Assembly: GCF_000620065.1 (NCBI RefSeq)
Contig: NZ_JHVI01000029.1
Location: 1-40,024 of the forward strand
From: Meiothermus cerbereus DSM 11376
Lineage (GTDB): Bacteria; Deinococcota; Deinococci; Deinococcales; Thermaceae
Reading direction: 5' to 3'
DNA: 40,024 bases
Positions 1 through 40,024 of the stretch are shown piece by piece. Below the pieces are notes generated by a model, which was given only the letters and a program-made list of their open reading frames with translations, had not been told where the DNA came from and made no database searches. The translations under genes and the position numbers were made by a program. Numbering within the stretch: position 1 is the stretch's first letter; every line of letters starts with the position of its first letter.

Positions 1-24
1 CATCGGCGTATAGGTGTTGGTTAA

Positions 25-1238
25 CTCAAAACTTGCACCTCTTGCATAGCCTGCATAAACCTGCTTTTCCTCTCACTTCATCCGGCGGTGGGTGCCAGAG
101 GCCTAGGGCATGAAGTTCCCCCAGTGCCGCCTGAGCTACAAGTCCGGGCAAGAGAAGGCGCAGGGACTCCCTGGCCGCCTCCCGCCAGGTCAGCCCCTCT
201 CCCTCCTGCTCCATCCGCACCCAGTGCGCCAGCAGGTAGGCGAGAAAGCAAAGCACCAGGAAACGATGCACCCCTAAGGGGGTTCTCTGGCCGAATTGCC
301 CCAAAGAAAACTCGCTTTTCATGGCCTTGAAGAAATGCTCGATGCTGAACCTCCGCCTGCCCCACAGGAGCACCGTCCTTCCGCTGGCGGGAAAGGTGGC
401 CACCACATACCGCCATTCCCATTTCCCCTTGGGCAGAGGGTAGCGGTACCAACTGACCCAGACCGGAAAGGCCAGACCCCGTAGGTAAACCTTGCTCCCC
501 TGCCGTCTGAGGTTCAGGAGGCGCTGACCCTCCCGCGTCCTCCGATCCCGCCGCATCCCCACCACCGCCTCCAGGCCCATCCCCTGCACCCCCGTGAGGA
601 AGCAGAGGGTGCCGAAGGCGGCGTCGGCCACCACCCGAATACGAAAGGCCTTCCGCATCCAGGGGGGCAGGGCCGCGAGAAGCCGCAGGGCCAGGAGGGA
701 AAGGCTCTTCTCGCCTTTACCTCGCCAGAGGCGATAGACCCAGGGCACCCGAAGGTCACCGTAGACCAGGTAAAGCACCACCAGATGCAGGCCCCACTTG
801 CCGTGGAAAAAGGAGAGCGGCAGGAGGGGAAAGGTGCCTTGCTTCTCCAGGGTGACCAGGTCCAGGACCACCAAGAGCCTGGGCTTGGGGCCTCGTCTTC
901 TCCTAGCCAGGTGCAGGGTTTTTTCAGCTTCCTGCCTAGCCAGGCGGATGAGGGCGCGGGTGGGCCAGGGGTAGCTATTCAGGAAGCGGGAGAGGGCGGA
1001 GGGGGACTTGGTCTGGCTGTGCTGGGGCCTGGCCTTGCCATGGCCTTGGAGGAGCAGGAAGAGCAGGGCTTTGAGGGAATCCCGCAGGTGGGGGCTTGGC
1101 AGGAGGGCCAGGATGGCTGAGAGTAGGGACTGGGCTGCTGTGTGCATAGCACCCGTCATCAGACGGGAAACCAGCAGCCCCTTTCAAGTGGTCCCGGTGC
1201 ATAAGGAATCCCCAGGGCGCATAACTGCAAGTTTTGAG
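25..1238 (-). mobile_element. Insertion sequence, 1214 bp, IS701/IS4-like, TTAA target duplication
   Basis: The element is bounded by perfect 13-bp terminal inverted repeats (CTCAAAACTTGCA at 25-37 and its reverse complement at 1226-1238) and flanked by TTAA at 21-24 and 1239-1242. Removing the element and one TTAA rejoins a continuous reading frame on the minus strand, which fixes the boundaries. One transposase gene fills nearly the whole element. A four-base YTAR-type target and a DDE transposase suggest the IS701 or a related IS4 group; the family name is an inference. Intact ends and an open transposase frame suggest a recent insertion. Confidence 0.93.
26..1159 (-). CDS. DDE transposase of the insertion sequence
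   Basis: The 377-residue protein has an IS4-type DDE catalytic layout. The candidate acidic residues are D100 (LVVLD), D179 (VVADA) and E274, the last inside a motif reading IEHFFKAMK that resembles the C-terminal YREK signature. It is expected to cut and rejoin the element ends. The TGA stop lies inside the left terminal inverted repeat, so the last three residues (CKF) are encoded by the repeat. The first ATG is at 1159; a second at 1147 is an equally possible start. The frame is intact. Confidence 0.9.
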   Translation of the reverse strand: MTGAMHTAAQSLLSAILALLPSPHLRDSLKALLFLLLQGHGKARPQHSQTKSPSALSRFLNSYPWPTRALIRLARQEAEKTLHLARRRRGPKPRLLVVLDLVTLEKQGTFPLLPLSFFHGKWGLHLVVLYLVYGDLRVPWVYRLWRGKGEKSLSLLALRLLAALPPWMRKAFRIRVVADAAFGTLCFLTGVQGMGLEAVVGMRRDRRTREGQRLLNLRRQGSKVYLRGLAFPVWVSWYRYPLPKGKWEWRYVVATFPASGRTVLLWGRRRFSIEHFFKAMKSEFSLGQFGQRTPLGVHRFLVLCFLAYLLAHWVRMEQEGEGLTWREAARESLRLLLPGLVAQAALGELHALGLWHPPPDEVRGKAGLCRLCKRCKF

Positions 1239-1446
1239 TTAACACATTGTGCCGCTCGGGGGGCAGGCTATGAAAAATGCTCATGTGGCAGGGCAGGGTG
1301 ATGCTGGGGAACACCGATCGGGCACAGAGGGTAGAGGCCCCCTCCTGCATAAGGGTCAGCAAAGTGGGGAGATGGGCGGCCTCCAGGGCGTCGGGCCGCA
1401 GGCCATCTATGGTGATGTACAGCAATCTGGCCATTGGTTCTCAGTC

Positions 1447-2457
1447 TTAGACCAGAATCCAGGCGTCATCGGGTACGCTAAGGCGCACCCGGTCACCCCG
1501 CTGGATCAGCACCTGGTTGGGCACAAAAACCGTCCAGAGGTCCGGGCCTACCCGCACCAGCACCTGCTGCTCGGCCCCCAGGTAGGTGACCAGTTCCACC
1601 ACGCCGCTAAACGGGCCATGGGCGTTGAGTTCGATGCGTTCAGGACGTACCCCGATCTGGCGGGGGGGCGCAACCGGCAGGTTGACCTCGTACCCGCTGA
1701 TACGAAAACCCCCCGGTATCTTTTCCGGGGTAAAGAGGTTCATGGAGCCGATAAAGGTGGCCACGAAAGCGGTCTGGGGCCGGGTGTAAAGGTCCCGGGG
1801 AGAACCAATCTGCTCGATGCGGCCCTGGTTCATCACCACCACCCGATCGGACATGCTCATGGCCTCTTCCTGGTCGTGGGTAACCAGCAGGGTGGTGATG
1901 CCAAGCTCGAGCTGCAGTCTTCTGAGCTCGGTTCGCAGTCCGGCGCGAATTTTGGCATCCAGCGCCGATAGGGGCTCATCCAGGAGCAAGACCCGCGGCT
2001 CTGGAGCCAGCGCTCGAGCCAAGGCCACCCGCTGTCGCTGCCCGCCCGAGAGGTTCTGTACCGGCCGGTTTTCAAAGCCCAAAAGACCCACCAGCTCGAG
2101 CATCTCCCCCACCCGCTTCTTGAGGCGCTCAACAGGCCAGCGGGCCACCCGGAGCCCAAAGCCAATGTTGCCAGCCACGCTCAGGTTGGGAAACAGGGCG
2201 TAATTTTGGAAGACCATCCCCACCCTTCGCTCCTCAGCAGGAAGGTCGGTTACGTCTTGCTCGCCAAAGTAAACCCGCCCCTGATCGGGCCGCTCAAAGC
2301 CAGCAATCATGCGCAAAGTGGTGGTCTTCCCACAGCCCGAAGGGCCCAGCAGCGATACCAGTTCGCCTGGCGCTACCTGAAGGCTCACCCCCTCCACTGC
2401 CGTCTTGCCCTGAAAATGTTTGGATAATGCCTGAAGTTGGATTCCCACCCTTTGCAT
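1447..2457 (-). CDS. ABC importer ATP-binding protein (PotA/FbpC type)
   Basis: This 336-residue cytoplasmic ATPase powers the importer encoded upstream. It shows Walker A GPSGCGKTT at about 38-46, signature LSGGQ at 136-140, Walker B LLLDEP at about 157-162 and switch His194. A C-terminal extension of about 100 residues fits the TOBE domain of the CUT1/Fe3+/spermidine/2-aminoethylphosphonate ATPases. It follows the second permease by 25 bp and precedes the broken phosphodiesterase gene by 12 bp. The ATG is preceded by a GAGGG purine stretch. The substrate cannot be read from the ATPase; iron, polyamine and phosphonate systems all use this type. Confidence 0.92.
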   Translation of the reverse strand: MQRVGIQLQALSKHFQGKTAVEGVSLQVAPGELVSLLGPSGCGKTTTLRMIAGFERPDQGRVYFGEQDVTDLPAEERRVGMVFQNYALFPNLSVAGNIGFGLRVARWPVERLKKRVGEMLELVGLLGFENRPVQNLSGGQRQRVALARALAPEPRVLLLDEPLSALDAKIRAGLRTELRRLQLELGITTLLVTHDQEEAMSMSDRVVVMNQGRIEQIGSPRDLYTRPQTAFVATFIGSMNLFTPEKIPGGFRISGYEVNLPVAPPRQIGVRPERIELNAHGPFSGVVELVTYLGAEQQVLVRVGPDLWTVFVPNQVLIQRGDRVRLSVPDDAWILV

Positions 2458-2482
2458 CGAGTACCCTCTACCTCCTCCGCCG

Positions 2483-3268
2483 CTAAATTACCGACACCCT
2501 GGCATCTTTTCGTAAAGAAAGCGCCCAGAAGCCCAGCCCCCAAGCTGCCAGAAAGGACAGCACCGTAATGGCCGCGCTGCCGTTGCCATCGGTACGGGCC
2601 AGCTGCACCTGGTAGACCGGCAGGGTTTCCCAGAGTGTGCCAATAAGAAGCTGGGTAAGGGCAAACTCCCCGAAAGCCGCACTAAAGGCCAGCACCCCAC
2701 CCGACAAAACCCCCGGCAACACCGTGGGCAGGATTACCCAGGCTAAGGTTTTGGCGTCGTCGGCCCCAAGGCTGCGGGCGGCCTCGGCCAGGGCCTTGAT
2801 GTCGGCGGCCGCAAAGGCGTTGTCCACCGCCCGATAGGCGTAGGGCAACGAGATAACCGTTACCGCCGCTATCAGCAATAAAGGGGTCTGGGCCAACTGC
2901 AGCGGCGGGCTGGAGTAAAGCGAGATCAGGCCTACCGCCAGAATCACCCCGGGGAACACAAAAGGCCAGAGCGTCAGAAACTCGAGCACCCCCGCCACCT
3001 TTGGGTAATACATCCGCACCACAAAGAGGGTGGGCACCAAAAAGAAAATCGAAAGGGCCACCACCGAGAACGAAAGAAGCGCAGTGCGGCCCAGCGAGAG
3101 CCAGAAGCGCTGGTTCTCGAGCAGATTGGCCCAGTGTTTGAGGGTGTAGCCCTCGGGCAAAAGGGCCGTCCAGCTCGTGGCCACGCTATAAGCCAGCGAG
3201 GCCAGGATGGGCAAAAACAGGTAAAGCCCCAGGGCCACAAGCAACAAACGTCGAAAAATATGGCTCAT
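2483..3268 (-). CDS. ABC importer permease, second subunit
   Basis: The 261-residue integral membrane protein has about six predicted hydrophobic segments and the cytoplasmic EAA loop (EAARSLGADDAKTLAWVILP) that docks on the ATPase, so it belongs to the binding-protein-dependent transport inner-membrane family (PotC/FbpB type). Its ATG overlaps the stop of the first permease by 4 bp (ATGA), implying translational coupling. It should form a heterodimeric channel with the neighbouring permease. Confidence 0.9.
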   Translation of the reverse strand: MSHIFRRLLLVALGLYLFLPILASLAYSVATSWTALLPEGYTLKHWANLLENQRFWLSLGRTALLSFSVVALSIFFLVPTLFVVRMYYPKVAGVLEFLTLWPFVFPGVILAVGLISLYSSPPLQLAQTPLLLIAAVTVISLPYAYRAVDNAFAAADIKALAEAARSLGADDAKTLAWVILPTVLPGVLSGGVLAFSAAFGEFALTQLLIGTLWETLPVYQVQLARTDGNGSAAITVLSFLAAWGLGFWALSLRKDARVSVI

Positions 3269-4098
3269 ACCTGCTCCATCCGGGCAGCCCAGCGGCGGCT
3301 CAGGCGATAGATCACCAACGAGACCGCCAGCACCAGGGCCATCATGAGGGCCAGCGTGGAAGCCAGCACCGGGTTATAACCGATATCGCCCCCGACCTGA
3401 AAGCCAATCTGCAAGGGCAGCAGGTTACGCTGCCCCTGGGTCAGGGCATACACCGTGGCGTAGGCCCCGAAGGCATTGGCGAAGAGCAGCACAAACGAGC
3501 CCAGAATCGAGGGCAACAGCACCGGCAGCCCCACCCGCCACCAGAAGCCCCAGGTACTGCTGCCCAGGCTACGGGCGGCCTCGAGCCACTCCCGCTGGAT
3601 GGCCCCAAAAGCCGGGAGCATCAGCACGGTCATGAGGGGCCACTGGAAGTAGAGGTAGACCCAGTACAGCCCCTCTTTGCCGTAGATATCAACCGGGGGT
3701 AGGCCCAGCCCCTTCAGTATCAGATTGAAAAAACCATTGCCCCCCAACAGCACGATAAAGGCAAAGGCCAGCGGTGGCCCGGCAAAGTTGGCAGCCACCG
3801 CCGAAAGGCCAGTGGTGAAGCGCTTGACGAAAGGGTTAGGGGAAGACCACAGGGCCCAGGCCGTAAGGGTACCCAGGATCGCACCTTGCAGGGCACTAAA
3901 GAAGGCCAGCTCAAAAGAGTTGCGCAGAGCCCGCAAGTAGAGGGGTTTGGTGGCCTCGCCCCAGGAGGCTAGGCTGAAATGCCCCTCGCTCCAGAAAACC
4001 CGCACCAGCAAAAGCCCCGGCAAAACCTCGAAGAGGAGCAAAAAGACCCCAAAGGCAAGGGCTATTCCCAGGCTGGCCCAGCGCAGTCCCAGGCTCAT
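3265..4098 (-). CDS. ABC importer permease, first subunit
   Basis: This is a PotB/FbpB-type inner-membrane permease with six or so hydrophobic segments and an EAA loop (EAARSLGSSTWGFWWRVGLP). An upstream in-frame ATG exists at 4122, but the ATG at 4098 (MSLGLRW) is preceded at about 7 nt by GGAGGG, so 4098 is the better start, giving 277 residues. It overlaps the second permease by 4 bp. A 184-bp stretch without a gene separates it from the binding-protein gene, a common spacing that allows more binding protein than permease to be made. Confidence 0.88.
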   Translation of the reverse strand: MSLGLRWASLGIALAFGVFLLLFEVLPGLLLVRVFWSEGHFSLASWGEATKPLYLRALRNSFELAFFSALQGAILGTLTAWALWSSPNPFVKRFTTGLSAVAANFAGPPLAFAFIVLLGGNGFFNLILKGLGLPPVDIYGKEGLYWVYLYFQWPLMTVLMLPAFGAIQREWLEAARSLGSSTWGFWWRVGLPVLLPSILGSFVLLFANAFGAYATVYALTQGQRNLLPLQIGFQVGGDIGYNPVLASTLALMMALVLAVSLVIYRLSRRWAARMEQV

Positions 4099-4282
4099 GG
4101 CCCACCCTCCAGACCAAACCATCCCCGGCCAGGGCCAGGGAGGTTAGTTGCAGTGTGGGTGTGAAAGAAGACCACTCGGCTTCCTTGTCCTTATGGTGGC
4201 TTTAGGATATGTCGATCAAGCGCCCAGTGAAAAGTGAAATCATCGAAGCGGGCCATTCGTAAAGCCCACAGAGAGGCGAAGG

Positions 4283-5311
4283 CTAGTTCCCCACCACCTC
4301 GAGGGCCCACTTCTCGCCCATGTCCTTGGCTACCGCTTCCATATTCAGCCAGTTGGTAATGGGTTTTGCCACTTTGTACTGGGCTTGGGGCAAGAGGCCC
4401 TTTTCTACGTCTTCGGGCAGTTTCACGTTACGGATGGGCCGCGCTCCCGCACGGGCAAAGGCAATCTGGCCTTCGTCGGAGAGAACGGTCTCCAGCCAGA
4501 GCTTGGCTGCATTGGGGCGGCGGGTAAACTTGTTGAGCACGGTGGCGTAGGGGCCGTAGGTAGAGCCATCGGTGGGCACAGAAATGACCAGTTCGGGGAT
4601 GTCCTTACGCCAATTCAAAGCGCGGAAGTCCCAGTCCAGCGTAATACCAATCTCGCCCTTAGCCAGAAGGTCTTTGGAAGGGGCGACTGGCTTGAGGTTG
4701 CCCGACCGGGCGAGTTGGGTGAACAACTTGATGCCAGGGTCAATGTTGCGGTCAGAGCCGCCATTGGCAAAAGCCGCCGCAATCACAGCGTACTGGCCCA
4801 GTGCCGCCCGGCGCGGATCGGCCACCGCAATAAGGCCCTTATACTCGGGCTTCAGGAGGTCTTTGAAGCTCTTGGGGGGATTCTTGACCACCTTGGTGTT
4901 GGTCACCAGCACGATGGTGCCATAGTAGGTAGCGGTGCAGCGGCCCAGGGGATCCTTGGCCCAGAGGGGGATGTCGTTCCACTGGCTGGGCTTGTAGGCC
5001 ATCAGAATATCTTCCCGAATGGCAATGGTGCAGAACTGGTAGCCAATGTCAAAAGCGTCGGCCACGGGGTTGTTGCGCTCGGCCTTGACCTTGGCAATCT
5101 CCTCGGCGGAGGACATATCGGTGTCGCTATGCTTGAGACCGTAGCGCTTGGTCATGATTTCGGCAATGGTTCCATAGCCGGCCCAGTCGGCGGGTGAGCC
5201 GTAGGTAACAATCTGTCCCTCTTTTTTGGCCCCCTCAATCAGGGCCTGTAGGCCTTGGGCTAGGGCAAATATCCCAACCACGACGATGGCTAAAGCTGCA
5301 AGTCTTCTCAT
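4283..5311 (-). CDS. ABC importer extracellular solute-binding protein
   Basis: The 342-residue protein begins with a typical signal peptide (MRRL, then a hydrophobic stretch to about residue 20 ending ALAQG). The rest has the layout of class II periplasmic binding proteins of the Fe3+/2-aminoethylphosphonate/spermidine group (VTYGSPADW near the mature N-terminus, KSFKDLLKPEYKG in the middle). It should capture the substrate outside the membrane and deliver it to the two permeases. The start has a good GGAGG site about 8 nt upstream. The ligand is unknown; the linked phosphodiesterase hints at an organophosphate or phosphonate, but iron or polyamine cannot be excluded. Confidence 0.88.
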   Translation of the reverse strand: MRRLAALAIVVVGIFALAQGLQALIEGAKKEGQIVTYGSPADWAGYGTIAEIMTKRYGLKHSDTDMSSAEEIAKVKAERNNPVADAFDIGYQFCTIAIREDILMAYKPSQWNDIPLWAKDPLGRCTATYYGTIVLVTNTKVVKNPPKSFKDLLKPEYKGLIAVADPRRAALGQYAVIAAAFANGGSDRNIDPGIKLFTQLARSGNLKPVAPSKDLLAKGEIGITLDWDFRALNWRKDIPELVISVPTDGSTYGPYATVLNKFTRRPNAAKLWLETVLSDEGQIAFARAGARPIRNVKLPEDVEKGLLPQAQYKVAKPITNWLNMEAVAKDMGEKWALEVVGN

Positions 5312-5454
5312 GTAATTTCCTCCACAGGCAAGCTACGGGTCTTGTGTCAGTATTGCGTCAAGCACAATTGCGGTCGCTTTAAAACACAGCGGGCCCCTTA
5401 GTTGCTCTTTTTGTTCCCCGCCACTTTACCCAACGCGGCCAGCAAATGCAAGCC

Positions 5455-5487
5455 AAAAAAGCACCCCCCATTCAGAGGGGGTGCTTT
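5455..5487 (-). terminator. Rho-independent terminator downstream of pspA
   Basis: An 11-bp perfect stem (AAAGCACCCCC at 5458-5468 with GGGGGTGCTTT at 5477-5487) and an 8-nt loop are followed, on the minus strand, by six T residues. It lies about 140 bp after the pspA stop and before the importer operon. The rest of the 318-bp gap 5312-5629 holds no gene; the importer promoter must lie there but no -35/-10 pair stands out. Confidence 0.8.
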
Positions 5488-5629
5488 GTACACGATCCAC
5501 CCGCCCGAGCAAACCCCAGCAGATGCGGTTCAGGCACTGGGTTGTCCGGCTGTTGGCGTCTCCATCAAGCTGCGCCAGAGCCAGAGGGTATGCCAGGAAT
5601 TCTGAATGAGGGGGATACCGTAGAGGCGT

Positions 5630-6292
5630 CTAGGCCATGCCCAGCTCGCGTTTGAGACGGGCCAGGTCGTCCTCGACTTCTTTGCTGCTACCCAGGCTCT
5701 CGAGCTCTTTCTCCACATCGCTTTTGTCCAGCTCCGAAAGGGCCGCGTGCTTGTCTTCCATGGCCTCGATGCGGCGCTCCATGTCCTCGAAGGCCTGCAC
5801 CGCGCTGTGGGCATCCACCTTGGACTCGAACTTACGCACGGCCTCGGCGGCTTCCACACCCTTCTTGCGGGCAATCAGCAGGGCTTTTTTGGCCTCGGCT
5901 TCCTGAATTTTGCCTTCCAGGGCCTTGAGCTGGGTGGTGAGCTGGTTGACCAGGGTCTGCTGCTGGGCCACCTGCTGGGCGAAACCATCAGCGAGGGCGT
6001 GGGCCTGTTGTTTGCGCTTGAGGGCCTCGCGGGCCAGGTCTTCCCGCTCGCCTTTGAGGGCCTCGGCGGCTTTTTGCTCCCAGGCCCGCGCCTGCTCGGC
6101 GTAGTTTTGCTGCTCGCGCTCGAGCTTCTTTAGCTCGGCCATGGCCTCCGCCACTTCCATCCGAGCGTCCCGCAGGGTGGCCCGCATATCCTCCAGGGCC
6201 TGCTCGATGATCTTTTCGGGGTCTTCGGCCCGTTTGATGAGGTCGTTGATGTTGGCCCGGATTAGGCGGGAAAGGCGGTCTAAAATACCCAT
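5630..6292 (-). CDS. pspA: PspA/IM30 (Vipp1) family membrane-stress protein
   Basis: The 220-residue protein starts MGILDRLSRLIRANINDLI and is almost entirely charged alpha-helix with long heptad-like coiled coils, the pattern of PspA/IM30. The N-terminal amphipathic helix should bind the membrane, where these proteins assemble into ESCRT-III-like rods or rings that protect or repair it. A TTG at 6298 is in frame, but GGAGG lies 7 nt before the ATG at 6292, which decides the start. It stands alone between its own promoter and a strong terminator, divergent from the prenyl synthase gene. No PspF or PspC partner gene is visible here. Confidence 0.9.
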   Translation of the reverse strand: MGILDRLSRLIRANINDLIKRAEDPEKIIEQALEDMRATLRDARMEVAEAMAELKKLEREQQNYAEQARAWEQKAAEALKGEREDLAREALKRKQQAHALADGFAQQVAQQQTLVNQLTTQLKALEGKIQEAEAKKALLIARKKGVEAAEAVRKFESKVDAHSAVQAFEDMERRIEAMEDKHAALSELDKSDVEKELESLGSSKEVEDDLARLKRELGMA

Positions 6293-6315
6293 GTTCAAGC
6301 CTCCTGTAGAACCTC

Positions 6316-6345
6316 AGTGTAGCGCACCCAGTAGGGCGCTCACAA
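6316..6345 (-). promoter_or_regulatory. Probable pspA promoter
   Basis: On the minus strand TTGTGA (6340-6345) and TACACT (6316-6321) are separated by 18 bp, close to sigma-70 consensus and about 20 nt upstream of the pspA ribosome binding site. The spacer begins GCGC and ends GCGC, a short inverted repeat that could be an operator. Confidence 0.6.
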
Positions 6346-6517
6346 CCGCTGACAGACACCCCATGTTTGCTGGCTATGCTCACCCTTAGCGCAGGCCCAA
6401 CTGCCATTGCGAAATAATATGATAAGGCCTGGCGCAGATAATGTATAGAGCCCACCTACAACAGCGCCACCTGGGAAAGGTTCAAGCGCGGATGTGGCCG
6501 GAAAGCCGGGGTCGCCG

Positions 6518-6523
6518 TAGTAT
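6518..6523 (+). promoter_or_regulatory. Leaderless -10 element of the prenyl synthase gene
   Basis: TAGTAT ends 6 nt before the ATG at 6530 and no ribosome binding site is present, so the mRNA probably begins at or next to the start codon. No clear -35 is visible. Confidence 0.45.
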
Positions 6524-6529
6524 CTTTGC

Positions 6530-7540
6530 ATGACCGCTCCCCTCTCCCATGCCCAGGTGCGCGAGGCCATCCAGCAGCACCTGCTCGCAGCACTCCCCAG
6601 GCCCGACGCCGCCCACCGCCCCGAGCTGGCCGAGTACGCCCGGATGCTGCGCGACTACCCCGAGCGTGGCGGCAAGATGCTACGCGGGATGCTGTTGGTC
6701 TACACCGGACTGGCCTACGGGGCCGAGCTCCAACCGCTCCTGCCCATCGCGGCGGCCCTCGAGCTCTTCCAGAACTGGGCCCTGATCCACGACGACATCG
6801 AGGACGGCTCTGACGAGCGGCGCGGCAAGCCCGCCCTGCACAAGCTGTACGGTGTGCCCCTGGCGCTCAACGCAGGCGATGCCCTGCACGCTTTGCAGTG
6901 GGCCCTCCTGGTTCGCTCGGATGCACCCCAGCAGGTGCTCCTGGAGTTTGCCCGGCTGGTCGAGCGGACCGCCCAGGGCCAGCACCTCGAGATGACCTGG
7001 ATGGAGCGCCAGCGCTTCGACCTGCAGGAAGCCGACTACCTGGAGATGGTGGGGCACAAGGCCGCCTACTACACCGCCGTGGCCCCCCTGCGGCTAGGCG
7101 CCCTGGCCGCAGCGGTGGAGCCTCCCGAGGCCTTCGAGGAGGCCGGGATGAAGCTCGGGATCGGTTTTCAGATTGTGGACGACGTGCTCAACCTCGAGGG
7201 CGACCCCATCAAGTACGGTAAGGAAATCGCCGGCGATCTGTGGGAGGGCAAGCGCACCCTCATTCTGCTGCGCTTCTTGCAAACCGCCGGGGCCGAGGAG
7301 CGCCAGCGGGCCGAGGATTTGCTCCGCATTCCCAGGGAGCAAAAGCCCGCCCAGGAAGTGGGCTGGCTGCACCAGCGTCTGCTGCAATCAGGGGCCGTGG
7401 CCTATGCCCAGCAGACAGCCGAGCGGCTCTTGGCCGAGGGGCTGGCAGCGCTAAAGCCTGTGTTGCTCGAGGCCCCCAAAATCACATTTGGCTCGCTGGT
7501 GCTGGAAATTCTGCAAAGCCTGGTTCGGCGCGAGGCGTAA
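6530..7540 (+). CDS. crtE: Polyprenyl (probably geranylgeranyl) diphosphate synthase
   Basis: The 336-residue enzyme condenses isopentenyl diphosphate with allylic diphosphates. Both aspartate-rich motifs are present: HDDIED (Asp88, 89 and 92) and DDVLNLEGD (217-225), followed by the GKEIAGDLWEGKRT segment typical of the family. The bulky W83 five residues before the first motif argues for a short product (C15-C20) rather than a long quinone side chain. Geranylgeranyl diphosphate for carotenoids or lipids is the likely product, but chain length cannot be proved from sequence. It has no operon partner; dxs of the same pathway is 30 kb away in this window. The start is decided by a -10 element 6 nt upstream. 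It is one of very few genes in the left arm transcribed toward oriC. Confidence 0.87.
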   Translation: MTAPLSHAQVREAIQQHLLAALPRPDAAHRPELAEYARMLRDYPERGGKMLRGMLLVYTGLAYGAELQPLLPIAAALELFQNWALIHDDIEDGSDERRGKPALHKLYGVPLALNAGDALHALQWALLVRSDAPQQVLLEFARLVERTAQGQHLEMTWMERQRFDLQEADYLEMVGHKAAYYTAVAPLRLGALAAAVEPPEAFEEAGMKLGIGFQIVDDVLNLEGDPIKYGKEIAGDLWEGKRTLILLRFLQTAGAEERQRAEDLLRIPREQKPAQEVGWLHQRLLQSGAVAYAQQTAERLLAEGLAALKPVLLEAPKITFGSLVLEILQSLVRREA

Positions 7541-7550
7541 AGCATCGGTG

Positions 7551-7619
7551 ATGCGGCGGGAGGTTGTAAAGCAAGCAGGCCAATCCGTCACCCTCTTAAT
7601 CGGGCATCACCCGCCGCAT
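7551..7619. repeat. 10-bp inverted repeat after the prenyl synthase gene
   Basis: ATGCGGCGGG at 7551-7560 and CCCGCCGCAT at 7610-7619 form perfect arms around 49 nt. The right arm is part of the ATPase remnant (codons for MRR). It may be a scar of the rearrangement that removed the ATPase gene or a weak transcription-ending structure; there is no T run. Confidence 0.4.
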
Positions 7620-7736
7620 AAACTGGTCAAACAGTGGAACCGTGAAAGCCATCTCGCCCCATGCAGGGCTGTAAGCCATGCCCTTTTTGACAAGCTTGGC
7701 GCGCACCGGGCTGAGTCTTGTGGCTTTATCTCTCAC
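7596..7736 (-). pseudogene. Remnant: C-terminus of an AAA-type ATPase gene
   Basis: A 46-codon minus-strand frame, not a gene by itself, encodes TRLSPVRAKLVKKGMAY and then AFTVPLFDQFMRRVMPD before TAA. The pattern of a KKG(L/M)xYSP turn, an AFTVPLFxxFMRR strand-helix and a stop resembles the C-terminal winged-helix of bacterial and archaeal AAA (AAA_16/34-like) ATPases. The upstream part of that gene is absent: the frame runs straight into the 3' end of the eamA-like gene. It is best read as the tail of a deleted ATPase gene; the family assignment is from memory of the motif. Confidence 0.5.
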
Positions 7737-8602
7737 CGCCGCACCACCAGCGCCACCCCCACCACCGCCAGTCCCATGCCCAGGATGGCCCAGCCCCCCA
7801 GCCGCTCACCAAACAAAAAGTAGGCCTCCAGCGCCGTGGCCGGGGGCACCAGGTAGAACAGGCTGGCCACGCTGCTGGCCGAGTTGTGCCGGATCAGGTA
7901 CATCAGGAGCAGAATGGCCCCTATCGAGAGCACCAGGATGAGCCAGGCCAGCGCCAAAATGAACTGCAGTGTCCAGTTTATCTGCATGGTCTCGCCAAAC
8001 AGCAGTGCCAGGATGAATAACCCAACAGAAGCGGCCATATACTGCACCAACGTACCGCTGACCAGGGGCATCTGTGCGGCGAAGCGCTTCTGATAAAGGG
8101 TGCCAAAAGTGGTGCAGAGCAAGGCCAGGGTAATGGCCACAAAAGCCGAAGGCTCGATGTGCAGGGCTCGAGCACTCAGGGCCTTCTCCCCTACCACCAA
8201 CCCCACCCCCACCAAGCCCAGCAAAAGCCCGGCCCACTGCACTGCGTTCACCCGTTCACGCAGCAGGAGCTGAGCCAGAACAGCGGTCAGGATGGGTTGC
8301 AAGCCCACAATCAGGGCCGAGAGGCCCGCGGGCATACCCCTCGAGATGGCAAAAAACACCCCGCCCAGGTAGCCCGCGTGCAGCAATAGGCCCGAAACGC
8401 CAATGTGCAGGTTCAAGGCCCACCCCTTGGGCCAAGGGGAGCGCAGCAGCCAGGCCAAAACAGCCAACAGCCCCACCACCAGCACCATCCGCACCCACAA
8501 AAAGGTGAAGGGCTCGGCGTAGGGCAGGCCAAACTTGGCCCCCACAAAGCCGGTGCTCCACAGCAGCACAAACAGGATAGGAGCTAAGGCGGCCAGCCGC
8601 AC
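7733..8602 (-). CDS. EamA/DMT family transporter
   Basis: The 289-residue membrane protein has about ten hydrophobic segments arranged as two EamA repeats (first about 5-135, second about 150-285), the layout of drug/metabolite transporters such as RhaT and YdcZ relatives. An open frame continues upstream through azlD, but the real start is the GTG at 8602 (VRLAALAPILF): it begins one base after the azlD TAA and is preceded by GGAG. Coupling to azlCD suggests export of an amino acid or related metabolite. The substrate is unknown. Confidence 0.87.
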   Translation of the reverse strand: MRLAALAPILFVLLWSTGFVGAKFGLPYAEPFTFLWVRMVLVVGLLAVLAWLLRSPWPKGWALNLHIGVSGLLLHAGYLGGVFFAISRGMPAGLSALIVGLQPILTAVLAQLLLRERVNAVQWAGLLLGLVGVGLVVGEKALSARALHIEPSAFVAITLALLCTTFGTLYQKRFAAQMPLVSGTLVQYMAASVGLFILALLFGETMQINWTLQFILALAWLILVLSIGAILLLMYLIRHNSASSVASLFYLVPPATALEAYFLFGERLGGWAILGMGLAVVGVALVVRR

Positions 8603-8603
8603 T

Positions 8604-8930
8604 TTAGACTCCCATCCATTGCAGCAGCCACAGCGCCCCCATCCCCACCACCAGCGTGAGCAGGATGTTTCTGAAGCGCCAAGCCACCACGGCTGCGATG
8701 ATTCCGGCCAGCAAGCGCTCGTTGTCCAGCCCAATGGCCCACTGCCCATCAGCGGTGAGCAAAGCGGGGAAGACCAGCCCAGCCAGGGTGGCGGCGGGCA
8801 CGTAGCGCAGGGCCTGTTGCAAGTGGGGTGGCAGGCTGAAGCGCTCGAGCATGGCCAGCGGCACGTAGCGCAGCGCGAAGGCAATCAGGGTCATACCCAG
8901 CAGGGTAATCCAGAGCTCGAGGTCACTCAC
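8604..8930 (-). CDS. azlD: AzlD-family branched-chain amino acid exporter small subunit
   Basis: This 108-residue protein with about four membrane segments matches the AzlD family in length and pattern (LRYVPLAMLERFSLPP and AALLTADGQ-type segments). AzlD pairs with AzlC to export branched-chain amino acids or their analogues. The GTG at 8930 is chosen because the azlC stop overlaps it by 8 nt (GTGAGTGA) and the N-terminus then fits the family; an upstream ATG at 8990 would extend it deep into azlC. It is the middle gene of an azlC-azlD-eamA operon. Confidence 0.88.
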   Translation of the reverse strand: MSDLELWITLLGMTLIAFALRYVPLAMLERFSLPPHLQQALRYVPAATLAGLVFPALLTADGQWAIGLDNERLLAGIIAAVVAWRFRNILLTLVVGMGALWLLQWMGV

Positions 8931-9633
8931 CGCGAACCCCCATTCGGTTTTCCAGCCAGACCCCCGCCCATATACCCGCCAGGGCCCCAATAAACAGCCC
9001 CGAGCGGTAGGGCAGGCCCATCAGGGCAGTAGAGACCACCCCCCCCACCAGGGCCGCCAGTAGGCTGGGCCGGTTTTGCACCGCTGGCACCAGCAGCACC
9101 AGAAAACACAGCGGCACCGCAAAGTCCAGCGACCAGGCCTCCGGCAAGCGTGCCCCTAAGAGCGCCCCAAGAAAGGTGGAAGCCACCCAGCCCAGCCAGA
9201 GCACCGCGCCCATACCCAAGTAAAACCAGGGGGTCAGGCGTGGGCCCAGGGTCTTGTACTCGCTCAATGCCAGGGCGAAGTTCTGATCGACCATCAGGAA
9301 GGCAGCTAGCAACTTCATGCGCCTGGAAAGGGCTTCCAGAGACTTAGCCAGGGCACTGCTGTACATGATGTAGCGCAGGTTCACCACCAGGGTAGCCAGC
9401 CACACGAAGAAGATGGAGGCTCCCGCACCCATTAGCTGCAGGGCCACCAGCTGTGCGGCCCCCGCAAAGACCAGCCCCGACATCAGGGTTACCTCTGTCA
9501 CGCTCAGGCCCGCTTTGATGCCCGCAATGCCAGTTACCAGGCCAAAAGGCACAATGCCCACCGAGACCGGCAGCGACATCAGCATGCCTCGTGCAAAAGC
9601 TGCCCGATTCGTAGTGGGGGCGTTCACAGCCAT
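8923..9633 (-). CDS. azlC: AzlC-family branched-chain amino acid exporter large subunit
   Basis: The 236-residue membrane protein carries the AzlC hallmarks: PFGLVTGIAG in the first segments, SGLVFAGAAQLVALQLM, and NLRYIMYS. With AzlD it forms an exporter for branched-chain amino acids. The ATG at 9633 has an AGG three nucleotides upstream and GAGGAG 11 nt upstream. It heads the azlC-azlD-eamA operon. The 273-bp region upstream contains two possible RNA structures, described separately, that could control the operon. Confidence 0.9.
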   Translation of the reverse strand: MAVNAPTTNRAAFARGMLMSLPVSVGIVPFGLVTGIAGIKAGLSVTEVTLMSGLVFAGAAQLVALQLMGAGASIFFVWLATLVVNLRYIMYSSALAKSLEALSRRMKLLAAFLMVDQNFALALSEYKTLGPRLTPWFYLGMGAVLWLGWVASTFLGALLGARLPEAWSLDFAVPLCFLVLLVPAVQNRPSLLAALVGGVVSTALMGLPYRSGLFIGALAGIWAGVWLENRMGVRGE

Positions 9634-9754
9634 TGCCTCATCTGCTCCTCGGTAAGGTTGGAGCCGCGCCGCGTTGCTGCTAGCTGTTTGGCGGCCCTAA
9701 AGGCCTACCCTTCATGCTCACTCAGGCCAGGCCCTACAGCAACAAACATACCCT

Positions 9755-9784
9755 AAAAAAGCACCCTTTATAAGAAATGCCTTT
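9755..9784 (-). terminator. Possible terminator or attenuator before azlC
   Basis: On the minus strand AAAGGCA and TGCTTTT can pair (7 bp with one G-U) around a 14-nt loop, and the run continues to six T residues. It lies about 120 bp before azlC, so it could end transcripts from the hydrolase gene or attenuate azlCD. The stem is weak. Confidence 0.35.
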
Positions 9785-9806
9785 GATTTGCTCTTTTTTC
9801 TGGGGC

Positions 9807-9886
9807 CCCCGCCTGAAGCGTGGGTAGCACTAGCTCGAAAAACCAGGGTGCTCTGACCTGTCCCTAGTGGAACGATTCAGGCGGGG
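9807..9886 (-). repeat. 11-bp inverted repeat closing a 58-nt loop upstream of azlC
   Basis: CCCCGCCTGAA (9807-9817) and TTCAGGCGGGG (9876-9886) are perfect complements. The interval contains further short complementary pairs (AGCAC with GTGCT). This would give an RNA with a closing stem and internal arms between the hydrolase stop and azlC. It matches no riboswitch I can name. Confidence 0.5.
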
Positions 9887-9906
9887 TTCATATTAGACCA
9901 GCCCGT

Positions 9907-11067
9907 TCACTTCGAGGCTTCTAGTCTGACCCCTACGGTGGTACGCGGTTTGAATCCGGGTAAGCTGGGGTTCAAGTAGCGCCCAGCCTCGCTGTTGTTC
10001 TGCAAGAACTGTGCAAAGAAGGCTGTAGCAAAGTGCCGCGCCAGGTCGTGGGCGCGCTCCTGGTCCCACACCGGCTCCCAACACCTCCAGAAGTCATCTT
10101 CCCTGCTGCGCACCTCTGGAGGACACTCCACAAAGGGGTTGTGCTGAGCGGCGGTGAGGGTCAGGAGGTACTTGTTTGGCGAGCCGGCCTGGCGGAAGTA
10201 TTCCAAAGCATCGCGGCGGTAGGTGGCCACGTCGTCGGCCTCGCCCACGGCTACGAACAAAGGAAGTTTGAAGTTTGCCAGCGATTTTGCTCCAATCCAA
10301 GGCTGGCCATAGGGAGCCATGGCAAACACCGCTTTAATGCGAGGATCAGGCTTGATCACGTTCATGCCACGCTGGGCCTCGAGCTGCACAAAAAAGGGCA
10401 GGGCAAAACAGGGGCCCTCGTTGCTCGTAGCACGACAGTATTCGCTTAGGGCCTGGCCATCGAGGCCAGCTCCCGCAGCATTAATGACTGAGTAGCCGCC
10501 ATAGCTGTAGCCCAGCAGCCCCACCTTGGTGGCATCTGCACTGGGAATCTGCTTGGCCACCTCACCAATGGCAAACAACAGATCCAGCGGGCGATCCACA
10601 ATGCTGCTGATGTAGTTTTGCTGGGTTAGGGTCTGATAGGTCGAGCCGGGGTGATCGAGGCTCGCCACCACAAACCCCCAGCTGGCCAGGTGTTCGTTGA
10701 GGTAGGCAAACTGAAAGCGGGTTCCGGGCTGCCCGTGGGAGGCCACAATCAAGGGAAATGAACCACCTGCGGGCGCAGCATCCCGGCTGGCGCGTCCGGC
10801 GATTCGAACCGGGGTCTGCCCTACCTGGGCTTGGTAGATGAGGCTTTGCTCCGTTTCGGTGGCAGGATACCAAACCTCAGCGGTGATGGTTCGTTGGCGG
10901 CTCGAGTCGGTTAGTTGCAAGGTCTTGACCCCGACTGCCGCGCCACCTCGAGCGGCCAGTGGCGGTGCATCTGGACGTTTCACACTCACTCCTTGGGCCA
11001 TCGCCAGGCTGCCGAGTAGGAGCGGCATTACCAGGCTCTTCAGGGTGCTTTGCAGATATGCTTTCAA
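9907..11067 (-). CDS. Secreted alpha/beta hydrolase, PAF-acetylhydrolase/dienelactone hydrolase-like
   Basis: The 386-residue protein starts with a signal peptide (hydrophobic 10-24, then AMAQG) and so is probably exported. The alpha/beta hydrolase core shows an oxyanion-loop segment VASHGQPGT, nucleophile Ser188 in GYSYGG, a candidate acid Asp278/279 in GEADD and His309 in AAQHN. The layout resembles platelet-activating-factor acetylhydrolase-like esterases annotated in many Deinococcota. The substrate is unknown, probably a short ester. The start is TTG at 11067 with GGAGGG 7 nt upstream. It follows pyk by 80 bp on the same strand and may be read from the eno-pyk transcript. Confidence 0.8.
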   Translation of the reverse strand: MKAYLQSTLKSLVMPLLLGSLAMAQGVSVKRPDAPPLAARGGAAVGVKTLQLTDSSRQRTITAEVWYPATETEQSLIYQAQVGQTPVRIAGRASRDAAPAGGSFPLIVASHGQPGTRFQFAYLNEHLASWGFVVASLDHPGSTYQTLTQQNYISSIVDRPLDLLFAIGEVAKQIPSADATKVGLLGYSYGGYSVINAAGAGLDGQALSEYCRATSNEGPCFALPFFVQLEAQRGMNVIKPDPRIKAVFAMAPYGQPWIGAKSLANFKLPLFVAVGEADDVATYRRDALEYFRQAGSPNKYLLTLTAAQHNPFVECPPEVRSREDDFWRCWEPVWDQERAHDLARHFATAFFAQFLQNNSEAGRYLNPSLPGFKPRTTVGVRLEASK

Positions 11068-11147
11068 GCCGAGACCCTCCGGTACAACAAAGACCCCACC
11101 CGCAGGGCCTTTGCCTTTACCTGCTGCAGCCTTGCGTGCAGCACACT

Positions 11148-12572
11148 TTAGCTCACCCGCTCCACCCGGATCATGTTGGTAGTGCCGCGCACCCCAAAAG
11201 GCACCCCAGCCGCAATCACCACATACTCGCCTACCTCTACCAATCCGGTCTCCTTGGCCTTGGCTACCGCAATCTCGACCATGTCGTCGGTGTCTTTAGG
11301 ATCAGGAGCCAGGAGGGGCAGCACATCCGAGACCAGCGCAAGCTGGTTGCGCACATGGGGGTTGGGGGTCAGGGCCAGAATCGGTACCGGTGGCCGGGTA
11401 CGGGCTACCCGGCGGGCTGCCCCTCCGGTAGCGGTAAATACCACCACAGCCTTGGCCCCGGTGGACTCCACCACATCGTCCACTGCTCGAGCAATGGCGT
11501 CCTGCACTGTGCGGTTGGCCGGTGGCCGCAAAGCATTCAGGCGGTCTTTGTACTCCTGGGTAGCCTCAATGGTTCTGGCTACGCGGCTCATGAAAGAAAC
11601 CGCCTCTACTGGATACTGCCCCATTGCGGTCTCGGCCGAAAGCATGACGGCGTCGGTGCCATCGAAAATGGCGTTGGCCACATCCGAGGCTTCGGCCCGG
11701 GTGGGGCTGGGGTTCTTGATCATGGACTCCAGCATCTGGGTGGCGGTAATAACCGCCTTGCCCGCCTGCACAGCCTTGAGGATGATGCGCTTCTGCACCG
11801 CAGGAACTTCCTCCAGCGGCATCTCCACCCCCAGGTCGCCACGGGCCACCATGATGCCATCGGCCTCTTCCAGAATTTCGTCGAAGCGGGCCACCGCGCT
11901 GGGTTTTTCGATTTTTGCCATAAGCCGCGCGCGGGAGCTGTGGCGGGTCAGATAGTGGCGGGCCAGCAGTAAGTCGTCGCGGCTGCGCACAAAGCTGATG
12001 GCTACCCAGTCCACCTCCAGCTCGGCACCCAGGGCCAGGTCTTCGATGTCTTTATCGGTCAGGGCGGGAATCGAGAGGTCGGCCCCGGGTATGTTGATGC
12101 CCTTGTTGTTGGACAGTCGCCCCCCAACCATGACGGTGGTGTGAATGTCGTTAATGCGAACCTCATCGACCCGCAGGCGGATATTCCCATCGTCCAGGAG
12201 CAGCATCTGCCCCGGCGCAACATCGTTGGGTAAGCCGCGGTAGGTGGTCGAGACCCGGGTTTCATCCCCTTCGATGGGCTCGGAGGTGATGGTGAACTTT
12301 TGCCCTGGCTTAAGTTCCACCGCGCCCTCGCGAAAGCGCCCACAGCGGATCTTGGGGCCCTGCAGGTCTTGCAGGATGGCCACGGTGCGGTCAAGGGCGC
12401 TCGAGGCTTCCCGGATCATCCGCACCGATTCGCGGTGATCCTGGGGCATTCCGTGCGAAAAGTTGAGGCGGAAAACATCCACCCCGGCCTCAATCAAGGC
12501 CCGAATCATCTCGGGTGTGCTCGAGGCAGGCCCCAAAGTGGCGACAATTTTGGTTCTTTTTAGAAGTCCCAT
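11148..12572 (-). CDS. pyk: Pyruvate kinase
   Basis: The 474-residue glycolytic enzyme converts phosphoenolpyruvate and ADP to pyruvate and ATP. Family motifs are clear: TKIVATLGPAS at the N-terminus, FRLNFSHG with the substrate-binding Arg and Asn, the active-site segment MAKIEKP and the Mg-binding MVARGDLGVEMP, then a C-terminal regulatory domain to the end. The length is normal for bacteria. It lies 40 bp after the enolase gene, so the two consecutive glycolytic steps are probably co-transcribed. Confidence 0.97.
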   Translation of the reverse strand: MGLLKRTKIVATLGPASSTPEMIRALIEAGVDVFRLNFSHGMPQDHRESVRMIREASSALDRTVAILQDLQGPKIRCGRFREGAVELKPGQKFTITSEPIEGDETRVSTTYRGLPNDVAPGQMLLLDDGNIRLRVDEVRINDIHTTVMVGGRLSNNKGINIPGADLSIPALTDKDIEDLALGAELEVDWVAISFVRSRDDLLLARHYLTRHSSRARLMAKIEKPSAVARFDEILEEADGIMVARGDLGVEMPLEEVPAVQKRIILKAVQAGKAVITATQMLESMIKNPSPTRAEASDVANAIFDGTDAVMLSAETAMGQYPVEAVSFMSRVARTIEATQEYKDRLNALRPPANRTVQDAIARAVDDVVESTGAKAVVVFTATGGAARRVARTRPPVPILALTPNPHVRNQLALVSDVLPLLAPDPKDTDDMVEIAVAKAKETGLVEVGEYVVIAAGVPFGVRGTTNMIRVERVS

Positions 12573-12612
12573 AGTTTTACTCTCGGGCCAACCTGGCCTG
12601 TGCTACTCGCCC

Positions 12613-13917
<1,305 letters not shown>

Positions 13918-13939
13918 CTATTTCCTGCAACCGCTTAAG

Positions 13940-13971
13940 AGTCTACACCTCGAGGTCAGGGTTTCGGTCAA
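13940..13971 (-). promoter_or_regulatory. Possible eno promoter
   Basis: On the minus strand TTGACC (13966-13971) is followed after 20 bp by TGTAGACT, with TAGACT at 13940-13945. The spacing is longer than ideal but the elements are good and lie just before the eno leader. Confidence 0.4.
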
Positions 13972-13972
13972 G

Positions 13973-14003
13973 AAAAAACTTTGCGGCCCTGTAGAAAAGG
14001 GCC
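13973..14003 (-). terminator. Possible terminator after dnaN
   Basis: GGCCCT and AGGGCC (13985-14003) form a 6-bp stem with a 7-nt loop on the minus strand, then six unpaired nt and six T residues. It starts 14 bp after the dnaN stop. The gap between stem and T run weakens the call. Confidence 0.45.
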
Positions 14004-14016
14004 AGGTCAAACAGCC

Positions 14017-15102
14017 TCAAACCCGTAGGGGAACCACCACTGCCAGGTAACCCGCATCCTCCACAGCCTGCACCACGCTGGGGCTGGTGGGGCCGGATAG
14101 CTTGATCCGCACCGCCCCTTCGATGGGGGCCAGGGCATCAATCAAGTACTGGGCGTTGTAGGCCACCATCAGCTGGGGCTCGCCCGAAGAATCAACGTGC
14201 AGTTCTTCCCGACCACGGCCATAATCACCCTCGGCGTCAATATCTAGCTTGCCGTCGTTGAACAAGAGGTTGACGCGGTGGTTGTTGCGGTCAGAGAGCA
14301 CCGCCACCCGCTTAAGGCTTTCGCGCAAAGCCTCAGCCGGCAAAGTGGCTTCCAGTACAAAACTCTGCGGTATCACCCGGGCGTAGTCGGGGAACTCACC
14401 CTCCATCAGCTTGACCGACATCCGCACCGCTTCGCCCACCAAGGTCAGCATCCCCTCGCTAACGGCCAGGGCCACCTCACCCTGGGCATCCTTAAAAACC
14501 CGCACGATCTCGTCGGCGCTGCGAGCCGGAATCACCAGCTTGCGGGTTTGCAGCTGCATGGGCAGATCGTAGCGGGCCAGGCGAAAACCGTCGGAAGCCA
14601 CCGTCCGCAAACCGGTAGGGGACATCTCGAGCTGCACCCCCCGGAAAATAGCCCGGTACTCCTCGCTGCTGGCCGCATAGCGCACCCGGGTAATGGCCTG
14701 GGCCAGCCGTGCCGCAGCAATCTTTTCTGGACCTGGTGCGGCAAAAGCCAGGGTGGGATAGCCATCCGGACTGGTGGTGGCAAGCTGGGTGTTGAAGGCC
14801 CCGGAGTGCAGCTCCAGACGTTCGCCATTCCCAAAAATCAGTTCCACCATCTCGCCCGGGGCACTGCGCACAATTTGCACAAAGGTCTGCGCTGGTATCA
14901 GCACCTGGCCCAGGCCCTGTACCTCGGCGGGGAGCCTGACCTCGATGTCCACTTCGCCGTTGGTGCCACGCAAAATTAGGCCCTGCTGGGAGAGTTCGAT
15001 GGGCAAATAGGTCAGGATGGGGTTGGAACTGCGGCTAGGAATGATCCGCTCGAGAATCGAAAGTCCTTCGACAAGGGTACGTTTGGGGATGCGAACTTCC
15101 AC
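14017..15102 (-). CDS. dnaN: DNA polymerase III beta subunit (sliding clamp)
   Basis: The protein (361 residues from the chosen start) is the ring-shaped processivity clamp of the replicase. The three-domain clamp is recognisable from LERIIPSRSSNPILTYLP, GTNGEVDIEVRLPAE, VRYAASSEEYRAIFRGV, LMEGEFPDYARVIPQ, VLSDRNNHRVNL and the C-terminal AVVVPLRV. These segments are nearly the same in Thermus DnaN. An open frame reaches a GTG at 15156, but the GTG at 15102 (VEVRIPKRTL) aligns with the family start and has GGAGG 5 nt upstream. Unusually, an enoyl-CoA hydratase-family gene separates dnaN from oriC and dnaA. Confidence 0.95.
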   Translation of the reverse strand: MEVRIPKRTLVEGLSILERIIPSRSSNPILTYLPIELSQQGLILRGTNGEVDIEVRLPAEVQGLGQVLIPAQTFVQIVRSAPGEMVELIFGNGERLELHSGAFNTQLATTSPDGYPTLAFAAPGPEKIAAARLAQAITRVRYAASSEEYRAIFRGVQLEMSPTGLRTVASDGFRLARYDLPMQLQTRKLVIPARSADEIVRVFKDAQGEVALAVSEGMLTLVGEAVRMSVKLMEGEFPDYARVIPQSFVLEATLPAEALRESLKRVAVLSDRNNHRVNLLFNDGKLDIDAEGDYGRGREELHVDSSGEPQLMVAYNAQYLIDALAPIEGAVRIKLSGPTSPSVVQAVEDAGYLAVVVPLRV

Positions 15103-15166
15103 GCTGGCCTCCGTTTTGGGCAAGTGGTTGGGGCCGTGACCCCGCTTGGCCCACACATTCTAACAG

Positions 15167-15934
15167 TCAACCCAGCTTGCTGAAATCGGGTTTGCGCTTC
15201 TCAATAAATGCGCTGAAGGCTTCGCGGGCTTCGGGTGAGCTAAGCTGGCGGATAAACTGCACACCCTCAGCGCGCATGGTCTGCTCGATCTGGCTCAGGT
15301 AGGGCTGTTTGAGCAACTGCTTGGTCAGCCGCAGGGCCTGGGCTGGCTTTTCAGCGAGTTTGTGGGCCACACCCAGGGCGTGTTCTAGAAGCTGGTTGCT
15401 GGGAAGGATGCCGTTGAGCATTCCAGCGGCCAGGGCCTGTTCGGCAGTAAACACCTCCCCTAGCAGCAGCATTTCGGCAGCCCGTTGATAGCCAGCAACC
15501 TTGGGCAACAGGAAGCTCGAGGCCGCTTCCGGCACGAGCCCCAGGTTGACAAAAGGGAGCTGGAAACGGGCTTCGGGGGTGGCATACACCAGATCACAGT
15601 GCAGCAATAAGGTGGTTCCAACCCCCACCGCCAGGCCGTCCACTACAGCGATGAGGGGTTTCTCCAGGTGACTCAAGGCATGCAGGAAGCGAAATACTGG
15701 ACTTTGGGTATCGCTGGGGGGATTATTGAGGAAGTCTTGAATGTCGTTGCCGCTGGTAAAAACGCCCGGCTGCCCGGTTAACAGCACCACCCGCACGGCT
15801 GGATCGCTGTTGGCTTGATCCAGGGCCTGAGCCAAGGCGTCATACATTGCTGTGGTGATGGCGTTCTTGCGCTCGGGTCGGTTGAAGCTGAGTCTTAGGA
15901 TTCCGTTTTCCAGTGCTTGATGGATGTGCTGCAT
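15167..15934 (-). CDS. Enoyl-CoA hydratase/isomerase (crotonase) family protein
   Basis: The 255-residue crotonase-fold enzyme has both oxyanion-hole segments: FTSGNDIQDF (about 60-69) and VDGLAVGVGTTLLLHCD (about 98-114). The downstream LGLVPEAASSFLLPKVAG places a Glu where delta3-delta2-enoyl-CoA isomerases have theirs, and the classic hydratase pair of Glu residues is not obvious. An isomerase role in fatty acid degradation is therefore as likely as a hydratase. It lies between oriC and dnaN, 64 bp from the dnaN start, and is probably co-transcribed with dnaN. Confidence 0.85.
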   Translation of the reverse strand: MQHIHQALENGILRLSFNRPERKNAITTAMYDALAQALDQANSDPAVRVVLLTGQPGVFTSGNDIQDFLNNPPSDTQSPVFRFLHALSHLEKPLIAVVDGLAVGVGTTLLLHCDLVYATPEARFQLPFVNLGLVPEAASSFLLPKVAGYQRAAEMLLLGEVFTAEQALAAGMLNGILPSNQLLEHALGVAHKLAEKPAQALRLTKQLLKQPYLSQIEQTMRAEGVQFIRQLSSPEAREAFSAFIEKRKPDFSKLG

Positions 15935-16024
15935 AAGGCTCCTCGAGGTTTGGTTTCTTTTTTGAGTTGCTTGTAAAGTGCACCTGAATTTAAATTCCTA
16001 CGTCTTTTAAAGAAATTTTAAAAC

Positions 16025-16042
16025 TAGTAATAGTAGTAATAG
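16025..16042 (-). promoter_or_regulatory. DnaA-trio unwinding element of oriC
   Basis: Six consecutive trinucleotides (TAG TAA TAG TAG TAA TAG) are followed by GGCC and two overlapping DnaA boxes at 16047-16063. This order of box, short GC stretch, trios and AT-rich DNA is the basal unwinding layout known from Bacillus subtilis, where DnaA filaments on single-stranded trios. The AT-rich sequence beyond 16025 is where melting should begin. Confidence 0.75.
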
Positions 16043-16265
16043 GGCCTGTGGATATGTGGATAAGGGCCATTTAATACCCATTGGCATCGAATTTGGCCTG
16101 TGGATAAAGGGTGTGGAAAATTGTGCATAAGCTGTGGATAAGCTGTGGAGAAAGTGGGCACTTATCCACAGGCGTGCTGTGCACGCACTTATCCACAGGT
16201 CTATCCACAGGGTTATCCACATCTTATCCACAGGGTTATCCACAGGGTGAATTAATTTATCCACA
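16025..16265. other. oriC: Chromosomal replication origin oriC
   Basis: The dnaA downstream region holds nine exact DnaA boxes. Three are on the minus strand (TGTGGATAA at 16055, 16099 and 16133). Six are on the plus strand (TTATCCACA at 16162, 16189, 16213, 16224, 16236 and 16257). Five one-mismatch boxes start at 16047, 16112, 16122, 16144 and 16201. All leftward boxes come first and all rightward ones after, so the two blocks face each other. An AT-rich stretch (about 15,965-16,042) borders the left block and is the likely unwinding element. Between 16266 and the dnaA stop at 16334 nothing further is seen. Confidence 0.96.
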
Positions 16266-16333
16266 GTTTTGCGGGCTTCAATTATGTTTTTCAATTACAC
16301 CACGCGCCGAAGGGGGGGAGGGCTTGCGGGGCA

Positions 16334-17653
16334 TTAGCGTAGCCGCTCCTTGATGCCCTTAATGGCTTGTTGGATGCTGGGGTCGGTATCCAGGCTTTCC
16401 TGGATTTTCTGTATCGCATAAAGCACCGTGGTGTGGTCGCGCCCGTCAAAAAACTGCCCAATTTCTGGTAGGGAGGCATGGGTCATTTCACGAATCAGGT
16501 ACATGGCGATCTGGCGGGGAATCACCACTTCCTTGCGTCGGCCTGCACCACGTAATTCCTCTAGTTTTAGGTTGTAGTGTTCGGCCACAGCTTTGAGGAT
16601 TTCTTCCGGGCTCTGGCTGGTCTCGGAAGCTGAGAACACATCGGAAAGCGCTTTGATGGCTACTGCCTTGCTTAGCTGCACGCCGTTGAGCGAGGCGTAG
16701 GCGATAACCCGCATCAGGGCCCCCTCGAGCTCGCGGATGTTGGAGGTGATTTGTTTGGCGATGTACTCCAGCACCTCTTCGGGAATGCGCATGTTGCGAT
16801 ATTCGGAGTTCATTTTGAGAATGGCCACACGGGTCTCGAGGTCGGGGGGCTGAATATCGGTGATCAGGCCCCACTCAAAACGGCTGCGCAGCCGGGCCTC
16901 GAGGGTCAGGATGTCTTTGGGGGGTCGGTCGGACGATAGGATGATCTGTTTGCGGGCCTCGTAAAGGGCGTTGAAGGTATGGAAAAACTCCTCCTGGGTG
17001 CGCTCCTTTCCGGCGATAAACTGGATATCGTCTACCAGCAGCAAATCCACGGAGCGGTAGCGATCGCGGAACTCGGTCATGCGGTCTTCACGAATGGCGT
17101 TGATAAGCTCGTTGGTGAAGGTCTCGGTGGAGACGTACTCGATTTTCTTGTCGGGAAAGCGCTGGGCTACCGAGTGCCCCACTGCGTGCATCAGATGGGT
17201 TTTGCCGAGACCCACACCGCCGTAGATGAACAAGGGGTTGTAGGCATTGCCGGGCGATTCGGCCACGGCTACGGCGGCAGCGTGGGCAAGGTTGTTGTTC
17301 TGCCCCACCACAAAGTTCTCGAAGATGTACTTGGGGTTTAGTCGGGCCCGGGCCTCCTGCGGCTTGGCGGGGGTGGAGGCAGAAAAAATGTCTTCCTGTA
17401 CGGGTTTTCCTGGAACCACCCGCAGCTCGAAACGAGGGGTTTGTGCCCCCAGTCGGGTTAGGGCCTCGGTGAGCAACTCTGCGTAGTGGTCTTCAATCCA
17501 GCCTTTGAAGAAGCTGGTGGGTACGCCCAGCTCGAGTGAGCCGTTGACCACCCCCAGCGGCTGAATTTTCTCGAACCAGGTGTGGTACTCCACCTCGGTG
17601 ATGCTTTGGCGCACGTACTCGAGCACATTCTGCCAAACAGTGTTTTGGGTCAA
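16334..17653 (-). CDS. dnaA: Replication initiator DnaA
   Basis: The 439-residue initiator binds the boxes of oriC and opens the duplex. Domain I is at the N-terminus ([13 protein letters not shown]), the linker at about 80-105, and the AAA+ domain follows with Walker A GGVGLGKT (about 145-152) and Walker [10 protein letters not shown] (about 204-212). The C-terminal box-binding helix contains [12 protein letters not shown]. An open frame reaches an ATG at 17704, but this lies inside a DnaA box of the promoter; the TTG at 17653 (LTQNTVWQ) has GGGAGG 7 nt upstream and fits the family N-terminus. The inverted DnaA boxes upstream suggest autoregulation. Confidence 0.97.
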
Positions 17654-17685
17654 GGCTAATCCTCCCGCAATAGACAGGTTTGTAC

Positions 17686-17728
17686 ATTCTACTGAGTTAT
17701 CCACAGGCAGGAAATCCCCTGTGGATAA
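17686..17728 (-). promoter_or_regulatory. dnaA promoter with an inverted pair of DnaA boxes
   Basis: TAGAAT (minus strand, 17686-17691) is a good -10 about 30 nt before the dnaA TTG. Exact DnaA boxes at 17697-17705 and 17720-17728 point toward each other and cover the -10/-35 interval, so DnaA binding should block or tune its own transcription. Confidence 0.65.
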
Positions 17729-17884
17729 TTCTGTGTGGGTGTGAACAAAGAGCCCATCCCTTGCAAGAGGCCCATTCTAATCAAAATAGCAGGGTTGTGC
17801 GCAATTTAGAGTGGTCTTCAAAGAGAAGGGCACTCTTCGGGCTTAATTTTGCCGCTGGGAACAGCGGTAAAAACAGCGAAGACT

Positions 17885-17896
17885 GCGATATATCGC
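17885..17896. promoter_or_regulatory. 12-bp palindrome between dnaA and mnmG
   Basis: GCGATATATCGC is a perfect palindrome about 50 bp upstream of the mnmG -10 element. A hairpin with CCGCTG and CAGCGG arms around GGAA lies about 30 bp before it. Either could be an operator; no regulator can be named. Confidence 0.35.
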
Positions 17897-17945
17897 TGGC
17901 AGCGGCTGCGATGGGGGTAGAGAATTTCACATGCCGACCCTCTGC

Positions 17946-17951
17946 TACAAT
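17946..17951 (+). promoter_or_regulatory. mnmG -10 element
   Basis: TACAAT lies 21 nt before the mnmG ATG, with TTTCAC at 17925-17930 as a weak -35. Unlike many genes in this window, the leader here is long enough to hold an AGGAG ribosome binding site. Confidence 0.5.
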
Positions 17952-17972
17952 GCAAGGTTAGGAGCTGGATGG

Positions 17973-19781
17973 ATGAAGGCCTATGACGTGATTGTGGTGG
18001 GTGGGGGCCATGCCGGTATCGAGGCCGCCTGGGCTGCGGCCAGGCTAGGGGCAAGGGTGGGGTTGGTTACTTCTAACCCCGAACGTATAGGCTTGATGCC
18101 CTGTAATCCCGCGGTGGGTGGACCAGGTAAAAGTCAGTTGGTGGCAGAGCTCGAGGCCCTGGGTGGTTTGATGGGCAAGCTGGCCGATGCCACCGCCATT
18201 CACACCCGTGTCCTCAATCGCTCTAAGGGCCCAGCGGTGCAGAGTTTGCGCGTTCAAGTAGACCGCGACCTTTATGCCCTGGAAGCCCAGCGGGTCTTGC
18301 TGGCGCACCCCCAGATTGAAAGCATTCGGGCCGAAGTGTCGGCTTTGTGGATCGAACAAGGGGTACTGCGGGGGGTATTGACGGTAGATGGACGCCGGCT
18401 GGCAGGCCAGGCTGTGGTGATAGCCAGCGGCACCTTCCTACAGGGCGTGGTCTGGTATGGACGGCAGTCCCGGCCTGCTGGACGGCAGGGCGAGCCTCCG
18501 GCCCGCTTTCTATCCCAGAGCCTGCGTGCTGTGGGCCACCGCTTGCTGCGCTTCAAGACCGGTACCCCGCCCCGTATTCAGGCCGACTCGGTGGACTACC
18601 AAAAACTGGAGGTGGTACCCGCGGACGACCCCCCTGAAACCTTTGCCGGAAAACCAGGCCCTCACGCAACCGCACGTCCCACCTGGCAGACCCGAACCAC
18701 GGAAGCCACCCATCGGCTCATCCAGGAAAACCTGCACCTTTCGCCTTTGTATGGGGGTGATATCGAAGGCGTGGGGCCCCGCTACTGTCCCTCCATTGAG
18801 GATAAAGTGGTGCGTTTTAGCGACAAGGAAACACATGTGCTCTTTGTAGAGCCCGATGGTCTGCATACAACCGAGCTGTATTTGCAGGGCTTCAGCTCTT
18901 CCCTGCCCCCAGAATTGCAGGTGCGCATGGTGCAAACCCTTCCGGGTTTCGAAAAGGCTATTATTCAGCGCTTTGCCTATGCGGTGGAATACGACGCGGT
19001 AGACCCCCTGGAACTAACCCCAGGGCTTCAGTCCCGCAAGCTACCAGGGTTGTTTACCGCCGGGCAGCTCAATGGCACCTCGGGCTACGAGGAGGCGGCT
19101 GCCCAGGGCCTGCTGGCAGGCTTGAATGCAGCCCGCTATGCCATGGGCCTGACCGAGGTCTGCTTACCGCGGGAGTCTGGCTATATCGGGGTAATGGTGG
19201 ATGATCTGGTTCACCGCGGGGTAGATGAACCCTACCGCATGATGACCTCGAGGGTGGAGCTTCGCCTGCTGTGTCGTGCCGACAACGCCGACGAGCGCCT
19301 GGTGCCGCTGGCCGCCACCTGGGGTTTGCGCCCGATGGCGGATTTGCAGGCGGTGCGGGCCAAGTATGCACGGGTTGAGGGTGAACTGCTCCGCTTACAA
19401 AAGAGCCGTCTGGATGGGGTTTCGGCCCTGCAATACCTGCGCCGCCCCGAGGCCAGCTATGAGCAGATGTTGCAGGTTATTGGCCAGCCCGAGGTGCCTT
19501 TGGCCAAAGCAGAGGCCTACCAGGTAGAGGTGCGGGCCAAGTACGCGGGTTATATGGAACGTCAGGCCAGGCTGCGAGAAAAACTCAAAGAGCTCGAGAC
19601 CTACCTCTTGCCCAGCACCCTCGACTACGCGCAGGTACCCAGCCTTTCCAAGGAGGCCGCAGAAAAACTGGGCCGAATTCGACCCCATTCGGTGGCGGAG
19701 GCCTCGAGGGTCCCTGGCATTCGCGACTCCGACCTGACGGCGCTTCTGGTGTACATCACCAAGATGCCTGCTCCAGCTTGA
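17973..19781 (+). CDS. mnmG: tRNA uridine 5-carboxymethylaminomethyl modification enzyme MnmG (GidA)
   Basis: The 602-residue flavoprotein works with MnmE to modify U34 of certain tRNAs. The N-terminal FAD site is clear (YDVIVVGGGHAGIEAA), followed by LMPCNPAVGGPGKSQLV, the FKTGTPPRI segment, and GTSGYEEAAAQGLLAGLNAA near the second FAD contact. The C-terminal helical domain that binds tRNA and MnmE runs to the end. The ATG at 17973 (MKAYDVI) is preferred over one at 17931 because it has AGGAG upstream and matches the family start. It is the first gene on the plus-strand side of the origin. rsmG follows after 78 bp. Confidence 0.97.
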   Translation: MKAYDVIVVGGGHAGIEAAWAAARLGARVGLVTSNPERIGLMPCNPAVGGPGKSQLVAELEALGGLMGKLADATAIHTRVLNRSKGPAVQSLRVQVDRDLYALEAQRVLLAHPQIESIRAEVSALWIEQGVLRGVLTVDGRRLAGQAVVIASGTFLQGVVWYGRQSRPAGRQGEPPARFLSQSLRAVGHRLLRFKTGTPPRIQADSVDYQKLEVVPADDPPETFAGKPGPHATARPTWQTRTTEATHRLIQENLHLSPLYGGDIEGVGPRYCPSIEDKVVRFSDKETHVLFVEPDGLHTTELYLQGFSSSLPPELQVRMVQTLPGFEKAIIQRFAYAVEYDAVDPLELTPGLQSRKLPGLFTAGQLNGTSGYEEAAAQGLLAGLNAARYAMGLTEVCLPRESGYIGVMVDDLVHRGVDEPYRMMTSRVELRLLCRADNADERLVPLAATWGLRPMADLQAVRAKYARVEGELLRLQKSRLDGVSALQYLRRPEASYEQMLQVIGQPEVPLAKAEAYQVEVRAKYAGYMERQARLREKLKELETYLLPSTLDYAQVPSLSKEAAEKLGRIRPHSVAEASRVPGIRDSDLTALLVYITKMPAPA

Positions 19782-19798
19782 GGCCCGCATGGGGGCAA

Positions 19799-19814
19799 TG
19801 TTTCACGTTTTACA
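19799..19814 (+). other. parS: parS-like site 1
   Basis: TGTTTCACGTTTTACA matches the ParB consensus TGTTNCACGTGAAACA at 13 of 16 positions: the left half is exact and the right half differs at three adjacent bases. It lies in the short gap between mnmG and rsmG. Confidence 0.6.
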
Positions 19815-19859
19815 TCGAAGGAAAATCCCGATTGGAATGGCCTACTCTAGGTATGTCTT

Positions 19860-20588
19860 ATGCAGATGACGCCGGCTGGAAAACAACTGTTGTTACGGGC
19901 TGGGGCGGAGCTGGGCCTGAACCTCGAGCCCCATATCCCTCAATTTTCTACCTACTTTGAACTTCTCAGCGAGGCCAACCAAACCACCAACCTCACGGCT
20001 ATTCGAGACGAAGCGGGCATCATCCTGAAGCACTTTGTGGATTCCCTAACTTGCCTGACCTATCCCGGCTTGGTGGAAGGGATGTCGGTGATCGATGTGG
20101 GCACAGGTGCGGGTTTTCCTGGGTTGCCTATAGCTATTGTGCAGCCCAGTACCCAGTTCGACCTCCTGGATGCTACTCAGAAGAAGACTGCGTTTGTCGC
20201 TCGGGTTATACAAACCCTGGGGCTCAGAAATGCCCGGGTTCTTTGGGGTCGTTCTGAGGAGCTGGCGCACCAGAGTGTAAAACGTGAAACATATGGAGCG
20301 GCCCTGACCCGAGCGGTGGCCTCCATGGCTACGGTAGCAGAACTGACCCTGCCGCTGATCCAGGTGGGCGGGTTTGTGCTGGTGCAAAAGGGGGCTGAAG
20401 TAGAGCGTGAGGTGGCGGAGGCACGGGGCGCGTTAAGTAAGCTAGGCGGTCAGTTGGAGCAGATTTTTCACCTGAAACTGCCCATAATTGGGGATGCCCG
20501 TACCCTGGTCGTTCTGCGAAAAATAGCCCCCACACCACATCAATACCCCCGGAAACCGGGGGTTCCGGCAAAAAATCCGTTATCCTAG
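19860..20588 (+). CDS. rsmG: 16S rRNA (guanine-N7) methyltransferase RsmG (GidB)
   Basis: The 242-residue S-adenosylmethionine enzyme methylates G527 of 16S rRNA. The SAM-binding signature VIDVGTGAGFPGLPIAI is at about 77-93, preceded by NLTAIRDEAGIILKHFVDSL, both typical of RsmG. The C-terminal tail PHQYPRKPGVPAKNPL also matches the family. ATG codons at 19860 and 19866 are both possible; the first was kept. It sits in the conserved mnmG-rsmG-soj-spo0J order next to oriC. Two parS-like sites lie inside its coding sequence. A strong hairpin (CCCCCGG, AAA, CCGGGGG at 20546-20562) occurs at its 3' end just before soj. Confidence 0.95.
   Translation: MQMTPAGKQLLLRAGAELGLNLEPHIPQFSTYFELLSEANQTTNLTAIRDEAGIILKHFVDSLTCLTYPGLVEGMSVIDVGTGAGFPGLPIAIVQPSTQFDLLDATQKKTAFVARVIQTLGLRNARVLWGRSEELAHQSVKRETYGAALTRAVASMATVAELTLPLIQVGGFVLVQKGAEVEREVAEARGALSKLGGQLEQIFHLKLPIIGDARTLVVLRKIAPTPHQYPRKPGVPAKNPLS
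20276..20291 (-). other. parS: parS-like site 2
   Basis: TGTAAAACGTGAAACA is the exact reverse complement of parS-like site 1, so the same 16-mer with the same three departures from consensus occurs twice, 460 bp apart, in opposite orientation. It is inside rsmG (codons for VKRETY). Confidence 0.6.
20464..20479. other. parS-like site 3, weaker
   Basis: TTTTTCACCTGAAACT within rsmG also matches the ParB consensus at 13 of 16, with different mismatches (positions 2, 9 and 16) and both half-sites recognisable. Confidence 0.35.
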
Positions 20589-20596
20589 AGGGCAAG

Positions 20597-21346
20597 GTGA
20601 AACGCATTGGCCTGGTAAATCAAAAAGGGGGTGTGGGTAAGACCACAACAGCCGTAAATCTATCGGCCTATTTAGCCAGAGCGGGTCAAAAGGTGCTGCT
20701 GGTAGACCTAGATCCCCAGGTTAATGCAACCTCGGGGATGGGGCAGGCCGTTCGTGAGCCAAATATCTACACCGTGCTGGTAGGAAACGATAAAGTTCAA
20801 GCAGCGGTGGTCAACGTTGCCAGCGGCCTGGATCTGCTTCCCTCGAGCCCTGATCTGGTCGGGGCTTCAGCTGAGCTCATCGAAAATCCTACCCGGCTAG
20901 CAGAAGTATTGCGACCGCTCGAGCAAGCCTACGACCTGATTCTGCTAGATGCGCCCCCCAGTCTGGGGCCCATTACGCTAAACGTGCTGTCGGCCTCGGA
21001 AGGCCTGATTGTGCCTGTACAGGCCGAATACTATGCCCTGGAAGGCATTGCTGGTCTAATGGAAACCATTGATCGGGTGCGCACCAGCCTAAACCCAGCT
21101 TTGCGGCTTCTGGGTGTGCTGATTACCATGTACGATCCCCGCACCCTGTTGTCTCAACAGGTCGAGAGCAACATTCGCGCCAACCTGGGGGAAAAGGTTT
21201 TCTGGACCGTTATCCCGCGCAATGTCCGGCTGGCCGAGGCCCCCAGCTATGGTCAGGACATCGGCCAGTATGCGCCTACCAGTAGTGGTGCCCATGCCTA
21301 TCGACGCCTGGCCGAGGAGGTGATGCGCCGTGTCCAAGAAGCTTAG
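20597..21346 (+). CDS. soj: Chromosome segregation ATPase Soj (ParA)
   Basis: The 249-residue Walker-type ATPase partners Spo0J in origin segregation and can influence DnaA. The deviant Walker A is KGGVGKTTT (about 10-18), followed by LVDLDPQVNATSG, and the Walker B region is DLILLDAPPSLG. The start is GTG at 20597 with GAGG 5 nt upstream, and the end overlaps spo0J by 17 bp. It is 8 bp after rsmG. The family length and motifs are normal. Confidence 0.96.
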   Translation: MKRIGLVNQKGGVGKTTTAVNLSAYLARAGQKVLLVDLDPQVNATSGMGQAVREPNIYTVLVGNDKVQAAVVNVASGLDLLPSSPDLVGASAELIENPTRLAEVLRPLEQAYDLILLDAPPSLGPITLNVLSASEGLIVPVQAEYYALEGIAGLMETIDRVRTSLNPALRLLGVLITMYDPRTLLSQQVESNIRANLGEKVFWTVIPRNVRLAEAPSYGQDIGQYAPTSSGAHAYRRLAEEVMRRVQEA

Positions 21347-22148
21347 CGGTTTAGGTAAGGGCCTGGAAGCCCTATTGCCCAAAACACCAGCCTCCCTTAC
21401 TAAGCTACCCCTGGCCCTTATCAAGCCAAACCCCGGGCAGCCGCGCCGCTTATTCGACCCGGCAGCATTAGAAGAACTGGCTGCTTCCATCAAAGAAAAG
21501 GGACTGCTGCAACCCCTGCTGGTTCGTCCCAAGGGTGACATGTACGAGCTGGTGGCGGGCGAGCGGCGCTTCAAGGCTTCTCAGCTGGCGGGTCTGCGCG
21601 AGGTTCCGGTAGTCATTAAGGACATTGGCGAGCGAGAGGCCCTGGAAATTGCCCTCATTGAAAACCTGCAGCGGGAAGACCTGAACCCCATGGAGGAGGC
21701 AGAAGGGTACAAGCGCTTGGTGGATATGGGGATGACCCAGGAAGAGGTGGCCAAGGCGGTGGGAAAGGCCAGGGTTACGGTTACCAACGCCTTGCGCCTG
21801 CTACAGTTAACCCCAGAGATAAAGAAAGCACTAGAGGAGAACAAGATTAGCGCAGGACATGCCCGGGCACTCTTGATGCTGCCCGAAGCAAAACGCAATT
21901 GGGGTCTGTCGGAGGTGCTCTCCAAGCAGCTTAGCGTACGGGAGACCGAGAAGCTCAAAGACAAACCGACGGCCTCGAGCACAAGGTCTAAAAGTGAGGA
22001 AGCCTACGCCGATATCGCCCGCAGCCTCTCCCGTCGGCTGGGCACAAAAGTGCGCTTTACCAGCTTGAAAAAAGGCAAAATAGAGATCAGCTACCACTCC
22101 GAAGAGGAATTGAGCGCAATTCTCCACGCGCTGGGCTACGAGGGCTAA
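21330..22148 (+). CDS. spo0J: Chromosome partitioning protein Spo0J (ParB)
   Basis: The 272-residue parS-binding CTPase clamp has an N-terminal Soj-stimulating peptide (SKKLSGLGKGLEALLP) that is typically basic. The ParB/Srx domain has PGQPRRLFD and the GERRFKA CTP-binding box (about 77-83). A helix-turn-helix follows (MTQEEVAKAVGKARVTVTNALRLL), then a short linker and the C-terminal dimer domain. The start is GTG at 21330, inside the end of soj. It converges on comEC with one base between the two stop codons. Confidence 0.96.
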   Translation: MSKKLSGLGKGLEALLPKTPASLTKLPLALIKPNPGQPRRLFDPAALEELAASIKEKGLLQPLLVRPKGDMYELVAGERRFKASQLAGLREVPVVIKDIGEREALEIALIENLQREDLNPMEEAEGYKRLVDMGMTQEEVAKAVGKARVTVTNALRLLQLTPEIKKALEENKISAGHARALLMLPEAKRNWGLSEVLSKQLSVRETEKLKDKPTASSTRSKSEEAYADIARSLSRRLGTKVRFTSLKKGKIEISYHSEEELSAILHALGYEG

Positions 22149-22149
22149 G

Positions 22150-24189
22150 CTATCGAAGCTGAATCCGTATGGCCCCCTCTAAATCGGTGCGCCGAATTTG
22201 CAGTCCATGCTGGCTCAACCGATGCAAAACCACCCCCGAGGGGTGGCCGTAGGGGTTGTTGCCCACCCCGATCAGGGCCACCCGGGGCTGAAAGCTCTGC
22301 AACAGATGCACGCTGGTACTGGTTTCGGAGCCGTGGTGGCCCACCTTCAAAACATCCACCGCCTCTGGCTGCCAGCGCACCTCCGCCGAGGCCGGGGCAT
22401 CGCCGGTAAACAACACTTTGCGCCCCTTGAATTCCAGCACAAACACCAGACTGCGCTCGTTGTCATCGGTTTCATGGCCTTGTGGCCCCAGGAATCGCAA
22501 ACTGGCTCCGGCCAGGGCCAACTGTGTCCCGCTGCGGGCAAATAAAACCCGAACCCTATGTGAGCGCGCAGCCCGGTGCAGGGCATCATCCAGCGGGTTA
22601 CCCCGTACCCTTGGCCCGCTCACCAGGGTGCCCACTGGAAAATTCTCTATGAGCCGCGGCAGAGCCCCCACGTGATCCCCGTCGGGGTGGGTGGCAATAA
22701 GCAGATCTAGGTCGTCTACGCCCAGCGCGCGCAGGGCTCGTTCTAGCCGGGGGTAGGCCCAGTCGCGGCCTCCATCCACCAGAATTTCTACCCTTCCGGG
22801 AAGGCGCAGCAGAATAGCGTCGCCCTGGCCCACATCGAGCTGCCAAAGCTCCGCCCGGGGTGGATACTGCGACAGTATGGAAGCCAGCGTCGCAGTGGCA
22901 GCCAGTCCGGCTGCGCGCGGCCAGCGAAGGTACCCATAAAGGCCGAGCAGTAAAGGAAAAATACCAAGGTAATACAAGACGAACCCCAGGGGGGTTATCT
23001 CGCCCCAGCGCAGCATGGGGCCATGGGACAACCACCCTGCCAGCCACAAGACCAGTAATCCTAAAACTTCTGTTGGCCCGGCCAGCAAGCCCCCCAGCAA
23101 TAGCTTGAGAAAACCCAGGGGAACCAGCAGGCTCAGCAGGGGCAGCACCAACAGGTTTGCAAGAGGGGAGAGCAGCGGCAGCAGGTGGAAGTGGTGAAGT
23201 AAGAGCGGAAGAATCAGAATCTGGGCAGCCAGGGTAACGCCAACCGAAGCCCACACCCATTGCTTCCAGCCCGCAAGCCTGGGCAGGCGGGGAAGCACAA
23301 GGGCCATACCCAGTACGGCCAAATAGGAAAGCTGGGCCGATAGGCTGAAGATGGTGCGCGGCTCGAGCAGAAGCTGAATAAACAAAGCCAGGGCTAATGC
23401 GGGCAAGACCGCCACCCGGCCCCGTCCCATAAAAAGCCCCAACAGCACCATAGCTGCCATGATTACAGCCCGCACCAGCGAGGGCTGTGGCCCCACCAGC
23501 CACAAGTACAGTAGAAGCAAAACAATGGTGATCAAATAGCGCCATGCGCCAAAGCGGTACAGCAGAAGCACGAAAAAGCCGGTCAAAATTCCCACGTGCA
23601 GACCCGACAGGGCCAGGGCATGGGCCAGGCCAGCCCGCTGGAAATCCCCGTAGGTCTCGCCCAGATCACGCCGTTCCCCCAGGGTCAAAGCGGCAACCAG
23701 GGCGGCTACGGGTGGGGAAAGCCCGGCCTCGAGCCGACCCTTCAAGCTTTGGCGGGGGTTGCGCGGCAGAGGCTGGAAATGCACCACCTCTCGGGCCTGC
23801 AATACCGCTGTTACCCCGAGTCCGCGCAGCCAGGTCTGCTGGTCGAAACCCCCAGGGTTGCGCTTGCCGGCAGGACGCAGCAGGTGGCCCTCCAACACAT
23901 AGATTCCATCTTGTAGCCGGGGAAAGTACTGCACGTACACACGCCCTTGCGGGGTGTGTAGAAACCCCCCTTGCAAGGTGCCTTCCAGCCTTACCCACTG
24001 CCCTATAAGCGATGCCCAGGGATCTTTGGCCAGACCCAGATGCAGCACCACCAGAAGATAGGCCAGCAGGCCCAGCCAGCGGGCTGCCTGAGGGAGCCAG
24101 AGCCCCCCCAGCAGGCCCAGAAAAGCCAGGGGGGTGAGCTGGCTCAGGGCCCCCAGCAGGGCTCCTGAGCCCAGGGCCAGGGGGATCAT
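22150..24189 (-). CDS. comEC: DNA uptake channel protein ComEC
   Basis: The 679-residue inner-membrane protein carries incoming single-stranded DNA during natural transformation. The order is N-terminal hydrophobic helices, an OB-fold-like region (about 60-140), the competence domain of many membrane segments (ALSGLHVGIL, SLVRAVIMAAMV) and a C-terminal metallo-beta-lactamase-like domain from about 450. The last domain keeps DVGQGDAILL, ATHPDGDHVG, FTGDA and KVGHHGS, so a nuclease-type metal site seems intact. It overlaps comEA by 4 bp (ATGA), and the pair is therefore co-translated. Confidence 0.95.
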   Translation of the reverse strand: MIPLALGSGALLGALSQLTPLAFLGLLGGLWLPQAARWLGLLAYLLVVLHLGLAKDPWASLIGQWVRLEGTLQGGFLHTPQGRVYVQYFPRLQDGIYVLEGHLLRPAGKRNPGGFDQQTWLRGLGVTAVLQAREVVHFQPLPRNPRQSLKGRLEAGLSPPVAALVAALTLGERRDLGETYGDFQRAGLAHALALSGLHVGILTGFFVLLLYRFGAWRYLITIVLLLLYLWLVGPQPSLVRAVIMAAMVLLGLFMGRGRVAVLPALALALFIQLLLEPRTIFSLSAQLSYLAVLGMALVLPRLPRLAGWKQWVWASVGVTLAAQILILPLLLHHFHLLPLLSPLANLLVLPLLSLLVPLGFLKLLLGGLLAGPTEVLGLLVLWLAGWLSHGPMLRWGEITPLGFVLYYLGIFPLLLGLYGYLRWPRAAGLAATATLASILSQYPPRAELWQLDVGQGDAILLRLPGRVEILVDGGRDWAYPRLERALRALGVDDLDLLIATHPDGDHVGALPRLIENFPVGTLVSGPRVRGNPLDDALHRAARSHRVRVLFARSGTQLALAGASLRFLGPQGHETDDNERSLVFVLEFKGRKVLFTGDAPASAEVRWQPEAVDVLKVGHHGSETSTSVHLLQSFQPRVALIGVGNNPYGHPSGVVLHRLSQHGLQIRRTDLEGAIRIQLR

Positions 24190-24539
24190 AGGGTGACCAG
24201 CGGGCGCAGCCGCTCGATCAGCTTGGGTCCAATGCCTTTTATCCGATCCAGCTCTTCTAGCGAACGATACGGACGACCCTCGATGATGCGTTGTGCTAGC
24301 GCAGGGCCAATTCCAGGCAGGCTCTCGATTTCGGCCTGGCTGGCGGTGTTGAGATTAACCTTCCCCACCTCCGGCGTAATCGGGCCGGGCTTCAGGGCAG
24401 GCGAAGCCGCCAGCGGGGCTGAATGGGGGGGTGCTTTGAGTTCAGCCGGGAAAAAACGAACCGTCAGATTGGGCCAGATGCTCGCCAATCCGATCCCAAT
24501 AACCACGGCAATATATGCTATGTTTAGCCAGCGCCCCAT
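24186..24539 (-). CDS. comEA: DNA-binding competence protein ComEA
   Basis: The 117-residue protein has an N-terminal membrane anchor (about 5-28), a proline- and alanine-rich linker and a C-terminal pair of helix-hairpin-helix motifs (VNLNTASQAEIESLPGIG, then RIKGIGPKLIERL). It should bind double-stranded DNA outside the membrane and hand it to ComEC, encoded immediately downstream. The start follows a TAAATT -10 by 8 nt with no ribosome binding site, so the message is probably leaderless. Confidence 0.94.
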   Translation of the reverse strand: MGRWLNIAYIAVVIGIGLASIWPNLTVRFFPAELKAPPHSAPLAASPALKPGPITPEVGKVNLNTASQAEIESLPGIGPALAQRIIEGRPYRSLEELDRIKGIGPKLIERLRPLVTL

Positions 24540-24547
24540 CAGGCCCC

Positions 24548-24553
24548 AATTTA
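24548..24553 (-). promoter_or_regulatory. Leaderless -10 element of comEA
   Basis: TAAATT on the minus strand, 8 nt before the comEA ATG. No convincing -35 is seen. The 122-bp gap before the next gene holds nothing else of note. Confidence 0.45.
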
Positions 24554-24661
24554 GCTGCCACTGTGGTCTAAAGAGGGTTATTTGTCGGCAAGCTCTGAAG
24601 CCTTATGCCTTGCCGCGGGTTTCCTCGGCCTAGCTTGGGTCAGCCGTGGTTGAATTTGGCG

Positions 24662-25513
24662 TCAGTAAGGCTCGGACAGGCGCCACTGAATCAGGGCCAG
24701 GGCAAGGCCAACCGCGACCACCCCCAGCGGAACCCAGATATCGCTGGTGGTGCCCATATTCACGACCAGATACCCGATCGTAACCGCAGCGGTAATGAGC
24801 GCGGATACTTTTAGCAAGACCGAGATGATGCGCTGGGTCGAGCCAAGGCTTCTGCTGGAAGCAGGGGCCAGGGGAGGCATGGTGGCCGTGTTGTGTGTTG
24901 CCTGGGCCTGGGTTATGGGCGTAGCTTTGGGCTCGGTTACACCGGTGGTCGTGCCGGGTTTGGGTGAGCCGTCGTAGGCCCAGATGGAGTCGCTGGGCTC
25001 GTCGGGCAAGGTTTTAGCTGGCTCGGCGATGCTGATCTGGGACGAAGAGGGGGGTGGGGCAGCATCGGTAACGGGCGGCACTTTCTGCATGGGGGCTTGA
25101 GGCGGTAAGGTGCTGGAAGGCGCAGGCCAACCCTGCTGGTCAACTTCCGCTGGAGGCGGGGGTGTTTCTGCCGACTCGAGGGTCTTGGGCGGCTCGTTGA
25201 CCTGAGCGGCCTCAGATTTAGCCCTCAGAACATGCCCCTTAAGCGACTCCAGGAAGAGCTTCAGCTCGTCTTTTTGGAAGGCAGCTGGGGCAATGGTCAT
25301 AAGGGTGCCCTGCTCGCTCATGACATCCACGGTGCTGGTTTGCTTGTTTACGGTGATGCGCTTGATAAGAGCAAGAGGCGCACTTTGGTGGGTGTTGCTG
25401 TCCAGGTAAAACAACTCTCGGCTGCTGATGGCCAGAAGGCCACCGGATCCCTCGAGCCGAGCAATAATGTCGGACTGGGTCAATTGCTCAAGGCGCTCGT
25501 CGTATGTGCCCAT
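24662..25513 (-). CDS. Unknown protein: N-terminal domain, proline-rich linker, two C-terminal membrane helices
   Basis: I do not recognise this 283-residue protein. Residues 1-90 look like a compact folded domain with beta-strand pattern (LLAISSRELFYLDS, LALIKRITVNKQ, STVDVMSEQGTLMTIAP), reminiscent of bacterial PH-like domains, but this is only an impression. About 95-215 is a low-complexity linker rich in Pro, Ala, Ser and Thr. Two hydrophobic helices (about 230-250 and 257-275) form a C-terminal anchor. The frame is open upstream to 25801, but the ATG at 25513 sits 7 nt after TAGACT, the leaderless pattern seen for other genes here. No operon partner. Confidence 0.75.
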   Translation of the reverse strand: MGTYDERLEQLTQSDIIARLEGSGGLLAISSRELFYLDSNTHQSAPLALIKRITVNKQTSTVDVMSEQGTLMTIAPAAFQKDELKLFLESLKGHVLRAKSEAAQVNEPPKTLESAETPPPPAEVDQQGWPAPSSTLPPQAPMQKVPPVTDAAPPPSSSQISIAEPAKTLPDEPSDSIWAYDGSPKPGTTTGVTEPKATPITQAQATHNTATMPPLAPASSRSLGSTQRIISVLLKVSALITAAVTIGYLVVNMGTTSDIWVPLGVVAVGLALALIQWRLSEPY

Positions 25514-25520
25514 GATTAGC

Positions 25521-25526
25521 AGTCTA
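25521..25526 (-). promoter_or_regulatory. Leaderless -10 element of the unknown membrane protein gene
   Basis: TAGACT on the minus strand, 7 nt before the ATG at 25513. Confidence 0.45.
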
Positions 25527-25649
25527 CAACATCCCAGGGCGGGCTTGCTTTCATCCATCACGTAAAATCCAGTGGAAGGCGGTATAACCCTGGCTCCCAG
25601 ACACAAAAGGGGTTGGGGTAATCGGGTACGCTGGGCTAGAGGAAATCGA

Positions 25650-26330
25650 ATGATCTTCACCAAACCCTTGCTTTTAGGGCACCGGGGCTCGCCCCACCAA
25701 GCCAAAGAAAACACCCTGGAGTCCTTCCGGCGGGCCCTCGAGGCGGGTCTGGACGGCCTCGAGCTCGACCTGCACCGTACCCACGACGGGGTACTGGCCA
25801 TCTACCACGACTTTGAGCTCGAGGGGCAGGCGATTGCCAGCCTGGACTGGCCGACCTTGCAGCAGCGTGCACCCTGGATGCCAAGGCTCGAGCAGGTCTT
25901 TGAGCTGGCCCAGGAGTTTCCCCAGGCCTGGCTCAACCTCGAGCTCAAGAGCCAGCCCGGCCCCTCAGATGGACGCGAAGCCCTGCTGGTGCAGGCGCTA
26001 CAGGCCTGGCCGGGCCGGGCGCGGGCCTGGATTAGCAGCTTCGACCCACTGGCCCTGATCCGACTGCACCGACTGAAGGTCGGAGTGCCGCTGGCCCTGC
26101 TGTATAGCGAGCCCGAGATGGAAGAGCTGCTGACCTGCCTGCCGCTGCAGGGCGCTCATCCAGAGTTTGTTCTCCTGAACCCAGCCAGGGTAGCCCAGCT
26201 CAAGGCCAAGGGGCTCTTTGTGGCGACCTGGACAGTCAATCGAGCCTCAACTGCACGGGAGCTGCTGGATTGGGGCGTGGATGGCATTATTGGTGACCTG
26301 CCCCAAGAGCTTCTGGCGGCCCGTCGCTAG
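25650..26330 (+). CDS. Glycerophosphodiester phosphodiesterase
   Basis: The 226-residue enzyme should hydrolyse glycerophosphodiesters to glycerol 3-phosphate and an alcohol. It shows the family metal and catalytic residues: H11-R12 in GHRGSP, E38 and D40 in GLELDLH, and H53 in IYHD, then E-rich LNLELKS and the C-terminal WTVN and GVDGIIGDLP segments. There is no signal peptide, so it is cytoplasmic (UgpQ type). An upstream ATG at 25572 is in frame, but 25650 (MIFTKPLLLGHRG) matches the family and has AGAGGA 8 nt before it. Confidence 0.93.
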   Translation: MIFTKPLLLGHRGSPHQAKENTLESFRRALEAGLDGLELDLHRTHDGVLAIYHDFELEGQAIASLDWPTLQQRAPWMPRLEQVFELAQEFPQAWLNLELKSQPGPSDGREALLVQALQAWPGRARAWISSFDPLALIRLHRLKVGVPLALLYSEPEMEELLTCLPLQGAHPEFVLLNPARVAQLKAKGLFVATWTVNRASTARELLDWGVDGIIGDLPQELLAARR

Positions 26331-26395
26331 GGTCTGCTGCAGCTAGGCATCGCCCTGAGCGGACAAATTTCACAACCCCAGCGGGCTTTCTGCGT

Positions 26396-26401
26396 TAGGC
26401 T
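26396..26401 (+). promoter_or_regulatory. Leaderless -10 element of the Cse60-like gene
   Basis: TAGGCT ends 6 nt before the ATG at 26408; there is no ribosome binding site. Confidence 0.4.
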
Positions 26402-26407
26402 TTAGCC

Positions 26408-26602
26408 ATGCAAGGGATGCAGCTCAAATTGATTGCCGCAGCCGACCCGGATGTGTTTCAAGACCGCCTCAACCGCTTTATTGAGAGCCTGCCGGAAGAG
26501 ACCATAATTGTGGACATCAAGTTCTCAACCTCCACCACCGCCTCGCAAACCCTGTATGCAGCGCTGGTGCAGTACAAACAGGTAGAAGCCTGGGCCGAGT
26601 GA
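26408..26602 (+). CDS. Small protein resembling the Cse60 family
   Basis: The 64-residue cytoplasmic protein has a short N-terminal strand (MQLKLIAAADP), a helix (FQDRLNRFIESLPEE), a strand with the motif IIVDIKFSTS and an end reading LYAALVQYK. That strand-helix-strand layout with VDIK and ALVxY resembles the Bacillus Cse60 (Spore_Cse60) family, whose biochemical function is unknown. It stands alone between the phosphodiesterase and the threonine aldolase (convergent, 9 bp apart). The size and start pattern support a real gene; the family link is moderate. Confidence 0.7.
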   Translation: MQGMQLKLIAAADPDVFQDRLNRFIESLPEETIIVDIKFSTSTTASQTLYAALVQYKQVEAWAE

Positions 26603-26611
26603 GCCAGGGGG

Positions 26612-27631
<1,020 letters not shown>

Positions 27632-27637
27632 AAGCCT

Positions 27638-27644
27638 TATGCTA
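27638..27644. promoter_or_regulatory. Overlapping divergent -10 elements, ltaE and CMD-family gene
   Basis: TATGCTA reads as TATGCT on the plus strand (7 nt before ATG 27651) and as TAGCAT on the minus strand (7 nt before ATG 27631). The two promoters share six base pairs and both genes would be leaderless. Any -35 elements would lie inside the opposite gene and none is clear. Confidence 0.55.
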
Positions 27645-27650
27645 CTCCCG

Positions 27651-28184
27651 ATGCCCCGGATTCCCTACCTCCCAGAAGAGCTGTCCGAGCCAGCCGAGGT
27701 GGTCTCGGCCATTCGACGGCGTCGGGGCGGAGCCCTGAGCCATCTCGACCGGATGCTGCTCTATAGCCCACCCTATGCCCTGGGCTGGAACCATTTTTTG
27801 GGCGCGGTGCGGGGCGGCCTCAGCCTGCCAGCCCGGTTGCGCGAGCTGGCCATTTGCGGGGTGGCGGTGTTGAACCAGGCCGAATACGAGTTTGACCAGC
27901 ACGCCCCCTTGTTTTTGCAGGCCGGTGGCAGCCAGGCCCAGCTCGAGGCCCTGCACGACCTCGAGCAAGCCGCACAGAATGCCCGGCTGTTTGATGCCCA
28001 GGAGCGGGCCACGCTCCGACTCACCTTTGAAATGACCCGCGCGGTGCGGGTGGGTGACGAGACCTTCAGGGCGGTGCAATCGGCGCTGCCCGATGCCACC
28101 CAGGTGGTCGAGCTGGTGGGCGTAATTGCGGCCTACAACATGGTCTCGAGGTTTTTGGTAGCCCTGGATATTTTGCCCGAGTAA
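27651..28184 (+). CDS. Carboxymuconolactone decarboxylase (AhpD-like) family protein
   Basis: The 177-residue all-helical protein has the CMD pattern [29 protein letters not shown], where a YEF/W-xxH element follows the core helix. The CxxC of peroxidase-active AhpD is absent, so a thiol peroxidase role is unlikely; relatives of this type are often called gamma-carboxymuconolactone decarboxylase-like of unknown substrate. The frame is open far upstream, but the ATG at 27651 sits 7 nt after TATGCT. An AidB-like gene follows 44 bp downstream on the same strand and could be co-regulated. Confidence 0.82.
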
Positions 28185-28228
28185 ACGTTTTTCCGGACTC
28201 GAGCTACCCTAAAGCCAAAGGAGCCCTT

Positions 28229-29827
28229 ATGGAACACCAGTCCTATGCCTATGGCAAGAACCACTGGGCTTTAGAGCCCGACCTGCCCAGCATCCTGCGC
28301 CGCTACTGGAAGGGTTGGGAAGCCCACCAGAGCGAGCTGGACGCATTTGGCGTGGTAGCCGGGGGCGAAGCCTACCGCATTGCCGACCACGTGGATAAAG
28401 AAGCCCGTCCGGTGCTGGTGATGCACGACCTGAACGGCCAGCGCATAGACCGGGTGCGGTTCTCGCCCGCACAGGAAACCCTCAACCGCCAACTGGCTGC
28501 CATCAACCGCGCCCCCTACCAGGGTGGGAGCTGGCACCAGCACTTCGCCCTGGGCTACCTGCTGGCCGACCCTGGTTTGTACTGCATCCAGACCATCAGC
28601 AACGCCACCGTGTACGCCATCCACAAGTACGCCCCCCAGTTTGCCCGCTGGAAGGAAGAACTCCTCGCCGGCCGGGCCTTTGGCGCCACCTGGATGACCG
28701 AGGTGCAGGGCGGCTCCGACCTGGGGGCCAACAAGGTGCGGGCTGTTCCCGACGGGGCGGCCTGGCGGCTTTTTGGCGACAAGTACTTCTCCAGTGGCGC
28801 AGGCCTGACCGATTACGCCATTGTTTCAGCCCGGCCCGAGGGGGCGCCTGCCGGCCCCAAAGGCCTCGCGCTGTTTTTGGTGCCCCGGCTGGACAGCAGG
28901 GGAGAGCTCAACTACTGCGTGCGGCGGCTAAAGGACAAGCTGGCTACCCGCGCGGTGCCCTCGGGCGAGGTGGAGTTTGAAGGGGCCGAGGCCCACCTGA
29001 TCGGCAGGGCTGAGGAAGGCATCTACTACATCCTGGAAACCCTCACCCTTTCGCGCCTGGCCAACGCGGTGGGGGCTATGGGCCTGGCCCGAAAAGCCCA
29101 GCTCGAGGCCCTCTTCCGTGTTCGCTCTCGGGTTGCTTTCGGCAAGAAACTGGAGCAACACCCCTTAATCCGGCGCGACCTGACCGACCTGGCGGTGCGC
29201 ATCGCGGGCGGCCTGGCCCTGACCTTCCGGGCGGTGGCGGCCTGGGACGAGGCCTGGCAGGAGACCCCGCCCTACTCCCCCCGCTACCACTACGCCCGGC
29301 TGCTGGCCCACCTGGCCAAGGCCCGCACCGCCGAGCACGGCACGTTCTGTACCCAGCTTGGCATGGAGCTTTTCGGCGGGGTGGGCTTTGTGGAGGACTT
29401 CGCCATCGCCCGGCTGGCCCGCGAGGCCCTGATCACCCCCATCTGGGAAGGCCCGGCCAATGTGCAGGCTTTGGACACCCTCGAGGTGCTGTTCCGCAAA
29501 GGGGCTGCCGAGCCTTTTTTGCTCGAGTTTGGCACCAAGCTCGAGGCCGTCGAAAGCGAGGAAGCCCGGCTGGCCGAGGCCGCTTTGCAACACACCCTCA
29601 AGCAACTGCAAGCCCTCCCGCCGGAGGAGGCCCAGTGGCATGCCAAAGAAGCCCTGCGCACCCTGGCCGATGCGGCCACCGTGGCCCTGCTTTATGAGCT
29701 GGGCGGCGAGCGCCACACCAAGTTGGCTTCGCTCTATGCCCGGCACTTCCTCGCTAAGGAGGAGTATCCGGCCTGGGCCCTGCAGGAAGAAGAGCTTTGG
29801 CAGGTGGGGGTGGGACAGGCCGTCTAG
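28229..29827 (+). CDS. Acyl-CoA dehydrogenase, AidB-like
   Basis: The 532-residue flavoprotein has the size and layout of AidB rather than of ordinary 380-residue acyl-CoA dehydrogenases. The FAD segment WMTEVQGGSDLGANKV is at about 155-170, LSRLANAVGAMGLARKAQ at about 274-291 and the catalytic-Glu region TPIWEGPANVQALD at about 403-416. A helical extension follows. AidB binds DNA and has been linked to alkylation resistance, but whether this one does so cannot be told. GGAG lies 6 nt before the ATG. Its TAG stop overlaps the stop of the convergent molybdoenzyme gene within CTAG. Confidence 0.88.
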   Translation: MEHQSYAYGKNHWALEPDLPSILRRYWKGWEAHQSELDAFGVVAGGEAYRIADHVDKEARPVLVMHDLNGQRIDRVRFSPAQETLNRQLAAINRAPYQGGSWHQHFALGYLLADPGLYCIQTISNATVYAIHKYAPQFARWKEELLAGRAFGATWMTEVQGGSDLGANKVRAVPDGAAWRLFGDKYFSSGAGLTDYAIVSARPEGAPAGPKGLALFLVPRLDSRGELNYCVRRLKDKLATRAVPSGEVEFEGAEAHLIGRAEEGIYYILETLTLSRLANAVGAMGLARKAQLEALFRVRSRVAFGKKLEQHPLIRRDLTDLAVRIAGGLALTFRAVAAWDEAWQETPPYSPRYHYARLLAHLAKARTAEHGTFCTQLGMELFGGVGFVEDFAIARLAREALITPIWEGPANVQALDTLEVLFRKGAAEPFLLEFGTKLEAVESEEARLAEAALQHTLKQLQALPPEEAQWHAKEALRTLADAATVALLYELGGERHTKLASLYARHFLAKEEYPAWALQEEELWQVGVGQAV

Positions 29828-31839
29828 TCCAGCGCCTCGAGCCGCACCGGGTTGCTGTGGAAGGTCGAACCCTCGCCCATGTCGGTCAGGTGCTCACCGG
29901 TGAGCCAGTTGATGCCCTTGCCGTCGGGGGCGGGGGCCTCCCACCAGGTGCCCTCCAGCACCACCGTGCCCTGTATGGGGGCTTCGCTCACCCGCACCCG
30001 CCGCACCACTGCGCCGTGCCGGGAGCGTATCCGCACCAGCGCCCCGTCCGCCGCGCCAAAAGCCTGCGCGTCCTCGGGGTGTACCAGCAGCACCGGCTCG
30101 CCGCCTTCGCCCTGCACCAACCGCTCGATATGCCCGTAAGTGCTGTTCAGGAAGTGCTTGGCCGGGGGGGTCATCAGGATCAGGGGGAAGTCTGGCGTAG
30201 GTTCGGTCAGGATGACCTGGGGTGGCGGGTCGAACTGCACCTTACCCGATGGCGTGCCGGCCCGCTCGGTAAAAGGACGGTGGTCGGGGGGAATGTTGAG
30301 CCGCACGAACCCCTCGGCCTGGAGGCGCTCGAGGGTGATGCCCTGTAGCCAGGGATGCTCGGTGTCCAAAAGCGAGCGGGCCAGGGTCTCGGCGTCCCAG
30401 TAGAGGGTGGGTTCGTCCAGCCCCAGCCGACGGCCCAGCTCGGCGAAGACCCAGGTGTTGGGCCGGGCCTCGCCCTGGGGCGGCATCACCGCCTTGTTCC
30501 AGGAGAGGTAGTAGTGCCCGTAGGCGGTGTAGAGGTCGGGGTGCTCTAAAAAGGTGGTGGCGGGCAGCACGTAGTCGGCATAGCGGGTGGTCTCGGTGAG
30601 GGCCTGCTCGAGCACCACCGTAAAGAGGTCTTCGCGCATCAGGCCCTTTTGTACCAGGTCGGAGCGGGGGGCCACCACCGCCGGGTTCGAGTTGAAGACA
30701 AACAGGGCCCGGATGGGCGGTTGTAGGGCGGTGAGGGCGCTGCCGATCTGGGTCATGTTGATCTGCCGTGGCGGGGTGGCCCGGGCCGCCAGAAGGTGGC
30801 GGCCTCCCAGATACTTGCGGTTGAGGGCAAAGGCTCCACTGGTGCTCAGGAGCGCCCCCCCGCCAGGGTACTGCCAGGCCCCAATCAGCGCCGGCAACAA
30901 CACCACCGCCCGCAGGGCCGAACCTCCGCCAGGGTGGCGGGTCAGGCCGTAGCTGGTGCGGATGAAAGAGGCCTTGGCCTGGGCGAACTCGAGGGCCAGT
31001 CTCTCCACTGTTTCAGCAGCCACGCCGGTGACGGCCTCCACCTTCTGCGGCGTCCATTCCTCCGCCACTTGCATGAAGGCCTCGAAGCCGGTGGTCATGC
31101 GGGCGATGTAGTCCCGGTCGTGCAGACCGGCCTTCACGATGGCTCGAGCCATCCCATAGGCCAGCGCGGCATCGCTGCCAGGACGAATCCGAATGTGTTC
31201 GTCGGCAAAGCGGCTGGTCAGGTTTTCGTAGGGGTCAATATGTACGATGTGGGCCCCATTTTGCCGGGCTTTTTTCAGGAAGGGGGTGAGGTGGGTGTTG
31301 GTGTGCAGGCTGTTGATGCCCCACAGCAGAATAAAGCGGGCCTGGGGAACCTCTTCTGGGTCTACCCCATAGCGGTCGCCGTAGGTGGCTATCCAGGCTT
31401 CCTGGCCTGCGGTGGCGCAGATGGTGGTCTGGAGCTCGCTGGCCCCCAGGGCGCGGAAAAAGGTCAGGGGGTGCTCGTACTGCATCAGGCCCATGGTGCC
31501 GGCGTAGTGGTAGGGCAGTACAGCTTCCGGGCCGTGTGCTCCCACCACCTCCTGCAAACGCGCGGCAATCTCGTCCAGCGCCACCGCCCAGCTCACCCGC
31601 TCAAACCTGCCTTGGCCCTTCTGGCCCACCCGCCGCAGCGGATAGAGCGGGCGCAGGGGGTGATGGTTGCGCTCGGGGTAGCGATAGGTTTTCACGCAGG
31701 CAAAGCCCTGGGTGAAGGGGTGCTGGGGGTCGCCCTCGATTTTGAGCAGGGTATTGCGGGCCTCGTCAATGCTGGCAACGAGCGAGCAGGCATCGGGGCA
31801 GTCCAGCGGGCAGGTGGTGCGGGCCTGGCGCACGGTCAT
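29824..31839 (-). CDS. Molybdopterin oxidoreductase (DMSO reductase superfamily)
   Basis: The 671-residue enzyme has an N-terminal [4Fe-4S] motif (C10-x3-C14-x3-C18-x29-C48), then the bis-MGD fold. Cys141 in TTICATAGQE is a candidate Mo ligand, and LLWGINSLHTNTH, FNSNPAVVAP and YADYVLPATTFLEH are typical cofactor-binding stretches. There is no twin-arginine signal, so it is cytoplasmic. Relatives are annotated loosely as formate dehydrogenase-like or biotin sulfoxide reductase-like; the substrate is not determined. Upstream ATG 31848 overlaps a TAGCAT -10, so the ATG at 31839 (MTVRQ), 7 nt after that element, is chosen. Confidence 0.9.
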   Translation of the reverse strand: MTVRQARTTCPLDCPDACSLVASIDEARNTLLKIEGDPQHPFTQGFACVKTYRYPERNHHPLRPLYPLRRVGQKGQGRFERVSWAVALDEIAARLQEVVGAHGPEAVLPYHYAGTMGLMQYEHPLTFFRALGASELQTTICATAGQEAWIATYGDRYGVDPEEVPQARFILLWGINSLHTNTHLTPFLKKARQNGAHIVHIDPYENLTSRFADEHIRIRPGSDAALAYGMARAIVKAGLHDRDYIARMTTGFEAFMQVAEEWTPQKVEAVTGVAAETVERLALEFAQAKASFIRTSYGLTRHPGGGSALRAVVLLPALIGAWQYPGGGALLSTSGAFALNRKYLGGRHLLAARATPPRQINMTQIGSALTALQPPIRALFVFNSNPAVVAPRSDLVQKGLMREDLFTVVLEQALTETTRYADYVLPATTFLEHPDLYTAYGHYYLSWNKAVMPPQGEARPNTWVFAELGRRLGLDEPTLYWDAETLARSLLDTEHPWLQGITLERLQAEGFVRLNIPPDHRPFTERAGTPSGKVQFDPPPQVILTEPTPDFPLILMTPPAKHFLNSTYGHIERLVQGEGGEPVLLVHPEDAQAFGAADGALVRIRSRHGAVVRRVRVSEAPIQGTVVLEGTWWEAPAPDGKGINWLTGEHLTDMGEGSTFHSNPVRLEALD

Positions 31840-31846
31840 GTAGACC

Positions 31847-31876
31847 ATGCTAAGAACCAGAATGGGCCGGTGTCCA
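31847..31876 (-). promoter_or_regulatory. Promoter of the molybdoenzyme gene
   Basis: On the minus strand TGGACA (31871-31876) and TAGCAT (31847-31852) are 18 bp apart, and the ATG at 31839 is 7 nt further on. This decides the start and indicates a leaderless message. It lies back to back with the promoter of the small membrane protein gene. Confidence 0.55.
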
Positions 31877-31885
31877 GGCTGCGCT

Positions 31886-31891
31886 TACAAT
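31886..31891 (+). promoter_or_regulatory. Leaderless -10 element of small membrane protein 1
   Basis: TACAAT, 7 nt before the ATG at 31899. An in-frame ATG at 31890 overlaps the element and is therefore not used. Confidence 0.5.
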
Positions 31892-31898
31892 GCGGGCC

Positions 31899-32213
31899 AT
31901 GAGACCGCTTCGCTGGCTGCAACTGGCCACCGGGCTTTTGCTGCTGCCCTGGGTACTGGCAGGAGCCATTGTTTTGGGAACCTTGGCGGAACCGGCGGCT
32001 GGTGGTCTGGTAACGCTGCTGGCCCTGGGTCTGACCCTGCTCCTGCCGGTTGCGCTGGGCCTGGGAACCTTGCTGGGCCTGCTGGCCCTAATCTGGGCGG
32101 TTCGCAGTGGGACGCTTCCACAAATGTGGGGATGGCTCTGGGGTTTTCTTCTGGCTTTGGGGGCCTTTGTTCTGGGCCTGGGGCGGCTTACAAATGGGAT
32201 TCGGTTGCCTTGA
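31899..32213 (+). CDS. Small four-helix membrane protein 1 (tandem paralogue)
   Basis: This 104-residue protein of unknown function is almost wholly hydrophobic and should span the membrane about four times. It opens MRPLRWLQLATGLLLLPW, very like the opening of the next gene, so the two look like a tandem duplication. Each has its own leaderless promoter. It is divergent from the molybdoenzyme gene with 59 bp between the starts. No domain can be named. Confidence 0.7.
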   Translation: MRPLRWLQLATGLLLLPWVLAGAIVLGTLAEPAAGGLVTLLALGLTLLLPVALGLGTLLGLLALIWAVRSGTLPQMWGWLWGFLLALGAFVLGLGRLTNGIRLP

Positions 32214-32240
32214 GAGCCGATGAAAACGGGCTTTTGGGGG

Positions 32241-32246
32241 TAGAAT
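32241..32246 (+). promoter_or_regulatory. Leaderless -10 element of small membrane protein 2
   Basis: TAGAAT, 8 nt before the ATG at 32255, in the 41-bp gap between the two paralogues. Confidence 0.5.
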
Positions 32247-32254
32247 GCGCTTCG

Positions 32255-32530
32255 ATGCAAGGCCGCCGCTGGCTGATATACGCTACAGGGCTGCTCTGGC
32301 TCCCGCTGGTCATGGCGGGGGGTTCCTGGCTGCTTGCCCGCAGCGTAGCGGCCCCGCTTTTTATCGCCTATCTGGGCTTATTCTGCCTCGCGGCTTCGCT
32401 GGTGCTGTTCTGGATGGGTATCGTCCAACTGCTGCGTTGGCGGCTGCGGGTGGCCGACCTGCTCTGGCTGGGGTTGTATGGAGCGGGCGCGCTGCTGTAC
32501 GGCCCGCTGCTTGGCTTGCTCAGACCTTAG
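32255..32530 (+). CDS. Small three- to four-helix membrane protein 2 (tandem paralogue)
   Basis: The 91-residue hydrophobic protein opens MQGRRWLIYATGLLWLPL; the RRWLxxATGLLxLP core is shared with the preceding gene (LRWLQLATGLLLLP). The rest diverges more, with WRLRVADLLWLGL between later helices. The frame is open far upstream, but the ATG at 32255 is placed by the TAGAAT element. Function unknown; a role beside the reductase gene downstream would be guesswork. Confidence 0.68.
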   Translation: MQGRRWLIYATGLLWLPLVMAGGSWLLARSVAAPLFIAYLGLFCLAASLVLFWMGIVQLLRWRLRVADLLWLGLYGAGALLYGPLLGLLRP

Positions 32531-32645
32531 TTTTGGCTCTTGCTGGGTGTCTTGATGCCTGTGCCGGGCCGATGGGATATGATTTGCGCTGTCTGAGCGC
32601 GGTGTAAGCGCGACTCGATGCCAAACAGGCCGGAGGATGTGGAAG

Positions 32646-34010
32646 ATGGCAGACCAGCTAGATGCAAACCGCCCCTTACGTATTGCGATCATCGGTGCGG
32701 GGCCTTCGGGTATCTATGCCGCAGAGGCCCTGATCAAGCAGACGGAAATAAACGTATCGGTGGATGTGTTCGACCGCCTGCCCACCCCCTACGGCCTGGT
32801 GCGCTATGGGGTGGCGCCCGATCACCAGACCATCAAGTCGGTTACCAAGGTCATGCAGAAGGTGCTGCAGGACCCACGGGTGCGCTTTTTGGGCAATGTT
32901 GAGTTTGGCCGCGACCTTACCTTTGCCGATCTGCGCCGTCATTACGATGCGGTGATCTACACCGTGGGCGCTTCCAGCGACCGCCACCTGGGCATCCCTG
33001 GTGAAGACCTACCCGGCAGTCTTTCGGCCACCGAGTTTGTGGCCTGGTACAACGGCCACCCCGACTACCAGAACCTGGACATCCGGCTGAATGTGCAGGG
33101 GGTAGCGGTGGTGGGCATGGGCAACGTGGCGGTGGACGTCACCCGCATTCTGGCCAAGTCGGCGGAGGAGCTGCGCCAGACCGATATTGCCGACCATGCC
33201 CTGCCGGTGCTGGCCCAGAGCCAGGTCAGCGATATTTACATGCTGGGCCGCCGGGGGCCTGCCCAGGCCAAGTTCACCACCAAGGAACTGCGCGAGCTGG
33301 GCGAGCTGCACAACGCCGACATCGTGGTCAGACCGGAGGAACTCGAGCTCGACGAAAGAAGCGCCGCCTCTATTGCGGGTGAGCCCGCTTTGCTCAAGAA
33401 CCTGGAGGTACTGCGGGAGTTTGCCGCCAGACCCCTTACCGGCAAGCCCCGCCGGGTACACCTGCGCTTTTTTGTTTCGCCGGTAGCGATCCTGGGTGAG
33501 GGCCGGGTACACAAGATTCGCCTGGAGAAAAACCGCCTGGACGAGAACCTGAATGCGGTGGGCACGGGCGAGTTCGAGGAGCTCGAGGTGGGCCTGGTGC
33601 TGCGCTCGGTCGGCTACAAGGGGGTGCCCTTGCCAGAGGTGCCCTTCGACCAACGCAAGGGGGTTATTCCCAACCAGAGCGGGCGGGTCTTGCGCGAGGG
33701 CCAGGTGGCGGTGGGCGAGTATACCGCCGGCTGGATCAAGCGCGGCCCCAGCGGGGTGATCGGCACCAATAAAGCCGATGCTACCGAGACTGTAAAACTT
33801 CTGCTGCAGGACGCCCCGCACCTGCCGCTGGCCCCAGAACCCAATCCCGAGGCCGTAACCCGGCTGCTGCAAGCGCGGGGGGTGCGCTACGTAACCCTGG
33901 AACACTGGCTCAAGCTGGATGCGCTCGAGTGCGCCTTAGGGCAGGCCCAGGGCCGCCCGCGGGTCAAGCTAACCAGCGTAGATAAGATGCTGGAAGCAGT
34001 GGGAAACTGA
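32646..34010 (+). CDS. Ferredoxin/flavodoxin-NADP+ reductase, adrenodoxin reductase type (FprA-like)
   Basis: The 454-residue flavoprotein moves electrons between NADPH and ferredoxin. It has an N-terminal FAD dinucleotide-binding motif (AIIGAGPSGIYAAEAL), the family segment FDRLPTPYGLVRYGVAPDH, the NADP-binding VVGMGNVAVDVTRIL, MLGRRGPAQAKFT, and the closing FAD segment GWIKRGPSGVIGTNKADA. This is the mitochondrial adrenodoxin reductase/FprA class. ATG codons occur at 32637 and 32646; GGAGG abuts the first but lies 9 nt from the second, so MADQ (32646) is preferred. Confidence 0.94.
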   Translation: MADQLDANRPLRIAIIGAGPSGIYAAEALIKQTEINVSVDVFDRLPTPYGLVRYGVAPDHQTIKSVTKVMQKVLQDPRVRFLGNVEFGRDLTFADLRRHYDAVIYTVGASSDRHLGIPGEDLPGSLSATEFVAWYNGHPDYQNLDIRLNVQGVAVVGMGNVAVDVTRILAKSAEELRQTDIADHALPVLAQSQVSDIYMLGRRGPAQAKFTTKELRELGELHNADIVVRPEELELDERSAASIAGEPALLKNLEVLREFAARPLTGKPRRVHLRFFVSPVAILGEGRVHKIRLEKNRLDENLNAVGTGEFEELEVGLVLRSVGYKGVPLPEVPFDQRKGVIPNQSGRVLREGQVAVGEYTAGWIKRGPSGVIGTNKADATETVKLLLQDAPHLPLAPEPNPEAVTRLLQARGVRYVTLEHWLKLDALECALGQAQGRPRVKLTSVDKMLEAVGN

Positions 34011-34023
34011 GCTGCGCTGCTCT

Positions 34024-34061
34024 GGGCTTTTCCAATATCAAAAGCCCATCTGAAGATGGGT
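34024..34061 (+). terminator. Hairpins after the reductase gene
   Basis: GGGCTTTT (34024-34031) and AAAAGCCC (34040-34047) make an 8-bp stem. The same AAAAGCCC region can instead pair downstream through CCCATC and GATGGG around TGAA. No T run follows on either strand, so termination is only a possibility; two mutually exclusive structures are drawn from the sequence. Confidence 0.3.
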
Positions 34062-34139
34062 TGGGCTCGAGGGAACACCGGTGTACGGGCATGGCCCGTC
34101 ACGAAGAGGCCTAAGGAATCAGGAAAGCCCAAGAAACAC

Positions 34140-34466
34140 TTCACCCAGCTGGGCCAGACTGCCTATGGCCCGGCCAGTAGGCAGGTGGCGCACCACCACC
34201 CCTAAAGGTCCTCCAGAGGTTTTTTCTACCTCTGCCACCGAGAACAGCTCCCCGTCCACCTCCACCGTGACCTCGCAGGCCCTTTAGACCTCCACCAACC
34301 GGTAGCGCCCCAGGCTGAGCCACTCCTCGCCAAACACACGCCGCAGTTCCTTGTAGGCCACGCTCTTAATACCAGGCTTCCCCGGCCTGCATGGTCTCGG
34401 CCCGATAGGCGGCAATGGCCGCATCCCGCAGGCGTTTTTCTTTGAACCCACTGTACCCCATACCAC
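34140..34466 (-). pseudogene. Degenerate coding remnant of unknown function
   Basis: Minus-strand pieces look coding but sit in different frames. One reads GFKEKRLRDAAIAAYRAETMQ and ends in a stop. The next frame reads SVAYKELRRVFGEEWLSLG to a TAA. After that stop, the same frame continues as ACEVTVEVDGELFSVAEVE and VVVRHLPTGRAIGSLAQLG. One frameshift and one in-frame stop would explain this. I cannot name the parent family. The surrounding 34011-34612 region has no intact gene. Confidence 0.4.
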
Positions 34467-34612
34467 AAACAGGCTAGGTTTTATCCGTCATGGCTTTGCA
34501 AAAACAGCCCTAACAGACGGCGCTTCATAACCCGCCATACCCCATGCCTGGCATCGCCCTGATCCGCAGGCAAGAGTGCCAGAAAAGTGGTATCGTTTTT
34601 GTAAAGCTCTGC

Positions 34613-35698
34613 ATGAATCCCGACCCTGTTTCCTCCTTCGATGCCTACAGGCGGCGCCACGGTCTGTGGCTGCTGCCACTGGGAGCCTTGGCCTCGAGCC
34701 TCGCCTATGTGCTGTCCATCGTAAACGGAACCCTCAACCCGCTGGACGCGGTGCTCTCGCCGGTGATGTTTGTGGGGTTTTTGCTCATGACCTTGCTGTT
34801 ATGGCGGCGTCGGATCAGTATCGCTACAACCGAACTGATGGTGGTTGTTCTGCTGCTGATCTACAACCTGGGCAACCTGTACTACTTCGGATTGCAGGGC
34901 CATCTCTCCAGGGAGGGGTTTTCTGCCAGCGCTTTGTGGTCCACTATCATCTACCCGCTGGCTTTTTTGCTGCTTAACCGAGAGAAAGCCATTCGGGTAT
35001 CGGTGGCCTACTACCTGCTGAGCGTGTTGGGAGGGCTGGTCTCGCTGCTGCTTTATCCGCCCAGCATGAGCGCCCTCAACTCAATCGCACAGTTCTATCT
35101 GGCCAACCTGGCCTTCCTGGTTTTGCTCAACATCTATGCGCAGCTGCGCGAGACCATGGTGGCTATGGAGCAGTTGGCCCACACCGATCACCTTACCCGG
35201 CTCACCAACCGGCGGGGCCTCGAGCCGCTGCTCAAGCGGGAGCTACAGCGGGCTGAACGCTACGGGCCTTCCATTGCAGTTTTGCTGATCGACCTCGACC
35301 ACTTCAAAAAGGTCAACGACCACTACGGGCATGCCATTGGTGACCAGGTGCTGCGCGAGGTGGCCCTGCGGCTCGACCTTTACCTGCGCCAGGCGGATAC
35401 CGTAGCGCGCTGGGGTGGTGAGGAGTTTTTAATCCTGGCCCCCGCCACCGACTTAGCCCAGGCCGAGCAACTCGCGACCCGGCTCGTCGAAGCGGTTCGG
35501 GACAAGCCAGTTTTGGGCGACATTTCTATTACGCTTTCGATTGGGGTAAGCTGCTACCGAGCCAGGGATAGCCTTGAAAGCCTTGTTCACCGTGCGGACG
35601 AAGCCCTCTACCGGGCCAAAGCGCTGGGGCGGAACCGCCACGAACTGGAGCTGCCTCACTCAGAGACGGCTTCCAGGAATCCAACCCCCAGGCCATAG
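34613..35698 (+). CDS. Membrane-anchored diguanylate cyclase (GGDEF domain)
   Basis: The 361-residue protein has an N-terminal membrane region of about six helices (17-175), a short coiled linker and a C-terminal GGDEF domain (about 190-350). The active-site motif is GGEEF at 268-272, with LIDLDHFKKVND (about 225-236) binding metal, so cyclic di-GMP synthesis is expected. An RxxD inhibitory site (RQAD, 259-262) lies five residues before GGEEF, so product inhibition is likely. The signal sensed by the membrane part is unknown. The ATG at 34613 follows a weak TAAAGC element by 5 nt. It stands alone, with no EAL partner in view. Confidence 0.92.
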   Translation: MNPDPVSSFDAYRRRHGLWLLPLGALASSLAYVLSIVNGTLNPLDAVLSPVMFVGFLLMTLLLWRRRISIATTELMVVVLLLIYNLGNLYYFGLQGHLSREGFSASALWSTIIYPLAFLLLNREKAIRVSVAYYLLSVLGGLVSLLLYPPSMSALNSIAQFYLANLAFLVLLNIYAQLRETMVAMEQLAHTDHLTRLTNRRGLEPLLKRELQRAERYGPSIAVLLIDLDHFKKVNDHYGHAIGDQVLREVALRLDLYLRQADTVARWGGEEFLILAPATDLAQAEQLATRLVEAVRDKPVLGDISITLSIGVSCYRARDSLESLVHRADEALYRAKALGRNRHELELPHSETASRNPTPRP

Positions 35699-35776
35699 CC
35701 GAAGCAGGGCCGGGCAGGCTTTCGAGGGTTCTGGCAGAGGCACAGGGGCGTTTTTTACTTTTGGGCGGTGGGTGCG

Positions 35777-35782
35777 TATCCT
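35777..35782 (+). promoter_or_regulatory. Leaderless -10 element of the small anchored protein gene
   Basis: TATCCT, 9 nt before the ATG at 35792. Confidence 0.35.
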
Positions 35783-35791
35783 TAAGGCATA

Positions 35792-36265
35792 ATGGCCGGT
35801 ATCGCCTTGTTGGAGCTGATGCTGCTGCTGCTGGTGGTGGGGCTGCTGGTCTGGTTTTTGGGCTCTGGCCGCAGCCTGCCCCAGGCGCAAAGCGCCCAGG
35901 CCCAGCGGCTGGAGCTGGCCCTGGCCGAAATCCGGCGGCAGGGCAAGCGGCTGCCTCATTTGCGCGACGCGCTCAATCCGGTGCAGCAGTATGGGCGGAA
36001 CCTGTTCAAACTGCTGCCACAACAGGCCGAACTCGAGCGCTTTCTGCACAAGCCGGGGCTGGAGGGCCCCACCCGAGACCACCTGCTGCGTCGCCACAAC
36101 GACCTCGAGCGCACTTTTGAACGGGGGGTGGTCTACCTCGAGCGCCTGGGGGCCGAGCTGGTGCTGGTTGCGGGCAGCGAGGAACCCCCGGCCCTGGCCG
36201 AGCTTCCGCTGTTCTTAATCGAATTGCGCGAGGTTTTACATCCGGCCAGCCCCAACCGAGGGTAA
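35792..36265 (+). CDS. Small membrane-anchored helical protein of unknown function
   Basis: The 157-residue protein has one N-terminal membrane helix (about 4-24, MAGIALLELMLLLLVV) and then a charged helical domain (RLELALAEIRRQ, LERTFERGVVYLERLG) that probably faces the cytoplasm. A conserved-looking RHNDLERTFERG stretch stands out. No family is recognised. It ends 9 bp before the lipoprotein gene, whose -10 element overlaps this gene's stop codon. Confidence 0.75.
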   Translation: MAGIALLELMLLLLVVGLLVWFLGSGRSLPQAQSAQAQRLELALAEIRRQGKRLPHLRDALNPVQQYGRNLFKLLPQQAELERFLHKPGLEGPTRDHLLRRHNDLERTFERGVVYLERLGAELVLVAGSEEPPALAELPLFLIELREVLHPASPNRG

Positions 36266-36268
36266 ATT
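36263..36268 (+). promoter_or_regulatory. Leaderless -10 element of the lipoprotein gene
   Basis: TAAATT, 6 nt before the ATG at 36275; its TAA is the stop codon of the preceding gene. Confidence 0.45.
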
Positions 36269-36274
36269 GGAGCG

Positions 36275-36955
36275 ATGCGACGAATCGCTGTACCGCTATT
36301 GCTGCTTTTGGTGGCCTGTGCACCACGCGCCACCGAGCCCCAGACCAACACCACCCTTATCCAGGGGTCGGTGGGCTTCTACCCCGCGCAGCCGGGGCTG
36401 GACTGGATCTACCTGCCACCCCGTGCCGCCATCGGCGAACCGCCGGTGCGCCTCTCGGTGATTGGGCCCACCACCTTTGAAGGCCAGCCAGCCATCCGCT
36501 ACCGCTTGAGCGGACGGGGCCTCGAGCGTTCCTACTACCGCCAGGTAGACGCCAGCGGGGTACGCCTGCTGGGCATGGAAGACTTCGACCGACTGCAAGT
36601 AACCCGCTACACGCCCCCCATTCAGGAGTATCCGCCCCAGGCCAGCCTGGTGGTGGGGGCCCGCTGGGGCGGCCAGACCCGCGAGGTCATCGAGCTGCGC
36701 GCGGGCAACAACATCACGCGGGTAGTCGACCGGGTGCTGGACTACACCTACACGGTGCTGGGCAAGTCCAACGTGACGGTGCCGGCGGGCAGCTTCGAGG
36801 TTTTTCGCATCAACTGGGAGGTGCGCGACCCCAGGAACCCCACCTTGCGGGAAAACTTCGAGCTGTGGTTCTTTCCGGGGGTGGGCGAAATCTTCAGCTC
36901 GGTGAATTTTAGTGAACAGGGCGGGCTTTCGCTGATTGACCGCAACTTCAGATGA
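36275..36955 (+). CDS. Probable lipoprotein of unknown function
   Basis: The 226-residue protein has a lipoprotein signal peptide: MRR, a hydrophobic run PLLLLL and the lipobox LVAC with Cys15 as the lipidated residue. The mature part is rich in beta-strand pattern (IRYRLSGRGLERSYYRQVD, YTYTVLGKSNVTVPAGSFEVFRINWEVR, LWFFPGVGEIFSSV). The VPAGSFEVFRI and WFFPGVGEI segments resemble bacterial lipoproteins related to LolA/DUF3108-like folds, an impression only. It is probably anchored in the cell envelope facing outward. Confidence 0.8.
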   Translation: MRRIAVPLLLLLVACAPRATEPQTNTTLIQGSVGFYPAQPGLDWIYLPPRAAIGEPPVRLSVIGPTTFEGQPAIRYRLSGRGLERSYYRQVDASGVRLLGMEDFDRLQVTRYTPPIQEYPPQASLVVGARWGGQTREVIELRAGNNITRVVDRVLDYTYTVLGKSNVTVPAGSFEVFRINWEVRDPRNPTLRENFELWFFPGVGEIFSSVNFSEQGGLSLIDRNFR

Positions 36956-37083
36956 GCCGCAGCAGGCCACCCTCTACGGCCTCTTTGTTCCCTGGGGTAC
37001 TGCAATTGGGCCACAAAGCTTTAAAGTTGAGGGCAACATGTCCATAACATCCCCTTACCGTCCAACCATTCCGGGAGGCTTGC

Positions 37084-38940
37084 GTGATTCTGCAAAAGGT
37101 TAACCAACCGCAAGACCTCAAAAACTTGTCGCAAGAAGAGCTGTTGCAACTGGCCGAAGAGCTGCGCAGCGAGATTATCCGGGTGTGCGCCCAGAACGGC
37201 GGCCACCTGGCCTCCTCGCTGGGGGCGGTGGAGCTGATTGTGGCGCTGCACAAGGTGTTTGACTCGCCCCGCGACCGCCTGCTCTTTGATGTGGGCCACC
37301 AGGCCTACGCCCACAAAATCCTGACCGGGCGCAAAGAGGTTTTCCACACCATCCGCCAGGAAGGGGGCATCTCGGGCTTTACCAAGGTTTCGGAGAGCGA
37401 GCACGACGCCATTACGGTGGGCCATGCCTCCACCTCGCTGGCCAATGCGCTGGGTATGGCCATCGCCCGCGACACCCTGGGCGAAAACTACCACGTGGTG
37501 GGCATCATCGGCGACGGGGCCCTGACCGGCGGGATGGCCCTGGCCGCCCTCAACGTGATTGGGGAGCGCAAACCCCGGCTCTTGATGATTCTGAACGACA
37601 ACGAGATGTCCATCTCGGAAAACGTGGGGGCTCTGAACCGCTACTTCAAGGAGTACCAGACCAAAAAGTGGGTGCAGGACACCCAGAAATGGGGTCGCCA
37701 GGTGCTGGAGGGCATCTCGCCCAGGCTCTTCAACCTGGTAGACCGGGCCAAGGAGGCCGCCAAGCTGATGCTGCACCAGGAAAACCCCTTCTACGCCTGG
37801 GGCATCCGCTACGTGGGGCCGGTGGACGGGCACGACCTGCCGGGCCTGATTCACATTCTGGAGCAGATTAAAGAGCTCGAGGGCCCCACCCTACTGCACA
37901 TCGTGACCCAGAAGGGCAAGGGCTACGGGGTGGCCGAGGAAGACCCCATCTACTGGCATGGGCCGCCCGGCTTCAACCCCCAGAACCCCGAGAAGGTGAG
38001 CAAGGGCTACTCCTGGTCGAGCGCCTTTGGCGATGCCGTAACCGAGCTGGCCCACCAGGAGCCCCGGCTGTTTGTGATTACCCCGGCTATGCGCGAAGGC
38101 TCGGGGCTGGTGAAATACTCCCAGACCCACCCCGAGCGCTATCTGGACACCGGCATCTGCGAGGACGTGGCCGCCACGGTGGCCGCCGGCATGGCCTTGC
38201 GGGGGCTCAGGCCGGTGCTGGCCATCTACTCCACCTTTATGCAGCGGGCCTACGACCAGATTATCCACGACATCGCCATCGAAAACCTGCCGGTGGTGTT
38301 TGCGGTAGACCGGGCCGGGATTGTGGGCGGCGACGGGGCCACCCACAACGGGGTGTTCGACATCGCCTACCTGCGTACCGTGCCCAACGTGCAGATTGCC
38401 GCGCCCAGGGACGCCCTCGAGCTGCGGGCCATGCTTAAAAAGGCCCTGGAACTGGGGGGGCCCATTGCCATCCGCTACGCCCGCGACAACGTGGAGAAAG
38501 CCCCGGAAGGGGCTTGGCCCGAGATCGAGTGGGGCCGCTGGGAGGTGCTGAAGGAGGGCAGCAAAGCCTACATCCTGACCTTTGGCAAAACCCTCAAGTA
38601 CGCCCTCGAGGCCGCTGGCGACAACCCCGAAGTGGGGGTAATCAACGCCCGCTTCATCAAGCCGCTGGACAAAGGGATGCTCGAGCGCCTGGCCCTGGAA
38701 GGCTACAAGCTGGTCACCACCGAAGACCACCAGAAGATGGGGGGCTTTGGCAGCGCGGTGCTGGAAGCCCTGAACGAGATGGGCCTGAAGCCCGATATCC
38801 GCGTGCTGGGCTTGCCGGATGTCTTCTTCGACCACGGCTCCATCCCCCGCATGCACCGCGAGGCCGGCATCGACGCCGAGGCCATCCAGGCCGCCCTGGC
38901 CGAGCTAGGGGTGGGCCAAAAAGCCATCGCTCAAAGCTAA
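37084..38940 (+). CDS. dxs: 1-deoxy-D-xylulose-5-phosphate synthase
   Basis: The 618-residue thiamine diphosphate enzyme condenses pyruvate and glyceraldehyde 3-phosphate in the first step of the non-mevalonate isoprenoid pathway. It shows [34 protein letters not shown], the ThDP motif [15 protein letters not shown] ending in [12 protein letters not shown], then the transketolase pyrimidine domain ([33 protein letters not shown]) and the C-terminal domain. The length is normal. The start is GTG at 37084 with GGGAGG just upstream. Isoprenoid supply links it to the prenyl synthase earlier in the window. Confidence 0.97.
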
Positions 38941-38949
38941 ACGCCCCGC

Positions 38950-39573
38950 ATGGAAGTTTTTCCGCTGGCCGCCAATACCTACCTGCTGGACACCCCCCAA
39001 GGCGCACTGCTGGTAGATACCGGCATGCCCCAGGAAAACCAAAAGCTCTTGCGCCACCTAAAGGGCCGAAAGCCCGCCGCCCTGCTGCTCACCCACCACC
39101 ACCTCGACCACGTGGGCGGGGCGCGCATGCTGTGGGAGCGCTACGGTCTGCCCATTTATGCCCACCCGCTCGACATCCCCTACATTAGCGGCGAGCGCCG
39201 CCGCCCCCCGTTCCCGCCCATTCCCTGGCTGGGCGACTGGATTGCCAACAGCCCCCGGCCCCTTCCGCCCGAGGCCCTTATCCCGGTGGAGGAAGGCGCG
39301 CGGGTGCTGGGCTGGCAGGTGGTACACCTGCCCGGCCACACCCCAGGGCAGATTGGCCTGTTGCGCGAGGGGGTTCTGCTGGCTGCCGATGCCCTGCGGG
39401 TGGGCACCAAAGGCCCCTGGGTTCCCCCTGCCGTGGTCAACCACGACACCGCCCAGGCCCGGCGCACGGTAGGGAAAATAGCCCAGCTCGAGGCCGAGCA
39501 CATCTACGTGGGCCACGGCCCCCCCACCACCAAGCGCGCCGTAATGGCCCTGGCCGAAAAACTGGCCCTATAA
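38950..39573 (+). CDS. Metallo-beta-lactamase-fold hydrolase
   Basis: The 207-residue protein is a compact MBL-fold enzyme with a full two-metal site: H49-x-H51-x-D53-H54 in THHHLDHVGG, His130 in PGHTPGQ, Asp147 in AADAL and His189 in VGHGPP. This is the glyoxalase II/RNase Z superfamily of hydrolases, here without extra domains; the substrate is unknown. It starts 9 bp after dxs with no ribosome binding site and may be translated by reinitiation from the dxs message. Confidence 0.88.
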   Translation: MEVFPLAANTYLLDTPQGALLVDTGMPQENQKLLRHLKGRKPAALLLTHHHLDHVGGARMLWERYGLPIYAHPLDIPYISGERRRPPFPPIPWLGDWIANSPRPLPPEALIPVEEGARVLGWQVVHLPGHTPGQIGLLREGVLLAADALRVGTKGPWVPPAVVNHDTAQARRTVGKIAQLEAEHIYVGHGPPTTKRAVMALAEKLAL

Positions 39574-39744
39574 CCCAGGCCCCAAAGCGGGCACGCTGCC
39601 CCGTTACAAAAAGCGTTACATGCTATTTTGTGCCCAAAAATGCTATCGCAACCGTACCCCCTTGCCAAAAAAACACCACACCGGCACCCACCAGAACAGC
39701 ATGGAAGCAATTTCCAAAAATAACCCATTATGTTTTGCGCAAAA

Positions 39745-39753
39745 TGCTATAAT
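39745..39753 (+). promoter_or_regulatory. Extended -10 promoter in the leader
   Basis: TGCTATAAT combines a TGN extension with a perfect TATAAT hexamer, reading toward the CRISPR repeat. No clear -35 is present, as expected for extended -10 promoters. Confidence 0.55.
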
Positions 39754-39810
39754 GCCTATGTCGGCCATTTCGACAGCGGTTCTTGAAAGCCTAGATGTGC
39801 GATGTAAATC

Positions 39811-39850
39811 GCAAACCCACCGCACAAAAAATCTAAAAGTGCGGGTTTGT
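39811..39850 (+). ncRNA. Bulged hairpin within the leader transcript
   Basis: GCAAACC and CGCAC (39811-39825, with a 3-nt CAC bulge) pair with GTGCG and GGTTTGT (39839-39850), giving 12 paired positions around an A-rich loop of 13 nt. It lies about 50 nt downstream of the predicted transcription start from the extended -10. Whether it is a separate small RNA or a leader structure is unknown. Confidence 0.35.
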
Positions 39851-39886
39851 AAGCATCCATCGCAAAAAACGCCACTTTTTACCCAC

Positions 39887-39911
39887 TTATCCACAGGCTG
39901 CCTGTGGATAA
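39887..39911. promoter_or_regulatory. Perfect palindrome of two DnaA boxes
   Basis: TTATCCACA (39887-39895) and TGTGGATAA (39903-39911) are both exact DnaA boxes and lie within 12-nt perfect arms (ending GGC and starting GCC) around a single T. The arrangement repeats the inverted pair at the dnaA promoter, but with almost no spacer, and lies about 23.6 kb from oriC. Confidence 0.7.
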
Positions 39912-39977
39912 CTCGGTTTTCTCATAAATACCCCCTAATAAGAGCCCTTTACAGGACGGCGATTAACGGGGTATGCT

Positions 39978-40024
39978 GTCGCAAACAAAAAGCCCCGTAA
40001 GGGGATTGCAACTGCGATCCAAGA
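39978..40024 (+). CRISPR. First repeat of a CRISPR array running off the window
   Basis: Bases 39978-40012 (35 nt) begin GTCGCAAAC and end GGGGATTGCAAC. The core CCCC-GTAA-GGGG can form a small hairpin, the ends GTCGCAA and TTGCAAC are near-complementary, and the last eight bases ATTGCAAC have the form of a crRNA 5' handle. Thermus repeats remembered from type I and III systems share the GCCCCGTAAGGGGATTGCAAC-like 3' half. Bases 40013-40024 would be the first spacer. Only one repeat is visible, so the array itself is inferred. Confidence 0.75.

Follow-up and report, generated by a model that had tools for sequence, protein, structure and literature searches.

DnaA is known to have sites outside oriC, and CRISPR leaders are known to contain sites for host factors; new spacers come preferentially from replicating DNA. 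A locus of Meiothermus cerbereus DSM 11376 resembles systems of both kinds. Like the IHF site of type I-E leaders and related motifs, it is a conserved chromosomal-protein site confined to the leader, where its distance to the first repeat is constant; unlike that site, it consists of DnaA boxes, it lies about 65 bp from the leader-repeat junction, and a role in integration is here a proposal. Like datA and DARS of Escherichia coli, it puts DnaA boxes at places other than oriC, with several copies close to the origin, although each leader site has two boxes and its several dispersed copies always lie inside a CRISPR leader. A DnaA-box-rich region near oriC titrates DnaA in E. coli (PMC12371093), and DnaA is a known transcription factor (PMC8203912). 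A review of that latter function makes no mention of CRISPR (PMC8203912), and no paper linking DnaA boxes with CRISPR leaders was found in the literature searched, in line with an earlier sequence-only reading of this DNA that knew of no such link; within that literature, the combination of a DnaA site and a CRISPR leader is new. The fixed pair of DnaA boxes in these leaders suggests a previously undescribed link between replication initiation and CRISPR immunity.

Results

The window, meaning the whole 40,024-nucleotide stretch that was analysed, carries near its right end the palindrome TTATCCACAGGCTGCCTGTGGATAA (39887-39911). By its sequence it comprises two convergent exact DnaA boxes (39887-39895 and 39903-39911) separated by 7 bp, in the form TTATCCACA-N7-TGTGGATAA, and its dyad symmetry is perfect with the sole exception of the central base, T39899. 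The repeat-proximal leader follows on the plus strand (39912-39977; 66 bp in the window, 65 bp in nearly all relatives) and leads into the first CRISPR repeat, the 35-bp GTCGCAAACAAAAAGCCCCGTAAGGGGATTGCAAC (39978-40012, plus strand), recognised because the same repeat forms the arrays on contigs C2 and C54. The sequence-only reading, which had reported a palindrome of two exact DnaA boxes ending 66 bp before a repeat, is borne out by these positions. The window's contig stops 12 bases past the first repeat, so that the array is severed and any second repeat lies outside the window. The leader itself recurs twice more in the genome, on C2 and C54, at 99-100% identity over 313 aligned bp, followed by 10 repeats on C2 and 6 on C54; because these near-identical copies head arrays, the window's leader is a true CRISPR leader, as that reading had supposed. 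A fourth array, also on C54, adjoins a 1725-base run of N, which hides its leader.

The window also contains the replication origin. Nine exact TTATCCACA boxes mark the chromosomal oriC (16055-16265), about 23.6 kb from the leader, next to dnaA on the minus strand (16338-17651, approximate ends; orthologous to dnaA of the related genomes G004 and G012). Upstream of dnaA lies an inverted pair of DnaA boxes with a gap of 14 bp (17697-17728), the closest parallel to the leader pair, and it is kept in five further Meiothermus genomes (G002, G008, G011, G012 and G014) with a gap of 14-15 bp. The nine copies in oriC and the pair before dnaA identify TTATCCACA as the DnaA box of this organism, and both halves of the leader palindrome correspond to it exactly. 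An inverted box pair is a pattern that the Meiothermus lineage already uses at dnaA. As in the leader, two exact TTATCCACA face each other there, in the setting of DnaA autoregulation, but the gap is 14-15 rather than 6-7 bp, the pair adjoins dnaA, and no repeat array is tied to it.

Exact TTATCCACA sites number 41 in the genome: nine in oriC, two upstream of dnaA, six in the three leaders and 24 elsewhere. If these 41 boxes were placed at random, the expected number of convergent pairs spaced 6-7 bp apart would be about 0.0006; three are observed, all of them in leaders, and a chance origin of the pair is rejected; a reversed control pattern gave no match in any genome searched. Outside oriC, clusters of exact boxes occur on C31 (three boxes; L272, 1238-1279) and C20 (two boxes; L273, 1323-1343), the latter apparently within a coding frame.

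The leader or its repeat was matched in 17 of the 18 genomes of Meiothermus. Across related strains and the other arrays of the window's own genome, the box pair is kept in every assembled array-bearing leader of the family, 38 of 38, drawn from 17 genomes in three genera: 14 Meiothermus genomes, and two and one from two further genera that we take to be its sisters (a fourth genus, judged partly by its repeat type, is presumably Thermus). This count covers leaders that could be located, the arrays of G009, G015 and G016 ending at contig ends with no leader found, G007 giving no leader match and the arrays of G020 being left out. Arrays behind leaders of this type run from several to more than 20 repeats. 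Both boxes are exact in 36 of the 38 leaders; one box in G001 is TTATTCACA, a change at a degenerate position that the DnaA consensus TTATNCACA permits, and in one of the two G019 leaders one box is TTATCCACC, a change that the consensus does not tolerate, with the array still present. Recent duplication is rejected as the sole cause of this conservation, both boxes being kept in leaders that share only about 73-84% identity with that of the window. Among 50 Thermaceae genomes, pairs with a 6-7 bp gap are found in these leaders only, and pairs with gaps of 3, 4 or 5 bp lie outside leaders. Inverted pairs of the shorter kind (gaps of 3-5 bp; L039, L261 and L262) occur in or beside genes, away from CRISPR repeats, in G020 and G021, which belong to the third genus.

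Conservation within the leader is concentrated in the boxes. Over 33 distinct leaders, the mean is 1.99 of 2 bits for the 18 columns of the boxes, 0.54 for the five columns at the centre of the gap and 1.30 for the remaining 199 leader columns, which indicates that the 9-mers are the selected part; no further set of columns of this shape scores above 1.76 bits. Strong conservation extends about one base past each 9-mer, and a perfect dyad with a short gap is what a dimeric regulator typically binds, so that a dimeric protein other than DnaA might bind the palindrome, its match to the DnaA box being a coincidence or an evolutionary by-product. We consider this quite improbable: each half reproduces exactly the box found in the organism's own oriC, a gap that varies between 6 and 7 bp from leader to leader suits two separate boxes better than a single operator, and the natural variant TTATTCACA changes a base at which the DnaA consensus is degenerate.

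Two leader-like sequences on contig C24 of G017 (L035 and L257), each followed by one degenerate repeat, have lost the palindrome while retaining both the promoter-side and the repeat-side blocks; they share derived features and are possibly duplicates of each other. Four leaders with just one recognised repeat in the available sequence keep the palindrome, which argues that its loss tracks decay rather than a low number of repeats. A GTDB-wide scan (about 85,000 species) for the pair with a 6-7 bp gap returned at least 119 stretches, with no CRISPR array recognised beside the non-Meiothermus matches listed, a negative that is not absolute, as the simple repeat detector also missed both Meiothermus leaders in that scan (one a single-repeat array, the other at a contig end). 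Two other matches from the same order had no adjoining repeats.

Several further elements lie upstream of the palindrome. The probable leader promoter has a predicted -10 element on the plus strand (39748-39753), TATAAT extended by TGC, which is conserved in Thermus leaders too. Directly upstream of it is an invariant 12-bp palindrome, TTTTGCGCAAAA (39733-39744), a candidate operator. This element is invariant in Meiothermus-type leaders and was not seen in Thermus leaders; of its five copies in the genome, three are in leaders and two within coding frames. Where the leader RNA is presumed to begin, a short plus-strand hairpin (39759-39775) has arms that covary between species (GTCGA/TCGAC, GTTGGA/TCCAAC, GCTAGA/TCTAGC, GCCGGG/CCCGGC and GCGGG/CCCGC). 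Thermus leaders hold an equivalent inverted repeat at the hairpin position. The promoter-like TGCTATAAT and the covarying hairpin directly after it suggest that the leader is transcribed through the palindrome. Farther along, a conserved AAAAAATCYAAAA block sits between imperfect inverted repeats (39811-39850).

If transcription probably crosses the palindrome, the element could act as a stem-loop of the leader transcript in processing, stability or attenuation, and the leader RNA is indeed predicted to fold better than shuffled sequences (z -4.3), the palindrome forming a strong stem. However, compensated changes in that stem are absent from the 33 leaders, in which the 5' hairpin covaries freely, and this difference points to recognition as a DNA sequence rather than as an RNA stem. 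The flanking pair is moreover broken or wobble in a few leaders, and a stem would not require the DnaA 9-mer. The RNA reading is accordingly disfavoured, and we regard it as very improbable.

A more serious rival is that DnaA bound to the pair controls transcription of the pre-crRNA, as a roadblock or attenuator within the transcribed leader, so that crRNA output would follow free DnaA in a manner comparable to dnaA autoregulation. Transcription that crosses the palindrome, as the conserved upstream promoter and covarying 5' hairpin imply, would suit it, as do the inverted box pair before dnaA in the same lineage and the established action of DnaA as a transcription factor (PMC8203912). Against it, the pair neither overlaps the promoter nor lies just upstream of it, as boxes at a DnaA-controlled promoter would, but is found about 130 bp after the presumed start, an unusual place for a regulator. 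The gap is 6-7 bp in the leader against 14-15 bp in the dnaA pair, the promoter has its own invariant palindrome in TTTTGCGCAAAA, and a roadblock requires no fixed distance to the repeat. That distance is 65 bp in all leaders measured, or 66 bp in two of the three copies in the window's genome (values of 61 or 67 in some rows are an artefact of the script's repeat-start setting). The distance from the -10 element to the palindrome, 138-140 bp in all leaders measured, is as fixed as that to the repeat; the whole leader is thus rigid, and fixed geometry alone cannot tell integration from transcription. Transcription control is the main rival to a role in integration, and sequence does not decide between the two, although we consider it the less likely, at a possible but rather low probability.

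Except in G018, arrays of this family are often found close to oriC in Meiothermus, where they occupy more than one position. The leader lies 24 kb from dnaA/oriC in the window, 10 and 198 kb in G004, 14 and 228 kb in G012, 89 kb in G011 (a second copy is on another contig) and 71, 89 and 99 kb in G014; the arrays of the window's genome and of G004 share the same neighbourhood but occupy different places. Judged by synteny, the C54 arrays should be some 80-260 kb away from the origin; for the C2 array the distance is probably in the region of 1 Mb or greater. The two G018 leaders are about 0.7 and 0.9 Mb from dnaA. The trend towards the origin therefore has exceptions, and sites that share a genome do not count as independent.

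Leader pairs could then be titration sites, arrays near oriC absorbing DnaA soon after initiation and the link to CRISPR being incidental. The many copies near the origin (in the window and in G004, G011, G012 and G014), within 230 kb of dnaA, keep this alternative alive, with the DnaA-titrating region near the E. coli oriC as precedent (PMC12371093). It is nevertheless improbable: the G018 copies, and probably that on C2, lie far from dnaA, each leader site offers two boxes compared with nine in oriC, and titration leaves the restriction to leaders, the fixed gap and the fixed place unexplained.

Cas1, Csm6-like proteins, RAMP proteins and a Cas10 with a Csm1 domain are encoded beside the C54 leader, and these neighbours indicate that the array family is probably type III-A. 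That every CRISPR-Cas locus of this genome might carry the pair was rejected, since no DnaA box was found near the other cas1 loci, on C26 and C53. Thermus type III leaders are homologous, with a corresponding promoter, shared TTGAAAGCC, CTCATCG, TCTCAYAAA and CAGGACG blocks and related repeats, but they lack the DnaA box: there is none in 11 leaders from four genomes, nor any exact pair with a gap of 3-12 bp in 27 genomes of the Thermus group. A conserved TATTCGCC...TGCATATTC stands in about the same place. On this comparison, the box pair would have been either acquired by the Meiothermus lineage or lost from Thermus.

Discussion

From the observed sequence, conservation, geometry, occurrence in leaders only and identity to the oriC box, we infer that DnaA binds the leader palindrome, and we hold this to be very probable. 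Pairs confined to leaders, the use of the organism's own oriC 9-mer, the inverted pair at dnaA, the variant TTATTCACA at a degenerate position and the loss of the palindrome in relics all speak for a genuine DnaA site in the leader. The core of the sequence-only reading, a DnaA site within a CRISPR leader, thus gains support from true arrays, conservation and own-oriC box identity, whereas its proposed roles in titration, reactivation, transcription or acquisition are not separable by sequence alone. Its titration role recedes before a leader-specific one, favoured by the restriction to leaders and the fixed geometry, and its further suggestion of a reactivation site found no specific support. 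Titration needs no fixed gap, place or leader restriction, so that, given binding, DnaA is likely to act at the leader rather than purely by titration.

Given a role at the leader, we lean somewhat towards integration over transcription, because the site is repeat-proximal, lies about 130 bp past the presumed start and is accompanied by a promoter with its own palindrome, TTTTGCGCAAAA. Given that the pair lies 65 bp short of the junction between leader and repeat, a DnaA complex there would most likely be architectural or licensing in the manner of IHF. In such a mechanism, DnaA molecules would bind both convergent boxes in double-stranded DNA, and the resulting complex would bend or mark the leader and thereby direct Cas1-Cas2 to insert new spacers at the first repeat. 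Integration would then depend on how much DnaA is present or on its nucleotide state, and hence on the state of replication. As a whole, a genuine DnaA site in type III-A leaders with an IHF-like or licensing role in spacer integration is our best explanation, a plausible one that may well prove wrong; that DnaA is a licensing or architectural host factor through which immune memory follows the replication state we put forward more tentatively. Weighing against the best explanation are the equally fixed distance to the promoter, the Thermus leaders without boxes and the G019 leader that retains its array behind a damaged box. Thermus type III arrays acquire spacers (PMC7515739), and since they do so without the boxes, a general need for DnaA is excluded; as a host factor it would be specific to the lineage.

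If DnaA does act in integration, the control of replication initiation and adaptive immunity would be joined through one short, testable DNA element, which would add a control on the receiving side of spacer acquisition. To mark where spacers are integrated, different lineages may then recruit host proteins that are quite unlike one another. The Thermus leaders (L220-L231) carry a conserved GGCGAATATGCG as well as TATTCGCC-N-TGCATATTC, in an inverted arrangement, and the latter element is perhaps a different host-factor site.
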